Origin: Natronomonas salinimetallica | GTDB taxonomy: Archaea > Halobacteriota > Halobacteria > Halobacteriales > Haloarculaceae | Assembly (NCBI RefSeq): GCF_013839515.1 | Contig: NZ_JACDNQ010000013.1 | Span: 34,506 to 91,686, forward strand | DNA length: 57,181 bases | Direction of reading: 5' to 3' | Shown: in pieces, positions 1 through 57,181 of the stretch | Layout: every line of letters starts with the position of its first letter | Position numbering within the stretch: the stretch's first letter is position 1 | Notes under the pieces: model-generated | Seen by the model: the letters and a program-made list of their open reading frames with translations, nothing else | Database searches by the model: none | Told to the model about the DNA's origin: nothing | Made by a program: the position numbers and the translations under genes

Positions 1-1
1 G

Positions 2-658
2 AACTCGCTGGGATCGAGACAGCGCCAGAAGATGCAGCGACTCCGCAAGTGGAACGAGCGCTTCCGGACGCGTGACTCCAAGGAACGCAACCTCAAACAG
101 GCCCTCGGCGAAATCGATCGAATGGCCTCCGCGCTCGGCCTCCCCGAAAACGTCCGCGAAACCGCAAGCGTCATCTACCGACGCGCGCTCGACGAAAACC
201 TCCTCCCCGGCCGCTCCATCGAGGGCGTCGCTACCGCTGCGCTGTACGCCGCCGCGAAGCAGGCCGGCACGCCGCGTAGCCTCGACGAGGTCGCGGGGGT
301 CTCCCGCGTCGAAAAAAGCGAGATCGCCCGCACGTACCGCTACGTCGCCCGCGAACTCGGCCTCGAAATCGCACCCGCCGACCCGAAGAGCTACGTCCCG
401 CGCTTTGCGAGCGGCCTCGACCTCTCCGAGGAGGCCGAACGGCGCGCCCGGACGCTGCTCGACGGGGCGCGCGACGCCGGGGTCCACTCGGGGAAATCGC
501 CGGTCGGCCTCGCCGCCGCCGCCGTCTACGCCGCCTCCCTTCTCACCAACGAGAAGGTCACACAGAAGGCTGTCTCGGAGGTCGCGGACATCTCCGAGGT
601 CACCATCCGCAACCGCTATCACGAACTGCTCGAGGTCGAACAGGAAGCGGGTCGCTGA
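2..658 (+). CDS. tfb: Transcription initiation factor IIB (TFB), 5' end outside window
   Basis: This is the archaeal TFIIB homologue that bridges TBP on the TATA/BRE element and RNA polymerase. The visible 218 codons cover the end of the linker (SLGSRQRQKMQRLRKWNERF) and both cyclin-like repeats: repeat 1 around EIDRMASALGLPENVRETAS and SIEGVATAALYAAAK, repeat 2 around LSEEAERRARTLLDGARDAG and SPVGLAAAAVYAASLL. The C-terminus NRYHELLEVE is typical. The zinc ribbon and B-reader lie upstream of the window, so the reading frame is open to the first base and the ATG at 32 is internal. Haloarchaea carry several TFB paralogues, and which one this is cannot be told from this part. Confidence 0.95.
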   Translation, partial: NSLGSRQRQKMQRLRKWNERFRTRDSKERNLKQALGEIDRMASALGLPENVRETASVIYRRALDENLLPGRSIEGVATAALYAAAKQAGTPRSLDEVAGVSRVEKSEIARTYRYVARELGLEIAPADPKSYVPRFASGLDLSEEAERRARTLLDGARDAGVHSGKSPVGLAAAAVYAASLLTNEKVTQKAVSEVADISEVTIRNRYHELLEVEQEAGR

Positions 659-740
659 CGCCGCGGCCGGGGACCCGCCCACGGGGAGGGCGTCCCGAGG
701 CGAGAGGACGGTCCGGGCCGCCGGACGGCGGATCGCGGAA

Positions 741-845
741 CGAAACGACAGGCCACGGAAACGAAACGACAGGCCACGGAAACGAAACGACAGGCCACGG
801 AAACGAAACGACAGGCCACGGAAACGAAACGACAGGCCACAGGAA
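741..845. repeat. Five tandem copies of a 21-bp unit
   Basis: The unit cgaaacgacaggccacggaa plus one a is repeated head to tail at 741, 762, 783, 804 and 825. The first four copies are identical and the last has diverged near its end. It lies between the TFB stop and the UspA start. The period is exactly 21 bp (about two helical turns). There are no spacers, so it is not a CRISPR array. Confidence 0.95.
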
Positions 846-878
846 TTAACCCACAGGGCGTGTAGGAACGACTGAGAC

Positions 879-1274
879 ATGACACACATCCTACTCGCCG
901 TCGACGACAACGAGACCCGTGCCAAACTCGCCGCGGAGAACGTCGCGACCCTCGATTGGGGCGACGACGTGACCGTCACCGTCCTCCACGTCTTCACCGA
1001 GAACGTCGAGGGCGCGAACGTGAGCCAGATCGGTTCCGCCCGCGAGGCACACGACATCCTCGAAGAGTCGGGGATCGAGACGGTGTTCGCCGAGACGAGC
1101 GGTTCGCCGGCCGAGCAGATCGTTTCCTACGGCGAGGACAAAGACGCCGACGTCATCTGTCTCGCCGGTCGCAGCCGGACCCCGGCCGGGAAGGCCGTCT
1201 TCGGCAGCGTCTCACAGTCGGTCATGCTGGACAGCGACATCCCGGTTCTGTTCTGTCCCACGGAAGGAGCCTGA
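879..1274 (+). CDS. Universal stress protein, UspA family
   Basis: A 131-residue single-domain Usp protein with the typical Rossmann-like pattern: first strand MTHILLAVDDNE, second strand VTVTVLHVF, the Asp-containing strand DADVICLAGRS, and the C-terminal VFGSVSQSVMLDSDIPVLF segment that carries the GS(V)S phosphate-binding part of the nucleotide site. Length is close to the usual 140 residues. It stands alone, downstream of the 21-bp tandem repeat. Usp proteins bind ATP or act as stress-linked regulators; a specific role cannot be read from sequence. Confidence 0.9.
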   Translation: MTHILLAVDDNETRAKLAAENVATLDWGDDVTVTVLHVFTENVEGANVSQIGSAREAHDILEESGIETVFAETSGSPAEQIVSYGEDKDADVICLAGRSRTPAGKAVFGSVSQSVMLDSDIPVLFCPTEGA

Positions 1275-1353
1275 GACGCGAAGCCTCGACACCGCCAGCG
1301 ACTCGACAGGACGAACGGCTCGACTCCATCGGAGCGAGTGGAAGGGACGGAGT

Positions 1354-1399
1354 CGTCCGTCGTCGCCCACGGCGGCCGTCCGTCGTCGCCCACGGCGGC
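1354..1399. repeat. Two tandem copies of a 23-bp unit
   Basis: Two perfect head-to-tail copies (1354-1376 and 1377-1399) of a unit starting cgtccgtcgtcgcccacggc lie in the convergent space between the UspA gene and the asparagine-synthase-like gene. Confidence 0.9.
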
Positions 1400-1421
1400 C
1401 ATCCGTAGCGAGCGTCGCCGC

Positions 1422-2519
1422 TCACTCCGATCGCATCGATTCGACGTACTGCCCGAGGTGGTCGTCCATGCGCTTTTTGAACCCGGCCTGTCGCGCCAGA
1501 CGATCGAATTCCCGCGCGAGGAGGCTGCCGTACTGGACGGCTTTTTTTTCGCGCGATCGGATCGCCGTCGGCAGGAAGTCGGCCGCACGCCGGAGTGCGA
1601 CCTTCCGTTCGCCGCCGCAGACGAGACACCGATCCGGCAGCCGGAGTGCGGCCTCGATCACGCGATCGGAGAGCAGCGGAACGACGGGGTCGACCCCGGC
1701 GGCCCGCAGGGCCAACACGTCGCGCTCGAGCTGTCGCGGGAGCGTCCGGACGGTCTCGCGGGCCGCACCCCGGACCGTATCGGCCTCGACGCGGTGGTCG
1801 TCGGGGGCCTTTGCGATCTTCGCGTAGCCGCCGAACAGTTCGTCGGCACCCTGCCCGAGCGCGAGGCGGTCGTGGCCGTCGGCGGCGACGGCTTCCGCGA
1901 CGAGATACAGCGGGAGCGCGATCTGGAGATCCATCGGGTTCGTCCGCCCCGTCGCCTCGACGAGGGCGGGGATTCCACGCTCGATGTCGGCGTGGCTGAA
2001 CTCGACGACCCGAAGCTCACGGCCGAGCGCCGCCGCGGCCGAGCGCGCGGCCTCGACGTCGTGGCTGCCCTCGAAACCACCGACGTACAGCGGCCCGTCG
2101 AGCCGCGCCGCGAGAATCGAGGAGTCGAGGCCGCCGGAGAAGCCGATCGGCGGCTCACCCTCGACGGCGTCGACCGAATCCACGACCGCCTCCCGGACGG
2201 CCGCGACAGCACGTTCGCCGTCGGCGACGGGGGCTGGATCGGGCAGCGTCCACAGTTTCGTCTCGCCCGAGCCGCCGCGGGCGTGGCCCGCCGGAACCGG
2301 CGTCGGATCGGAGAGGTCCGTCGGGTCGAAGCTCCACTCCGTCGGATCGTCGGCCTCCGAAAACAGCGGATACCGCCCCAGGACGTCCCGGACGAGTCGG
2401 CCGTCGATCTCGCCCGCGAACCCGTCGGTACCCGAAAGCGCCTCCCCGCGTTCGATGGCCGCTCGGACCGCTTGGGGGGTCGCGCCGTCGATCGGGTCGG
2501 GGCCGCCGTTGCTCACCAT
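1422..2519 (-). CDS. Asparagine synthase-like protein (synthetase domain only)
   Basis: 365 residues with the PP-loop ATP-pyrophosphatase signature IGFSGGLDSSILAARL (about residue 125) and the conserved ALGQGADELFGGYAKI further on, both hallmarks of the asparagine synthetase C-terminal domain. The N-terminal class-II glutaminase domain with its Cys-2 is absent; only about 120 residues of unassigned sequence precede the PP-loop, so glutamine-dependent asparagine synthesis is unlikely without a partner. The start chosen is the ATG at 2519, which overlaps the stop of the upstream PHP gene by 7 bp, so the two are probably co-translated. The substrate is unknown; amide or AMP-ligase chemistry is inferred from the fold. 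Confidence 0.82.
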   Translation of the reverse strand: MVSNGGPDPIDGATPQAVRAAIERGEALSGTDGFAGEIDGRLVRDVLGRYPLFSEADDPTEWSFDPTDLSDPTPVPAGHARGGSGETKLWTLPDPAPVADGERAVAAVREAVVDSVDAVEGEPPIGFSGGLDSSILAARLDGPLYVGGFEGSHDVEAARSAAAALGRELRVVEFSHADIERGIPALVEATGRTNPMDLQIALPLYLVAEAVAADGHDRLALGQGADELFGGYAKIAKAPDDHRVEADTVRGAARETVRTLPRQLERDVLALRAAGVDPVVPLLSDRVIEAALRLPDRCLVCGGERKVALRRAADFLPTAIRSREKKAVQYGSLLAREFDRLARQAGFKKRMDDHLGQYVESMRSE

Positions 2520-3190
2520 GGGAGCATCGACGCCAGCCGGCGTTTGACCCCGCCGCCGAACTGCTGAACGCTTATAAACCACGGCGTCCGCTTGCCGACG
2601 ACGCTCGTCCGTCCGTCGACGACGGCGTCGAGGATCCCTTCCGCGCTCCGGTGGTAGGCGTCGACCTCGGTGATCGCCTGCCCGACCATCTCGGCGATGT
2701 GGGCGTCGCTGCCGGCGGTCATCGGGAGGTCGTGGTCCCCAGCGAACCGCTCGGCCTGTCGGTTGGCCCGCCCGGTGAACAGCCGGGAGTTGTACACCTC
2801 GATGGCGTCGGCCGCGACGAGTTGCCCGCGGCTGATGTGGGCGGCGACGCCGTGTCGCGAGGACTGAAACGGGTGCGGGATCACGGCGACCCCGCCCAGC
2901 GAGGCGATTCGATCGAGCGTCTCGTCGTAGCTCAGCCCCGCCGGTACGAGTTCCTCGATACCGAGGGCCAACACGTGGCCGGCGGCGCTCGAGACCTCCA
3001 TACCGGGGATGCCGACGAGACCGTACTCCTCGGCCAGCGCCGCCGCCTCCAGGGAGGCGTCGATCTCGTCGTGGTCGGTGACGGCGAGGGCGTCGAGGCC
3101 GACGGCCTCGGCCTGCTCTAGGAGCAACTCGATCTGGTCGCGCCCGTCGTAGGACAGTTCCGAATGTGCGTGGAGCTCGACCGACAACAC
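2513..3190 (-). CDS. PHP-domain metal-dependent phosphoesterase
   Basis: 225 residues starting at a GTG (3190) that gives the family-like N-terminus MLSVELHAHSELSYDGRD; the frame stays open upstream but that extension looks non-coding. Metal-binding PHP motifs are present in order: HAHSE near the start, AVTDHDEID, the glutamate in GMEVSSAAGH, IPHPF, and GSDAH. Such proteins hydrolyse phosphate esters or nucleotides (for example 3',5'-nucleotide bisphosphates). It is divergent from purL and overlaps the asparagine-synthase-like gene, with which it likely forms a two-gene operon. Confidence 0.88.
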   Translation of the reverse strand: MLSVELHAHSELSYDGRDQIELLLEQAEAVGLDALAVTDHDEIDASLEAAALAEEYGLVGIPGMEVSSAAGHVLALGIEELVPAGLSYDETLDRIASLGGVAVIPHPFQSSRHGVAAHISRGQLVAADAIEVYNSRLFTGRANRQAERFAGDHDLPMTAGSDAHIAEMVGQAITEVDAYHRSAEGILDAVVDGRTSVVGKRTPWFISVQQFGGGVKRRLASMLPW

Positions 3191-3304
3191 GTCATGCTCT
3201 TCGATAGCTGCGATAAAAAGTCCGCCGGTCCGAGCGCCCGCGGCCACGCCGGCCGGTGCCGGCGGCGTTGCCCGCGGGTATCCACGAACATGCATATGAA
3301 AAGC

Positions 3305-3313
3305 GATTTATTT
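3305..3313 (+). promoter_or_regulatory. TATA box of purL
   Basis: gatttattt centred about 27 bp before the purL ATG at 3337, preceded by purine-rich bases that fit a BRE. The spacing implies a leaderless or nearly leaderless transcript. Confidence 0.6.
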
Positions 3314-3336
3314 CGGCGAAAGAAGCATACGGATGA

Positions 3337-5511
3337 ATGAGTCTCCCCCCGTCGGACCGCGAACTCGTCACCGAAGCGCTGGGGCGCGATCCAACACCCA
3401 CGGAGAGCGTGCTGTTCGAGAACCTCTGGAGTGAACACTGTGCGTACCGCTCCTCGCGGCCGCTGCTTTCGGCCTTCGAAAGCGAGGGTGAGCGCGTCGT
3501 CGTCGGCCCCGGTGACGACGCCGCCGTGCTCGCGTTGCCCGACCCCGAGACGGGCGAAAACAGCGACACCTACGTCACGATGGGGATCGAGAGCCACAAC
3601 CACCCATCCTACGTCGACCCCTTCGACGGCGCGGCGACCGGCGTCGGCGGAATCGTCCGCGACACCCTCTCGATGGGCGCGTACCCGATCGCGCTCGCCG
3701 ACAGCCTCTATTTCGGCGGGTTCGACCGCGAACACTCGAAGTACCTCCTCGAGGGCGTCGTCGAGGGCATCTCCCACTACGGCAACTGTATCGGCGTTCC
3801 GACGGTAACCGGCAGCGCGTCCTTCCACGACGGCTACGAGGGCAACCCACTGGTCAACGTCGCCTGTATCGGCGTGACAAACGGGGATCGGCTGGTGACC
3901 GCCGAGGCCAAATCGCCGGGCAACAAACTCGTCCTCGTCGGCAACGCGACCGGGCGCGACGGTCTCGGCGGTGCCTCCTTCGCTAGCGAGGACCTGAGCG
4001 AGGACGCGGAGACCGAGGACCGGCCCGCGGTACAGGTCGGCGATCCCTACGCCGAAAAGCGGCTCATCGAAGCCAACGAGGAACTGGTCGACGCCGGCTT
4101 GCTCCGTGCGTCCCGCGATTTGGGGGCGGCCGGCCTCGGCGGAGCCTCCTCGGAACTCGTCGCGAAGGGCGGCCTCGGTGCCCACATCGAACTCGACCGG
4201 GTCCACCAGCGCGAGCCGAACATGAACGCGATGGAGATCCTGCTCGCCGAGTCCCAAGAACGGATGTGTTATGAGGTCCGTCCGGACGACGTCGAGGCCG
4301 TCGAGGCCACCGCCGAAAAGTACGACCTCGGCTGCTCGGTCATCGGCGAGGTGGCCGATGGAAACTACGTCTGTACGATGGACGGCGACACCGTCGTCGA
4401 CGTCGACGCCGAGTACCTCGCCGACGGTGCCCCGATGAACGACCTCGAGCACGCCGAGCCGCCGGCCCCGGAGCGCGACCGGCCCGACCCGGCGCTCGAC
4501 GAGGCCTTCGAGGCGGTCGTCGGGTCGCCGAACACGGCCTCCAAGGCGTGGATATACCGGCAGTACGACCACGAGGTCGGCACCCGGACGGCGCAGAAAC
4601 CGGGCGACGACGCGGCGTTGCTCGCCATCCGAAGGGACGGGATCGGACTCGCCTTTAGCTCCGGGGCCGACCCGAACTGGACGGAGGCGGCCCCGTACGA
4701 GGGCGCGCGTGCGGTCGCCCTCGAGAACGCGGTCAACCTCGCCACGACGGGGGCGACACCGCTTGCCGCGGTGGACTGTCTCAACGGCGGCAACCCCGAA
4801 AAGCCGGAGGTCTACGGCGGCTTCCGGGCGATCGTGGACGGGCTGGCGGACATGTGCGCCGATCTCGGCGTCCCCGTGGTCGGCGGCAACGTCTCGCTGT
4901 ACAACGACTCGGTCGCGGGGCCGATCCCGCCGACGCCGACGCTCGCGATGGCGGGGACGAACCCCGGCTACGACGCGCCCGGAAGCGCCCTCGACGGTGG
5001 GGGCGAAAGCGAGTTGCTGGTCGTCGCGGCCGGCGAGGACCGCGCTCTCGGCGGATCGGAACTGCTCTCGCAGTTCGGCGGAACGGATCGCTTCCCCGCG
5101 GTTCCGGAGGCGGCCCCCGAACTCGTCGCGACCGTCGCGGACGTCGCCGACCTCGAGAGCACGCTCGCGGTTCACGACGTGAGCCACGGCGGGGTGGCAG
5201 TCACCCTCGCGGAGATGGTCGGCGACGTCGGGGCCGAGGTGAGCCTTCCGGGCGACGTCGGGGCCGAGGTGAGCCTTCCGGGCGACTCCGCGCTCGAGGC
5301 GCTCTTTTCGGAGGCGGCCGGCCGGGTCGTCGTCGAGACGGCCGACCCCGACGCGGTCCGCGAACAGGCTCCGGACGGCGTCTCGGTTGAGGCGATCGGC
5401 GAGACGACGGACGACGGCCGCCTCGATCTCACCGTCGGCGAGGAGACGCTCACCTACACCGCCGACCGGATCGCGACGCTGCGCGACGTCATCGCCGACG
5501 GACTGGAATAG
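3337..5511 (+). CDS. purL: Phosphoribosylformylglycinamidine synthase subunit II
   Basis: 724 residues, the length of the small archaeal/Gram-positive PurL that works with PurS and PurQ to convert FGAR, ATP and glutamine-derived ammonia to FGAM in purine synthesis. Signature stretches include [54 protein letters not shown] and [15 protein letters not shown]. purS and purQ are not next to it. There is an in-frame duplication of ten residues ([10 protein letters not shown] twice) near residues 629-648, encoded by a perfect 30-bp tandem repeat at 5221-5280. It overlaps the convergent PAP2 gene by 23 bp. Confidence 0.97.
5221..5280. repeat. Perfect 30-bp in-frame tandem duplication inside purL
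   Basis: The 30-bp unit beginning ggcgacgtcggggccgaggt occurs twice with no differences, adding ten residues without breaking the frame. The perfect identity implies a recent event. Confidence 0.95.
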
Positions 5512-6382
5512 CGTTTTTGAGGCCGTCGAGACGGTCTTTGAACCCGCTGACGGTCGGCGGTGTGGTTTCGAAGCGCCGTCCGATGGCGACGCTTACCCAC
5601 CCCAGCGCGATTCCGAAGAGCACGTCGGTCGCCCAGTGGATCCCGAGATACATCGTCGAGACGACGACGCTGACGGCGAGAACGGCCGATATCGGCACCC
5701 AGATCGGGTACTCCTCGCGGGTGGTCCACGCGAGCAACGCGGCGGTCACGGCCATCGACGTGTGCAGCGACGGGAAGACGTTCGTCTCGTCGTTGACCGC
5801 GTTCGTGACGAACTGGTAGTGGGTGTACTGGGTGTACAACAGTCCCTCGGCCTGCTCGACGATGAGGTTCCGGGGGCCGTAGGCGACGAAGGCGACGTAA
5901 CAGAGCACGCCGATGAGATAGTTCGCCCCGTAGGCGATCATCGTCCGACGGATCGGTTCGGGGCGCGGGAGCGAGACGTACGCGACGAGCGGGAAGACGA
6001 GCAAGAAGACGTAGCCGTAGACGTACACCAACGAGAAGTACGCCGTCAGTTCCGGGGTCGCCATCGATTGTAACCAGGCGACGACCTGTGGCGTGTCGTT
6101 CGGGTACAGCGGCCACAGCAACCGGCCGTCGACACGCCGGAGCCACCCAGTTATCCGGATCCCGACGAGCTCCGAGACCTCCGGGCCGACGTCGCGTGCG
6201 ACCTTGTTCGCAACGAGGACGACCGCAAGGAGGCCGACGTACGGTACGATCGCGTCGAATCGCTCCCGGAACGTCCGGCGGGTCTCGACGAGGCGGCCGG
6301 GGCCGACGATGGTCACTGCGGCGACGGTGACGGCGACGGCGACGACGAACACTACTCGGCCGACGACGAACGCGAACGTCAC
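5489..6382 (-). CDS. PAP2-family membrane phosphatase
   Basis: About 297 residues with five to six hydrophobic segments. The C-terminal half carries PAP2 motifs: [11 protein letters not shown] (the PSxH box) and [12 protein letters not shown] (the final His/Asp box), with AYGPRNL before them. The first Lys/Arg motif is less clear, as in inositol-phosphorylceramide-synthase-like members. It probably removes phosphate from a lipid phosphate or transfers a head group on the outer face of the membrane. The chosen start is the GTG at 6382, which overlaps the stop of the upstream binding-protein gene as GTGA. The frame is open further upstream but inside that gene. Confidence 0.82.
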
Positions 6383-8145
6383 GACGGGGCTCTCCTGACG
6401 AGGCGGTCCCCGTCGTACTGGTAGCCGGCCTCGCGGAACGTCTCCCGGGCGCGGTCGACGTTCAACTCGCCCTCGGTGCCGAGAAACGACAGTCTTGCCG
6501 CCCCGTCCCACTCGAGTTCGGCGGGGACCCAGCGCCCGCCGAGGGGCGTCTCGGCGGGGGTGCCGTATCCGCCGAACACGTCGTCGGTGAGGGCCGTTCG
6601 ATCGAGATGTCGTGCGACCGTCCGGCGGAACCGCGGATCCGTCATCGGCGACCGCCGGCAGTTATAGCCGATATGGTAGAACTCCTCGGATCGGTCGGTC
6701 GCCAGAGAGACCTCGTCGGCCCGAACGATCCGGGGGACGACGGACGCCCCGAGTCCGTCCGCCGACGCGTCGACCTCGTCGGCGGCGAGCAGTTCGACGG
6801 CCGCGTCGTGGGAGGGGACGACGTCGAACTCGACCCGATCGAACCGCGGCGGGTCCGAGAGCCGATCGGGAATCCCGCCGGTGTCGCCGGCGTGCAGGAA
6901 GTGCTCTGGGAACTCGACGAGCGACAGCGACTCGTCGGCGGTGGCAGCCTCGAAGCGGAGGGGGCCGCTGCCAATCGCGGCCTCGTTCGGGGTGACGAGC
7001 GCCTCCGTCGTCCCGCCGACGAGGTCGATCCCGGCGATGTCGGCCGACCCCGCCCGGTCCCACCAGACGTGGGCCGGCAGTATCGGGACCGAGAGTGCCC
7101 TGTGGGCGAGTGTCCGGTTTTCGGTCGTGAACTCGATCCGTAGTTCGTCGGTCGAACGGACGTCGACGGCGTCGACGAGCGAGAGCCGGCCGCGCCGCCA
7201 TGGGGTCGGCACGGGGGTGTCGAACCCGCCGATCGAGGTGTCCTTGAGGAAGCCGTACGTGAAGGCGACGTCGCGGGCGGTGAACGCTTCGCCGTCGTGC
7301 CACTTCGTCTCGCGGAGCCGGACGGTCGCGGCCGGCGATCCCTCCGGATCCCACTCGACCCGTCGGGCGAGCCACGGGATCGGGTCGGCCGGATCCCCAC
7401 CAGTCCGGAGCAGCGACTCATAGAGGAGCCCCGTGAGCGCGCCCCGGTCGCGGTGTTCGGCCGCGATCGGGTTCCGATTTCGGGTGATTCGGCCGTTCCG
7501 GAGCGACAGACGGAGGGTCGATTTCCCATCGACGCGGTCGAGTCGCAGGTACGCGGTCGGGTCCGCGAGCCCGCCCTCGGGCCACGCCTCGAATTGACCG
7601 TCCCGCACCGCCCCGATTCGGTCGGGAAACCCGACGACAGTGAAGGGTTGGTGTCTGACGATCCGCCGCTGTAACTCGCCGATCACCTCGGGGCGCTCCG
7701 AGTCCGGAACCGTCCGCTGTTCGTCGAGTAGCCCGTCCGTCTCGAGGTCGCTGAACCCGAAGGGGTTCTGCCAGCCCGCCTCCTCGCCGTAGGCGGAGTA
7801 CAGCATCGACCGGAGCTCGTCCGGATCGCCCCGGCTCGGGTATCTGGCGACGTACAGGTCGAAATCGTGGTTGAGAAGCGTCTCCCGGAGCAACACGTCC
7901 GGGCTCATCGGATCGACGGTCGCGGCGATCCCGGCGCGCTCGAGGTTGGCCGCAAGCCGGTTCGCGATCCGGACCGCGTAGGGGTCGTGGCTGGCCGGGA
8001 CGGTCGAGATCCGAAGCGACAGCTGATCGGTCCGAGCCCGCCCGGCGAGGTTCCGCATCCCACCGAGACAGCCGCTCGCGGCCGCGATCGCACCCGTCGC
8101 GCCCGCGAGGAACGCGCGACGGTCGCCGACGCCGTCGGGAACCAT
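6379..8145 (-). CDS. Peptide/nickel-type ABC transporter solute-binding lipoprotein (family 5)
   Basis: 588 residues. The N-terminus has a Tat signal (GDRRAFLAGATGAIAAASGC) ending in a lipobox cysteine, so it is exported folded and lipid-anchored. The body matches SBP family 5: an early segment with VRIANRLAANLERAGI, the region RLRETKWHDGEAFTARDVAF (core of the family signature), and the late YNCRRSPMTDPRFRRTV. No permease or ATPase genes follow; instead it overlaps a PAP2 phosphatase gene. It is thus an orphan binding protein that must share transport partners encoded elsewhere, or sense ligands. The ligand is unknown. Confidence 0.88.
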   Translation of the reverse strand: MVPDGVGDRRAFLAGATGAIAAASGCLGGMRNLAGRARTDQLSLRISTVPASHDPYAVRIANRLAANLERAGIAATVDPMSPDVLLRETLLNHDFDLYVARYPSRGDPDELRSMLYSAYGEEAGWQNPFGFSDLETDGLLDEQRTVPDSERPEVIGELQRRIVRHQPFTVVGFPDRIGAVRDGQFEAWPEGGLADPTAYLRLDRVDGKSTLRLSLRNGRITRNRNPIAAEHRDRGALTGLLYESLLRTGGDPADPIPWLARRVEWDPEGSPAATVRLRETKWHDGEAFTARDVAFTYGFLKDTSIGGFDTPVPTPWRRGRLSLVDAVDVRSTDELRIEFTTENRTLAHRALSVPILPAHVWWDRAGSADIAGIDLVGGTTEALVTPNEAAIGSGPLRFEAATADESLSLVEFPEHFLHAGDTGGIPDRLSDPPRFDRVEFDVVPSHDAAVELLAADEVDASADGLGASVVPRIVRADEVSLATDRSEEFYHIGYNCRRSPMTDPRFRRTVARHLDRTALTDDVFGGYGTPAETPLGGRWVPAELEWDGAARLSFLGTEGELNVDRARETFREAGYQYDGDRLVRRAPS

Positions 8146-8253
8146 CTCCCCCGATACTGGCGCGTCGACCCGTATAAACCCCTTCGTCGGAGACCGCCGG
8201 CCGGGGCGACGCGTTTCGTGGCCGCTCGCCGGTCGCCGACTGGGTAGTCGGCG

Positions 8254-9516
8254 TCAGAGGAGACCGAATACCGGCGCGGCGATCACGACCGCCCACGCCG
8301 CCGCCCCGACGAGAAGCGGCGGCGGCGGCCACCCCTCGGTGTCCGTGGCGTCGGCCCCGCCGACGGCGAGCAGCCCGACGGCGAGGACGACGCTCCCGCG
8401 GTGGAGCACGACGCGCAACGGCACCACCGACGTCCCCATCGCCGCGTAGTCGACGACGATCGCCCCACCGAGGCCGAGCGCGGCGAAGGCGAACGCCCAG
8501 ATGGCGTCGCTGCCGCGGCCGAGCGAGTAGGCGAGCGCCGGGAGCCCGACGACGAGGACGACGTACAACGGGGCGGCGACGATCTTCGGCGAGACGGCCG
8601 GAAACAGGGATTCGCCGGCGATTCCGAGCCACCGGACGGCCGTGTAGGCCGCGAACAGCCCCGCCCCCAGTGTCACCTCGCGGCACCGATGCCGGAGGCA
8701 CCGCCCCGCCGTCCGCGACGCCCGACGGGATCGGCCGAGGAGGCCGACGACGAGGAGCGAACCGACCCCGCCGACGAGGTGGATGCCGCTGGCCCACCCG
8801 TCGCCGTCGGCGGTATCGTTCCCGAACGGCACCCGGACTACGCGCCCGGTGTCAGATCGAGCCACGAACTCGCCCTCGAGGTCCCGCTGTGGCTCGCTGA
8901 TCCCGGTGACCGTGTGTCTGAGGCGGAACCAATCCCAGTGTTCGGCGTGGATCTGGACGGCCGTCCACCCCCCGGCCGGATCCTCGTAGGCTCGGATGTG
9001 GGTCCGGTGGCCCAGGTACGTCCCGTCGTGGAGCTCGTAGGACGCCTCCATCCAGACGCCCGCCCCGTCGACCTCGACGTACGTGTATCGCGTCGCCCCC
9101 GTCGCGTTCGTCCAGGAGACGAGGTCCGTCACCGACGCCGCGTCGGGGTCGACGTCGATCCGTTCGTGTGAGATCGTCCCGCTGTCGGCCTCCGCGTCCC
9201 CGGGACCGTCCGCGGCGTCCAGCCCGGAGCGACCGGTCAGCGCCGCGCGGCCCCGGTCGGGATCGCCGTAGAGCACCACGTTGATCCCGAGCGTCCGGCT
9301 CCGGTACTCGCGGGCGCGGGCCGTGTAGGGCCAAAGCTTCGTTCCGCCCTCGGACGGTTCGACGAGGTGGGGGGCCTCGGGCGATTCGGGCTGGACGCCC
9401 CGAAGCGGCCACTCGGCGAGGACGACCGCGCCACCGAGCGAGGCGACGAGCACGAGCGCGACCGCGATCCATGCGGCGTCGCCCTCGAAGCCGGAAGCGC
9501 CGTCCGATCGGGTCAT
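8254..9516 (-). CDS. Membrane protein of unknown function with large exposed domain
   Basis: 420 residues. A first membrane helix at about residues 17-35 is followed by an extracytoplasmic domain to about residue 230, rich in Asp, Thr and Trp (ATRYTYVEVDGAGVWMEASY, HIRAYEDPAGGWTAVQIHAE), then about five to six more membrane helices to the C-terminus. No catalytic motif stands out. It is one of the haloarchaeal integral membrane proteins without an assigned role. It is separated by about 100 bp from the binding-protein gene on the same strand and could be its transcriptional leader. Confidence 0.7.
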   Translation of the reverse strand: MTRSDGASGFEGDAAWIAVALVLVASLGGAVVLAEWPLRGVQPESPEAPHLVEPSEGGTKLWPYTARAREYRSRTLGINVVLYGDPDRGRAALTGRSGLDAADGPGDAEADSGTISHERIDVDPDAASVTDLVSWTNATGATRYTYVEVDGAGVWMEASYELHDGTYLGHRTHIRAYEDPAGGWTAVQIHAEHWDWFRLRHTVTGISEPQRDLEGEFVARSDTGRVVRVPFGNDTADGDGWASGIHLVGGVGSLLVVGLLGRSRRASRTAGRCLRHRCREVTLGAGLFAAYTAVRWLGIAGESLFPAVSPKIVAAPLYVVLVVGLPALAYSLGRGSDAIWAFAFAALGLGGAIVVDYAAMGTSVVPLRVVLHRGSVVLAVGLLAVGGADATDTEGWPPPPLLVGAAAWAVVIAAPVFGLL

Positions 9517-9565
9517 TGTTCCGATGTGTGTTCCGTGGGTGATATATTTGCGGTCGGTCGCGGCC

Positions 9566-9872
9566 GGTAGTGTTCAGATAAGCTGATTCCATGCGAAGGC
9601 GAACGATCGAAGCCACTCGTCGGCGGTGTCTGCTTCGGCGTCGCTGAAACAGTTTGAGAAGCTGGTAGTTCGCTGTTTCACCTCGCGAAAGACACGTTCG
9701 GCACTGTTCCGATTTCCATGTTTTTCGTATCTGAAATCGAGGCCATGTCGGTGACAGGCGTCTTTCAGCGGTGCAGCGCCATCGATGAGAAACACGGCGG
9801 TTTCAACGTCATGTTTCTCGCGGAGTTCGACAAAGAGCGCGTGGGCGAGAACGTTTTTATCTGAACACTACC
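9566..9872. mobile_element. Internally deleted IS6-family element (307 bp) with both terminal inverted repeats
   Basis: Left end ggtagtgttcagataa (9566-9581) and right end ttatctgaacactacc (9857-9872) are perfect 16-bp inverted repeats. Between them is only the 3' part of an IS6-type transposase gene on the minus strand. The right terminus joins directly to mid-gene sequence, so the 5' part of the transposase was removed by internal deletion. Flanking octamers (tcgcggcc and ccgttcgg) do not match, so no target duplication is visible. The layout is that of a MITE-like derivative that could be moved by a full-length relative. Confidence 0.88.
9574..9852 (-). pseudogene. IS6-family transposase, 3' fragment
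   Basis: The remnant encodes VLAHALFVELREKHDVETAV then FLIDGAAPLKDACHRHG and the C-terminus RSFAFAWNQLI. It keeps the second catalytic Asp (FLIDGA) and the Glu region (NSAERVFREVKQR) of the DDE triad, but lacks the N-terminal zinc/HTH part and first Asp. The longest ORF begins at an internal ATG (9795), but the homologous frame continues up to the right terminal repeat. The stop codon lies inside the left terminal repeat. Confidence 0.88.
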
Positions 9873-9960
9873 CCGTTCGGGGACGGAGGTCGGATCGATC
9901 CGACGGGACGTCCGGGCGAATGGGCAACCGATATAACGGTTCTGGCGGTAGCGATCCCAT

Positions 9961-10545
9961 ATGGGCCTCGAGATCGGCCGTCGGCTCGTCCACGCCTCGG
10001 GAGCCGTCGTTCCGGGCGCGTACCTCCTCGACACGCGGATCCTCGAGACCGGACTCCTCACGTGGTCTGCGGTCCAGGCGCTCGCAGTCGTCGGCCTCCT
10101 CGTGATCTTCGGGCTCGAGGCGGCCCGACTGTACGGCGGGTTCGACCACCCGATCTACGAGCGGCTGGCCCGCGAGTACGAACAGGACACCGTCGCCGGC
10201 TACGCGATGTACGCACTGGGGGCGACGGTCACCGTCTTCGTCTTCGAACCGACGCTCGCCGTTCCGGCGCTTTTCATGTTGACGCTCGGCGATCCGGTCA
10301 GCGGAATGCTTTCCGGCGGCACGCTCCGCCGGATCGCTCGGTTGCGCGTTCTCGTCGGGATGTTCTCGGTCTGTCTGCTGTTGGCGTCCCCGTTCGTCCC
10401 GTTGTACGTGGCGGTCGCCGGCGCGCTCGGTGCGACCGTCGCCGACGGCGTCAAGCCGATGATAAACGGCTACGTCGTCGACGATAACCTCACTATCCCC
10501 CTGTTCGCGGGGGGCGCGATGTGGGTGGCGTTGGTGCTCGGGTGA
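9961..10545 (+). CDS. Dolichol kinase/CTP-dependent lipid kinase-like membrane protein
   Basis: 194 residues with about six hydrophobic helices. The N-terminus EIGRRLVHASGAVVPGAYLL and the segment LTLGDPVSGMLSGG followed by GALGATVADGVKP match the dolichol kinase / phosphatidate cytidylyltransferase-like superfamily, where the GDP/Ser and late Asp parts bind CTP and the polyprenyl substrate. In archaea such a kinase would supply dolichyl phosphate for N-glycosylation lipid carriers. The ATG at 9961 lies about 90 bp beyond the IS6 remnant, whose insertion may have altered upstream regulation. Confidence 0.75.
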   Translation: MGLEIGRRLVHASGAVVPGAYLLDTRILETGLLTWSAVQALAVVGLLVIFGLEAARLYGGFDHPIYERLAREYEQDTVAGYAMYALGATVTVFVFEPTLAVPALFMLTLGDPVSGMLSGGTLRRIARLRVLVGMFSVCLLLASPFVPLYVAVAGALGATVADGVKPMINGYVVDDNLTIPLFAGGAMWVALVLG

Positions 10546-10620
10546 TCCGGGAGTGGTGATCGACGGGACGACGGCCGGGGGAAAACGGCGGCTGGGAAGC
10601 GTACGGATATCCGCGAATTT

Positions 10621-10794
10621 TTATAAAAGGACCGCCAGCGGGACGCCGAAGGTGACAGACAGGCCGAGCAACGCGATGAGTGCCCCGACGACCACGTCCC
10701 GCCCGGTGTAGTCGCTTTGGGGCGCGGTCGAGCGCGCCGACGTCGGTTCGTGTGGGTGGTGGTCGTGGTCCTCGTGGTCCGTCTCCTCGGTCAT
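10621..10794 (-). CDS. Small single-span membrane protein, His/Asp-rich N-terminus
   Basis: 57 residues: an N-terminal segment with many His and Asp (MTEETDHEDHDHHPHEP) followed by one hydrophobic helix (VVVGALIALLGLSVTFGVPL). I chose the second Met (10794) as start because the upstream eight residues look non-coding and this Met gives the haloarchaeal small-protein pattern. The His-rich face could bind metal ions, but this is inference only. Gene density and frame support a real gene; no function is known to me. Confidence 0.6.
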   Translation of the reverse strand: MTEETDHEDHDHHPHEPTSARSTAPQSDYTGRDVVVGALIALLGLSVTFGVPLAVLL

Positions 10795-11258
10795 ACCCCC
10801 ACTCCGGACGCCCGCCACTTTGAGCTACCGCTTCGATCCGGTGGCCAGGGCGATCCATACTGTCGGACGTACCGACCTGAATCGCGGGCCAGTCTATACG
10901 CACGTTCGACCGGCGGTTTGGACATGTACCGAGTCGGATGTTCACGAACGGACGTCCGGCAGTATCAAGCGGAACACTGGACGCGATAGCCTCCGGGTGG
11001 GGGACGCCGCGGGGGAAAACCACGGGGGGAGGCCACGCCGCCGTCGGCTATCGCCGATCCTGTGGGCCCCTGAGCGCTCATCCGCTCCGGGCGGCCGACT
11101 GACGGGGGCTTTCTCACATCGATTGTCCGCCGTGTCGGACGCGTCGCGTTCGGGGATCGGTACGGCCGAAACCACCATGGAGGCCCCCCGCGCCGTCGTC
11201 GGGCGATACCCGGCTGTCCGAGGGACGTAGTCGCTCCCCGTTCACGGCACAGAGGACG
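10795..11258. other. 464-bp non-coding interval
   Basis: Lies between two minus-strand genes. Short open frames exist on both strands but have arginine/proline-rich compositions typical of GC-rich shadows. I looked for tRNA, SRP RNA and RNase P RNA motifs and saw none. G-rich runs occur at about 11010-11030. No support for a gene. Confidence 0.5.
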
Positions 11259-11690
11259 TCATTCGTAATAGCTCAGCCGTTCGACGACCTCGCCGAAGGC
11301 CACGGTCTCCGCGACGTCGGTGATTTCGACGACCACCCGCTCGCCTTTGTCCGTATCGGGGACGATAACGACGAATCCGCGCTCGACGCGAGTGATGCCG
11401 TCGCCCTGTTCGCCGATGTCCTCGATCTCGACGCGCCGCTGGTCGCCCTCCTCTACGGGGGGCGCGGGCGTGTCGTACTCCTCGTCCGGTTCCGGGCGTG
11501 GTTCCGTCTCGGACGACTCGGATCCGTTCTCCGGGGACGACGGCGACGGGAGGATGGCCACGCGATAGGTGTCGTTCGCTCGTAGCCCTCCGAGTTGTAC
11601 CTCCTGTTCGGGGACGTCGATGACGTAGGAGCCGTCGGCGCGCTCGATCTCGGCAGTAAACAGACATTTAAGGCGATCTGAGATCTCCAT
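11259..11690 (-). CDS. TRAM-domain protein
   Basis: 143 residues. The C-terminal 65 residues (VEIEDIGEQGDGITRVERGF to AFGEVVERLSYYE) are a TRAM RNA-binding beta-barrel, as in haloarchaeal small TRAM proteins. They are preceded by a short N-terminal domain (EISDRLKCLFTAEIERADGS) and a long acidic Pro/Glu/Ser linker at about residues 50-80. Small TRAM proteins in archaea act as RNA-binding or RNA-chaperone factors. It is monocistronic and on the minus strand. The linker is unusually long and negatively charged, typical of salt adaptation. Confidence 0.88.
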   Translation of the reverse strand: MEISDRLKCLFTAEIERADGSYVIDVPEQEVQLGGLRANDTYRVAILPSPSSPENGSESSETEPRPEPDEEYDTPAPPVEEGDQRRVEIEDIGEQGDGITRVERGFVVIVPDTDKGERVVVEITDVAETVAFGEVVERLSYYE

Positions 11691-11849
11691 GTAGTGGCCT
11701 CGTATCCGAGGAATGGCGTTCGGGATACTTGATACTGCCGGCTATAATCAACCGTCCGAACCTCCGCTGTCTCGGGACAGCCGCGGATCAATCGCATCCG
11801 TGGCGGCCGCGGTCGAACCGACGGTCGAAGCGTACGAAACGCCCCCCGG

Positions 11850-13034
11850 TCACCATACGAACCGGAACAACACGGAGAACGTGACGTACGCACCGACGGT
11901 CGAGAGGAGCGGAACGACGTTCTGCATGACGATCACCCGCCCCGTCGTCGCGGGATCGAACAGATCGCCCGCGCTCGGGATGTCCTCGGGTTCTTCCTCA
12001 CCGATCGCCGGTGCCTCCTCGCCGGGGGTTTCGGCCGTCAACGCGCCGATCGAGACGTTCGTCTCCTTTTCGCCCCGGACGACGTCGGGGAGGGTCGTCG
12101 TCCGGGTCGCCCGTCCCCAGCCGAGGCCGATGATCGAAGTCGTCGCGATGATCACGAACGACGCCGGAATGCCGATCGCGGAGAGGCCGATCACGATCGC
12201 CGAGGAGATGACCGCGACGACGATAGCCGCCGTCAGCGGCAGTTCGGTGATGTCGTTGCCGAGCGTATCGAGCGTGCGGCGGGCGATGGTAAACGCACCG
12301 ACCGCGACGGCCCCACAGCCGAGCAGGATCATCAGATCGATGTCGACGCCGGCCCCGACGAGCGGCGCGATCGCGTTCGCGATGTTCGACGTCCCGGAGG
12401 AGAAGGCCATCAGACAGCCGATCGAGACGACGACGATGGCCCCGACGAGCTCGCGCCGGGTGGTGTTGGGGCCCGTGACGGGTCGGGGAACGACGCCGGT
12501 CCGGTCGATCTCGACCAGCGGCCCCGGCGTGGAGGTGATCGCCACCCACTCGTTGATTCGGGTATAAAAATACCGGCCGACCATCCCCGAAACCCAAAAG
12601 CCGACGATCGGGGCAACGATCCACCAGACGGCGATCTCGCCCATCACGACCCAATTCAGCGCGTCCGTCGCGACGCCGAGGCCCGCGATAGCGCCGACGG
12701 CGGTCATCGACGTCGAGGCGGGCACCCCGTAGTAGTTGCCGATGAACAGCGCCCCGCCGATGAAAAACAACACGACGATGCTGGAGTGGATCGTGAACAC
12801 GCCGGGATCGGTGACGAGTTCGTTTCCCAGCGTGTCGACGACCTGCCGGCCGATCGTCCACCCACCGATCAAAAAGAAGACCGCCATTAGCCCCGCGGCT
12901 CCGGTCTTCGAGATCGCGTCCGCACCGACCGCCGGGCCGAACGCCGGCCCTGTTGTCGCCCCGCCGATATTGAATCCGACGAAGAGGGCGACGCCGACAC
13001 CGACGGAGAGCAAGAGGAGTTCGAACACAGTCAC
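11850..13034 (-). CDS. PiT-family inorganic phosphate transporter
   Basis: 394 residues with about ten membrane helices in two inverted repeats. The N-terminal repeat signature is FNIGGATTGPAFGPAVGA and the C-terminal one is SSGTSNIANAIAPLVGAGVD; both correspond to the PiT GANDVANA box but lack the usual Asp after Asn, as I recall for the haloarchaeal subgroup. A cytosolic acidic loop near residues 340-375 separates the last helices. It should bring in phosphate coupled to cations. Start is GTG at 13034, with a tttaata TATA-like element about 20 bp upstream on the minus strand. Confidence 0.88.
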   Translation of the reverse strand: MTVFELLLLSVGVGVALFVGFNIGGATTGPAFGPAVGADAISKTGAAGLMAVFFLIGGWTIGRQVVDTLGNELVTDPGVFTIHSSIVVLFFIGGALFIGNYYGVPASTSMTAVGAIAGLGVATDALNWVVMGEIAVWWIVAPIVGFWVSGMVGRYFYTRINEWVAITSTPGPLVEIDRTGVVPRPVTGPNTTRRELVGAIVVVSIGCLMAFSSGTSNIANAIAPLVGAGVDIDLMILLGCGAVAVGAFTIARRTLDTLGNDITELPLTAAIVVAVISSAIVIGLSAIGIPASFVIIATTSIIGLGWGRATRTTTLPDVVRGEKETNVSIGALTAETPGEEAPAIGEEEPEDIPSAGDLFDPATTGRVIVMQNVVPLLSTVGAYVTFSVLFRFVW

Positions 13035-13161
13035 AGAACACGTCGAACGATATTAAACCGATTCATCTCCCCTCGCCCCCGCAAGCGCGGATGGATGGGT
13101 TTTCCCGTCCCGAGACCGACCGTTCGGGTATGTTCTCGACGGCGTCCCACGGGGAGTGTGA

Positions 13162-14052
13162 GTGTCGATGAATCCGAACCGCGTCGACTTTATCGTCGAC
13201 CTCGCCTACGGTGTGGCCATCCTCGCCGCGATCACGCTGATCGTCGTCGCCGGCACGGGAATCGGCATCGCGTTCGGTCTGGGTGTCATCATCTCCTACG
13301 TCATCCACATCGTCTGGAAGATGTCGCGATTCGACCCCGACTGGATGACGAGGGAGGTCGCAACCCGGGTCGAAGAAACGGTGGGCGAGGAGGTCGAAAA
13401 GGCCGTCGGCGATACCGTCGGCAAGGAGGTCGAAAAGACCGTCGGCGATTCGGTCAGTAAAGAAGTCGAAAAGGCCGTCGGCGATACCGTCGGCAAGGAG
13501 GTCGAAAAGACCGTCGGCGATACGGTCAGCAAGGAGGTCGAAAAGACCGTCGGCGATACGGTCAGCAAGGAGGTCGAAAAGACCGTCGGCGATACGGTCA
13601 GCAAGGAGGTCGAAAAGACCGTCGGCAAGGAAGTCGAAGACGTGGCCGAGGACGTCAGCGACACCGTCAGTGAAGAGGTGAGCGGAACCGTCGAGGAGGC
13701 GGTCGGCGATACGGTCAAAGAGACGGTCGAGGAGACGGTCGGTGACAAGGTTGAAGAGACGGTCGAGGAGACGGTCGGTGACAAGGTTGAAGAGACGGTC
13801 GAGGAGACGGTCGGTGACAAGGTCGAGGAGACGGTCGGTGACAAGGTTGAAGAGACGGTCGAGGAGACGGTCGCAAAGACCGTCGGCGATAAAGTCGAGG
13901 AGACGGTCGAAGAGACGGTCGGAAACAAAGTCGAAGAAACGCTCGAAGGGAGCCTAAAAGCCGCCGGCGAAGGTGACGACACCGATGCGAACGACGCTGA
14001 GGAGAGCAATGACGCTGACGGCGATAGCGCTGGCGGTGAAGCCCCCGAGTAG
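13162..14052 (+). CDS. Membrane-anchored protein with long 12-residue coiled-coil repeats
   Basis: 296 residues from GTG (13162), or 294 from ATG (13168). Two hydrophobic helices at about residues 8-50 anchor it. From about residue 64 the chain is built of a 12-residue unit (VGDTVSKEVEKT and variants), repeated about eight times, then a four-residue-based pattern (VEETVGDKVEET) to about residue 255, and finally an acidic Asp/Asn/Ala tail. Hydrophobic residues recur every three to four positions, so an amphipathic coil on the membrane surface is likely. The DNA repeat period is 36 bp. Function unknown; a structural or apolipoprotein-like membrane role is inference. Confidence 0.85.
   Translation: MSMNPNRVDFIVDLAYGVAILAAITLIVVAGTGIGIAFGLGVIISYVIHIVWKMSRFDPDWMTREVATRVEETVGEEVEKAVGDTVGKEVEKTVGDSVSKEVEKAVGDTVGKEVEKTVGDTVSKEVEKTVGDTVSKEVEKTVGDTVSKEVEKTVGKEVEDVAEDVSDTVSEEVSGTVEEAVGDTVKETVEETVGDKVEETVEETVGDKVEETVEETVGDKVEETVGDKVEETVEETVAKTVGDKVEETVEETVGNKVEETLEGSLKAAGEGDDTDANDAEESNDADGDSAGGEAPE
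13372..13935. repeat. 36-bp and 12-bp coding repeats
   Basis: Near-identical units coding for VGDTVSKEVEKT (13390-13625) are followed by alternating blocks coding for VEET and VGDK (13720-13935). The second block is almost perfectly periodic at DNA level, indicating expansion by recent slippage or unequal recombination. Confidence 0.9.
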
Positions 14053-14145
14053 CGTGCCCCTCGGTTTCGGTCGGTGACCCGCTTCGGCCGACCCCGGGGC
14101 TCTCCGTCCCCGTTCTTCGAAACAAAAGAGCGCTGCCGAAACGGC

Positions 14146-15011
14146 CTACAGCAAGTCCTCGATGTGGTCTGCGACCTCGTTGGGCGTGTCGCCGACCGGG
14201 ACGCCCGCGTCGTTCAGAGCACTGATTTTCGACTCGGCGGTGCCGGTCCCGGAACCGGAGACGATGGCACCGGCGTGGCCCATCCGCTTGCCCGGCGGGG
14301 CGGTTCGCCCGGCGATGAAGGCGGCGACGGGGGTGTCCATGTACTCGCCGATGAACGCCGCGGCCTCCTCTTCGTCCTCGCCGCCGATCTCGCCGCACAT
14401 CGCGACGGCCTCCGTGTCGGGGTCGTTCTCGAAGAGTTCGAGGGCGTCGACGAAGTCGGTCCCGATGATGGGGTCACCGCCGATCCCGACCGCCGAGGTC
14501 TGGCCGATTCCGCGCTGGGTGAGGTTGTCGACGACCTGGTAGGTGAGCGTCCCGGAGCGCGAAACCAGCCCGACGTTGCCCTCCGCGAAGATGTTGCCGG
14601 GGAGGATCCCGAGTTTCGCCTCGCCGGGAGTGATGAGGCCGGGGCAGTTCGGCCCGATCAGGTGGGTGTCGGTCTCCCCGAGTTTCCGGTAGACCTTCCC
14701 CATGTCCTGTTGGGGGACGCCCTCGGTGATCGCGACGACGAGGTCGACGGGCGAGTCGAGCGCCTCGAAGAGCGCGTCGGCGGCGAACGCCGGCGGGACG
14801 AAGACGACCGAAGCGTTCGCGTCCTCCTCGCGGGCGGCCTCGTGGACGGTGTCGTAGACGGGGATGCCGTCGACGTCTTGGCCGCCGCGTCCGGGCACCG
14901 CGCCCGCGACGACGTTGGTCCCGTACTCGATCATCTGGCCGGTGTGGAACTTCCCCTCACCGCCCGTGATCCCCTGTACCACGACGCGCGTGTCGTTGTC
15001 GACTAGGATGC

Positions 15012-15015
<4 letters not shown>
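14146..15015 (-). CDS. sucD: Succinyl-CoA synthetase alpha subunit
   Basis: 289 residues, standard length. The CoA-binding Rossmann domain is N-terminal ([20 protein letters not shown]) and the active-site phosphohistidine is in [17 protein letters not shown] near residue 247. It pairs with SucC to interconvert succinyl-CoA and succinate with ATP formation in the TCA cycle. Its ATG overlaps the sucC stop by 4 bp (ATGA), so the two subunits are translationally coupled. Confidence 0.97.
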
Positions 15016-16160
<1,145 letters not shown>

Positions 16161-16203
16161 CGCTGGTTCGGCCGAAATGTCGAACGACCTGGAGTTAGTA
16201 GTA

Positions 16204-16261
16204 CCGAAACGGATCGGCGCGTCACCCGAAACGGATCGGCGCGTCACCCGAAACGGATCGG
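16204..16261. repeat. 2.6 tandem copies of a 22-bp unit upstream of sucC
   Basis: Unit ccgaaacggatcggcgcgtc plus ac at 16204 and 16226, with a partial third copy at 16248-16261 that runs to the 3' end of the glycerophosphodiesterase gene. Confidence 0.92.
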
Positions 16262-16264
16262 TCT

Positions 16265-16936
16265 CTACGACGCCTCCTCGGCGAGGACGTCCGGCCGGTC
16301 GGCGATCACACCGTCGACGCCGATATCAGCGAGTCGTTCCGTCTCGGTGGCCGAATCGATCGTCCAGGCCGTGACGCTCATGCCGGCGCGGTGTGCCCCG
16401 GCGACGATCCGATCCGTACACCCCTCCGCCGGGGGGTGAAAGAACTCACAGTCGAGGTCGATCGCGGCGTCGACGCCGTCCGTCCCCGCGTCGTACGTCA
16501 GGTACGCCCGTGGGACCGTCGGGTCGATGTCCCGGCAGTCCGCGAGGACGTCCCGGTGGAACGACGAGACGATCGCCTGGGGATGCTCCGAGGAGAGACA
16601 GCCGAGCGCGTCGGCTTCCGTCCCGGGCTCTTTGAGTTCGACGTTGACGCCGACGTGGTCCGGGACCGCCCGCAGGGCTTCGGCGAGCATCGGAACTCCC
16701 TCCCCGCTTTCGAGGACATCGAGCGCGCCGAGGTCGGCCCGGGTGTGGTCGGCGACGGCCCCGTGCCCGTCGGTGACTCGATCGACCGTTTCGTCGTGAA
16801 TGACGACGAGTTCGCCGCTCGCACACCGGCGGACGTCGATCTCGATCCCGTCGGCGACCGCGGCGGCGGCCTCGATCGCGCGGATCGTGTTTTCCGGATA
16901 CACCGAGCGAAAGCCCCGATGGGCGATGAGACGCAT
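16265..16936 (-). CDS. Glycerophosphodiester phosphodiesterase family protein
   Basis: 223 residues starting MRLIAHRGFRSVYPENT; the ATG at 16936 gives the normal family N-terminus, and the longer frame upstream is not needed. GDPD signatures: AHRG, ENT, GIEIDVRR, VIHDETVDRVTDG, and NVELKEPG, covering the metal-binding Glu/Asp and catalytic His residues of the TIM barrel. It hydrolyses glycerophosphodiesters to glycerol phosphate and an alcohol. No signal peptide, so cytoplasmic. An AT-rich stretch (acttatacataaaaaa) just upstream on the minus strand is a likely promoter. Confidence 0.93.
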   Translation of the reverse strand: MRLIAHRGFRSVYPENTIRAIEAAAAVADGIEIDVRRCASGELVVIHDETVDRVTDGHGAVADHTRADLGALDVLESGEGVPMLAEALRAVPDHVGVNVELKEPGTEADALGCLSSEHPQAIVSSFHRDVLADCRDIDPTVPRAYLTYDAGTDGVDAAIDLDCEFFHPPAEGCTDRIVAGAHRAGMSVTAWTIDSATETERLADIGVDGVIADRPDVLAEEAS

Positions 16937-17169
16937 GCGGGACCGTTTTTTATGTATAAGTAAGTGCGTGTCGACTTCCGACCGGGCGCGGATCGGCTCA
17001 CGGCCGAGTACCGGGAACGCGAACGGGCCATCCGACAGCTGAGCACGCCCGAAACACGTTGTGAGTACATCTACGCCGGATTGGCCGGCCGTGTTGGGTC
17101 CGCTCCGCGGGCCGCCACGATAGCGGAACGCCTTTTTCGTTGCTGGTCGTTTCCCGACCAAGACCCACC

Positions 17170-18720
17170 ATGACTATGGATGACAGCATCGATGAGGTAC
17201 GCGAAAAGAAGCGCGACGCCGAGCGCGGCGGGGGCGAAGAACGCATCGAAAAACAACACGAACGGGGCAAACTGACCGCTCGCGAGCGCGTCGAGTACTT
17301 CCTCGACGACGGCACCTTCGAGGAGTTCGACCAGCTGAAAACGCATCGGTGTACCAACTTCGATATGGACGACGAACAGCCCTACGGCGACGGCGTCGTC
17401 ACCGGCTACGGCGAGGTCGACGGCCGGACCGTCTTCGTCTTCGCACACGACTTTACGGTCTTCGGCGGCTCGCTCGGGGAGGCCTTCGCCGAGAAGGTCT
17501 GTAAGGTGATGGACCGGGCCATAGAGACCGGCGCGCCGATCATCGGGCTCAACGACTCGGCGGGCGCGCGGATCCAGGAGGGGATCGACTCGCTGGCCGG
17601 CTACGCCGACATCTTCCACCGTAATCAGAAAGCCTCCGGCGTCGTCCCCCAGATCTCGGCGATCATGGGTCCCTGTGCCGGCGGTGCGGTCTACTCGCCG
17701 GCGATCACCGACTTCATCTACATGGTACAGGACACGAGCCACATGTTCATCACCGGCCCCGACGTCATCGAGACGGTCACCGGCGAGGAGGTCGGCTTCG
17801 AGGAGCTGGGCGGCGCGAGCACCCACACCGGCGAGTCGGGCGTGGCCCACTTCTCCGCGGCCGACGAGAAGGAGGCGCTCGACGACATCCGGTATCTGCT
17901 CTCGTATCTCCCCTCGAACAACGTCGAGGACCCGCCACGCGTCGAGCCGTGGGACGACCCCGAGCGCCGCGCCGACGACCTCGAGGAGATCGTCCCCGAC
18001 CAGCCGCGAAAGCCCTACGACATCGTCGACGTGATCGACCGGATCGTCGACGACGGCTCCTTTTTCGAGGTCGCCGAGTCCTACGCCCGCAACCTCGTGA
18101 CGGGGTTCGGTCGGCTCGACGGCCGCTCGGTCGGTATCGTCGCGAACCAGCCGCGCGTCAACGCCGGCACGCTCGACATCGACGCCTCGCTGAAGGGGGG
18201 TCGCTTTGTCCGCTTTTGTGATGCGTTCAACATCCCGATCGTCACGTTTGTCGACGTGCCCGGCTTTATGCCCGGCACCGATCAAGAGCACAACGGGATC
18301 ATCAAACACGGCGCGAAGCTCCTCTATGCGTACAGCGAGGCGACCGTCCCGCTTCTCACGGTCATCACCCGGAAGGCCTACGGCGGTGCCTACGACGTGA
18401 TGGCGTCGAAACATCTCGAAGCCGACGTCAACTACGCGTGGCCGACCGCCGAGATCGCCGTCATGGGTCCGAAGGGCGCGGTCAACGTGCTCTATCGCGA
18501 CGAGTTGGCCGACGCCGACGACGTCGAGGCCCGCCGCGACCAACTCATCGAGGAGTACCGTGACACCTTCGCAAACCCCTTCACCGCCGCCGAACGCGGC
18601 TTCATCGACGACGTGCTCGAACCCACCGAGACGCGGCCACGGCTGATCCACGACCTCGAGATGCTCGAATCCAAGCGCAAGGACCAGCCCGACAAGAAAC
18701 ACGGGAACATCCCGCTGTAG
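17170..18720 (+). CDS. pccB: Propionyl/acyl-CoA carboxylase, carboxyltransferase subunit
   Basis: 516 residues starting [20 protein letters not shown]; an in-frame TTG lies upstream but this ATG fits the family. Carboxyltransferase motifs include [19 protein letters not shown], the N-terminal oxyanion-hole region [11 protein letters not shown], and the C-terminal-half region [20 protein letters not shown]. The C-terminus KKHGNIPL is a conserved PCC/MCC ending. It transfers carboxyl from biotin to propionyl-CoA (or acetyl-CoA), giving (S)-methylmalonyl-CoA. First in a cluster with pccX and pccA. Confidence 0.95.
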
Positions 18721-18722
18721 CG

Positions 18723-18959
18723 ATGAAACTCGATATTCCCGACGACGCCGACGGGGCGGAGGCGGCCGCGATCGCTGCCGTATTCCGAACACTCGCCGCG
18801 GAGGCCGAGGCGGCGGCGAGCAACGGGGAGACGGGGCCGTCCCGCGATCCGTGGGGGTTCACCGGCCGAATCGAGGGGCTCCAGAGTCGCGGCGTCCGCA
18901 CGCCGAACGGCGCGCCGACCGACGACTGGAGCGCCGCCGGGCGGACGGATCGCTTCTAG
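18723..18959 (+). CDS. pccX: Small acyl-CoA carboxylase subunit (epsilon/PccX-like)
   Basis: 78 residues, 2 bp after the pccB stop. It has the epsilon-subunit layout: a helical N-terminal part ([20 protein letters not shown]) and the tail ending [20 protein letters not shown] with several Trp/Arg positions. In Haloferax mediterranei a small third subunit, PccX, is required for propionyl-CoA carboxylase activity, and position and size here match. The stop codon sits inside a 35-bp direct duplication, so the C-terminus AAGRTDRF may have been altered by it. Confidence 0.85.
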
Positions 18960-18987
18960 GCCGGAGCGCCGCCGGGCGGACGGATCG
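18928..18987. repeat. 25-bp direct repeat spaced 35 bp, spanning the pccX stop
   Basis: Identical 25-bp segments starting ggagcgccgccgggcggacg occur at 18928 and 18963. The first is coding (end of pccX), the second lies just after the stop codon. Confidence 0.92.
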
Positions 18988-19026
18988 ACACCGTACGTCT
19001 GCGGAACGGCCCCCGGATCACGGGGG

Positions 19027-19034
19027 TATTTATA
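19027..19034 (+). promoter_or_regulatory. Possible TATA box of pccA
   Basis: tatttata, about 90 bp before the pccA ATG. It is followed by a 15-bp direct repeat (cggatcggcatcgat at 19043 and 19066, spaced 23 bp) within the presumed leader, which could be a regulator site or another slippage duplication. Confidence 0.45.
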
Positions 19035-19042
19035 CACTCGGC

Positions 19043-19080
19043 CGGATCGGCATCGATCTACCAGTCGGATCGGCATCGAT
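19043..19080. repeat. 15-bp direct repeat upstream of pccA
   Basis: cggatcggcatcgat at 19043-19057 and again at 19066-19080, a 23-bp period. Confidence 0.9.
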
Positions 19081-19121
19081 CGATAGAATAAGGTACTCGC
19101 CGTCACACCGGTCGAACAATC

Positions 19122-20966
19122 ATGTTCGATACGGTACTCGTTGCGAACCGTGGCGAGATCGCGGTCCGCGTGATGCGTGCCTGTGAGGATCTCGGCGTCG
19201 AGACCGTCGCCGTCTACAGTGACGCCGACAAACACGGCGGCCACGTCCGCTACGCGGACGAGGCGTACAACATCGGCCCGGCGCGTGCGGCCGACTCCTA
19301 TCTCGATCACGACGCGGTCATCGAGGCCGCAAGGAAGGCCGACGCGGACGCGATCCACCCCGGCTACGGGTTCCTCGCGGAGAACGCGGAGTTCGCGGCC
19401 GCCGTCGAGGCGACCGACGACGTAACCTGGGTCGGCCCCTCCCCGGAAGCGATGGAACAGGCCGGCGAGAAGACGAAAGCCCGAAGCGTCATGAAGTCCG
19501 CGGACGTCCCGATCGTCCCCGGAACGACCGACCCCGTCACGGACGCCTCGGAGGTCGAGGCGTTCGGCGAGGAGTACGGCTACCCGATCGCGATCAAAGC
19601 CGAGGGCGGCGGCGGCGGCCGCGGTATGAAGATCGTCCACGGCCCCGAGGAGGTGTCCGACCAACTCGACGCCGCCAAACGGGAGGGCGAGGCGTACTTC
19701 GACAACGACTCCGTATATCTCGAACGATACCTCGAGAACCCCAGACACATCGAGGTACAGATCCTGGCCGACGAGTACGGCAACGTCCGCCACCTCGGCG
19801 AGCGGGACTGTTCGCTCCAGCGCCGACACCAGAAGGTCATCGAGGAGGGTCCCTCGCCCGCGCTCTCGGAGGAACTCCGCGAGAGGATCGGCAAAGCGGC
19901 TCGCCGGGGCGCGGACGCGGCCGACTACTACAACGCCGGCACCTTCGAGTTCCTCGTCGAGGAGGAAGACCGCGAGGACGGCGAATTGCTCGGGCCGGAC
20001 GCGAACTTCTACTTCCTCGAGGTCAACACCAGGATTCAGGTCGAACACTGCGTTACCGAGGAACTGACGGGCGTCGACATCGTCAAGTGGCAGCTCAAGA
20101 TCGCCGCCGGCGAGGAGATCGACTTCGCCCAGGAGGACGTCGAACTCGACGGTCACGCCATCGAGTTCCGGATCAACGCCGAGAACGCCGCCGAGGAGTT
20201 CGCCCCCGCGACGGGCGGCGAACTCGCGACCTACGACCCGCCCGGCGGGATCGGCGTCCGCGTCGACGACGCGCTCCGGCAGGGCGACGACCTCGTCACC
20301 GATTACGATTCGATGATCGGAAAGCTCATCGTCCACGCCGGGGACCGATCGGAGTGTTTCGCCCGCTCGGAGCGGGCGCTTTCGGAGTACGACGTCGAGG
20401 GGATCCCCACGGTCATCCCCTTCCACCGGCTGATGCTCGAAGACGACGCCTTCACCGCCGGCACGCACACGACGAAATACCTGGACGAACACCTCGACCC
20501 GGAGCGCGTCGAGGCGGCCCAAGAGCGGTGGGGGACGGACGCCGAGTCGACGGATACCGACGGGGACGAAGAGACCGTCGAACGGGAGTTCACCGTCGAG
20601 GTCAACGGCAAGCGCTTCGACGTCAACGTCGAGGAGAGCGGCCAGTTCGCGGCGGTGGCCGACGCGTCGGGAGCGGACTCGGAGTCGACGGCCCAGCGGC
20701 CGACCCGCGGCCGCGGCGACGACGGCGACGACGGCCCCGATGTCACGGCCGATGGCGAGGTCGTCAGCGCGGAGATGCAGGGAACGATCCTCTCGGTCGA
20801 CGTCGAGGAGGGCGACTCGGTCGCCGCCGGCGACGTGATCTGCGTGCTCGAGGCGATGAAGATGGAGAACGACGTGATCGCGGAGACGGGCGGTACGGTC
20901 ATCGAGATCACGTTTTCGGAGGGCGATTCAGTCGATCAGGGCGATCCGCTCGTCGTTCTCGAATGA
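19122..20966 (+). CDS. pccA: Propionyl/acyl-CoA carboxylase, biotin carboxylase-biotin carrier subunit
   Basis: 614 residues. N-terminal biotin carboxylase with ATP-grasp ([20 protein letters not shown], glycine loop [30 protein letters not shown]) to about residue 450; a Glu/Asp-rich linker at 465-545; C-terminal biotinyl domain with the biotinylated lysine in [15 protein letters not shown] near residue 583. It carboxylates its own biotin using ATP and bicarbonate, then PccB transfers the group to the acyl-CoA. It follows pccBX and precedes birA, which supplies its biotin. Confidence 0.96.
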
Positions 20967-21002
20967 GGCTATCTTGAAATAGCTACAGCCGAGAGTACGA
21001 GT

Positions 21003-21929
21003 ATGCAGGAGACTCGACGGGCCGTTCTGGATGCGCTCTCGGCGGGGCCGGTGTCGGGACCGGAGTTGGCCGAGGAACTCGACGTCTCGCGGGCGGCGGT
21101 GTGGAAGCACATCGAGACGCTCCGCGAGGAGGGATTCGGCGTCGAGAGCCACGGGGACGGCTACGTGTTGGACTCGGTTCCGGAGTTCGGCGCGGGGGGC
21201 GTCGAGTATGGGCTGTCGGCCCCCTTCGAGATCGAGTATCACGACTCGATCGGGAGCACGAACGACCGCGCCCGGGAGCTGGCCGTGGCCGGCGAATCGG
21301 GGGTTGCGGTCCTCGCGGACGAACAGACCGGGGCCCGGGGACGGCTCGACCGGGAGTGGGCCTCGCCGTCGGGGGGGATCTGGCTCAGCCTCGTCTGTCG
21401 CCCCGACGTACCGCCCGCACAGGCACCGATCTACACGCTCGCCGCGGCCGCCGCGACCGCCGACGCGTTGGACGGGATCGGCGTCGACGCCGAGATCAAG
21501 TGGCCGAACGACGTCCTCGTCGGCGGAAGAAAACTCGTCGGGATCCTCACCGAGATGGCGGGCGAGGCCGACCGCGTCGCCTGGATCGTCGTCGGCATCG
21601 GGATCAACGCGAACGTCGACGGCGATGCCGTCCCGGAGACGGCGACCACGATCCGCGAACAGGTCGGCGATACAGACCGGGCGGTGCTGACACGGTCGCT
21701 TCTCGAACGGTTCGACGATCTCACCGGATCGCCGGAGGACGTGCTTCCGGCCTGGCGGAAAGCGACGAGCACGCTCGGCCGACGGGTTCGCATCGAGACG
21801 ACCGACGGCGACGTCGTCGGCGAGGCGATCGACGTCGAGTTTCCGGGGACGCTCGTGGTCGCGACCGACGAGGGCGAAGAACGCGTCTCCGCGGGGGACT
21901 GCGAACACCTCAGGCCGGCCCGGAGCTGA
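21003..21929 (+). CDS. birA: Biotin-[acyl-CoA carboxylase] ligase with N-terminal HTH
   Basis: 308 residues. N-terminal winged HTH (QETRRAVLDALSAGPVSGPE, ELDVSRAAVWKHIETLREEG), then the ligase core with GARGRLDREWASPSGG (biotinyl-AMP site) and the catalytic lysine motif IKWPNDVLVGGRKLVGI, and a C-terminal SH3-like domain. It activates biotin with ATP and attaches it to the PccA lysine. The HTH suggests it also represses biotin-related genes, as in BirA of class II type. Start 37 bp after pccA; likely same transcript. Confidence 0.94.
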   Translation: MQETRRAVLDALSAGPVSGPELAEELDVSRAAVWKHIETLREEGFGVESHGDGYVLDSVPEFGAGGVEYGLSAPFEIEYHDSIGSTNDRARELAVAGESGVAVLADEQTGARGRLDREWASPSGGIWLSLVCRPDVPPAQAPIYTLAAAAATADALDGIGVDAEIKWPNDVLVGGRKLVGILTEMAGEADRVAWIVVGIGINANVDGDAVPETATTIREQVGDTDRAVLTRSLLERFDDLTGSPEDVLPAWRKATSTLGRRVRIETTDGDVVGEAIDVEFPGTLVVATDEGEERVSAGDCEHLRPARS

Positions 21930-21977
21930 TACGGACTGGCGTCGTCGGGATCTGGGGATGTCTCCGTGCCCGGCGGA

Positions 21978-22994
21978 TCAGCGCAATACGACGTTCTTTA
22001 CGTCGTCGAGACCGGCCCGCCGGACGACCGCCCTGACCGGGTCGTGGGCCCCACGGAGGTTGTCCGAGTCGCCGTCGAGGACGACGAACCTGGCCGCCCG
22101 CCCGGGGGCTATGATGCCGCCGTTCAGGCCGGCGATCTCCGCGCCCGCGGCGGTCGCCATCCGGAGTACCTCGGGTGCGGAGACGTCACAGAGCTTCGAG
22201 ACGAACTCCATCTCCCGGAACATCGACGGGCTGTTCAACATCACGTTGTCGGTACCGAGTGCGACCGTCGTCCGCTCGAGGAGGTCCGCGACCGGCGGGA
22301 CCCCGACCCCCGTGACGAGGTTCGAACGTGGACAGACGACGATCGGGATCTCGCTGTCCTCGACCCGTTCTACGTGCAACGGCTCGGCGTGGACCATGTG
22401 GACGAGAAAGTCGGGGTCGAGATCGAGCGCCGGATTGATGTCGTGGGGATCGCGTTCCCCGGCGTGGATCCCGAAGGACTTTCCGCGCTCGCGAGCGGCG
22501 GCCCGCTCGGAGGCGAAGTCGTCGTCTCGCGCGCCGCTTGCGCCGTAGCCGTCGGCGACGTCGAGAACGTCCGTCTCCTCGCGGCCCATGACGACCGGCT
22601 CGATATCGAGCGCCTCGAGCGCCTCCGAGAGCGCCTCGACGCCCTCGACCCCGCCCTCGCGGAACTCGACGAACGCGCCGGTGCCGCCGTCCCGCATGAA
22701 CCGGAGGGTTCGGCGCATCGACGCGACGAGTTCGGCCCGGGAGGCGTCGGCCAGTAGCCGGTGTTTGAGTCCGCCCGGCGGGGCGACGAGTTCGTCGAGC
22801 GAGAGCCCTCGACCGGCTTCCTTGGCGATCGAGTCCCCGATATGTGTGTGGGCGTTGACGAACGCCGGGCAGACGATGTCCGAGGAGGCGGTCTCGGCGC
22901 GCTCTATCGCCGCGACCTCGTCGTCTTCGACCACGACCCGACCCCGGATTGGCTCGTACTCGGCCCCGGCGAGTATCGTTCCCGACAGTTCCAT
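21978..22994 (-). CDS. Amidohydrolase-family metal-dependent hydrolase
   Basis: 338 residues from ATG 22994 (MELSGTILAGAEYEPIRGRV), which gives the usual composite beta-sandwich start. Metal and catalytic motifs of the cytosine deaminase/atrazine hydrolase-like group: NAHTHIGDS, SFGIHAGERD, LVHMVHAEPL, and GTDNVMLNSP, then the closing segment ALGT...GGIIAPGRAARFVVLDGD. It probably deaminates or hydrolyses a heterocyclic compound; the substrate cannot be called. It is convergent with birA and adjacent to an HD hydrolase on the same strand. Confidence 0.85.
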   Translation of the reverse strand: MELSGTILAGAEYEPIRGRVVVEDDEVAAIERAETASSDIVCPAFVNAHTHIGDSIAKEAGRGLSLDELVAPPGGLKHRLLADASRAELVASMRRTLRFMRDGGTGAFVEFREGGVEGVEALSEALEALDIEPVVMGREETDVLDVADGYGASGARDDDFASERAAARERGKSFGIHAGERDPHDINPALDLDPDFLVHMVHAEPLHVERVEDSEIPIVVCPRSNLVTGVGVPPVADLLERTTVALGTDNVMLNSPSMFREMEFVSKLCDVSAPEVLRMATAAGAEIAGLNGGIIAPGRAARFVVLDGDSDNLRGAHDPVRAVVRRAGLDDVKNVVLR

Positions 22995-23138
22995 ACGGAC
23001 GGTAGGACCGCGGCGGTTAAATCGGTTGTAGTTCGAAACGCGGGGGATGATTCGGCCCATACGGGCTGTCGTATCGCGGGATCGGCGAGCGCCCGGTCCG
23101 GGGTCGGCCCTCGCCGCCCCCGGCGACAACGAGCCATC

Positions 23139-24356
23139 TCAGAACTCGTCGAGCGTGGCGTTGATCCCCTTCCGTACGTCGACGACGAACGCGTCCAGAT
23201 CCAGCCCGAGCGCGTCCGCAGCGGCCTCACCGACCGCGTCGGCCACGTCCGCTGGCGCATACACCCCGAGGCGCCACTGTTCGTTTTGCGCCCGCCGGAG
23301 CGCCGTCACGAGCGTCGACTGTCCTTCGAGCGCCCTGACCTCACCGTTGACGACGACGCGGCTCGTCGACTCGCTCATCCGGGGGCGCTCGGGGACGTCG
23401 AGGATGACGGTGTCGGGGGCGACGCCGGCACGGGCTGCGATTTCCCGCTCGTACTCCCGGAGCGTCTCGTGGCTGGCGTCGACGATACCGTCGGGGACGT
23501 CCCGGAGCTCGGCCCAGATGGCTCGCTTGTACAGCGAACGGGTATCGAGTCGGCGGGCGAACCCCGCCGTCTCGGGGCAGTTCCGGAGCGCAACGAGCAG
23601 CCCGGCGTCGTCCATCCGCCTGAGTTCCGAGGCTGTCGCTTCGCCGGCCTCGAGCAACCGTTCGCTCGCACGCCGGAGCATCGACTTCGAGATGCGCGCG
23701 ACGTGGTGGTTGTAGACGACGGGATTCATGAGTGAGCGGGCCACGAGCAACGACTCCGCCGTCTGGACGTTTCCCTCCGCGAGCACGAGCCGTCCGTCGA
23801 CGAACCGCAGCTCCCGGATCAACCGTCCGGTGTCGATCGTTCCGTATGGGACGCCGGTGTGGTGGGCGTCGCGGACGAGATAGTCCATCCGGTCGACGTC
23901 CAACTCCCCGGAGACGAGTTGGCCGAACTCGCCTCCGCCCGCGATCAGGTCCGCGACGGCGTCGGGATCGATGTCGTAAAGCGCCAGCACGCGAGCGATC
24001 TCGCCGTCACGAAGGAGGTCGTCGACCTCGTCGTGCATCCGTCCCGTCCGTCGGGCGACGAGCGCCTCCGTGTTGTGGCTGAATGGGGTGTGGCCGACGT
24101 CGTGGAGGATCGCCGCCGCCCGAAGGCGTTCGGCGCGCGGGCCGGCGATCCCAAGCTCCGAGAGCGCCATATCGGCGAGGTGGTATACCCCGAGCGAGTG
24201 CTCGAAGCGCGTGTGGTTCGCGCTCGGGTAAACGAGCCCGACGGTGCCGAGCTGTCGGAGCCGCCGGAGCCGCTGAATCGCTGGCGTGTCCAACAGCTTC
24301 GCCGCAACCCCGTCGATGGCGATGTGATCGTGAACGCTGTCCTTGATCGTGACCAT
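23139..24356 (-). CDS. HD-domain phosphohydrolase (dNTPase-like)
   Basis: 405 residues beginning MVTIKDSVHDHIAIDGVAAK. The HD motifs are in the first third: TRFEHSLGVYHLADMAL, AAILHDVGHTPFSHNTEAL, then GELDVDRMDYLVRDAHHTGV, the pattern of SAMHD1/YdhJ-type nucleotide triphosphohydrolases. Archaeal members are usually annotated as HD superfamily phosphohydrolases acting on (d)NTPs. It is well separated from its neighbours and on the opposite strand from cofD, with which it shares a 119-bp divergent promoter region. Confidence 0.9.
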   Translation of the reverse strand: MVTIKDSVHDHIAIDGVAAKLLDTPAIQRLRRLRQLGTVGLVYPSANHTRFEHSLGVYHLADMALSELGIAGPRAERLRAAAILHDVGHTPFSHNTEALVARRTGRMHDEVDDLLRDGEIARVLALYDIDPDAVADLIAGGGEFGQLVSGELDVDRMDYLVRDAHHTGVPYGTIDTGRLIRELRFVDGRLVLAEGNVQTAESLLVARSLMNPVVYNHHVARISKSMLRRASERLLEAGEATASELRRMDDAGLLVALRNCPETAGFARRLDTRSLYKRAIWAELRDVPDGIVDASHETLREYEREIAARAGVAPDTVILDVPERPRMSESTSRVVVNGEVRALEGQSTLVTALRRAQNEQWRLGVYAPADVADAVGEAAADALGLDLDAFVVDVRKGINATLDEF

Positions 24357-24475
24357 CCGGGAGACCGTTCGGCGCGATCGGATAAAAACCGTCGCGCCGA
24401 GAGAGCGCTCCCGCGGGCGGCCCCGTCCACCCGACGGACGGTCAGATACAAATCCGTCGGGCCGAAACCGGTGGT

Positions 24476-25480
24476 ATGGTTACGTTCCTCGCCGGCGGGA
24501 CGGGAACGCCGAAACTGCTCCGGGGGTCGGCGTCGGTCTTCCCTCCCGCGGACACGCCGGTCGTCTGCAACACCGGCGACGACGTCGAGTTGAGCGGCGT
24601 CCTCGTCTGTCCGGACGTCGATACGGTGCTCTTTTCGGAGGGCGGTCTCCTCGACCGCGAGACGTGGTGGGGAATCGACGGCGACAGCACCGAGACACAC
24701 GAGGCGGTCCACCGACTGGCCGACGACGCCGGACTCGACACCGGCCCGCGCTATCTCTCCGCGGACGCACAGACCGCGGGGCGGGAGATCTCGCGCCACC
24801 GACGTTTTTCCGGGGTCGCGGAGTTCATGCGGCTGGGTGATCGCGATCGGGCGGTCCACGTCACCCGAACCGGCCTCATCGACGAAGGCCGCACGCTCAC
24901 GGCGGCGACGGCGACCCTCGCCGAGGCCCTGGCTCTCGATCGCCCCGTGTTGCCGATGAGCGACGATCCCGTCGCGACGATCGTCCACACCTCAGAGGGT
25001 GCGATGCACTTCCAGGAGTACTGGGTCGGCCACAGAGCCGGTCCCGACGTCGACCGCGTCGAGTTCCGGGGGGCGGCCGACGCCGACCCGACCGACGCCG
25101 TCCTCGACGCCCTCGATTCGCCCGTCGTCGTCGGCCCGTCGAACCCGATAACGAGCGTCGGGCCGATGCTCGCGATGGATCGGTTCCGGACGGCGCTGGA
25201 ATCGACGCCCGTCGTCGCGGTCTCCCCGTTCGTCGAAGATCAGGTCTTCTCCGGGCCGGCGGCGAAGCTGTTGGCCGCCTCGGGCTATGCCCCCTCGACC
25301 GAGGGCGTCGCCGACGCCTATCCGTTCGCGGACGCGTTCGTCCTCGATACCGACGACGGGACGGATCTCGAGCGCCCGGTCGTCCGAACTGACACCGAAC
25401 TCGGGACGCCGGAAGCCGGCGAGCGCGTCTGTCGAGCCGTGCGGGAGGCGCTCGAACGGGTCGGCGCGGAGGGGCCGTGA
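24476..25480 (+). CDS. cofD: 2-phospho-L-lactate transferase
   Basis: 334 residues. Starts [20 protein letters not shown], the CofD nucleotide-binding loop; further motifs are [19 protein letters not shown] and [15 protein letters not shown]. It transfers the lactyl-phospho (or phosphoenolpyruvyl) group from the GDP/GPP-activated form to the riboflavin-derived Fo, the step that makes F420-0. It is first of four tightly packed genes and its stop overlaps the start of the next gene by one base (TGATG). Confidence 0.95.
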
Positions 25481-26262
25481 TGTTCGAGCCACGCGTCGCC
25501 GCTGCCTCGCTGTCGGGGGAGGCGGACGCCGGCTGGGCGCGGGCCGCCGACCCGTTCGTCGGCTGTGCGTTCCTCGGCGGGGTGGCGCTCGACGGGCCGA
25601 CGCGGGCGGCCGCCCGCCTGCTCTGTGACCGCGACCGCAACGAGTTCCTGCCCGACTCGCCGATGGCGTTCCTCGACCGTCAGCTCTCCGCGCTGACGAA
25701 CGTGGACCTCCGCCCCGCGTTCAACGTCCGGAGCGCCGATCCCGAAACGGTCGGCTCGGCCGCCGCCGTCTGTGCGGACCACGGCGCGATCCTCGAAGTG
25801 AACGCCCACTGCCGACAGGCCGAGATGTGCGCGGCCGGGGCGGGCGAGTCGCTGCTCCGGGACGCCGAGCGCCTCCGCGAGCAGGTAGCGGCCGCCTCGG
25901 CGGCGGGCGCGACGGTGAGCGCCAAACTCCGGACCGAGGTCGACGGCGTCGACCTGCCGGGGCTCGCCTCGCGGCTCGTCGACGCCGGGGCGGACGTCCT
26001 CCACGTCGACGCGATGGATAGCGAGTCGGTGATCGCCGAGGTGGTCTCGGCCGCGCCGGAATCGTTCGTGATCGCCAACAACGGCGTCCGCGACCGGGCG
26101 ACGGCGGCGGCGTATCTCGAGTACGGCGCGGACGCCGTCTCGGTGGGCCGTCCGTCGGACGATCCGGCGGTCCTCCGCCGCGTTCGCCGCGCCGTCGACG
26201 GGTGGTTCGACGGATCGCGCGGCGGGGCCGGGCGGGGCGGGGAGGTGACGCCGGATGCGTGA
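25480..26262 (+). CDS. Dihydrouridine-synthase-like TIM-barrel protein
   Basis: 260 residues. Shape resembles the tRNA-dihydrouridine synthase/dihydroorotate dehydrogenase FMN barrels: AILEVNAHCRQAEMCAAG corresponds to the NxxCP catalytic-loop region, SAKLRTEVDGVDLPGLASRL to the Lys-containing strand, and VIANNGVRDRATAAAYLEYG plus DAVSVGRP to the phosphate-binding loops of FMN. The usual Cys-Pro pair is altered (HCRQ). It lies between cofD and a CitG-like gene, an arrangement I recognise as common in haloarchaea. True dihydrouridine activity is doubtful; a cofactor-related role is inference. Confidence 0.75.
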   Translation: MFEPRVAAASLSGEADAGWARAADPFVGCAFLGGVALDGPTRAAARLLCDRDRNEFLPDSPMAFLDRQLSALTNVDLRPAFNVRSADPETVGSAAAVCADHGAILEVNAHCRQAEMCAAGAGESLLRDAERLREQVAAASAAGATVSAKLRTEVDGVDLPGLASRLVDAGADVLHVDAMDSESVIAEVVSAAPESFVIANNGVRDRATAAAYLEYGADAVSVGRPSDDPAVLRRVRRAVDGWFDGSRGGAGRGGEVTPDA

Positions 26263-27088
26263 CCCCGCCGAGAACGGCCAACTCGCGCTCCTGTTAGAGG
26301 TGGCCGGCACGCCCAAACCCGGCAACGTCGACCGCGAGCGCGACTACGGGGACCTCCGGTTCGAGCACTTTCTCGCCGGCGCGGTCGGCGCGCTCCCCGG
26401 CCTGCGGGCGGCGGCCGACGGCGCGCCGGTCGGCGCGGCCTTCGAGTCGGCGATCGAAGGGATGAGCGGCCAGTCGGGCGGGAACACCCAGTTCGGCGCG
26501 CTGCTCGTGACGGTGCCGCTGGTCCGGGCCGCCGCTTTCGGGCGGCTCACGCCGGACGGCGTGACGAAAACCGTCGAGGCGACGACCGTCGAGGACGCCT
26601 GCGCCTTCTACGAGGCGTTCGAGCACGTCGACGTCGCGGTCGACGACCCCCCAGAGGGACTCGATCCGCTGGACGTCCGGCGCGGCGCGGCGGCGGCCGA
26701 CGCGCTCCGGGAGCGGGGACTCACGCTGTACGACGTGATGGCGCTCTCGGCGGATCGCGACGGCGTCGCCGCGGAGTGGACCTCGGGGTTCGAGCGGAGC
26801 TTCGAGGCCGCGGGGTGGCTCCTCGACGACGAGGGACCGATCTATCGCCGCACGTCGCGGGCGTTCGTTCGACTGCTCGCGGGGGAGCCCGACACCTTCG
26901 TCGCCACGCGGAACGGCGAGACGACCGCCGAGGAGGTAACGCGACGGGCGCAGGCGGTTCTCGACGGCGAGGCCGACGCCGACGCGCTTGCCGAGGAGTT
27001 CGTCGCGCGTGGCATAAACCCCGGAACGACCGCCGACGTCACGGCCGGGGGGCTCTTCGTCGCCCTCGAACGCGGCCTGGAGGTGTGA
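26255..27088 (+). CDS. Triphosphoribosyl-dephospho-CoA synthase-like protein (CitG/MdcB family)
   Basis: 277 residues. Family motifs are clear: EVAGTPKPGNVDRERDYGDL at the start, the SGQSGGNTQFGALLVTVPL region, and ARGINPGTTADVTAGGLFVA at the end. Bacterial CitG/MdcB makes 2'-(5''-triphosphoribosyl)-3'-dephospho-CoA from dephospho-CoA and ATP for citrate or malonate lyase acyl carriers. No such lyase genes are near, so here the protein likely makes a different ribosyl-type cofactor precursor. It overlaps its upstream neighbour by 8 bp. Confidence 0.85.
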   Translation: MRDPAENGQLALLLEVAGTPKPGNVDRERDYGDLRFEHFLAGAVGALPGLRAAADGAPVGAAFESAIEGMSGQSGGNTQFGALLVTVPLVRAAAFGRLTPDGVTKTVEATTVEDACAFYEAFEHVDVAVDDPPEGLDPLDVRRGAAAADALRERGLTLYDVMALSADRDGVAAEWTSGFERSFEAAGWLLDDEGPIYRRTSRAFVRLLAGEPDTFVATRNGETTAEEVTRRAQAVLDGEADADALAEEFVARGINPGTTADVTAGGLFVALERGLEV

Positions 27089-27089
27089 C

Positions 27090-27704
27090 ATGGGCGAAAA
27101 CGGTGCCGGAACCGCCGGCGCTTCCGGGGCCGAGTGGCCCGTCGGACTCCGCGGCGTCACCGAATCGGTCGTGACGACGCTCGGGCCGAACGGCCGCTGG
27201 AACGTCGCCGCCCTCGGCCTGTTCGCCGGCGACCCCGTGACGGCCCGGACGTGGGGTCGGACGCGGACGTGGCGCAATTTCACCGAGCGCGGCGGCGGCT
27301 ACGTCCAGTTCTCCGCCGACCCCGTCGACTTCGTCGACGCGGCGTGTTCGATCCGCGAGGAGGACGAGCCGGTGCTTTCGAGCGCCGACGCGTGGGCGAG
27401 AGTCGGGGTCGAGTCGGTCGACCGGGGGACCGAGGGCGACACCCGGTGGGTCGAGTGGGAGCTGACACCGGTCGAGTCGGCGGTCGAACGCGAGACCGTC
27501 CCGACGACGAACCGCGGCTACTACGCTGTCGTCGAGGCGACCGTCGCCGCCTCGCGACTCGACGTCCCCGGCTACGACTCGGCTGTCCTCCGCGACCGAA
27601 TCGAATACTTCGAGAGCGTCGTCGAGCGCTGTGGCGGTCCCCGCGAGCGGGACGCCTTCGAGCGGTTCCTCGACCATACGGGGCTCGGGACGGATCGCCC
27701 GTAG
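27090..27704 (+). CDS. DUF447 family flavin-reductase-like protein
   Basis: 204 residues, starting one base after the CitG-like stop. The region GLRGVTESVVTTLGPNGRWN and NVAALGLFAGDPVTARTWGR is the split-barrel FMN-binding signature of DUF447; a C-terminal helical part (FESVVERCGGPRERDAFERF) completes it. Last gene of the cofD operon. DUF447 proteins are restricted largely to archaea and a few bacteria; biochemical role is not established as far as I know. Confidence 0.85.
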   Translation: MGENGAGTAGASGAEWPVGLRGVTESVVTTLGPNGRWNVAALGLFAGDPVTARTWGRTRTWRNFTERGGGYVQFSADPVDFVDAACSIREEDEPVLSSADAWARVGVESVDRGTEGDTRWVEWELTPVESAVERETVPTTNRGYYAVVEATVAASRLDVPGYDSAVLRDRIEYFESVVERCGGPRERDAFERFLDHTGLGTDRP

Positions 27705-27790
27705 CCGCCGATTCGACCGGCGTCAGCCCCCACTCGACCCACCTTCGACTGTGGCCCAGAGACCGGGTGAGCCGTCTCCGCGCCAATGGA

Positions 27791-27807
27791 TTAGATTAGT
27801 CTAATCT
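27791..27807. promoter_or_regulatory. Palindromic operator before the metal ABC transporter
   Basis: ttagattagtctaatct contains a perfect 15-bp palindrome (agattag-t-ctaatct, 27793-27807) and an overlapping ttaga/tctaa repeat. It sits in an AT-rich promoter about 50-65 bp before the znuA-like start, with cttttaatttt as TATA candidate just after it. The form matches DtxR/MntR/SirR-type sites, so metal-dependent repression of the transporter is likely. The assignment to that family is inference. Confidence 0.65.
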
Positions 27808-27856
27808 TTTAATTTTGTAACACAAACTTAATGTAAGATGGTAGCTAAACACGGGT

Positions 27857-28918
27857 ATGACACACCGAAACGGGCGCTCGTCCCGAGTCTCCCGCCGGGG
27901 ACACCGAAACAAGCGCTCGCCCTGCGTCTCCCGCCGGGGGTTCCTCGCGGCGGGCGCGGCGGTCGGTTCCGCCGGCTGCCTCGGCGACGCCGGCGGAGCC
28001 GCGGCCCCCAGCGACGACGGTCCCGTCGCAGTCGCCTCGTTCTTTACGTTCTACGACTTCGCGCGGCGGGTCGCCGAGGGGACGCCGATACGAGTCGAGA
28101 ACCTCGTACCGACCGGCCTCCACGGACACGGCTGGGACCCGGACCCCTCGATCACCCGGCGGATCGTCGACGCGGACGCCTTCGTCAACGTCGGGCCGGA
28201 CTTCCAGCCGTGGGCGGATCGCGCCCTCCGAACCGCCCGCGACGACGGCGCGGGGACGGCCTCGATCAACGTCCGCGAGGGGATCGACCTGCTCGACCTC
28301 GCCGATACCGTCGACGAGGAAGAGGAGATCGAGGGCGGTAAGGACCCACACTTCTGGCTCGACCCGGGGCTGGCGAAACGGTCGGTCGACAACGTCGCCG
28401 AGGGGTTCGCCGAGATCGCCCCCGACCACCGGGACGCGCTCGAGGGAAACGCCGACGCGGTCCGGTCGGAACTCGACGACATCGACGCCGAGTGGGCAGC
28501 GATCTTCGAGGCCGCCGAGCGCGACGTCGTCTTCCTCGCGGCGCACAACGCCTTCGAGTACGTCGGCCGGCGGTACGGGGCGACCGTCCAGCCGCTCGTG
28601 AGGACCCTCGCCGCCGAGGGGGACGTCCGGCCGACGGATATGCAGCGCGCCCAGGATACCATCGCCGAGCACGACATCCGATACATCGGCGCGGCGGTCT
28701 TCGAGCCCCGCCGGCCGGCCAGACAGCTCCGCGGGGAGACCGGCGTCGAGGCGTACTATCCCGTGACGCCGTACGCCGGGATCACCCCACAGTGGGCCGA
28801 CCGCGGGTGGGGATACGTCGACATCGCGCGCAACATCAACATGCCGACGTTCGAGGCCGTCCTCGACGCCGGGGAACCGGACGCCGGTTTCGACGCGGAG
28901 TGGCGGAACTTCGAGTGA
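27857..28918 (+). CDS. znuA: Zinc/manganese-type ABC transporter substrate-binding lipoprotein
   Basis: 353 residues. Tat signal with lipobox (CVSRRGFLAAGAAVGSAGC) then a family A-1/TroA-like body: the first His ligands in VPTGLHGHGWDPDPS, KDPHFWLDPGLAKRSVDNVA, the third His in FLAAHNAFEYVGRRYG, and the inter-domain helix. The loop before the second ligand is acidic (DTVDEEEEIEGG), not His-rich as in classical ZnuA. The segment before the Tat motif is a 39-bp tandem duplication that doubles a VSRRG motif. Followed by ATPase and permease genes. The metal cannot be fixed from sequence. Confidence 0.92.
   Translation: MTHRNGRSSRVSRRGHRNKRSPCVSRRGFLAAGAAVGSAGCLGDAGGAAAPSDDGPVAVASFFTFYDFARRVAEGTPIRVENLVPTGLHGHGWDPDPSITRRIVDADAFVNVGPDFQPWADRALRTARDDGAGTASINVREGIDLLDLADTVDEEEEIEGGKDPHFWLDPGLAKRSVDNVAEGFAEIAPDHRDALEGNADAVRSELDDIDAEWAAIFEAAERDVVFLAAHNAFEYVGRRYGATVQPLVRTLAAEGDVRPTDMQRAQDTIAEHDIRYIGAAVFEPRRPARQLRGETGVEAYYPVTPYAGITPQWADRGWGYVDIARNINMPTFEAVLDAGEPDAGFDAEWRNFE
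27863..27940. repeat. Imperfect 39-bp tandem duplication in the signal-peptide region of znuA
   Basis: Codons for HRNGRSSRVSRRG (27863-27901) are followed by HRNKRSPCVSRRG (27902-27940). Both carry a twin-arginine pair; only the second is followed by the hydrophobic stretch. Confidence 0.9.
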
Positions 28919-28957
28919 TCGTATTATGAGTCACATAGCCATCGTCGCGAGGTCCCC

Positions 28958-29701
28958 GTGAGCCTCGTCGAACTCGAGGGCGTCTCCTTCGGATACACTG
29001 CGACCCCCGTCGTCCGAGACGTCTCACTGGCCGTCGAGTCCGGCGAGTACGTCGGCATCGTCGGGCCAAACGGCTCCGGCAAGAGCACGCTGCTTCGGAT
29101 CGTGTTGGGGCTGCACGAGCCGGATTCGGGATCGGCCCGGCTCTTCGACAGCCCCGCGGGCGCCTTCGCCGAGCGCGAACGCGTCGGCTACGTCGCCCAG
29201 GACGTCACCGGGAACGCGACGAAGATGCCGATCACCGTCGCCGAGGTCGTCCTCATGGGACGGTTCCCACACGCCGGGTTCGGCCGTATCGGCCCCGAGG
29301 ATCGGGAGAAAGCCCGGGACGCGCTCGAGACGGTCGGGATCGACCGTCTCGCCGACAGACGGATCACGAAGCTCTCCGGCGGGCAACGCCAGCGCGCCTA
29401 CATCGCGCGGGCGCTCGCCGGGGAGGCGGATCTGCTCGTCCTCGACGAGCCGACCGTCGGTGTCGATGCCGAGTCGGTCGATGCCTTCTTCGGGCTGCTC
29501 GACGGGCTCAACCGCGAGGGGATGACGGTCCTGCTCGTCGAACACGACATCGGGGCGGTGCTCGACCACGCCGGGCGCGTCGTCTGTCTGAACCGCGAGG
29601 TGTACTTCGACGGCCCACCCACCGAGTTCGCCGACAGTGACGCCCTCGATCGGGCCTACGGGACCACCGTCCGCCGTGACGGGGACGTGACCGTCGCATG
29701 A
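28958..29701 (+). CDS. znuC: Metal ABC transporter ATP-binding protein
   Basis: 247 residues from GTG 28958. Walker A GPNGSGKST, signature LSGGQRQRAYIARAL, Walker B LLVLDEPTVGVD, and H-loop LLVEHDI. Energises uptake through the adjacent permease. A 12-codon open frame (28926-28961) starting with ATG ends in a TGA overlapping this GTG and could couple translation, but may be chance. The stop overlaps the permease ATG as ATGA. Confidence 0.95.
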   Translation: MSLVELEGVSFGYTATPVVRDVSLAVESGEYVGIVGPNGSGKSTLLRIVLGLHEPDSGSARLFDSPAGAFAERERVGYVAQDVTGNATKMPITVAEVVLMGRFPHAGFGRIGPEDREKARDALETVGIDRLADRRITKLSGGQRQRAYIARALAGEADLLVLDEPTVGVDAESVDAFFGLLDGLNREGMTVLLVEHDIGAVLDHAGRVVCLNREVYFDGPPTEFADSDALDRAYGTTVRRDGDVTVA

Positions 29702-30687
29702 TCGGGGGCCGCCTCGTGCCGGCCGTCGTCGGGCTTCCCGACGATGCTTTGATGTGGCTGCTCGATCGCTGGAGCGACCTTCTGTTGGCCGTCGCCGACG
29801 GATCGGGCCTCGTGATGCTCGAGTACGGTTTCATGCACCGAGCGTTTCTGGTGGGGATCCTCATCGCGGTGATGGCCCCGCTAATCGGGACGTTCCTCGT
29901 CCACCGACAGCTCGCACTGATCGGGGACGCCCTCGCGCACACGGCGTTCGCCGGCGTGGCGGTCGGGCTGTTCGTCAACGCGACCCTCGGGACGGGGATC
30001 TCGCCGTATCTCACGGCGGTCGTCGTCGCGATGATCGCCGCGCTCGCGATCGAGTTGATCTCGGAGGTGACCGACGCCTACAACGACGTCTCGATGGCGA
30101 TCGTGCTCTCGACGGGCTTCGCACTGGGGGCGGTGCTTATCAGTCTCGATTCCGGCGGCCTCGCCGTCGGCGTCAACCAGTACCTCTTCGGGAACCTCTC
30201 GACGGTCACCAACGAAAACACGGTCCTTCTCGTCGGGCTGTTCTCGGTCATCACGCTCGTCGTCGGCGCGACGTACAAACAGCTCCTCTACGTCACCTTC
30301 GACGAGACGGCCGCCCGCGTCGCCGGGATCGACGTCCGCTGGTACAACCGGATCGTCGCCATGCTCACGGCGATGGTCGTCGTCGGCGCGATGCAGATCA
30401 TGGGCGTCATTCTCGTCGCCGCGATGCTCGTCGTCCCCGTCGCCGGGGCCGCCCAGGTCGCCCGGAGCTTCCGGGAGGCGCTTCTCGCGTCGGTCGTCCT
30501 GGCCGAACTCGCGGTCCTCGTCGGCATCACGCTCTCGTTTTATTATGAGACGACCGCCGGCGGGACCATCGTTCTCGTCGCCGTCGGCATATATGTCGGC
30601 GCGGTCCTGCTCGGCAAACTCGGCTCGGATCCCGACGCCGTCGCCGGGGCCGGATCGACCTCCGAGGGGCGTTCGGCCGACCGATAG
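29698..30687 (+). CDS. znuB: Metal ABC transporter permease
   Basis: 329 residues with eight to nine membrane helices, ABC-3 family. Characteristic stretches: RQLALIGDALAHTAFAGVAV after the second helix, NQYLFGNLSTV, DETAARVAGIDVRWYN (coupling helix to the ATPase) and ILVAAMLVVPVAGAAQVARS. The gene overlaps znuC by four bases. A roughly 35-residue N-terminal part before the first conserved helix (YGFMHRAFLVGILIAVMAP) includes an additional hydrophobic run. Confidence 0.94.
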   Translation: MIGGRLVPAVVGLPDDALMWLLDRWSDLLLAVADGSGLVMLEYGFMHRAFLVGILIAVMAPLIGTFLVHRQLALIGDALAHTAFAGVAVGLFVNATLGTGISPYLTAVVVAMIAALAIELISEVTDAYNDVSMAIVLSTGFALGAVLISLDSGGLAVGVNQYLFGNLSTVTNENTVLLVGLFSVITLVVGATYKQLLYVTFDETAARVAGIDVRWYNRIVAMLTAMVVVGAMQIMGVILVAAMLVVPVAGAAQVARSFREALLASVVLAELAVLVGITLSFYYETTAGGTIVLVAVGIYVGAVLLGKLGSDPDAVAGAGSTSEGRSADR

Positions 30688-30693
30688 ATGCTA

Positions 30694-30751
30694 TCGGACG
30701 GACGGGCGATTGTTTTCGGCCGTCGGACGGACGGGCGATTGCTTTCGGCCG
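30694..30751. repeat. Two copies of a 29-bp unit downstream of the transporter
   Basis: Unit starting tcggacggacgggcgattgt at 30694 and 30723 differs at one position (t/c). It lies between the convergent ends of the permease gene and a small membrane protein gene. Confidence 0.92.
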
Positions 30752-30916
30752 TCACTCCGTCGAGTCCGAGGTAGCGGTGAGTGTGCGAACGAACGCGCGG
30801 AGTCGCTCTCCATGACTCCCGAGCCCGATGCCCGCGAGGAACGCGAGCAGACCCGAGAGGACGACGAGCGTGAGATCGGAGTGTGCTGTTCCGGCGTGCA
30901 ACGGTATCTCCAGCAT
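30752..30916 (-). CDS. Small membrane protein, 54 residues
   Basis: From the ATG at 30916: MLEIPLHAGTAHSDLTLVVL followed by a hydrophobic helix (SGLLAFLAGIGLGSHGERLR) and a short charged tail. Acceptable start context, single transmembrane span, and a composition unlike neighbouring shadow frames support a real gene; similar small proteins occur in other haloarchaea as far as I recall. Convergent to the transporter operon. Function unknown. Confidence 0.55.
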   Translation of the reverse strand: MLEIPLHAGTAHSDLTLVVLSGLLAFLAGIGLGSHGERLRAFVRTLTATSDSTE

Positions 30917-30967
30917 ATGGCGTCCTTCGACACGGGGTGTGGATAACGCTGCCGGATACGATACCAC

Positions 30968-31025
30968 CGACTGGGGGCAACTACGCGCGCCGACTGGGGG
31001 CAACTACGCGCGCCGACTGGGGGCG
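30968..31025. repeat. 2.5 tandem copies of a 23-bp unit upstream of rps17e
   Basis: Unit cgactgggggcaactacgcg plus cgc at 30968 and 30991 (identical), then a partial third copy at 31014-31025. It sits 80 bp before rps17e, between divergent genes. Confidence 0.95.
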
Positions 31026-31103
31026 ACTCGGCGGCCCCCGCGGGTCGGCTCGGGAACCCTTTCGAACCTTTTTTAGGTACCACAGCGGTAGATGCCGGTA
31101 TCA

Positions 31104-31295
31104 ATGGCTATCAAACCCGCCTACGTGAAAAAAACCGCGACGCTGCTCATGGAACGGTACCCGAAGGCGTTCGGTGACGACTTCGAACACAACAAGGACG
31201 TCGTCGAGGAGCTGACCAACGTCGATTCCAAGGGCGTCCGCAACCGGATCGCCGGATACGTCACCCGCAAGCAGCGCGTCCCCCAGAACGCGTAG
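31104..31295 (+). CDS. rps17e: 30S ribosomal protein S17e
   Basis: 63 residues beginning MAIKPAYVKKTATLLMERYP, the family N-terminus; the ATG at 31104 is chosen over an upstream ATG at 31092. Conserved DFEHNKDVVEELTNVDSKGV and RNRIAGYVTRKQ follow. A small archaeal/eukaryotic-type ribosomal protein of the small subunit. It stands alone, 80 bp before aspartate-semialdehyde dehydrogenase. Confidence 0.96.
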   Translation: MAIKPAYVKKTATLLMERYPKAFGDDFEHNKDVVEELTNVDSKGVRNRIAGYVTRKQRVPQNA

Positions 31296-31376
31296 TCCAA
31301 CGATCGTTCGTTTTCGGCCGGTAGCTGACGGGCGAGTTCCACAACCGTTTTCCTGTGGCTCGCCATACCACCGTCA

Positions 31377-32411
31377 ATGTCCACCCGCGTAGGTGTCCTC
31401 GGCGCGACCGGCGCCGTCGGCCAACGACTCATCCAACTGCTCGCACCGCATCCCGAATTCGAGATCGCCACGCTCACCGCCTCGGGGGCGAGCGCCGGCC
31501 GAACGTACCGCGACGCCGCCAAGTGGCGCGTCGACTCGCCGATCCCCGAGAGCGTCGACGACATCACCGTCGTCGAGACGGATCCCGAGGAGGTCCCTGA
31601 CGACGTCGAGTTGCTCTTTTCGTCTTTGCCCTCCGGCGTCGGGGCGGCGGTCGAACCCGAGTTCGTCGAAGAGGGCTACGTCGTCTCCTCGAACTCCTCG
31701 AACGGCCGGATGGACGAGGACATCCCGCTCACGATCCCCGAAATCAACGCCGACCACCTCGGGCTGATCGAGGTCCAACGCGATGAGCGCGGCTGGGACG
31801 GCGCGTTGATCAAAAACCCCAACTGCTCGACGATCACGATGGTGCCGACGCTCGCGGCCCTCGATACGTTCGGCCTCGATCGGGTCCACGTCTCGACGCT
31901 GCAGGCCGTCTCCGGGGCCGGCTACTCCGGCGTGACCTCGATGGAGATCATCGACAACGTCATCCCCCACATCGGCGGCGAAGCCGACAAGATGGAGACC
32001 GAATCCCGCAAGCTTCTCGGCTCCTTCGACGGGAGCGAAGTCAGCCTCCACGGCGCCGACGTATCGGCCTCGTGTAACCGCGTCCCGACGCTGGACGGGC
32101 ATCTCGAGAACGTCTGGGCCGACCTCGCCGACGACCCCGACCCCGAAGCCGTCGTCGAGGCCTTCGAATCCTACCCGGGGATCGATCTGTACTCCTCACC
32201 GGACCAACTCATCGAGGTGTTCGAGGAACCGGATCGCCCACAGCCCCGACTCGACCGGAACCTCGGCGGCGGGATGGCCGTCGCCGCGGGCGGGGTCGAG
32301 ACGACGAGCCACGGGGTCCAGTTCAACTGTCTGGCTCACAACACCATGCGCGGGGCCGCCGGCGCGAGCATCCTGAACGGCGAGTTGCTGCTCGAGGAAG
32401 GCTACCTCTAA
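31377..32411 (+). CDS. asd: Aspartate-semialdehyde dehydrogenase
   Basis: 344 residues, archaeal/fungal-type ASADH. N-terminal NADP-binding motif RVGVLGATGAVGQRLIQLL; the catalytic Cys is in LIKNPNCSTITMVPTLAAL near residue 147; the later DGHLENVW carries the His of the active-site region. It reduces aspartyl phosphate to aspartate semialdehyde for Thr, Met and Lys synthesis. Monocistronic, following rps17e. Confidence 0.96.
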   Translation: MSTRVGVLGATGAVGQRLIQLLAPHPEFEIATLTASGASAGRTYRDAAKWRVDSPIPESVDDITVVETDPEEVPDDVELLFSSLPSGVGAAVEPEFVEEGYVVSSNSSNGRMDEDIPLTIPEINADHLGLIEVQRDERGWDGALIKNPNCSTITMVPTLAALDTFGLDRVHVSTLQAVSGAGYSGVTSMEIIDNVIPHIGGEADKMETESRKLLGSFDGSEVSLHGADVSASCNRVPTLDGHLENVWADLADDPDPEAVVEAFESYPGIDLYSSPDQLIEVFEEPDRPQPRLDRNLGGGMAVAAGGVETTSHGVQFNCLAHNTMRGAAGASILNGELLLEEGYL

Positions 32412-32556
32412 TACTGACGGACAAAAGAATGTACACACGACGCACGAGGATCACGCCGTTCGACGGAGCGAACGGCGGATCACTCGTGAGTCGGTTTCAT
32501 TTGATTTCGTCCACCAGTATAAGTCCCACGGGCTGACACGGCGTTTTGTCCCCCCG

Positions 32557-33213
32557 ATGTACCACGACCTCTCACACCCGATCGAGACCGGAATGCAGCG
32601 GTTCCCCGGCGACCCCGAGGTATCGGTCGAACCGGTCGCAACCGTCGACTCAGACGGCTACCGCGTTGCGGAGATCACCTGTGGGACCCACACCGGAACC
32701 CACATCGACGCGCCGAGCCACGTCGGTCTCGACGGCTCGATCGACGGCTTCGACGTCGGTCGGTTCGTCCTCGACGCCCGGACGGTCGACTGTACCGGCC
32801 TCGGCGCGCGAGCGCCGATCGGGCCGTCGGCGCTGCCCGACGACGACGGCGGCGAAATCCTCCTCGTCCGGACCGGGTGGGACGACCACTGGGGGACCCC
32901 TCGGTATCTCGATCACCCGTATTTGACCCCCGAGGCGGCGGACCGCTGCGTCGAGGCCGGGTGGTCGGTCGGTCTCGATACGCTGAACCCCGACCCGACG
33001 CCGGGCGGAACCACCGCCCCGGAAGAACCGACCGGGGTCCCGACACACCGCCGCCTGCTCGGAAACGATCGTCTCATCGTCGAGAACCTGACGAACCTCG
33101 AGGGGCTGGGCCGCTGTCGGCTCTTCGTCGTCCCGCTCTCGATCGCCGACGGGGACGGCTCGCCGGTTCGGGCGTTTGCCCGCGAGCACCCGGATACGGA
33201 CGCCGACCGGTAA
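32557..33213 (+). CDS. Cyclase-family (kynurenine formamidase-like) hydrolase
   Basis: 218 residues. The motif CGTHTGTHIDAPSHVGLDGS near residue 49 carries the HxGTHxDxPxH metal-binding signature of the cyclase/formamidase fold; the strand ILLVRTGWDDHWGT and later NLTNLEGLGRCRLFVVPL complete the family pattern. Substrate unknown (kynurenine formamide, isatin or polyketide-like in other members). TATA-like gtataagt lies about 40 bp upstream. Confidence 0.88.
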   Translation: MYHDLSHPIETGMQRFPGDPEVSVEPVATVDSDGYRVAEITCGTHTGTHIDAPSHVGLDGSIDGFDVGRFVLDARTVDCTGLGARAPIGPSALPDDDGGEILLVRTGWDDHWGTPRYLDHPYLTPEAADRCVEAGWSVGLDTLNPDPTPGGTTAPEEPTGVPTHRRLLGNDRLIVENLTNLEGLGRCRLFVVPLSIADGDGSPVRAFAREHPDTDADR

Positions 33214-33232
33214 GCTGTCGGTCGGCCGCCGA

Positions 33233-33913
33233 TCAGTAGATCAGTTCGTCGCTGTTGTCGACCATGTACAACGTCCGGGCGGCGATGTTGACGGCGTGAT
33301 CGCCGACGCGTTCGAGATCCCGGATCGTAAGAAGCAGCCGTGAGACCTCGGTCATGAGCGTCTCGATCTCCTCGTCGGAGGACCCATCGTCGATCTCCGT
33401 CTCGATCAGGTCCCGGACGACGATGCTCGAAGCCCGCTCACAGAGGTCGTCGACCTCGTCGTCGCGGCCGTCGATCTCGAAACAGGCATCGACGTCCTCC
33501 TCGGCGTAGGCCGTCATGGCGCTCTCGACCATCTCGATGACCGCGTTGCCGATCCCCTGGATGTCGACGTTGGGGTACATATCCCGGGTGGCTTCCAGCG
33601 TGTAGTCGCCGAGATTCGTCGCGAGGTCGGCAACGCGCTCCAGATCCGTGATGATTTTGAACGAGGCGGCGATGAAACGGAGATCGCCCGCAACGGGCTG
33701 TTGGAGCGCAAAGAGGTCGATGCAGTTCTGTTCCAGTTCGAGGTACAGTTCGTTGATCTCGTGGTCGCCTTCGATGACCTCGTTGGCGAGCGATTCGTCC
33801 TTGGTTTCGAGAGCGTTCAGCCCGGTTCGCATCCGTTCGAGAACGATCTCGCTCATGTAGAGGACGTTCTCACGGAGTTCGACCAGTTGCCGTTGGAATC
33901 CCTTGCGTGCCAT
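33233..33913 (-). CDS. phoU: Phosphate-signalling protein PhoU
   Basis: 226 residues, all-helical, with two PhoU repeats: first around LNALETKDESLANEVIEGDH and LQQPVAGDLRFIAASFKIIT, second around LLTIRDLERVGDHAVNIAAR. PhoU inhibits phosphate uptake and signalling when phosphate is plentiful. It follows pstB on the same strand, separated by about 100 bp. Confidence 0.94.
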   Translation of the reverse strand: MARKGFQRQLVELRENVLYMSEIVLERMRTGLNALETKDESLANEVIEGDHEINELYLELEQNCIDLFALQQPVAGDLRFIAASFKIITDLERVADLATNLGDYTLEATRDMYPNVDIQGIGNAVIEMVESAMTAYAEEDVDACFEIDGRDDEVDDLCERASSIVVRDLIETEIDDGSSDEEIETLMTEVSRLLLTIRDLERVGDHAVNIAARTLYMVDNSDELIY

Positions 33914-34011
33914 TGGATCCGCTTGTGTCTTCGCCGGTATGTCTTTTCCGGGGCGTCGGACGTGTGGCGTTCACCGCATCCACATTTATCCACCCCGGCG
34001 GCCGGTCATCA

Positions 34012-34863
34012 CTACCCGAACTTTCCCGTGATATAGTTCTCTACGCGTTCGCTGTCGGGGTTCTCGAAGATCGCGTCGGTGTCGCCGAACTCGACGAGTT
34101 CCCCGCCGGTGAGGAAGACGGCCGTCTTATCGGAGATCCGGGCGGCCTGTTGCATGTTGTGGGTGACGATGACGACGGTGTACTCCTCGGCCAGGTCGTC
34201 GATGAGGTCCTCGATCTTCGAGGTCGCAACGGGATCGAGCGCCGAGGCGGGTTCGTCCATCAGAACCACGTCGGGGTCGGGCGCGATCGCCCGGGCGATA
34301 CAGAGCCGCTGTTGTTGGCCGCCCGAGAGCGCGAGTCCCGACTCGTCGAGTTGGCCTTTGACCTCGTCCCAAAGCGCCGCCGCGCGCAGGGACTCCTCGA
34401 CTCTCGCGTCGACGTCGCCGTCGTAGCCCTGGATGTTCAGCCCGTAGGCGACGTTGTCGTGAATGCTCTTGGGGAAGGGGTTCGGCTTTTGAAACACCAT
34501 CCCGACCTTCCGGCGCAGCGCCACCGGGTCGACGTCGTCGTCGTAGACGTTCTTGTCGTACAGCCGGAGTTCGCCGTCGACGTGGCAGGTATCGATCAGG
34601 TCGTTCATCCGGTTGATACACCGCAGGAACGTCGATTTGCCGCAGCCGGAGGGGCCGATGAGCGCCGTCACCATTCCCTCCGGGATGTCCATCGTGATGT
34701 CCGAAAGCGCCTGTGTGTCGCCGTACCGGACGTCGATACCGCGGGCAGCGATGACCGCCCGGCCCGTGCCGCGGCGCGTCGTTGTGTCGTCTAGCCCGGC
34801 CGCGGGCGAGTCGGCGAGCGATTCGGTGTCCGTCGTCGGATCGGCCGTGTCTTCGAAGCTCAT
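34012..34863 (-). CDS. pstB: Phosphate ABC transporter ATP-binding protein
   Basis: 283 residues. PstB-type ABC ATPase: Walker [21 protein letters not shown]-loop [20 protein letters not shown], signature [16 protein letters not shown], Walker [13 protein letters not shown], and ETERVENYI-like C-terminus [13 protein letters not shown]. An unusual acidic/Ser-rich N-terminal extension of about 30 residues precedes the fold. Energises phosphate import. Unlike the usual pstSCAB-phoU order, no pstS, pstC or pstA lies upstream; the neighbouring gene diverges. Confidence 0.95.
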
Positions 34864-35246
34864 TGTCAGTTGCTCTCGTATCTACCGTGGATCACAGCCG
34901 CCGCCGCTCCGGGCGACGTTCCCGAGGCCGCTGTCCTCACCGCGAACGGGATACTCCGAGAGACCGGAGACGCCACACCCGGTGGCTGCGAGGACGCTTC
35001 GATGGGGGACCGACACGGCGGGAGTCGGCTCCCGACCTCGTGTCATTATCGTAGTGGCCACACGTAGACGTAAGTACCCAACTATGTTATTTATATAGGG
35101 ATATATTTGACACTATATTTCTCACTAAATCTTCCGTCGTCCGCGCCGCGTTCGGGCCTATCCGGGCGTAAGCGGGGGCACCGTCGCATCAGTACCCGAC
35201 TATATATCTCGACAGTGATTTATATCCATATCCTGTATCCGGGGAT
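34864..35246. other. 383-bp divergent intergenic region with AT-rich core
   Basis: Between pstB (minus) and the AbrB-PhoU gene (plus). It contains an AT-rich segment at about 35075-35125 (tatttatatagggatatatt) likely to hold promoter and phosphate-control sites, and a GC-rich segment at 34880-35040 without an evident gene. Confidence 0.6.
35219..35225 (+). promoter_or_regulatory. TATA box of AbrB-PhoU gene
   Basis: tttatat centred 25 bp upstream of the ATG at 35247, implying a leaderless transcript. Confidence 0.65.
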
Positions 35247-35251
35247 ATGGA
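35225..35251. promoter_or_regulatory. Inverted repeat overlapping the start codon of the AbrB-PhoU gene
   Basis: tccatatcc (35225-35233) and ggatatgga (35243-35251) are perfect 9-bp inverted arms with a 9-bp spacer; the right arm includes the ATG. Binding here would block transcript start, so it is a candidate operator, possibly bound by the gene's own AbrB domain (inference). Confidence 0.6.
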
Positions 35252-36242
35252 GACCCGCAAGGTCCAGGTGACGGGCGGCTCGACGTATACCGTTTCGCTT
35301 CCGAAAGAATGGGCGACCGAAAACGACGTCAGTGGCGGGAGCGTCGTCGAGTTTCATCCGGAGGGCGATACCCTGCTTTTGACTCCACAGCGCGAGGAAC
35401 GGAAAGTCGAAGGGACGCTCGACATCACCGGGCTGGAGGGCGACGAGCTGATGCGTGCGGTCGTGACGATGTACGTCAGCGGCTTCGACATCGTCACGCT
35501 CGAGACCACACAGGTAACCGCCGCACAACGCCGGACGATACGGGATGCAACCCAGGGGCTCGTCGGCCTCGAGGTCATCGGCGAGACCTCGGAGCGAGTC
35601 AGGCTACAGGACCTACTCGACTCCTCGGAGCTGTCGATGCACAACGCCATTACCCGGATGCGGCTCGTCTCGACGACGATGCTCGCCGACGCCGTCGCGG
35701 CGCTTCTGGCGGACGACGACGATCTGGCAGCCGACGTCGTCCAGCGCGACGACGACGTCGATCGGCTCTGGTCTATGGTCTCGCGGGTATTTCGATCCGT
35801 GCTTAGAGACCCCTCTGCGGCCGCAGCGATCGGCCTCGACCGTGAGACGTGTTTCGACTACCACTCGAGTGCCCGCCAGCTCGAACGGGTCGGCGACCAC
35901 GCGGCGAAGATCGCGACCCACGCCCAGTCGCTCGGCGCCCCGCCCGAGGACGCCGCCGAGGCCCTCGATGCGCTCCTCGAGGAATCGACAAACGTCATCG
36001 AGATGGGAATGGACGCGCTCTTAGAGGAGGACTCCGACCGCGCGACCGACCTCGCTAACGACGCCCGACAGCGCGTCGTCCGGATCGACGAACTCTCCCG
36101 GGCGGTCGACGACGAGGTCCGGGAACTAGAGTCCCAGCAGGCCCAGTTGCTCGGGTTGATCGTCGATTCGCTGTCGAGAAGCGCCGACTACGGCGGCAAC
36201 GTCGCCGAGACCGCCCTCCAGAACGCGGCCCCGCGGCCCTGA
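35247..36242 (+). CDS. AbrB/SpoVT-PhoU phosphate uptake regulator
   Basis: 331 residues. N-terminal swapped-hairpin AbrB domain (METRKVQVTGGSTYTVSLPK, EWATENDVSGGSVVEFHPEG) followed by PhoU-like helical repeats (SARQLERVGDHAAKIATHAQ near residue 212 and DSLSRSADYGGNVAETALQN at the end). This fusion is a known haloarchaeal DNA-binding PhoU type. It is divergent from pstB-phoU, so it is a good candidate regulator of the phosphate transport genes. Confidence 0.92.
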   Translation: METRKVQVTGGSTYTVSLPKEWATENDVSGGSVVEFHPEGDTLLLTPQREERKVEGTLDITGLEGDELMRAVVTMYVSGFDIVTLETTQVTAAQRRTIRDATQGLVGLEVIGETSERVRLQDLLDSSELSMHNAITRMRLVSTTMLADAVAALLADDDDLAADVVQRDDDVDRLWSMVSRVFRSVLRDPSAAAAIGLDRETCFDYHSSARQLERVGDHAAKIATHAQSLGAPPEDAAEALDALLEESTNVIEMGMDALLEEDSDRATDLANDARQRVVRIDELSRAVDDEVRELESQQAQLLGLIVDSLSRSADYGGNVAETALQNAAPRP

Positions 36243-36246
36243 TCGC

Positions 36247-36576
36247 CTACGTCCCTCGGAGCAGTTCCTCGGCGACGGTGTCGGCGTCGAGCAGATCGGG
36301 GTCGACGATGTGGCCCGCCTGGCCCTTGATAAACTCCGGGACCGAATCGCGGGTGTAGATGACGACCCGGACGTCGGGGTTGCGGTCTATCGCGACGGGC
36401 ACAGCCGTCGCCAATCCGGCATCGGTCAACACGAGCGTGTCCGCGTCCTCGATGCCCGCCGCCTCCAGCGCCGACCGGCTCGCGGTTCCCTCGGCGTACC
36501 GAACCGTCGCACCCCGTGTTTCGAGCGCCGCAGCGATCCCATCGGGGTCGCCGCCCGCGACGACGACCTCACTCAT
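36247..36576 (-). CDS. Small TrkA-N/Rossmann-like protein linked to guaAB-pyrG
   Basis: 109 residues. N-terminal [20 protein letters not shown] and the strand [20 protein letters not shown] give a Rossmann-type half-fold like TrkA-N (DUF7126-type in haloarchaea). It overlaps the GMP synthase gene by 8 bp and is last in that operon. Role unknown; the conserved link to nucleotide synthesis suggests a regulatory or nucleotide-binding part. Confidence 0.75.
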
Positions 36577-37486
36577 ATTCGATCGTCGCCGGTGGCTTGT
36601 GCGTCACGTCATAGACGACGCGCGAGACAGTGTCGTTTTCGCCCGTGATCCGCGATTGGATGCGCTGGAGCGTCGCCCAATCGACCTTCTGGGCCCGGGC
36701 AGTCATCCCGTCGCGCGATTCGACGGACCGGACGGCGACGACCCAGCCGTGGACCCGGTTGTCGCCCTTGACGCCCGTGGCCTTTCCGAGTACGGCCGCG
36801 AGCGCTTGCCAGGGCTCGTGCTCTTCGAGTTCCTCCTCGACGACGTGGTTGGCCTCGCGGGCCACCTCGAGTTTCTCCTCGGTCACTTCCCCGAGGACGC
36901 GGACGGCGAGGCCCGGCCCGGGGAACGGCATCCGCTCGGAGACGACCTCCTCGAGGTCGAGCGCGCGGGCGACCTCCCGAACCTCGTCTTTGTAGAGATC
37001 GCGCATCGGCTCGACGATCCCTTCGAAGTCGACGACCTCGGGGAGGCCGCCGACGTTGTGGTGGGATTTGATCGTCCCCTCGCTCTCGATCCGGTCGGGG
37101 TAGATCGTCCCCTGAACGAGGAATTGGGCGTCGACCTCGCGGGCGACCGTCTCGAACTCGCGGATGAACCCCTCGCCGATGGCGTGGCGTTTCTCCTCGG
37201 GATCGGTGATCCCCGACAGCGCGTCGAGAAACCGCTCTCGGGCGTCGACGACCCGGAGACTCTCCATGTACGAGAACGTCTCTTCGATCTCCTCGGTCTC
37301 GCCTTTCCGCATCAGCCCGGTATCGACGTACACCGGCGTGAGTTGGTCGCCGATGGCCTCGTAGGCGAGCGCGGCGGCCGTCGAGGAGTCGACGCCGCCC
37401 GACAGCGCGATGACCGCGTTCGAATCGCCGATCGCCGCCTCGATCTCCGCGACCTTCTCGTCGATGAACGACTCGGAGTCGACCAT
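36569..37486 (-). CDS. guaAB: GMP synthase subunit B (ATP pyrophosphatase)
   Basis: 305 residues starting [20 protein letters not shown] at the ATG 37486; the same frame runs far upstream but there it is the shadow of pyrG. PP-loop [18 protein letters not shown] at about residue 27, [10 protein letters not shown], and the C-terminal dimerisation domain with [15 protein letters not shown] and [16 protein letters not shown]. It adenylates XMP and uses ammonia to form GMP; the archaeal glutaminase subunit is encoded separately and is not in the window. Its ATG overlaps the pyrG stop (TGATG). Confidence 0.97.
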
Positions 37487-39132
37487 CAGGCCGTCACCTC
37501 CTCGCGGTCCGTCTCGTCGGCCCCGAGGATCGTCTCGACGAACCGGACGAACGGCGGCGAGGCCCGTCCCGGCCGTGAACGGAACTCGGGGTGGAACTGC
37601 GTCCCGAAAAAGAACGGGTGTTCGGGGAGTTCGAGGATCTCCATGCGGTTGCCCGCCCGCCCGGAGAAGACGAGCCCCGCCTCCTCTAAGGCCTCGATGT
37701 ACTCGGGTTTGACCTCGTATCGGTGTCGGTGGCGCTCGGTACAGGAGGTGTCCCCGTAGACGTCGTGGGCGAGCGTCCCGGGTTCGATCTCGGTCTCGTG
37801 GGCTCCGAGCCGCATCGTCCCGCCCATGTCCTCGATCTCGTACTGTTCGGGGAGGATGTCGATGACCGGGTGCGGCGTCGATTCGTCCATCTCCGCCGAG
37901 TGGGCGTCCTCGAACCCACAGACGTTCCGGGCGAACTCGACGACCGCCATCTGGAAGCCGAGACAGAGCCCGAGGAATGGAACGTCGTTCTCGCGGGCGT
38001 AGCGGGCGGCTTCGATCTTCCCGCCCATCCCACGGGCGCCGAACCCGCCGGGAACGATTACTCCGTCCGCCTCGCCGAGGCGGTCGGCGTGGGCGTCGTC
38101 CATCTCGTCGGCGTCGACCCACAGGACGTTGATATCGGTGTTGGTCTGAAAGCCGGCGTGTTTGAGCGACTCGTGAATCGAGAGGTAGGCGTCTTCCAGG
38201 GCGTACTTGCCGACGAGAGCGATGTCGATCTCGTCGGTCGCCGCCTGGGTGACGATCTCGCGCCACTCGTTTTCGCGTTCGGATTCGGGGATCGCCTCGG
38301 TCTCGAGGCCGAGTTCGGACATCACGTACTCGTCGAGCCCCTCGTCTTCGACCATCAGCGGGACGTGATAAATGTCCTCGACGTCGGGGTTCGAAAACAC
38401 CGCCTCGACGGGTACGTCACAAAAGAGCGCGATCTTCTCTTTCGTCTCGGGGTCGAGTTCGTCGTCACAGCGCCCGACGAGGATGTCCGGCTGGAGGCCG
38501 ATCGAGCGGAGTTCCTTGACGGAGTGTTGGGTCGGCTTCGTCTTTTGCTCGCCGTTCTTCGAGTACGGCACCAACGTGACGTGCGTAAAGAGGATGTCCT
38601 CGTCGTCCTCCTCGTGGGCGAACTGCCGCAGCGCCTCGAGATACGGCATCCCCTCGATGTCGCCGACGGTGCCGCCGACCTCGATGAGACAGACGTCGTG
38701 GCCTTCGGCGGCCTCCCGGATCCGACGCTTGATGTCGTCCGTGATGTGCGGGATGATCTGGACGGTGTTGCCCAGATAATCGCCCGCGCGCTCCTTTTCG
38801 ATCACGTGGCGGTAGGTCTTGCCCGTCGTGACGTTGTGATCGAACGTCATGTCGATGTCGAGAAACCGCTCGTAGTTTCCGAGGTCGAGGTCGACCTCGC
38901 CGCCGTCTTTGAGGACGTACACCTCGCCGTGCTGGTAGGGGTTCATCGTCCCCGCGTCGACGTTGAGGTACGGATCGATCTTTACCGCCGTGACGTCGAA
39001 GCCGGCGTTCGCGAGCAGTCGTCCGGTACTCGCCGCTGTGATGCCCTTGCCGAGTCCGGACATCACACCGCCGGTAACGAAAATGAATTTGTTCCCTAGT
39101 GTGGGATCGTAGTCAGTAAGCTCCGTCGGCAT
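37486..39132 (-). CDS. pyrG: CTP synthase
   Basis: 548 residues from ATG 39132 ([20 protein letters not shown]). N-terminal amidoligase with [20 protein letters not shown] and the allosteric segment [21 protein letters not shown]-terminal class-I glutaminase with catalytic Cys in [19 protein letters not shown] and the His/Glu pair in [17 protein letters not shown]. Converts UTP, ATP and glutamine to CTP. It begins a nucleotide operon with guaAB and a small TrkA-N-like gene. Confidence 0.98.
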
Positions 39133-39436
39133 ACTGACGGTGCGCGAGCGTCGGACAAAACGATTTCGAACGACCTTTTTGCACGCTCCGGCGGCCGCGC
39201 GCCGAACGGCGCGCGACACGCCTCCGCGGCAAAAAGCTCGATCAAAAAGGGCCGACGACTCGGCTGGGCGGTCGGCAAGCCGACCGCCTCCCTCGTGACG
39301 GCGAAGCCGTCACGCAGGCCTCGTCGTCGGTGAAACGCCTCGCTTCGCTCGGCGTACAGCGGCGCTCCGTCGGGGTTTTATGCTGAATGTCCGGAGTGAT
39401 TGTGGGTACTGGCGCCCGGTCGCACCGACGGAACGA
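39133..39436. other. 304-bp intergenic region with three consecutive hairpins
   Basis: Perfect inverted repeats at 39197-39214 (8-bp arms, aa loop), 39268-39287 (gcggtcggc-aa-gccgaccgc, 9-bp arms) and 39294-39314 (cgtgacggc-gaa-gccgtcacg, 9-bp arms). The very short loops and order suggest a structured RNA or a recombination-prone site. No protein-coding gene is supported here. Confidence 0.65.
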
Positions 39437-42235
39437 TCACGCCCGTTGGGGCGCGGGCTCCGCGTCCGCCTCGACGCCACGGTCGACCCCTCGCCTGTTC
39501 CGGAGGGCGAGCAGCGCGAACAGGGCGAACCCGACGCCGCGGAGGGCCAAATCGAGCACGAGTGCGTTGACGGAGACGGACACACCGACGAGTCCGAGGG
39601 TGTCGAAGACGGACTCGGAAAGCAGCCCCGGGGCCATCAACAGCAGCGAGCTGGCGGCGAAGCCGACCCGACTGAACCGGCCGACGCGGGTGTACAGCGT
39701 CCCGATGACGGTGGCACCGAGCGCGATCACGCCGAGGAAGACCCCGACAACGGGGACGAGAATCTCCGGAATCGAATACGACAGTTCGGCGAGGTCCTTG
39801 AACCCGACCACACGGTACCGTTCCCGAATCGGTAGCTCCGCGGCGTTCGTCTTCTCGCGCAACAGGACGATCCCCGGTGCGAGCACGAACGCGAAGGGGA
39901 CGATCGCCTTGTTCAACGACAGCGAGAACGCCTTCACCCCGGTCTCGAAGGGGTCGGACTTGGCGACTCCGCTGGCGGCGTACGCGGCGACTGCCACCGG
40001 CGGCGTGATGTCGGCGATCACCCCGAAGTACAGGATGAACAGGTGGGCGGCCAAGAGCGGGATGCCGAACTCCACGAGCGGGGTCGCCAACATCGAGATG
40101 AGGATGATGTACGTCACGGTGGTTGGCATGCCCATCCCGAGAATGATGCTGGCCACGGCCGTCACGAGCAGCATGATCACGATGGAGCCCCCCGAGAGCG
40201 CGAGCAGCAACGAGGTGAGGTTCGGCCCGAGCCCCGAAACGCTGATGACGCCCGGGATGATCCCGGCTGCGGCGACCGCAACCACCACCGGGACAGCGGT
40301 GCGCGCGCCCTCGTCCATCGATTTGACGACAAAGGTGCCGAGCCGGAACGGCTGGCTGCCGCCCAGATCACGGTCGGCCCGGTCACCGACCGCGTTGGCG
40401 GTGTGCCGGACCGCCGGGTTGAGTTCGAGCAGCGACGCGTCGAGATCCGGCCGCGACAACAGCGTCAGTACGCCGGCCAGCATCGCGTACCACTCGATTC
40501 TCGAGAGCACGGCGTCGACCGCCTCGCCGGCCGGGAGCCCCGGGCCGCCGGCTCCGGTGGCGAGGCCCATAACGGACACGCCGGCGACTGCATGGCTCGC
40601 GAACTCGACACCGACGATGGCCCCGAACACGCCGAGGAGGCGAAACCGCGTCTCCTCGCTGTAGGCCGAGACGAGGGCGATCAGCGCCACGAGCGCCACG
40701 AGCGTGAACCACGCCGACCGGGAAACCGAGAGCCGCTGGACGATGAGATAATACAGCAACAGCCCAATCGGGACCAGGTAGAACCAGCCGTGTTTGAGAT
40801 GGCTCACGAGGTTCACAACCTCCCCGTCGGGGACTCCGCCGATCCCCTCCTCTACGGCCTTGAGATGGACCATCACCCAGACGCCGAAGAAGAAGACAAT
40901 CGCCGGGATCGTCGAGAGGATGATGATGTCCGCGAACGGCGTTGCGGTGTATTGGACCATCAAAAAGGCGGCCGCCCCCATGACCGGCGGCAGGATCTGT
41001 CCGCCGGAGGAGGCGGACGACTCGACGGCTCCCGAAAACTCGGGCGAGTAGCCCGACCGCTTCATAAGCGGGATGGTGAACGCGCCGGTCGTGACCGTGT
41101 TGGCGATCGACGATCCGGAGATCGTTCCCATGAAGCCGCTGGCGAGGATGCTCGCCTTGGCCGGACCGCCCTTGCGCCCCCCGGTGAGCGCGTACGCGAG
41201 GTCGATGAACCACTGGCCGGCCCCACTCATTTCGAGGAACGCGCCGAAGAGGATGAAGATGTAGATGAAACTCACAGAGACGGTCACCGGGATCCCGAAG
41301 ACGCCGTTTTCGGTGTTGTACCAGAGGTTCTGAATGATGTCCGGCCAGGTGAGTTCCGGGATCGCGAGCAGCCCGAGGAAGGGGGTGCTCCCGCTGATGA
41401 GGTACCCCCAGCGGGCGTAGACGATGAAGGTGGCGACGATGAGCATCAGCGGGAGGCCGAGCGTCCGCCGCGTAGCCTCCAACACGAGCAGGACGCCGAC
41501 AACACCGAGGACCATCGCGTAGGAGTACTCGCTCACGAACGGGACGCCGCCGAGCAGTGGCTGTAAGAACGCGTACACCTCGGTGACCGGACGGCCGGAA
41601 TCGACCCCAAAGACGCGCATGTTCTGGATCTCCGAGAACTCCGTCAGAAAGTATATCGCCGAGAGAGCCGCCGCGGCGATACACAACAGATCGAAGGGAG
41701 TCACCCGTTCTCGATCGTGGTCGAGAAACGCCCACCGGAACGCCGATCGGACGCCAACGATCCCCCGGGTGATCGGATTTCCATCGCCGAGCTGTCGGGA
41801 CAGCGCCGGAACGACCCGGCCGAGATTTCGCGAGACGATCCCATCTCCCATGCTCCCCGGAAAGAGCAAGAAGGTGAGCACGAGTGCGAAGGCAACGTGG
41901 ATCGCGTTCGCCTGCAGAAGCTGGAGGGAAACGTCTACCGGGGAGATCGAGACGCCCGCAAACTCGACTGTCGGGAGCCAGATAGTAAACGAAAAGCTCC
42001 GGGCGGCGAGAAACAGCTGGAAGGTCGAAAACAGGATCCCGATCGTCGCGACCGCTATCGAGGCGATCCCCTGCAGCGAGCGACGGCGCTCGATCTCCTC
42101 GATCAGCTCTTCGGCCTCCTCCGGGGGGATCTCCTCGCTCGTCGCCTCATCCGGCGGGCCGTCCGGCGGGGACTCTCCCGAGGCGTCGTCGTTCGGATCG
42201 TCGATACCGCCGTCGGTTCGGTGGGGCGCGGTCAT
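39437..42235 (-). CDS. TRAP transporter fused permease (4TM + 12TM)
   Basis: 932 residues with about 20 hydrophobic segments. The N-terminal 60 residues are acidic and cytosolic (DDPNDDASGESPPDGPPDEA). The DctM-like core has ISGSSIANTVTTGAFTIPLM, PEFSGAVESSASSGGQILPP and later IILGMGMPTTVTYIILISML, the signature pattern of the TAXI-associated fused DctQM permease. It imports a carboxylate-like solute with a sodium gradient, receiving it from the TAXI binding protein. It overlaps the DUF1850 gene (ATGA). Confidence 0.93.
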   Translation of the reverse strand: MTAPHRTDGGIDDPNDDASGESPPDGPPDEATSEEIPPEEAEELIEEIERRRSLQGIASIAVATIGILFSTFQLFLAARSFSFTIWLPTVEFAGVSISPVDVSLQLLQANAIHVAFALVLTFLLFPGSMGDGIVSRNLGRVVPALSRQLGDGNPITRGIVGVRSAFRWAFLDHDRERVTPFDLLCIAAAALSAIYFLTEFSEIQNMRVFGVDSGRPVTEVYAFLQPLLGGVPFVSEYSYAMVLGVVGVLLVLEATRRTLGLPLMLIVATFIVYARWGYLISGSTPFLGLLAIPELTWPDIIQNLWYNTENGVFGIPVTVSVSFIYIFILFGAFLEMSGAGQWFIDLAYALTGGRKGGPAKASILASGFMGTISGSSIANTVTTGAFTIPLMKRSGYSPEFSGAVESSASSGGQILPPVMGAAAFLMVQYTATPFADIIILSTIPAIVFFFGVWVMVHLKAVEEGIGGVPDGEVVNLVSHLKHGWFYLVPIGLLLYYLIVQRLSVSRSAWFTLVALVALIALVSAYSEETRFRLLGVFGAIVGVEFASHAVAGVSVMGLATGAGGPGLPAGEAVDAVLSRIEWYAMLAGVLTLLSRPDLDASLLELNPAVRHTANAVGDRADRDLGGSQPFRLGTFVVKSMDEGARTAVPVVVAVAAAGIIPGVISVSGLGPNLTSLLLALSGGSIVIMLLVTAVASIILGMGMPTTVTYIILISMLATPLVEFGIPLLAAHLFILYFGVIADITPPVAVAAYAASGVAKSDPFETGVKAFSLSLNKAIVPFAFVLAPGIVLLREKTNAAELPIRERYRVVGFKDLAELSYSIPEILVPVVGVFLGVIALGATVIGTLYTRVGRFSRVGFAASSLLLMAPGLLSESVFDTLGLVGVSVSVNALVLDLALRGVGFALFALLALRNRRGVDRGVEADAEPAPQRA

Positions 42236-42729
42236 GGGATCATCTTGCGAAGCGACTGTTGTTCGATGTGTAGTCGTACGTCGTTCCCGTCGGTCGCCGC
42301 GACGAGGTCGTGCCGTTGGCCGTCGATAATAAGCGTGTGGTCGGCGATCCGGCCCGGCGAGACCGAGAGGTGCTCCAGTTCCGTGATCGGCTCATCGGGG
42401 TCGTACACGAACGTCCCGTTCTCGTTCGTGACGTTGACGCGCGCCGGAAGCCCCCAACCATAGGACTCGAACTCCATCCGGGTGTTCACGAGCGTCTCGC
42501 CGTCGACCCGATACTCGTCGTAGACGCGGGATTTCTCGACGCTATGGGTGTACTCGAGGGCCACCGTGCTCCCGTCGTCGACCGGCTCCACAAGGTAGCG
42601 CTCGCCCGTCTCGATGTCCTCGACTACGAGGACGGCCCCTACCGGGGCTGCGGCCACAGCGCCGACGAGAACGAGCACCGCGAGTGCGAGAATCGCGGCA
42701 CTCACGTTCGAACGGGAATGGTGACCCAT
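42232..42729 (-). CDS. DUF1850 protein of TAXI-TRAP operon
   Basis: 165 residues. An N-terminal signal or anchor helix (AAILALAVLVLVGAVAAAPV) is followed by a beta-rich exported domain with VALEYTHSVEKSRVYDEYRV and MEFESYGWGLPA, the DUF1850 motifs. This family almost always sits between TAXI binding protein and fused permease, as here, and is thought to be a part of the transporter; its exact role is unknown. It overlaps the permease start by 4 bp. Confidence 0.88.
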   Translation of the reverse strand: MGHHSRSNVSAAILALAVLVLVGAVAAAPVGAVLVVEDIETGERYLVEPVDDGSTVALEYTHSVEKSRVYDEYRVDGETLVNTRMEFESYGWGLPARVNVTNENGTFVYDPDEPITELEHLSVSPGRIADHTLIIDGQRHDLVAATDGNDVRLHIEQQSLRKMIP

Positions 42730-42808
42730 TGTTCCGAGTAATCGTTGTGGGATGGAATTTGAAACGGTTGTGAAACGGTTCGCCGACGGGCCGGTCGCGG
42801 TAATCGGG

Positions 42809-43843
42809 TTACGCGTCGAAGTAAGCCGCCGCCCCTTCGTGCAACTCGATGGACATCCCGTCCTGCGCGCTGTCGACCGTGATGAAGTCGGTCTTTATGC
42901 TGAGTTCACCGAGATTGTCGAAGAGAGCAGCCGTGACCGTCTCGACGGCGTCGGCCGACACGTCGGCATTCGTGGCGATCATTGCCTGCACCGCGACGGT
43001 TTCGACGTCCTCCTCGACGCCGCTGTACGTTCCGGCCGGAATCGTGTCGTCCGCAAACCAGGAGGCGTCCGCCTTGACGGCCTCGCGATTCTCGCCGCTG
43101 ATCGGGACGAGTTCGACGTCGTTCGTGTTCGCGAGGTCCTCGATCGCGCCGACCGGCCAGCCGCCGACGACGAAGGCGGCGTCGATGTCGCCGTTGGCGA
43201 GTTGCTCAGACGCCTGCGAGAAGCCGGCGTTTTGTTCGCTGTAGTCGGTGATCCCGAGCGATTCGAGGATCTGCTGTGCGTTGACCTGCGTCCCCGAGCC
43301 GAGGTCGCCGGTGTTGATCGTCGCGCCGCCGAGATCCTCGACGGTGGAGATGTCGTTCCCCGCGAGCGTGACGAGCGTGATCGTCTCCGGATACAGCGTT
43401 GCGACGCCCCGGATCGTTTCGATCGCGTTGTCTTGGAAGGCATCGATGCCAGTTCCGTTCTTCGCGAACGAGGCGATATCGTTCTGGATGAGCGCGAAGT
43501 CGGCCGAGCCGTCGGCGAGGCTACCGACGTTTTCGACGCTCGCACCCGTGGACTGAACGTTCAACGAGAAGTCGGTGTTGGCCTCGACAACCGTCTTGAA
43601 TTCGTTCGAGAGCGGAAAGTAGGTCCCTCCGGTTCCGCCCGCGTGCCAGGTCAGTCGGGTTCCGCCGTTGCCGTCACTGCCGCCATTGCCGTTACCGTTG
43701 CCGTCCCCACCGTTGCCATTGCCGTTGCCGTTTCCGGCGTCGCCGTTGCCCGTACATCCAGCGATGCCGACGAGGCTGGCCGCTACCGCCCCTTTCAGTA
43801 GTTTTCGCCGGTCAATAGTCTTGTCAATGGGACTGTCCGTCAT
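42809..43843 (-). CDS. TAXI-family TRAP solute-binding lipoprotein
   Basis: 344 residues. Tat/lipobox signal (DRRKLLKGAVAASLVGIAGC), then a Gly/Asn-rich linker of about 30 residues, and the TAXI domain: WHAGGTGGTYFPLSNEF, VQSTGASVENVGSLADGSAD, FALIQNDIASFA and the later AAFVVGGWPVGAIEDL. It captures the substrate for the TRAP permease at the outer surface. The ligand (perhaps glutamate or a dicarboxylate) cannot be fixed. It is the first gene of the operon; an AT-rich promoter lies at 43845-43880. Confidence 0.92.
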   Translation of the reverse strand: MTDSPIDKTIDRRKLLKGAVAASLVGIAGCTGNGDAGNGNGNGNGGDGNGNGNGGSDGNGGTRLTWHAGGTGGTYFPLSNEFKTVVEANTDFSLNVQSTGASVENVGSLADGSADFALIQNDIASFAKNGTGIDAFQDNAIETIRGVATLYPETITLVTLAGNDISTVEDLGGATINTGDLGSGTQVNAQQILESLGITDYSEQNAGFSQASEQLANGDIDAAFVVGGWPVGAIEDLANTNDVELVPISGENREAVKADASWFADDTIPAGTYSGVEEDVETVAVQAMIATNADVSADAVETVTAALFDNLGELSIKTDFITVDSAQDGMSIELHEGAAAYFDA

Positions 43844-44475
43844 ATTTATATTATATATTTATCCTTTTATATAAATTGGGGTACTGTCATCGGACAGTCG
43901 CTGCCGCATCACACAGACTGTGAGGCCGCCGCCGGCGGTCCCGGGACCGTTGTTTGTAGGCCCGTGACATGACTGATCTCAGTTACTTGCGCGCAGGTGG
44001 GACTCAAATGCGTGTCCAACCGTGGTGGCGCTCTACCGACCTCCGTGGTCACCTCGCCCTCCCGTCCCCGACCACAGCACCCCGCAATCGCACCACCGAG
44101 ACGGGGTTATATCACCCCTATCCTTCTTCGACGAGAGCATTCCGCCGTTCACAGTAGTTGCCGAATCAATGCTCTCTGCGATTACGTCTGAACACATGGA
44201 TCGAAATGAATGTCGATGGCTCCCCCCCATCTGAATACGTGTGTACATGGATGCCACCAGCCTCCGTGATATAGTAGACATCGCAACTATGTACACATCG
44301 ACCGCACTGCCGCCGTGCGATCGAGTGTGTCTTGTCTTCCGATCTCTACTATAGCTACCGGAGCTCACACGAGCTATTGGTAGTCAGCAACACTCACCCC
44401 GAGGTTCGGCAGCTACTGGAACTGGCGGGGAGGCTGTCACAATCACACACTCTGGGCGACGAAGCCGTGCCCCGT
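43844..44475. other. 632-bp intergenic region with palindromic repeat element
   Basis: No gene supported. An AT-rich promoter for the TAXI operon is at 43845-43880. From 44270 to 44353 it carries one copy of an 84-bp palindromic element that recurs at 53144. The open frame over it is a by-product of the element. Confidence 0.7.
44270..44353 (-). mobile_element. 84-bp palindromic (MITE-like) element, copy A
   Basis: Ends are perfect inverted repeats tatagtaga / tctactata. Inside is an imperfect hairpin around cgcactgccgccgtgcg. Its reverse complement matches 53144-53227 over all 84 positions except two transitions at 44302 region and its symmetric position. It is not accompanied by a transposase. 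No clear target-site duplication. Confidence 0.9.
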
Positions 44476-45057
44476 TTACAAGAGCTCGGCGACGCGAGCG
44501 CCGACCTTCGCGGTCTGGCCCACGAAGTGGTGGTCGGCGGGCAGAGTGAGGACCTCGCCGCCGCGTTCTCGGATCCGATCGGCGACCGCCTCGGCGTCGA
44601 CGGTCGTGTCCCGCTCGCCGTAGACCACCGCGATCGGGCACTCGACGGCGGCGACGGCGGCGACGGCGTCGATGTCCTTGGAGAGGGCCGCGGCCGGCGA
44701 CAGCGCCACGACCCCCTCGGGCGGCCTCTCGGCCACCGACTCGCGGGCAGCGGCGACCACGGCGAGACAGCCGCCGAAACTGTAGCCGAAGAGGCCGACG
44801 CGATCGTAGCTGTCTCGCGCCCACGCGAGGGCGTCGCGGGTGTCCCCGAGTTCGCCGCGGCCCCCGTCCCACGCACCGTAATCGAAGCGAAGACAGGCAC
44901 ACGAAAGCGACTCGCTCACCGCTTCGAGTCGGGGATCGCTCCGGCTGCCACCCATCCGTGGGTGCGGGGGACACGCGACCACACAGCGGTCGCTCTCGGG
45001 TGAATCGAGCGTCCCGCGTACCTCCCGATCCGACGGGACGACGACCGAATCGCTCAT
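44476..45057 (-). CDS. Alpha/beta hydrolase (dienelactone hydrolase-like)
   Basis: 193 residues. The nucleophile elbow GLFGYSFGGCLAVV (Ser near residue 94), the Asp strand PIAVVYGERDTTVDAEAVAD and the catalytic His in LPADHHFVGQTAKV give a complete triad; CVVACPPHPRMGGSRSDPR near residue 25 forms the oxyanion region. Short alpha/beta hydrolase without export signal, substrate unknown. It overlaps the gpmI stop by 4 bp and is the last gene of that operon. Confidence 0.88.
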   Translation of the reverse strand: MSDSVVVPSDREVRGTLDSPESDRCVVACPPHPRMGGSRSDPRLEAVSESLSCACLRFDYGAWDGGRGELGDTRDALAWARDSYDRVGLFGYSFGGCLAVVAAARESVAERPPEGVVALSPAAALSKDIDAVAAVAAVECPIAVVYGERDTTVDAEAVADRIRERGGEVLTLPADHHFVGQTAKVGARVAELL

Positions 45058-46601
45058 TCCAGCAGGCGCTCGCCGGTCATCGCCTCGGGTACCTCGACGC
45101 CGATTCGGGACAGAAGCGTCGGCGCGATGTCGGCGAGCGTGCCGCCGGATCGGATCGCGTACCCGCCGTCCGTGCCGTCCGGTGCGGTGTACACGAACGG
45201 TACCGGGTTGGTCGTGTGGGCGGTGTGGGGATCCTCCGGCGTCCCCATGTCGTCGGCGTTGCCGTGGTCTGCGGTCACGAAGAGGTGTCCTCCGGCCCCG
45301 TGGACCGATCCCTCGAGCCGGGCGAGCTGTGCGTCGACAGACTCGACGGCCGCGACCGCGGCGTCGAAATCGCCCGTGTGGCCGACCATGTCGGGATTGG
45401 CGTAGTTCAACACGAGGGCGTCGAGCGGGGGACTCCCCGCCGACGGCTCCTCCCCGCCGACCCCGTCCTCGATCGCCTCGATCGCGGTGTCGGTCAGTTC
45501 GGCGGCCGACATCGCCGGACGCTCGTCGTAGGTCGGGACGTCGGGGCTCGGCACGATCTCGCGGTACTCACCCTCGAAGGCGGCTTCGCGGCCGCCGTTC
45601 AAGAAGTAGGTCACGTGGGCGTATTTTTCGGACTCCGCGGCCCGAAGCTGTGTGTGTCCGGCCTCGGCGAGCGCCTCGCCGAGCGTCCGCTCCGGTTCCA
45701 GCGGCGGATAGGCGACCGGGAGCCCGAACGTCTTGTCGTACTCGGTCATCGTCACGAACTCGGCGTCGGGCGGATCGGTCTCGACGTCCCACTCGGGCTC
45801 GATGTCGGCGAGCATTCGGGTGAGCTGGCGTGCGCGATCCGCCCGGAAATTGAAGAAGACGACCGCGTCGTCGTCGGAGAGCGGCGGGCGGTCGTCTACG
45901 AGCGTCGGCTCGACGTACTCGTCCGTCTCGCCGCGCGCGTAGGACGATTCGACGGCGTCGACGGCCGAGTCGGCGACGTGGGGGGCGTCGCGGTCGACGA
46001 TCGCGTCGTAGGCGCGTTTCGTACGCGCCCAGTTCTCGTCGCGGTCCATCGCGTAGTAGCGCCCACAGACCGTCGCGACGTGGCCCGTGTCGTGCTCGTC
46101 GGCCGTCGCCTCCAGATCGGCGAGGAACTCCGAGCCGCTCTCGGGGGCCGTATCCCGGCCGTCGGTGAAGGCGTGCGTGACGGCGTCGACACCGCGGTCG
46201 GCGGCGAGTTCGATCAGCGCGTGGAGATGTGCCTGATAGGAGTGGACGCCACCATCGCTGACGAGGCCGAGAAAGTGTACCCGGCCGCCGTGCTCGTCGG
46301 CGTCGGAGAACGCGTCGCCGATCGCCTCGTTGTCGGCGAAGACGCCGGCGTCGATGTCGTCCGTCACCCGCGTCGAGTCCTGTTTGACGACGCGGCCCGC
46401 GCCGATGTTGAGGTGACCGACCTCGCTGTTTCCCATCTGGCCCTCGGGGAGGCCGACGCGTCTGCCGTGGGTTTCGAGCGTCCCGAACGCGCCGTCGTCG
46501 CGGAGGCGATCGAACGTCGGGGTCCCGGCGGCGGAGACGGCGTCCCCCTCGCCACCGTCGCCGAGGCCCCAGCCGTCGAGGATGACAAGTGCGGCTTGCA
46601 T
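45054..46601 (-). CDS. gpmI: 2,3-bisphosphoglycerate-independent phosphoglycerate mutase
   Basis: 515 residues starting MQAALVILDGWGLGDGGEGD at the ATG 46601. Metal and catalytic sites of the alkaline-phosphatase-like fold: ILDGWG, the phosphoserine region MGNSEVGHLNIGAGR, VSDGGVHSYQAHL, TDGRDTAPESG and the late VTADHGNADDMGTPEDPHTA. It interconverts 3- and 2-phosphoglycerate in glycolysis/gluconeogenesis. A divergent FxsA gene lies 112 bp away. Confidence 0.96.
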   Translation of the reverse strand: MQAALVILDGWGLGDGGEGDAVSAAGTPTFDRLRDDGAFGTLETHGRRVGLPEGQMGNSEVGHLNIGAGRVVKQDSTRVTDDIDAGVFADNEAIGDAFSDADEHGGRVHFLGLVSDGGVHSYQAHLHALIELAADRGVDAVTHAFTDGRDTAPESGSEFLADLEATADEHDTGHVATVCGRYYAMDRDENWARTKRAYDAIVDRDAPHVADSAVDAVESSYARGETDEYVEPTLVDDRPPLSDDDAVVFFNFRADRARQLTRMLADIEPEWDVETDPPDAEFVTMTEYDKTFGLPVAYPPLEPERTLGEALAEAGHTQLRAAESEKYAHVTYFLNGGREAAFEGEYREIVPSPDVPTYDERPAMSAAELTDTAIEAIEDGVGGEEPSAGSPPLDALVLNYANPDMVGHTGDFDAAVAAVESVDAQLARLEGSVHGAGGHLFVTADHGNADDMGTPEDPHTAHTTNPVPFVYTAPDGTDGGYAIRSGGTLADIAPTLLSRIGVEVPEAMTGERLLE

Positions 46602-46713
46602 ACGTCCCGAAAGCGGCGGGCGGCCTAAGGCGATGTCGCTTCGGCGTCCGAGGACACGCCGGCGGGCTTCGGCTCTCGGAAACGTTTTCCCGAGGCCGGC
46701 GGTATCCGGGGGT

Positions 46714-47376
46714 ATGTACCTGCGGCTCATCGGGCTCGCGTTGCTCGTTCCCCTCGCGGACGTCCTGTTGCTCGTCGTCCTCGCAACCGGGCTGGGGCCG
46801 GTCACGATCGGTCCGGCGGCGACGGTCGCCCTCGTCGTATTGACCGCGCTGCTCGGATTGCTCGTGGTTCGCGCCGAGGGCAGACACACCGTCCGAAAGA
46901 TCCAGCGCAAACTCGCGCGGGGCGAACCGCCGACGAACGAACTGCTCGACGGCGCGTTCCTCCTCGTCGCCGGCGCGTTGATGCTCACGCCCGGCCTCGT
47001 CACCGACCTGCTCGGGCTCGTGCTCGTGTTACCGCCGACGCGGTACCCGATCCGAGTCGTCGTCAAACGGTACGTCGTCACGCCGTATCTCGACGGCAAG
47101 ACCGACGGCTTCGCCACCGGGAACGTCTACGTCGGGGGCTTCCCGGGCGGCGAGGACGAGACGGGCGGATTCGAGGGGGGATTCCCCGGTGACGGAGGGG
47201 CGGGTCCCGGAGCGGGGCCGGGTCCCGATACCTCCGAACGCGACGGCGGGACGGTCGAGATGGGCGAGGACGAATACGAGTTCGAGGACGTCTCCGGAGC
47301 CGACCGGTCCGGCGATACCGCGGGTGATGGGGCGTCGGCGAGCGAGGAGAACGGCGGCGACTCGCGGGACCGATAG
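46714..47376 (+). CDS. FxsA-family membrane protein
   Basis: 220 residues. Three to four hydrophobic helices in the first 125 residues with the FxsA motif pattern GARGRHTVRKI-like RAEGRHTVRKIQRKLARGEP and LLVAGALMLTPGLVTDLLGL, followed by a long Gly/Asp-rich cytosolic tail (GGFPGGEDETGGFEGGFPGD). ATG at 46714 gives the typical start MYLRLIGLALLVPLADVLLL. FxsA in E. coli affects phage F exclusion; the role in archaea is unknown. Confidence 0.85.
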   Translation: MYLRLIGLALLVPLADVLLLVVLATGLGPVTIGPAATVALVVLTALLGLLVVRAEGRHTVRKIQRKLARGEPPTNELLDGAFLLVAGALMLTPGLVTDLLGLVLVLPPTRYPIRVVVKRYVVTPYLDGKTDGFATGNVYVGGFPGGEDETGGFEGGFPGDGGAGPGAGPGPDTSERDGGTVEMGEDEYEFEDVSGADRSGDTAGDGASASEENGGDSRDR

Positions 47377-47414
47377 CCGTGGGAGGATCCGACGAAGGGC
47401 GACCGAAAAGAAAC

Positions 47415-47422
47415 GTTTAAAC
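47415..47422 (+). promoter_or_regulatory. TATA-like element of tRNA-Ile
   Basis: gtttaaac about 38 bp before the first base of tRNA-Ile, consistent with an archaeal box A for a short-leader tRNA precursor. Confidence 0.5.
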
Positions 47423-47456
47423 GAACCACGGCGCTACGGTGAAACGCGCCTACATC

Positions 47457-47531
47457 GGGCCAATAGCTCAGCTAGGTATGAGCGCTCGGCTGATAACCGG
47501 GAGGTCCTCGGTTCAAATCCGAGTTGGCCCA
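47457..47531 (+). tRNA. trnI: tRNA-Ile (GAU)
   Basis: 75-nt cloverleaf. Acceptor arms gggccaa (47457-47463) and ttggccc (47524-47530) pair fully; D-arm gctc-gagc, anticodon arm ctcggct-GAT-aaccggg with anticodon GAU for isoleucine, T-arm with the gttcaaatc loop, discriminator A at 47531. The CCA is not encoded. No intron. It is followed within 140 bp by a toxin-antitoxin pair and restriction-modification gene, the usual position for an integrated island. Confidence 0.95.
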
Positions 47532-47667
47532 CTCGGTTTCCGCACGGTCCTTGGCCGTCGGAAATCGGTGGCCAAACTCCCGTAGGCGTCTCATTTCGGA
47601 CGATACCGACTTGATAGCTCTTGCTGTAGACGGTACACATACGTAGGCCAGGCGCATATCTGTTCAA

Positions 47668-47961
47668 TTAGAAGCCGTACCGCTTGTGCGCGTCGTCGAT
47701 GGGGACGATCTCCAGCACACGCACCTCGTTCTCGTCCTCCAGGACCGTGTAGATAGCCGTGTAGGTCCGAGAGGTGTGAATCCGGTAGCGGTCGCGGCGG
47801 CCGTCGATGGGGCGTTTCTCCTTGTCCCCACGACCACGGCCCGGATACGGGCTCTCCGCCAGATACCCGAGTTTCTCCTTGCAGACCCGCTCGGTCTTCT
47901 CGTCGGCGACGTCGAGGAACTCGCAGGCGTCGTCACCGAGCAGGACGGCGTGCTTAGACAT
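47668..47961 (-). CDS. RelE/ParE-type toxin
   Basis: 97 residues. Small basic protein with the RelE-fold pattern: N-terminal helix region, then GDKEKRPIDGRRDRYRIHTS and RTYTAIYTVLEDENEVRVLE, VPIDDAHKRYGF at the end. The Arg/Lys/Tyr residues of this C-terminal sheet are the catalytic region in RelE mRNA interferases. It follows an antitoxin gene and overlaps it by 8 bp. It should cleave mRNA or inhibit translation unless bound by the antitoxin. Confidence 0.82.
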   Translation of the reverse strand: MSKHAVLLGDDACEFLDVADEKTERVCKEKLGYLAESPYPGRGRGDKEKRPIDGRRDRYRIHTSRTYTAIYTVLEDENEVRVLEIVPIDDAHKRYGF

Positions 47962-48148
47962 CCGAGATGAGCGTCAACTCGTCGCGGTCCGTCTCCTCTA
48001 ACTCCTGGAAGCGCTGTTCCAGGTCCTGCCGCCGGCGCTGTTGAGCCAGCTCCTTCAGGAGGTCGTCGTAGGTCTGGCCGGGCTCCTTCAGCTTGTGAAG
48101 CTCCTTCCGCGTCTCTTCGGTCACCGGGATGCGTTTGTCGGCGGGCAT
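47954..48148 (-). CDS. Antitoxin, ribbon-helix-helix-like with C-terminal toxin-binding tail
   Basis: 64 residues: MPADKRIPVTEETRKELHKL (basic N-terminal part likely for DNA binding), then a Gln/Glu/Arg-rich helix (LAQQRRRQDLEQRFQELEET) that should wrap the toxin. Overlaps the toxin gene; the pair is transcribed from right to left. A palindrome (cgtct-gtat-agacg, 48149-48162) lies right before its ATG. Confidence 0.78.
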   Translation of the reverse strand: MPADKRIPVTEETRKELHKLKEPGQTYDDLLKELAQQRRRQDLEQRFQELEETDRDELTLISDV

Positions 48149-48162
48149 CGTCTGTATAGACG
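48149..48162. promoter_or_regulatory. Palindrome at the antitoxin start, probable operator
   Basis: cgtctgtatagacg is a perfect inverted repeat with a 4-bp centre, directly in front of the antitoxin ATG (48148). Autoregulation by antitoxin is the expected function; inference. Confidence 0.55.
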
Positions 48163-48441
48163 TATAGGGCTGACAGTCTTAACAGTTCTCCCGTGGTACG
48201 GCACACCATTCTTTTTAACTGGGATTTCAACTTTCGTATCAGCCCAGTAGTCCAACGATCGGACACCCGTCACGTCCCGTGGTTAGCGTAAGCTAAAACT
48301 CCAGGGCATTTAAAAAACCTATCAGATCAGCAAACGGTGTGGGGTCATCGCACGACCCGTTACGATCCCCCGGATTTTGTACGATGTGTATCGTCTGATC
48401 CTCGCACTCAAACGAAAAATAGCACTCGTCCAACTGATCTA
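48163..48441. other. 279-bp intergenic region between antitoxin and R-M gene
   Basis: No gene seen. Promoter sequences of the toxin-antitoxin operon probably lie at 48165-48220 on the minus strand. A shift from GC-rich to AT-rich sequence begins here. Confidence 0.5.
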
Positions 48442-51354
48442 TTAACCGCTAAAACTAGAGAGCCCCTCTTGTCGACCGGAATCATCCTCAAACGACATAT
48501 CAATGTGGCCTTCCAAATCATCCAGTTCCTTAACCAAAGTCTCGACCTGTTGACCCTTTTCACGTCTGGTACGCTTCAATGTCTCTGCGATATCTTGGAG
48601 CTCGTCAACTGTCGTGTCAAGCTCAAGAATATCAATGGCCACCGCATCAAGGTCGTCTCTGGCATCCTCATCGCCAGCAACTAGTCGATTGAAGGCGTTT
48701 TTCACCAGCTCTTTTTGTTCGTCCGAAAGCTGACCGGGGTCGATAATACGAAGCGTGCGCAGGTCACTTCCGGATAGATTTACTGCGCCACCGCCGGTAA
48801 TTCGACCGTGGCTCTCGATAATGATCTTCGTGAGACTCGAGTTCAGCAGTCCGAGCAACAGGTCAGGATTGACGGCGTTCGGCTGTACGAGTAGGAATCG
48901 GTTGCTTGCCACAACATCGCTGTCGGTTCTTATGAACAGCCTGTGAGTATCCATCGCCTGTGGACAGACTATCGGAGATTTTTTTGAATCGAGGCTACCC
49001 ATATTGAACCACGGGTCGTAGGTATTGAGGGACTTGTTACTGCTTGACGATTGCTTCTCGGCCCACTTGATATATGAAAGGACACCATCGTAGCCGTCAG
49101 CGCGGAGTGAGGACTTTATTCGGTCTGCTGTGTCGCTAGTATCACCGATACCAGACATTGAGGTCACCTCCTCGACATAGTCGTGCATATCCAGCATCCA
49201 TTTCTTTGCGTCCGAGGGAGCGTGTTCGTAGCCATCAACTTCCTTGATACTTTTTATCGCTGGAGTGGTGAACTCCTGTTCAATGTTCCGAGATCTTACA
49301 TCGTCTTCATCAAGGATAAAGACGGGGTTAGCGCCTGTCTTCTTTCCTCGGGTGATATTCGCAATGTTGGAGAGCTCCACCGTGCGGCTGTCTTCAAGGA
49401 CAGCGGTATAGAGAGCGGGTGCGTTAATGTAGTGGTGTAGCTTGTCGCCAACATTCTCCATTAAATAGGACTGCCGGACAGAGATTGTACGGTAGTTTGG
49501 TCGACTGTGAATCTTCAAATAAGATTCCTTGGGGATATTGTACCCACGGTCTATGACACGGATGATGTCATCAGGATCCATCTTCTCATTTATTCGGATG
49601 AAATTAGTCTCCGTGTTTTTCCGCTCGGCGATATCATCACACCGCTCCATCATCAACAACACCGTGTCGACAAGAGCATCCTGAAACACACGCTTCCGGA
49701 AGCCGACTACTGCCTCCAATTTATAATGGCCATACATGAACTGTTGGAGCGATGGGCCGTAGTCTGCCACCATCCACTTTGTCGGTACAATCCACGCGAG
49801 TTTACCCCCTAGCTCAAGAAATTGTGTAACGTGTGTTATGAAATAGCAATAAAGATCACTTCTGCCGTCAACCTGCTTATTTCCATCGTAGTACGGTGAT
49901 TTTGAGCTTGGGCCAAACCGTTTCAGATGTTTGCGGTACATTTCACGATTTGGATATAGGTGTTCTTGCCGGACATACGGCGGGTTAGCCGCGGTGGCGT
50001 CAAATGTACCGATAGCTTGGCCTTTGTCCGGCGTATTATTGCTGGTGCCTCCAACTCCGAGTCGGTGACTATTACGCCGCTTCGTATCTGGATCGAGGTG
50101 AAAAAAATCCTCGTAGTACGCAAACAGTTCATTGGTGGGCTGATGTATATTCCGAGTCGCGAGGTTTAATGCAGTCAGATGAAGTGGGAACTTGTTGATA
50201 TCGACAGCCGTGATGCGGCGAATGGTTTCCTGATGCGATAGCCCATTCAAATCATCGAACTGCTTGTAAGCCTCGACTGTAATAGATCCAGAGCCGCTAC
50301 AAGGGTCAATAAACCGGTCATCTGTCGAGTCGATGGCCCATCGGGCGAGGATTTGCCCGATTTCTCTTGGCGTGTAGAACTGCCCGAGTTCCTTCCGTTC
50401 GGCTGTCGGAATGAGCTCTTGATAGATCTGCCCGACAACGTCTGAATTGATGTCTCGGAGTGGCTCCTGTTCAATACTTTTTGTGAAGGTATGGAGACGA
50501 CGCTTCGTGTGTTCATCTTCCGGAATCTCTTTGAAGAACCCGCTGTCGTCCTTGAAGATAGCCTCATAATCAATCTCCTCCATTATTGACTCAAAACAGT
50601 TCGACAAGTGCTCATCCAATTTCTCAACGGTTACACCATTATATATTGGGTCCATTGGGAGGCCGCTCTTTGTTTCCACATTTTGACCCCGGACTAGTTC
50701 GTAGAATACTATCCGGTTCATCAAAATGTAGGCGTACTGTTGAGCGGCGATTCGGAAGGTGTCCTCAACGTCAGGGTAGTCATGTGGGTAGTCGTTTTCC
50801 CTTGCCCATTTGACAAGGAGCGATTGGAAATCATCATCCCCGTCGAATGTCTTACTAATCATATTCTCGTATATTGGGTAGATACTAGTATGGAAACTGC
50901 GCAGGCGACTAATGATGAGCTCATCGAAGTCGAACACTTCCCCCTCTCCTTGTTGTATGCTAACTACATCGTCAAGAAATTCATCAATAAAATCGGGCAA
51001 CGACATCTTCCGCAGATCGTAGTGCCGGCGTTCAAGTTCGGTGAGGCTTGTCGAGGTCTCCGTGCGCCGGAATAAGAAAACGTCATTCTGATTTGCAGTA
51101 GCGAATAGAGATATACCCTTGTCCCTCGCGTATCTGTGACCCTGTTTAATAACATCAATTGAGTGCGGGTCAATGCTTGCCTTTTTGACCTCGATAGCAA
51201 CACCCTCACGAACCAGCGAAGGAAGATATATATCTACTGCCCCTGAACTAGTTTGTTCCTCTCCCCGGGGCGAACCAAATTCGGAGTCATTCGCTTCAAT
51301 ATAGTCCTCTAGGGCCCCAAAGAGACGCGCTTGAAATTCAAACTCTGCAGGCAT
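48442..51354 (-). CDS. Type IIG-like restriction-modification protein (nuclease + N6-adenine methylase)
   Basis: 970 residues from ATG 51354 (MPAEFEFQARLFGALEDYIE). N-terminal PD-(D/E)XK nuclease: Asp41 in SGAVDIYLPS and Glu55-Val-Lys57 in GVAIEVKKAS. A helical linker follows, then the methylase: KELGQFYTPREIGQIL (about 322), SAM-binding motif I IDPCSGSGSITVEA (about 350), and catalytic NPPYVRQEHLY (about 457). The C-terminal third (GANPVFILDEDDVRSRNIEQ, RFLLVQPNAVNPDLLLGLLN) resembles a target-recognition domain. A single chain carrying nuclease, methylase and specificity domains is typical of the Eco57I group. Lower GC than the core genes; horizontally acquired. Confidence 0.88.
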   Translation of the reverse strand: MPAEFEFQARLFGALEDYIEANDSEFGSPRGEEQTSSGAVDIYLPSLVREGVAIEVKKASIDPHSIDVIKQGHRYARDKGISLFATANQNDVFLFRRTETSTSLTELERRHYDLRKMSLPDFIDEFLDDVVSIQQGEGEVFDFDELIISRLRSFHTSIYPIYENMISKTFDGDDDFQSLLVKWARENDYPHDYPDVEDTFRIAAQQYAYILMNRIVFYELVRGQNVETKSGLPMDPIYNGVTVEKLDEHLSNCFESIMEEIDYEAIFKDDSGFFKEIPEDEHTKRRLHTFTKSIEQEPLRDINSDVVGQIYQELIPTAERKELGQFYTPREIGQILARWAIDSTDDRFIDPCSGSGSITVEAYKQFDDLNGLSHQETIRRITAVDINKFPLHLTALNLATRNIHQPTNELFAYYEDFFHLDPDTKRRNSHRLGVGGTSNNTPDKGQAIGTFDATAANPPYVRQEHLYPNREMYRKHLKRFGPSSKSPYYDGNKQVDGRSDLYCYFITHVTQFLELGGKLAWIVPTKWMVADYGPSLQQFMYGHYKLEAVVGFRKRVFQDALVDTVLLMMERCDDIAERKNTETNFIRINEKMDPDDIIRVIDRGYNIPKESYLKIHSRPNYRTISVRQSYLMENVGDKLHHYINAPALYTAVLEDSRTVELSNIANITRGKKTGANPVFILDEDDVRSRNIEQEFTTPAIKSIKEVDGYEHAPSDAKKWMLDMHDYVEEVTSMSGIGDTSDTADRIKSSLRADGYDGVLSYIKWAEKQSSSSNKSLNTYDPWFNMGSLDSKKSPIVCPQAMDTHRLFIRTDSDVVASNRFLLVQPNAVNPDLLLGLLNSSLTKIIIESHGRITGGGAVNLSGSDLRTLRIIDPGQLSDEQKELVKNAFNRLVAGDEDARDDLDAVAIDILELDTTVDELQDIAETLKRTRREKGQQVETLVKELDDLEGHIDMSFEDDSGRQEGLSSFSG

Positions 51355-51864
51355 GTATCTCGAAACAGAGCCTTCGTAATTGAATCTTGCCCCAGCTGCT
51401 GCGGTAGTATTCACTCCAGAATCGAGCAGCTGAGATGCGAGACGGCGAGACCGAATAACCCCCACCCGAATGCGGGGGAGGGGCAATCCCTCACGCCCAG
51501 TCGTGATGGTCAAGGCCTTCGTAGTGCTTCAGGCGACTGTCGATCTCCCACGCCTCTCAGCCACACTCGTAGTAAGGATGTCGGCGAGTTTGTCGAAATT
51601 GCTCTTGTCGAGTTCGATACCACGGTTTCCGCGGTAGGTCAGAGGACTGCTCGGACGATCTCTTTCAGACCGGTAGCGCGGGCAACAGAGGACCTCGCGG
51701 CGCTCGCCTCCGAACGCAGCAATTCAAATGGGGACATTGCATTCGGGTGATGCTGCCGCGTCACTCTTGCCCGCTACGCTTTCACAGCGCCAGCTCTACC
51801 CGAGCAACAATCTGCTTCCGAAGAGCGTTTATGGTATATGAACCTACCGATAACTGGCTATACA
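51355..51864. other. 510-bp non-coding region with decayed gene remnant and hairpin
   Basis: Carries a GC-rich imperfect hairpin at 51456-51484 (cccccacccgaatgcggggg) and a decayed minus-strand reading frame (see pseudogene). Immediately before the AT-rich AbrB gene are promoter sequences (gtttatggtatatg at 51827-51840). The left part also serves as upstream region of the R-M gene. Confidence 0.6.
51491..51640 (-). pseudogene. Decayed C-terminal gene fragment
   Basis: One minus-strand frame reads QEQFRQTRRHPYYECG, stop, then WEIDSRLKHYEGLDHHDWA and a stop at 51491. The peptide after the internal stop has an ordered protein-like composition and a conserved-looking ending, unlike flanking frames; a frameshift before it (LTYRGNRGIELDKSNF in the other frame) also looks coding. 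I cannot name the family. Next to it lies the GC-rich hairpin, so this could be a transposon remnant (e.g. IS200/IS605 type), unproven. Confidence 0.35.
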
Positions 51865-52992
51865 ATGCCTAAGCAAAATAAAGTCGGACAAGATAATTCA
51901 GTGGTGATACCTGCAAACATCCGAGAACAGCTGGGAATAGAACCAGGTGACATGGTTGAATGGAAAATAAAAAGGGAATCTGCGACGATTAAATGCAAAG
52001 ATGAGGGACATAGTGTGGTCAATAAAAAAGATATTAGAGTTTCAAGAAAAGATCTGCTGAAAATACTCGCTGGATCCATTGGAACTATTGGAACCATCGC
52101 AGCAGGGCCTGTGTCAGATGCTATGGAAGTTAGTGAAACGCTTGATCCACATCTTCCAGAGATGTCAACCAAGTCTGTCTATTCCAGGCTATTATGGTTT
52201 GCAGATGATATATCTATTACCCCCGGCCATGGCTCCTCGAAGCTCGCTAATTTAGGTGAAATTGACCTTCGTGCTCAAGCCGAGCTTACCAGTGCTATTT
52301 TGAATTCAACCGAGGATGTTGAACCCAAAATGGTAACTGAGCCTGACATAGATGAGACAGGGCATATCGGAACCACTGCTGGCCCACTCGGCTCAGAGTT
52401 TGTGGCATTAAGTATGGGATATAACCCAGATTCTGTCGGAGATTACCAGGGGAGATTACCTTATATATTCGATCTATCTCCCTCAGAGGACTATCATGGA
52501 ATGTCTCTTGCCGAAGTACGAAAAAACCAAACAAACTGGCCGATCGTGAAATCATACGCCGATGAACCACCGGTTGAGCCTGTAGAGAGGTCCGACGGGT
52601 CTACGCTCGGGAACTCTAATCGGCCAAAATACAGAATCGATTATGGCATGGTTGTGGCTAAGCGAGTTAATGAGGGATGGGAGCGATACGATGAGTATGA
52701 AGACTACTCTTCGCTCACCGAGTACCAAGACAATATGCACTTCATTGTTGCTGGATGTCACGGTGAAGGGACACTTGCCGCAACGAAAGCACTCGGTGAT
52801 GAAGGTCTGTTGAGACAACTGGAACAGGAAATCCCATCTGAAAAAGGAAGGTATCAGGCGGTTTTTTCGGCACACATTGATCAATACAAAAAAGAAAAAG
52901 ACAGAAACGGCGACACAATCTATATCCCGGATTTTCAGCAGATATCTGTCTATGACGCAATCCCCCTCCCAGAAGCAGAACAAATCTATTAG
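51865..52992 (+). CDS. AbrB-domain protein fused to an unrecognised C-terminal domain
   Basis: 375 residues from ATG 51865. Residues 1-45 are a swapped-hairpin AbrB/SpoVT DNA-binding domain (QNKVGQDNSVVIPANIREQL, EPGDMVEWKIKRE). Residues 58-84 form a Tat-like or hydrophobic segment (VSRKDLLKILAGSIGTIGTI). From about 110 the sequence is a globular domain with GPLGSEFVALSMGYNPDSVG, DYQGRLPYIFD (190-203), KYRIDYGMVVAKRVNEG (255-271) and FIVAGCHGEGTLAATKAL (293-310); the last looks like a glycine-rich ligand loop. I do not recognise this domain. AT-rich unlike the rest of the window; next to an R-M gene. TATA-like tttatgg lies 33 bp upstream. Confidence 0.85.
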   Translation: MPKQNKVGQDNSVVIPANIREQLGIEPGDMVEWKIKRESATIKCKDEGHSVVNKKDIRVSRKDLLKILAGSIGTIGTIAAGPVSDAMEVSETLDPHLPEMSTKSVYSRLLWFADDISITPGHGSSKLANLGEIDLRAQAELTSAILNSTEDVEPKMVTEPDIDETGHIGTTAGPLGSEFVALSMGYNPDSVGDYQGRLPYIFDLSPSEDYHGMSLAEVRKNQTNWPIVKSYADEPPVEPVERSDGSTLGNSNRPKYRIDYGMVVAKRVNEGWERYDEYEDYSSLTEYQDNMHFIVAGCHGEGTLAATKALGDEGLLRQLEQEIPSEKGRYQAVFSAHIDQYKKEKDRNGDTIYIPDFQQISVYDAIPLPEAEQIY

Positions 52993-53384
52993 AGCACTAT
53001 TTCATAAATATCGTCAATTGAGTCGAGAGAGCGCCCGCCGATTTTCATCGCTCGCTCGGCGGCACCTATACGGGACCGTACACACGAGCGAGCGTATGCG
53101 TATCCGAACCGACGAGGACAAAACGTATTTGAGTTCGTCGTTTTATAGTAGAGATCGGAAGACAAGACACACTCGACCGCACGGCGGCAGTGCGATCGAT
53201 GTGTACATAGTTGCGATGTCTACTATAGTTGCGATGTTCACTATAACTCGATACAACCACTATCGCTGCTGAGGCGGTCGGATTCTGTCATAGACACTCA
53301 GAACTCGCCCGCCTCATCCTCTAAGTTAAGCGACCGACAGTCCCGGCTCAACAATTAAGTACGACGGCTGATCACGTAAATGAG
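52993..53384. other. 392-bp intergenic region with palindromic element
   Basis: No gene supported. Carries copy B of the 84-bp palindromic element and a partial duplication of its right end (53228-53246, gttgcgatgttcactata). Confidence 0.7.
53144..53227 (+). mobile_element. 84-bp palindromic (MITE-like) element, copy B
   Basis: Same length and ends (tatagtaga / tctactata) as copy A at 44270 but in the opposite orientation; 82 of 84 positions match after reverse complement. Its right end is followed at once by a second, degenerate copy of the last 18 bp, suggesting the element was targeted or slipped. Confidence 0.9.
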
Positions 53385-54515
53385 ATGGGTTCTACTCTAT
53401 CACGGATCGATACGTCTTTGTTTCTACTCGGTCTGGTCTTCGTTTCGATCGTGGGCGGCGAAGTATTGTATATACTATTTGTTGCAAATCCGCTCGGGAT
53501 ACTGTGGGTCTCCGGGTTCGTGACGAGTCTGCCTTTCATACTCGTGCCCTTTTATATCGGATATTGGCTTCCGGACAGTTCCGTGTCCGTCGATCGGTAC
53601 ACCCGGGTGTACTATTGGTCTCTGGCTGGGCTATGCGTGTTTCTTCTGATGAACGTCGTCATCATGACCGCCCTCCGGCCGACCAGCACGCTGGAACTGG
53701 TCTCGTGGGTGCGGTGGGCGAGTACGATCGGAGCGGGAGGCGGGCTGATCATCGGCGCTTTCGAAGCCCGCGGGCTCGAGCGGGCGGTCAAGACCGAACG
53801 GGCACGTGTTCGCGCAGAGGAGGCCGAGACCAGAACGAGTCAGCTCACGTATCTCAATTCCATCCTTCGACACGAAGTGCTCAACACGGCGACCGTGATC
53901 CAGGGGAACGCGAAACTCGCCGCCGTGGACTGTGACAGTGATACGATAGTCTCGGAGCGATTGGACACCATCACGACCCACGCACGGGAACTAGAGGCCG
54001 TCATCGACGATATCCGAATATTGCTCGACGCGTCCGGGGAGGACCTCGATTCGGCCCGAGTGGACGTCGTCGGGCTGTTGGCCTCGGAGGTGGCGACGGT
54101 CCGGGAGGCCGAAGGGACCGTCGAGATCGAGACGTCGATGCCGGATGAAGCGATCGTTCCGGCGAATCAGGCTCTCCGACGGGCGTTTAGAAACATCCTT
54201 CGGAACGCGGTCGAACACAACACCAGCGAAACGCCCCGGATTGTCGTGACCGTAGAACGGGGCGACGAGACGGTCGTCGTTCGGGTCGCCGACAACGGCC
54301 CGGGCGTCCCTGCGGCCAAACGGGAGAAACTGTTCGAACAGGAGGTCGGCGACGATCACGGACACGGACTGGGACTCCTACTGACGGGGACGCTCATCGA
54401 GAGCTTCGATGGGACGATCGAACTAGCGGAAACCGGACCCGATGGGACGGTATTCAGGATCGAATTACCCGGGGAAGCACGGAGCACGCGAGAAGCGGTC
54501 ACGTCACCGTCTTGA
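53385..54515 (+). CDS. Membrane sensor histidine kinase
   Basis: 376 residues. Four or so membrane helices in the first 130 residues (TSLFLLGLVFVSIVGGEVLY onward), a coiled linker (ERAVKTERARVRAEEAETRT), then the kinase with H-box SILRHEVLNTATVIQGNAKL (His 163), N-box FRNILRNAVEHNTSE (Asn 274), G1 DNGPGVP (303) and G2 GHGLGL (326). It autophosphorylates on His and relays phosphate to a response regulator encoded elsewhere. Convergent with the next kinase. Confidence 0.93.
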   Translation: MGSTLSRIDTSLFLLGLVFVSIVGGEVLYILFVANPLGILWVSGFVTSLPFILVPFYIGYWLPDSSVSVDRYTRVYYWSLAGLCVFLLMNVVIMTALRPTSTLELVSWVRWASTIGAGGGLIIGAFEARGLERAVKTERARVRAEEAETRTSQLTYLNSILRHEVLNTATVIQGNAKLAAVDCDSDTIVSERLDTITTHARELEAVIDDIRILLDASGEDLDSARVDVVGLLASEVATVREAEGTVEIETSMPDEAIVPANQALRRAFRNILRNAVEHNTSETPRIVVTVERGDETVVVRVADNGPGVPAAKREKLFEQEVGDDHGHGLGLLLTGTLIESFDGTIELAETGPDGTVFRIELPGEARSTREAVTSPS

Positions 54516-54569
54516 TGCCGTGGCGGACGGGAACGCGGCCGGAGAGCGTCGCCGTTCGGGTGGATATGG

Positions 54570-56552
54570 CTACGACGATCCAGACCGGCGGTTCTTCGCC
54601 GATTCCGTTTTATGCCGGGATTTCTGGCCGCGTTCGACCCGCCCGGAGATATCCCGAAAGACCCCGTATGTGACGGGGCCATCGGGAAGTGAGATCGTGT
54701 TGACGCTGATTTCGAGCGGGACGGTTTTATTCTCGGCCGTCACCAGTTCAGGACGTGACCCATCCGGTAGCGTCTGAACCGTTGTCTGTTTCCCCGTGAC
54801 TCTATTGAATAAATCCCGGTACAGCTCCTCGTCCGCCGCCGGATGCAGTGTCGTCTGATGGCGGCCAACGATCCGGTCTCGGGACTCCCCCATTAGCGCT
54901 TCGGCGGCCTCATTCACCTCGATTATGTTTCCCGTCTCGGTATCCGCAACGAATACCGGGTCCGGTGCAGCCTCGAGTAACGTCTCGTACCGTCGTTTCA
55001 ACGCGGTCAGTTTCTCTTCACGCTCCTTGCGGTCGGTGACGTCCCGCAGTATCGAGAGGTGTTCACCGGGGACGATGTTCGGAGTCGCGGCGTACTCTAC
55101 GACTCGCTCGGATCCGTCCGGACGCACGAGTCGAACGGTCCCGCGTTCGCCATCCGAGGATCGGAGCTGTTGCCACATCGATTCGGTATCGAACCCGTCG
55201 GGCGAGAAGTCGGCGATCGACTGTCCGAGGAGTGCCTCCCGGGACACTCCGAACAGGTCGGCAGCGCTCTCGTTGGCCTCGACGTATCGTCCGCCGTCCT
55301 CGGTGATGACCATCGCGTCGCTCGCCTCTTCGAAGATCGCTCTGTACTTGTCACGCGACCGTGTGAGCTCCGTCAGTCGTTGCCGTACGTCGACAGCGGG
55401 CTTTCGGGGGATAGACACTCTCATCGTCGTCCCGTCTTCCGTGACCATCGGGTCGATGGAGCCGTCGTGGCTGGTTACGATCCAGTAGGCCAGCCACAGG
55501 CCTAACCCGGTGCCGTGCGCGAGCGGCGTCTCCTCCCCCCGGTTGAGGAGCTCGGCCTCGTGGTCAGGGAGGCCGGGGCCATCGTCGCTGATTTGAACCT
55601 CGACGGCGTTCGGGACGGCCTCGATAGCGACGGTGACGGTCGGGCTCTCACCGCTGTGTTTGACGGCGTTCTCGATGAGTTCCTCGACAGCCTGCTCGAA
55701 GTTCTCGAATATCCCTACGTATATTTCGGCGTCGTATTCGACGGAAATCGATGCTTCCGGATATTCTTTCGTGATCGTATCCACGACCCCCTCGATGAGG
55801 GATCCGATCTCCGTGTACTGTCTCTCGGAGTTCGTGGTGATAACCGCTTCAAGCTCGCGGGCCTTCCGGCTCAACTGAATGAGATCATCGATGTGGCCGA
55901 GGACAGCCTCGGCGGCGGGCTCATCGTCCAGCTGTTCGGCCATAAGCTCCGTGTACCCGCGGATGACGGAGATATCGTTTCGGATGTTGTGTCGAAGAAC
56001 CCGATTGAGGACCGTAGCGAGGGTGGTCTGAGTCGAGAGTTCGGTCTCGACGTGTGCCCGTTCGAGTTCACGTTCGAGCAGCCGCGTAAGGTGTTCTGCG
56101 AACCGCGTCTCGGCATCGCTGAACGGTTCCGACCGCGGTTCCTTGGCGACGAAACAGACCGTCCCGTAGGTGCCGTCGTCGACGACGAGCGGGACTCCGA
56201 GGTAGGTATGGAGCCCGTGGACTTCGAAGGCCGGATCGTCGGCCCACCCCTGGCCGGGTGCATCGTGGAGTACGACGGGGGTATCGTCCTCGATCGCCTC
56301 ACGGCAGTACGTTTCTCTGAGCTCTAGTTCCCGTTCCGGAGGGGTCCATCCGTCCGCCGTCTCGGTCGTGATCGCAGCCTCCCAGTAGTCGCTCTCCCCG
56401 TCGATTCGGGCGAGGTATCCGTCGTCCACTCCGAGACACTGTGTGCCGAGCTCCAATGCGGTACGCGCTTTTCGATCGAACGGGGTATTCTGCCGGAGGA
56501 CCTCATAGAGCCGTTGTCGGGCGTCTTCGATGGATGACACGGCCTCCGTCAT
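54570..56552 (-). CDS. GAF-kinase-PAS-PAS sensor histidine kinase with C-terminal sensors
   Basis: 660 residues. GAF domain at about 20-165 (VDDGYLARIDGESDYWEAAI, GVPLVVDDGTYGTVCFVAKE); HisKA-type H-box VLRHNIRNDISVIRGYTELM (His 188); HATPase with ELIENAVKHSGES (Asn 295), DDGPGLP (323) and HGTGLGLWLAYW (347). Two PAS domains follow the kinase, at about 403-505 (RAIFEEASDAMVITEDGGRY) and 521-640 (ETLLEAAPDPVFVADTETGN). Normally PAS domains precede the kinase; here they are C-terminal. Soluble, no membrane helix. No response regulator adjacent. Confidence 0.92.
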   Translation of the reverse strand: MTEAVSSIEDARQRLYEVLRQNTPFDRKARTALELGTQCLGVDDGYLARIDGESDYWEAAITTETADGWTPPERELELRETYCREAIEDDTPVVLHDAPGQGWADDPAFEVHGLHTYLGVPLVVDDGTYGTVCFVAKEPRSEPFSDAETRFAEHLTRLLERELERAHVETELSTQTTLATVLNRVLRHNIRNDISVIRGYTELMAEQLDDEPAAEAVLGHIDDLIQLSRKARELEAVITTNSERQYTEIGSLIEGVVDTITKEYPEASISVEYDAEIYVGIFENFEQAVEELIENAVKHSGESPTVTVAIEAVPNAVEVQISDDGPGLPDHEAELLNRGEETPLAHGTGLGLWLAYWIVTSHDGSIDPMVTEDGTTMRVSIPRKPAVDVRQRLTELTRSRDKYRAIFEEASDAMVITEDGGRYVEANESAADLFGVSREALLGQSIADFSPDGFDTESMWQQLRSSDGERGTVRLVRPDGSERVVEYAATPNIVPGEHLSILRDVTDRKEREEKLTALKRRYETLLEAAPDPVFVADTETGNIIEVNEAAEALMGESRDRIVGRHQTTLHPAADEELYRDLFNRVTGKQTTVQTLPDGSRPELVTAENKTVPLEISVNTISLPDGPVTYGVFRDISGRVERGQKSRHKTESAKNRRSGSS

Positions 56553-57181
56553 CTACCGAGCACCTACACGGACGAAAGGCGTTCGTCGGCACGATCGGTT
56601 GCCCTCATGCATATGTATTTCCCCCCTCCAAACCATGCCATTTAATACCACGCACCGATCGTAAATAAAATTTGTTCTTTCAGCATCTTTCGAGGCGGAG
56701 CCCCCGGCCTCAAGTCGTGAGGGATCAGTGATCCCTCTGACCGTCCGAACGGACCTGCGGTCCGTGAGGAGAGAGCGAGGGCTTCCGATTGGTCGGAAGC
56801 ACGAAGCGAGTAGGCCGGGGAGGAAGCCGACATGACGGGACAAAAATAATGCGGCTTCTGCCATCTGACTCGCTATCCCATACACTTTTTTCGGGGGCCG
56901 CCGTACCAATAATCAGTGATACCGCCGCACACGTCGCCGGTATCACGGGCCGCAGTAGCCCGGCCCCCGAATGGTGGGGATGCCGACCCCGAAGGTCGTT
57001 CGGTACGGGCGAGGAACGACCTTCCTCCCCGGCGACAACAGAGGGCGAGTCCCACATCAAAGCCACTGAAAGGCGAAGCCTTTCAAGGCCTTGGCAGAGC
57101 GTAATGAGTGACGGAAGTTATGGGCATGGAATGAGACTGGAAGGTAATGAGTGGAGATCGTCGGATCGAGATTGTCCGGCA
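56553..57181. other. 629-bp non-coding region rich in hairpins at the window end
   Basis: No protein-coding gene is supported. Perfect inverted repeats occur at 56720-56736 (agggatca-g-tgatccct), 56743-56764 (two alternative hairpins gtccg/cggac and cggacc/ggtccg), 56782-56799 (cttccga/tcggaag), 56891-56900 with 56961-56970 (tcgggggccg), enclosing 56916-56924 with 56938-56946 (gtgataccg), 56991-57001 with 57014-57024 (gaaggtcgttc) and 57068-57084. This may be a structured RNA gene or the end of a mobile element. The window stops here. Confidence 0.6.

Follow-up and report, generated by a model that had tools for sequence, protein, structure and literature searches.

A haloarchaeal AbrB-type protein carries a widespread, unnamed Rossmann-like domain and may be a one-component regulator

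Ordinary AbrB proteins, such as the transcription factors and antitoxins of the AbrB/MazE (SpoVT-AbrB) type, are short. Membrane-tethered one-component regulators of the ToxR/CadC type are built from a cytoplasmic DNA-binding domain, a membrane segment and a sensor, in that order. The haloarchaeal protein described here is related to both plans. Its 47 N-terminal residues are alike to AbrB/MazE proteins, but it carries in addition a C-terminal domain of 275 residues for which no listed family gives a match. It shares the domain order of ToxR/CadC-type regulators, a likeness that is clearest in acidobacterial relatives, but differs in its sensor fold and has an AbrB domain instead of a winged helix and a Tat-like segment instead of a Sec-type transmembrane (TM) segment. 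For the C-terminal domain, the closest described systems were found by structure comparison. The periplasmic cellulose-synthase subunit BcsB, a large periplasmic assembly protein, matches the models of both our protein and a bacterial relative (prob 0.87-0.99), although no sequence similarity to it was detected. The fold also matches N-terminal domains of GH67/GH115 alpha-glucuronidases (prob 0.97-0.99), which we take to be ancillary and not catalytic domains; theirs are parts of enzymes, whereas our protein has no glycosidase domain. The top fold match of the bacterial relative is the S_layer_C domain (PF05124) of Methanococcus/Methanocaldococcus (9fsa), a 2-fold anchor dimer of the S-layer (PMC11410804). 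It has a GGPxxN loop followed by an AGxxxxTxAA helix, in the same order as in the family described here; unlike our protein, however, S-layer proteins are without a DNA-binding module.

We analysed a 57,181-nucleotide stretch of the genome of Natronomonas salinimetallica (the window), in which a 375-residue open reading frame occupies positions 51865-52992 of the + strand. An alternative in-frame ATG lies upstream at 51838; it is the less likely start because it overlaps the TATA-like element TTTATGGTATAT (51828-51839, +), about 30 nt 5' of the ATG at 51865, a spacing that would fit a leaderless haloarchaeal mRNA. A haloarchaeon of the same order but another family (G205) encodes a homologue (L006) with 59% identity and the same layout of an AbrB part, a Tat-like linker and an S-layer-like C-domain. 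Between the two genes, pN is 0.27 and pS 0.80 across the whole protein; for the C-domain, the values of 0.21 and 0.84 indicate purifying selection and thus support a coding sequence. The 59%-identical homologue together with selection rules out an orphan or chance ORF. The earlier note on this DNA, made from the letters alone, had described a gene of this length with two sharp motifs at residues 185-203 and 296-310; the gene is real, and both motifs are there. On the 3' side of the gene, an 18-bp tandem repeat occurs twice at 53207-53242, ATAGTTGCGATGT(C/T)(T/C)ACT.

The short AbrB domain that the note had recognised is clear in database searches. The swapped-hairpin domain covers residues 1-47 (51865-52005, +), with matches to PF04014 (E 2.4e-8; 34.2 bits, exceeding the Pfam gathering cut-off of 24.7) and TIGR01439 (4.1e-7), and the AbrB N-domains 1z0r and 1yfb are among the structural matches of the window model in Foldseek. 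The AbrB part of the G205 homologue is degenerate, with a net charge of about -3, and its PF04014 match (E 0.024, 15.0 bits) falls below the cut-off. Identity between the two proteins is 26% in the AbrB part, 48% in the Tat-like part and 62% in the C-domain. Judged from these sequences, DNA binding may not be the conserved job of the AbrB part; the conserved function would reside in the C-domain, with DNA binding by the AbrB part being putative.

The Rossmann-like C-terminal domain comprises residues 101-375 (52165-52989, +), as supported by alignments and homologues, and the AlphaFold2 model is confident over residues ~131-370 (pLDDT ~75-94). The ~275 residues have no match in Pfam, NCBIfam, PHROG, PADLOC or PDB sequences. 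A known enzyme or Pfam domain was considered for this part, and no catalytic domain match was found. Family alignments define the signature [G/A]GPxxN ... DYG[L/M][I/V] ... AGxxGxGTxAA. Most relatives have the GGPxxN loop; its counterpart in the window protein is AGPLGS (52378-52395, +), in which Ser replaces Asn, and the G205 protein likewise has GPLGS without the Asn. The first of the two sharp motifs, GYNPDSVGDYQGRLPYIFD (residues 185-203; 52417-52473, +), contains an LPYxF element common to archaeal relatives. The DYG strand motif is found at residues 259-261 (52639-52647, +), and its Asp is invariant in a 27-row alignment. According to the family alignments and the alignment with 9fsa, the second sharp motif, AGCHGEGTLAATKAL (residues 296-310; 52750-52794, +), is the counterpart of the AGxxGxGTxAA loop and helix.

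The link to the S-layer anchor was observed at the level of the family, and the window protein is not assigned to S_layer_C. The AlphaFold2 model of the bacterial relative L044 (pLDDT 88.5, pTM 0.85) gave 9fsa, the S-layer anchoring domain of Methanococcus voltae, as the first Foldseek match (E 4.6e-5, prob 1.00), followed by BcsB and then by GH115/GH67 ancillary domains. With the window model, Foldseek matches were weak (BcsB, prob 0.87, E 0.015), and 9fsa was absent among the best 50. In sequence searches, six bacterial members matched PF05124 weakly (E 0.0016-0.2), always at the GGPxxN loop, with a best score of 18.5 bits under the Pfam cut-off of 23.9; no family member reached this cut-off, and the window protein had no S_layer_C match in the Pfam search. 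A PDB search with the family profile (alignment A6) recovered 9fsa at E 0.24 with both motifs in order, and hhalign of the family against S_layer_C-type proteins gave 75.5% (E 2.4e-5, 28 columns), whereas the window protein's own close set (alignment A2) gave no S_layer_C signal in hhalign. The earlier statement that this region could not be placed thus holds for a Pfam or NCBIfam name but not for the fold, which lies near the S-layer anchor, BcsB and the GH67/GH115 ancillary domains. We also noticed archaeal proteins (L145, L147, L148, L151 and L152) that combine a signal peptide-like N-terminus, an S_layer_C-type GGPxHN domain and a multi-TM region; genome G448 has several copies of proteins with such a domain and multi-TM region.

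Degenerate-peptide scans of the genome and viral contigs with the window protein returned nothing, nor did tblastn against plasmids and phages, because the family is too divergent for such searches. Haloarchaea G080 and G371 carry the domain without AbrB, in G080 behind a hydrophobic N-terminus, and the reverse search with the G080 protein recovered the G205 protein at 5.4e-6 and the window protein at 2.2e-4. A profile search added archaeal members from Methanolobus, another haloarchaeon and other members of the phylum outside Halobacteria. The DNA pattern DYG..AGxxGxGT located six loci (Nocardia, Sulfopaludibacter, Methanolobus, and deltaproteobacterial, Nitrospirales and Caldisericota MAGs), all six of which carry the domain. 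With a wider profile, the domain turned up in 17 of the 199 Acidobacteriota and 7 of the 148 Actinomycetes genomes sampled. Profile and pattern searches together place relatives in Halobacteria, methanogens, Acidobacteriota, Actinomycetota, Myxococcota, Nitrospirota and Caldisericota, so that the previously unplaced protein now has a family. The sole viral-contig match was a chance match in a repetitive ORF, and a candidate in G295 (L009), itself a Hef-type helicase, was likewise a chance match. Two copies are irregular: that of G479 (L025) is broken by several stops, and the N-terminal part of that of G371 (L080 7339-7638) lies in another frame.

What precedes the domain varies among the relatives. 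An XRE helix-turn-helix (HTH) is found in L070, L072 and others (HTH_31, E 7.1e-9), a sigma-4-like HTH with a weak Pfam match in L073 and L077, and a Cro-like HTH in L050. Relatives with an XRE or sigma-4-like fusion lack a TM segment. In Acidobacteriota, the domain is preceded by a module that has no Pfam name and that we read as HTH-like, and then by a TM helix; other relatives have only a hydrophobic N-terminus. A tree built from the domain alone puts each N-terminal type into one supported group and the AbrB pair with archaeal forms lacking AbrB. These observations suggest that unrelated DNA-binding modules were fused to the domain repeatedly and independently, and this recurrence is the reason why we read the domain as a sensor. 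A domain that is uncharacterised and has neither a Pfam nor an NCBIfam model thus stands behind at least four different DNA-binding modules across phyla, which is the pattern expected for a sensor of something general. The S-layer-anchor and sugar-handling folds point to envelope glycans or nucleotide-sugars as candidate ligands. Two actinobacterial genomes each have a pair of XRE-fused paralogues that converge on each other at a distance of a few kb (L134 4863-5957 and 7997-9076; L135 4901-6034 and 8357-9304), and in L135 and L136 the XRE gene overlaps at its end with a gene of 430-436 aa for which Pfam gives no match.

The hydrophobic piece between the two domains, which the note had called Tat-like, is real but weak. 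Tat signals were judged by a twin-arginine [ST]RRxFLK-type motif before a weakly hydrophobic stretch. Both haloarchaeal copies share S-R-[K/R]-x-x-L-K followed by a Gly/Ala/Ile-rich stretch. In the window protein, these are S-R-K-D-L-L-K at residues 60-66 (52042-52062, +), with RK and not RR, and the weakly hydrophobic residues 64-83 (52054-52113, +); the homologue has SRRVVLK, which fits the consensus, at the aligned place, and in both proteins the motif comes after a domain of ~55 residues. The motif with a hydrophobic stretch never arose when the window protein was shuffled 100,000 times and arose three times in as many shuffles of the homologue, for a motif that had been chosen after being seen. 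The maximum KD19 hydropathy is 1.36 in the window protein and 1.70 in L006; both are less than that of a usual TM helix, and acidobacterial relatives reach 1.5-3.0 at the same position. Tat signals are usually less hydropathic than normal TM helices. A buried core, the other possibility raised in the note for residues 58-84, is not supported, since pLDDT is below 50 at residues 68-103. As far as sequence can tell, a signal anchor is plausible.

The reading we favour, to which we give slightly less than an even chance, is a one-component regulator with an envelope- or sugar-type sensor domain, possibly tethered to the membrane. For this protein we infer DNA binding, membrane topology, ligand class and allostery as follows. 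A dimer of the N-terminal AbrB domain would bind DNA in the cytoplasm, and the Rossmann-like C-domain would use the loops AGPLGS and AGCHGEGT to bind a ligand of envelope or sugar type, or a partner. The Tat-like segment would probably be an uncleaved signal anchor, which would put the sensor outside the membrane and the AbrB part inside, a layout also apparent in the relatives from Acidobacteriota with an HTH-like module, a TM helix and the sensor. Binding of the ligand or partner would alter the dimer geometry and hence operator binding. If the Tat-tethered topology is true, the protein would be a single-chain transcription factor signalling across the archaeal membrane. It is a bolder and unlikely generalisation that the family is a pan-prokaryotic, unnamed class of one-component regulators reading the state of envelope or glycans, with the haloarchaeal form having a Tat-exported sensor and AbrB inside.

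The domain can also work in the cytoplasm, because the XRE-fused relatives have no TM segment. A purely cytoplasmic one-component regulator, in which residues 58-84 only link the two parts and the ligand of the C-domain is soluble, for example a nucleotide-sugar, would agree with these relatives, with their sigma-4-like-fused counterparts and with the weak hydrophobicity of the segment in the window protein. Genes for sugar-nucleotide enzymes with clear Pfam matches near three relatives suit this alternative as well as the favoured reading (NTP_transf_4 near the G080 copy, GDP-mannose dehydratase near that of Nocardia, and UDP-glucose/GDP-mannose dehydrogenase near that of G417). However, the Tat-like motif and the Gly/Ala-rich stretch are kept in both haloarchaeal copies and are rare in shuffles, and in the acidobacterial versions a clear TM helix separates the domain from the N-terminal module. 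We consider the purely cytoplasmic alternative somewhat unlikely. Still less probable to us is a surface protein, exported or anchored in the membrane, in which the AbrB part would be a vestigial dimerisation module that does not bind DNA and the C-domain would be structural, as in the S-layer anchor. The closest fold is indeed that of an S-layer anchoring domain, a 2-fold dimer (PMC11410804), and the AbrB part evolves fast and drops below the Pfam cut-off in G205. The AbrB domain of the window protein, on the other hand, is intact and above the cut-off, in other clades this position is taken by bona fide HTH modules for DNA binding, and a cytoplasmic N-region of 59 residues ahead of a Tat signal would be unusual.

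The gene lies in an AT-rich segment, as had been noted, of 45-47% GC against 60-70% around it. Its divergent neighbour is a real restriction-modification (R-M) gene, a type IIG-like REase/MTase (48442-51513, -; PADLOC E 1.3e-46), which was not found at the other homologue loci compared. The segment is a variable one adjacent to a tRNA, because similarity to four congeners ends at ~47607, shortly after the tRNA-Ile gene (47457-47532, +), and everything beyond that point belongs to it, including the gene described here; no convincing insertion repeat was found at this tRNA-Ile. Just past it, the variable segment contains a ParE-like toxin gene (47668-47961, -; PF05016, 5.6e-4, below the cut-off). 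In G205, the homologue shares its AT-rich segment of ~2.3 kb (L078 8846-11168) with no other sizeable gene. The segment follows a tRNA-Trp gene that contains an intron, and an imperfect repeat of the 3' end of this tRNA (14 exact bases, then 24/25) lies on the far side. The segment has no integrase and could be either a remnant or a minimal insertion; in several relatives, similarity likewise ends at or just after this tRNA-Trp. A SLATT_4-like protein with two TM helices is encoded divergently from the Sulfopaludibacter domain gene (L028 6356-6868, -; E 5.9e-6, just below the cut-off). As a partner it was rejected, for it occurs at that locus only and neither beside the sister locus L141 nor elsewhere.

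The note had proposed a regulator or a defence sensor, and the combination of a DNA-binding module with a sensor-like, recurrently fused domain stands. A defence or conflict sensor (SLOG-like, for a nucleotide signal) tied to the neighbouring R-M gene is highly doubtful: the adjoining R-M gene, the SLATT_4-like gene beside L028 and the tiny insertion at a tRNA in G205 would suit it, but the MTase does not occur at the other loci compared, no family member tested has a PADLOC match, the SLATT homologue is confined to one locus, the G205 copy stands as sole sizeable gene, and the nearest folds are surface and sugar domains, with no SLOG in Pfam or among the listed PDB fold matches and no match to the domain in a viral fold library. 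The note had suggested homologues without the AbrB part as a guide to neighbours; across the compared loci, with or without AbrB, neither a defence gene nor any other partner gene is a constant neighbour. Directly 3' of the domain gene, an actinobacterium has a PP2C-type phosphatase gene (L140 4757-5575, -; PF13672, 2.9e-8), and a PP2C-type gene with a weaker match (0.035, below the cut-off) lies directly 3' of a haloarchaeal domain gene (L080 8690-9574, +).

Follow-up and report, generated by a model that had tools for sequence, protein, structure and literature searches.

A tnpB-less lineage of IS200/IS605-type elements in haloarchaea that carries an omegaRNA-like scaffold and may use TnpB in trans

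We analyzed a 57,181-nt stretch of DNA from the haloarchaeon Natronomonas salinimetallica (the window), which forms the right end of contig C5 in an assembly of 30 contigs. One of its ORFs (54570-56552, minus strand) is one that we take, by the look of its sequence, to encode a histidine kinase. To the right of this ORF, positions 56680-57103 (approximately 424 bp) are the left portion of an IS200/IS605-type element of the PATE kind without tnpB. The element starts with TCAGC as its relatives do, follows an unrelated upstream flank and has copies of approximately 90% identity in other genomes. Its parts, all on the plus strand like the other window features described below, are the left end (56680-56714), an optional double-hairpin insert (56715-56772) that appears as a gap in most of 17 aligned copies and is present in L034, L035 and L051, a left-end core in common with tnpB-bearing elements (56773-56832), a variable middle without tnpB (56833-56938), the 5' and central part of an omegaRNA-like scaffold (56939-57063), and the first part of a second optional double-hairpin insert (57064-57103), which is split at its central TA and is found intact, with GGCAGAGCGACGCTCTGCC, in L011, L012 and L017. 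The remainder of the window (57104-57181) belongs to an IS630-family insertion sequence, of which it forms one end; the transposase of this insertion sequence lies outside the window. TCA(G) is constant at the left end of the relatives, the flank upstream of TCA varies, and this motif is probably the target or TAM plus the start of the element, with only an approximate boundary between target and element.

An initial annotation of this DNA had described 56700-57090 as a hairpin-dense, non-coding stretch with no fewer than seven inverted repeats. Listing of inverted repeats confirmed the arms, including the nested ones (perfect 11-bp outer arms at 56890-56900/56961-56971, the 5' arm lying in the variable middle, around inner arms of 12 nt and 92% at 56916-56927/56935-56946) and a perfect 11-bp stem (56991-57001/57014-57024); further arms measure 9 bp (56719-56727/56729-56737), 8 bp (56781-56788/56793-56800) and 15 nt (80%; 57060-57074/57078-57092). 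The bounds had to be corrected on both sides, as the real unit starts at 56680 and its right end lies beyond the IS630-family insertion. The suggestion that this order exceeds chance was borne out by both shuffle counts and fold z-scores. Six perfect inverted repeats with arms of at least 8 bp and loops of up to 80 nt were counted in 56700-57090, compared to a mean of 0.44 in dinucleotide shuffles, and none of 300 shuffles reached six; with arms of at least 9 bp, the count was four against a shuffled mean of 0.13, and it was reached in only two of 292 window tiles. Folding of the two strands gave z = -5.5 (plus) and z = -4.2 (minus), and none of 100 shuffles was as stable as either fold.

The stretch is indeed non-coding insofar as its ORFs are not kept in relatives. 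A protein-coding reading of these short ORFs was discarded: little beyond the letters encoding NGG is shared with the TnpB C-terminus, and the upstream frame varies from copy to copy, so the region contains no conserved protein. A phage origin was also dropped, as the phage collection gave no match. The Rfam search did not place the hairpins in a known family; at gathering level, its only match in the whole window was a tRNA, and at E <= 10 the region 56400-57181 gave four matches, all far under their thresholds.

The IS630-family element was inserted at TA 57102-57103, in the loop of the optional hairpin, and the right end of the PATE was thereby cut off. The same IS630-family end recurs ahead of the transposases of L031 and L032 (that of L032 has DDE_3 and HTH domains) and also at eight other contig ends of the same genome, a repeat at which the assembly is interrupted. 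The genome has two further copies of the PATE, one on C26, which is split as well, and one on C16, which is intact, and contigs C8, C9 and C28 begin with the far side of IS630-split elements. Since C28 bears the IS end opposite to that of C8 and C9, the right partner of the window copy is C8 or C9; subtype makes C8 the likelier of the two, and synteny gave no support. Because the insertion severs the scaffold from the terminal hairpin and the guide, the window copy is probably inactive; a dead copy here does not require a dead lineage. At window 57102-57103 and at the starts of C26, C8, C9 and C28, an IS630-family element has hit one and the same TA, which lies in the loop of the palindrome GGCAGAGCGTACGCTCTGCC; these sites represent at least two and probably three copies of the PATE, and both orientations occur.

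BLAST searches identified relatives in 54 of 146 genomes of the family (query 56670-57102) and in 17 plasmid records (query 56650-57181). R1, a covariance model built from 14 tnpB-less copies only, had matches in 268 of 391 genomes of the class. Intact relatives start with TCAGC (with a few variants) and end with the terminal hairpin and GGGGTCGGTTAC, after which unrelated sequence follows; the flanks on both sides differ. The length without optional parts is approximately 380 bp, and those relatives with both ends found mostly measure 261-495 bp, too short for a transposase, and contain no TnpB. Genome G120 has eight dispersed copies with both ends found and with different flanks. An orthologous spacer without the element was found for one locus (L185 for L071) and is too diverged to give the target letters to the base. 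Two pairs of tnpB-less copies from different genomes (L162/L164 and L030/L135) have an identical right flank, and some insertions are therefore shared between species. The copy on pNRC200 of Halobacterium salinarum NRC-1 (L028 5001-6002) bears an ISH29 insertion in its middle and has an intact scaffold half, at 326,688-326,869 (complement) of the plasmid as computed from the locus position and the scaffold match, a place at which public RNA-seq could be consulted.

The element ends, left and right, are related to those of IS605-type transposons (L055, L059, L061, L058 and L012, the last from the genome of the window). L055, L059 and L061, which are approximately 1.5 kb long and encode TnpB, have the same left end, TCAGC start and scaffold architecture as the window lineage. 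Their matches cover query positions 104-163, 104-202 and 104-177, respectively, with tnpB lying further on in each; they end with TAGTTTAC, whereas the window lineage has no tnpB and ends with TCGGTTAC. The TnpB of L059 (418 aa) contains Cas12f1-like_TNB and OrfB_IS605 domains; its PDB matches are chains of TnpB and of Cas12f, with 8bf8 (TnpB) at 2.9e-4. A TnpB relative at E <= 1e-40 was detected in 35 of 36 searched genomes, all of them element carriers, a co-occurrence that proves little in a set of carriers alone. No such relative was found at this threshold in G290, which has a tnpB-less copy. TnpA (PF01797) has three matches in the genome of the window.

Separate minimum-energy folds of two tnpB-less right halves (L027 and L051) and of a tnpB 3' end (L059) resulted in the same architecture: a 6-bp hairpin with the loop CAGTAG(C/A)C, a long-range stem and a terminal hairpin. 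The first hairpin, H1 (56947-56966 in the window), has a 6-bp stem and an 8-nt loop, which reads CAGTAGCC in the tnpB-less form and CAGTAGAC in that with tnpB. The two forms differ in the letters of the stem, which is GGGCCG/CGGCCC in the tnpB-less one, the counterpart in the tnpB 3' end being ACGCAC-CAGTAGAC-GTGCGT. The long-range stem, P2, has its 5' strand at 56972-56981 (TGGTGGGGAT) and its 3' strand at 57049-57059 (GTCCC-A-CATCA), with compensatory changes at three pairs; its core TGGTG/CATCA is extended by GGGGC/GTCCC, GGTTT/AAACC or GGAC/GTCC. Between the two strands lies the internal 11-bp hairpin (56991-57024, GAAGGTCGTTC/GAACGACCTTC; GGGCGTC/GACGCCC in subtype B), which lacks a clean stem in some copies and is paired otherwise in the minimum-energy fold of L027. 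In intact relatives, P2 is followed by the terminal hairpin and then directly by the flank at the right end; the IS630-cut window copy has no terminal hairpin. R1 matches 56939-57121 of the window at 143 bits, with its final part forced onto the IS630 end, and its matches also include tnpB 3' ends, with scores of 67-91 bits (L040, L043, L055, L059 and L061; best 90.6). The outer 11-bp arm 56890-56900/56961-56971 overlaps the 3' strand of H1, and two mutually exclusive folds are therefore possible in this subtype.

Among the points on which the initial annotation had made its case depend, conservation in relatives and covariation are both present: the fold is kept across haloarchaeal families, and compensatory changes occur. 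The tested structure comprised 43 pairs, with the 11-bp stem left out. In a MAFFT alignment of the 14 tnpB-less copies (A1), 96.5% of the cells were paired, compared to 90.9% when shuffled and 40-45% for slid structures, and the covariation score was 0.202 versus 0.108 when shuffled; the number of double-change pairs (8 versus 6.4) was not exceptional. In a set of 38 tnpB-less copies of <97% similarity, taken from 47 without the right-end insert and aligned by MAFFT alone, 94.3% of the cells were paired (41-43% for slid versions), and 10 pairs showed compensatory changes. When 87 matches, tnpB copies included, were fitted to R1 (A2), all five measures exceeded all 500 shuffles, with counts that, like the tree described below, lean towards the R1 structure because the alignment was fitted to this tnpB-less model.

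We also compared G-U with A-C cells, which numbered 268 versus 44 in a first count and 162 versus 35 in the 38-copy set. A strong strand asymmetry was not upheld, as it comes mostly from constantly G-U pairs and is mild once the mostly-G-U pairs are removed (57 versus 35); thus, a plus-strand RNA as the selected form is not clearly indicated by the sequence. This weak asymmetry would suit hairpins that act solely as folded single-stranded DNA during TnpA-mediated excision and integration and have no role as RNA, and IS605-type elements do require end hairpins. However, TnpA recognition would be expected to require subterminal hairpins only, and the scaffold matches the tnpB 3' end, at which omegaRNAs of Halobacterium have been described (PMC12558985). 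We regard a purely DNA-level role as very improbable.

For the census, 85 of the 87 R1-fitted matches were used (the window copy and one partial match were dropped); they came from the class-wide R1 listing and from earlier loci and are not a random sample. In sixty rows, no TnpB was detectable upstream, and the right end is mostly TCGGTTAC; these rows represent 59 places, since L144 and L159 coincide. The upstream sequence available is only 169 bases for L153, in which a TnpB would be undetectable, and 425-917 bases for L120, L052 and L011. In 24 of the other 25 rows, TnpB ends 78-159 nt before a right end that is mostly TAGTT(T/G/C)AC, and L167 is without TnpB. A FastTree phylogeny of the 85 rows had a single split (support 0.983) between the full set of 60 tnpB-less rows and the full set of 24 tnpB-linked rows together with L167. 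The tnpB-less rows come from several families of the class, and one branch spread over several families implies that the loss of tnpB is old. Recent local decay of tnpB-bearing elements is therefore most likely not how the tnpB-less form arose.

This result bears on one alternative, a plain PATE, i.e., a decayed IS605-type element that is moved by TnpA via its end hairpins and has retained the omegaRNA-like part only passively, as a remnant of the tnpB 3' end. The PATE class was established in Haloquadratum in 2011 (PMC3119063), and precedents for leftover tnpB sequence are given in two reports: HqIRS71, a PATE with tnpB C-terminal sequence that its authors deemed non-coding (PMC3119063), and a PATE-like copy of 271 nt in Halanaerobium that consists of the ends only and includes the last 58 nt of tnpB (PMC7290912). 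Moreover, the window copy is broken, and so is the only close tnpB of its genome, since the sole TnpB relative at E <= 1e-40 is interrupted in frame by a TAA within a hairpin insert. Passive decay is nevertheless unlikely in our judgment: all 60 tnpB-less rows share one old branch across several families, and H1, P2 and the internal stems are still paired with compensatory changes more than 100 nt from the right end.

The best explanation, to which we give a probability of about 60%, is that the element represents an old lineage of non-autonomous IS200/IS605-type PATEs that have no tnpB, carry a complete TnpB guide-RNA scaffold by the right end and would use TnpB in trans. The observed features are the shared ends, the absence of tnpB, a scaffold architecture as at the tnpB 3' end, and the compensatory changes. 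As read from its letters, the stretch belongs to an old lineage that lost tnpB and kept a folded omegaRNA scaffold with compensatory changes. The surmise of the initial annotation, a structured RNA or a transposon end with guide-RNA-like folds, is supported, the element being an IS605-type transposon that is non-autonomous and shows the omegaRNA-scaffold fold in its right half. With such a scaffold, the element may borrow, for a trans-acting guide, TnpB made elsewhere in the cell. The same structural evidence would fit a decoy that binds TnpB without directing cuts and shields the element or the host, a role proposed for circular omegaRNAs in PMC12558985. Yet a decoy needs no exact guide boundary, and few parts of these elements are as constant as the terminal hairpin and the precise right end, by which the guide is set; we consider a decoy improbable.

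In the preferred trans-guide reading, the scaffold would be transcribed together with the host sequence just past the right end, and that flank would be the guide. TnpB from a related element would then bind the scaffold in trans and cut the element's own site wherever it is empty, with TCA(G) as the TAM and a guide match after it, repair after cutting would copy the element back, and TnpA would move the element, also in trans. TnpB is thought to aid the persistence of its own transposon by guided cuts at vacated sites. That these monophyletic, gene-less haloarchaeal transposons, each copy consisting of no more than its ends and a guide-RNA scaffold, depend on the TnpB of other elements and program it to cut their own vacated site, as a form of RNA-guided homing with both transposase and nuclease supplied in trans, is a bolder proposal that we advance tentatively, at slightly less than even odds. 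The lineage could also have been kept for TnpA recognition alone. If tnpB-less elements keep and use a guide-RNA scaffold, cheaters can exploit the TnpB system, a point of relevance both for the decay of tnpB copies and for how guide RNAs parted from the nuclease on the way towards CRISPR. The tnpB-less scaffold is also a natural test of the RNA features that TnpB needs, because, unlike the tnpB 3' end, it has diverged free of a coding constraint.

Guide-RNA loci without an adjoining nuclease gene are known from the stand-alone omegaRNAs of IscB systems, in which the nuclease gene is likewise not adjacent, but is IscB instead of TnpB. The omegaRNAs (sotRNAs) of haloarchaeal tnpB, including those of Halobacterium, are described in PMC12558985 (Rfam RF02656 and RF02657). 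Like the window lineage, they have the scaffold at the right end, running into the flank; they overlap the tnpB gene, whereas the window lineage is without tnpB. No match to RF02656 or RF02657 was found in the window or in intact relatives, and the tnpB-bearing element L055 scored 19 bits against the Rfam sotRNA families, for which the threshold is 88. The Haloquadratum PATEs, as far as the accessible text of PMC3119063 goes, resemble the window lineage in being short and IS605-related, with near-terminal palindromes and with neither terminal inverted repeats nor a transposase; the likeness is one of description, and a Haloquadratum family such as the 390-bp HqIRS46 may belong to the same lineage. 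That text describes no conserved guide-RNA scaffold in them, whereas the window lineage has a scaffold and forms a separate tnpB-less branch. In the largely open-access literature searched on tnpB-less guide RNAs and PATEs, the lineage was not found described as a carrier of guide RNAs, and no publication was found that joins PATEs with omegaRNA scaffolds.

The double-hairpin inserts have the same shape and largely unrelated stem letters, and they occur at fixed places in these elements: in the window at 56715-56772 and 57064-57103, in L012 at about 2385-2430, and in L035, L089 and L093. They are present even within the tnpB coding sequence; for the tnpB of Halanaerobium, PMC7290912 likewise reports hairpin inserts. 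These optional inserts could be small mobile repeats.
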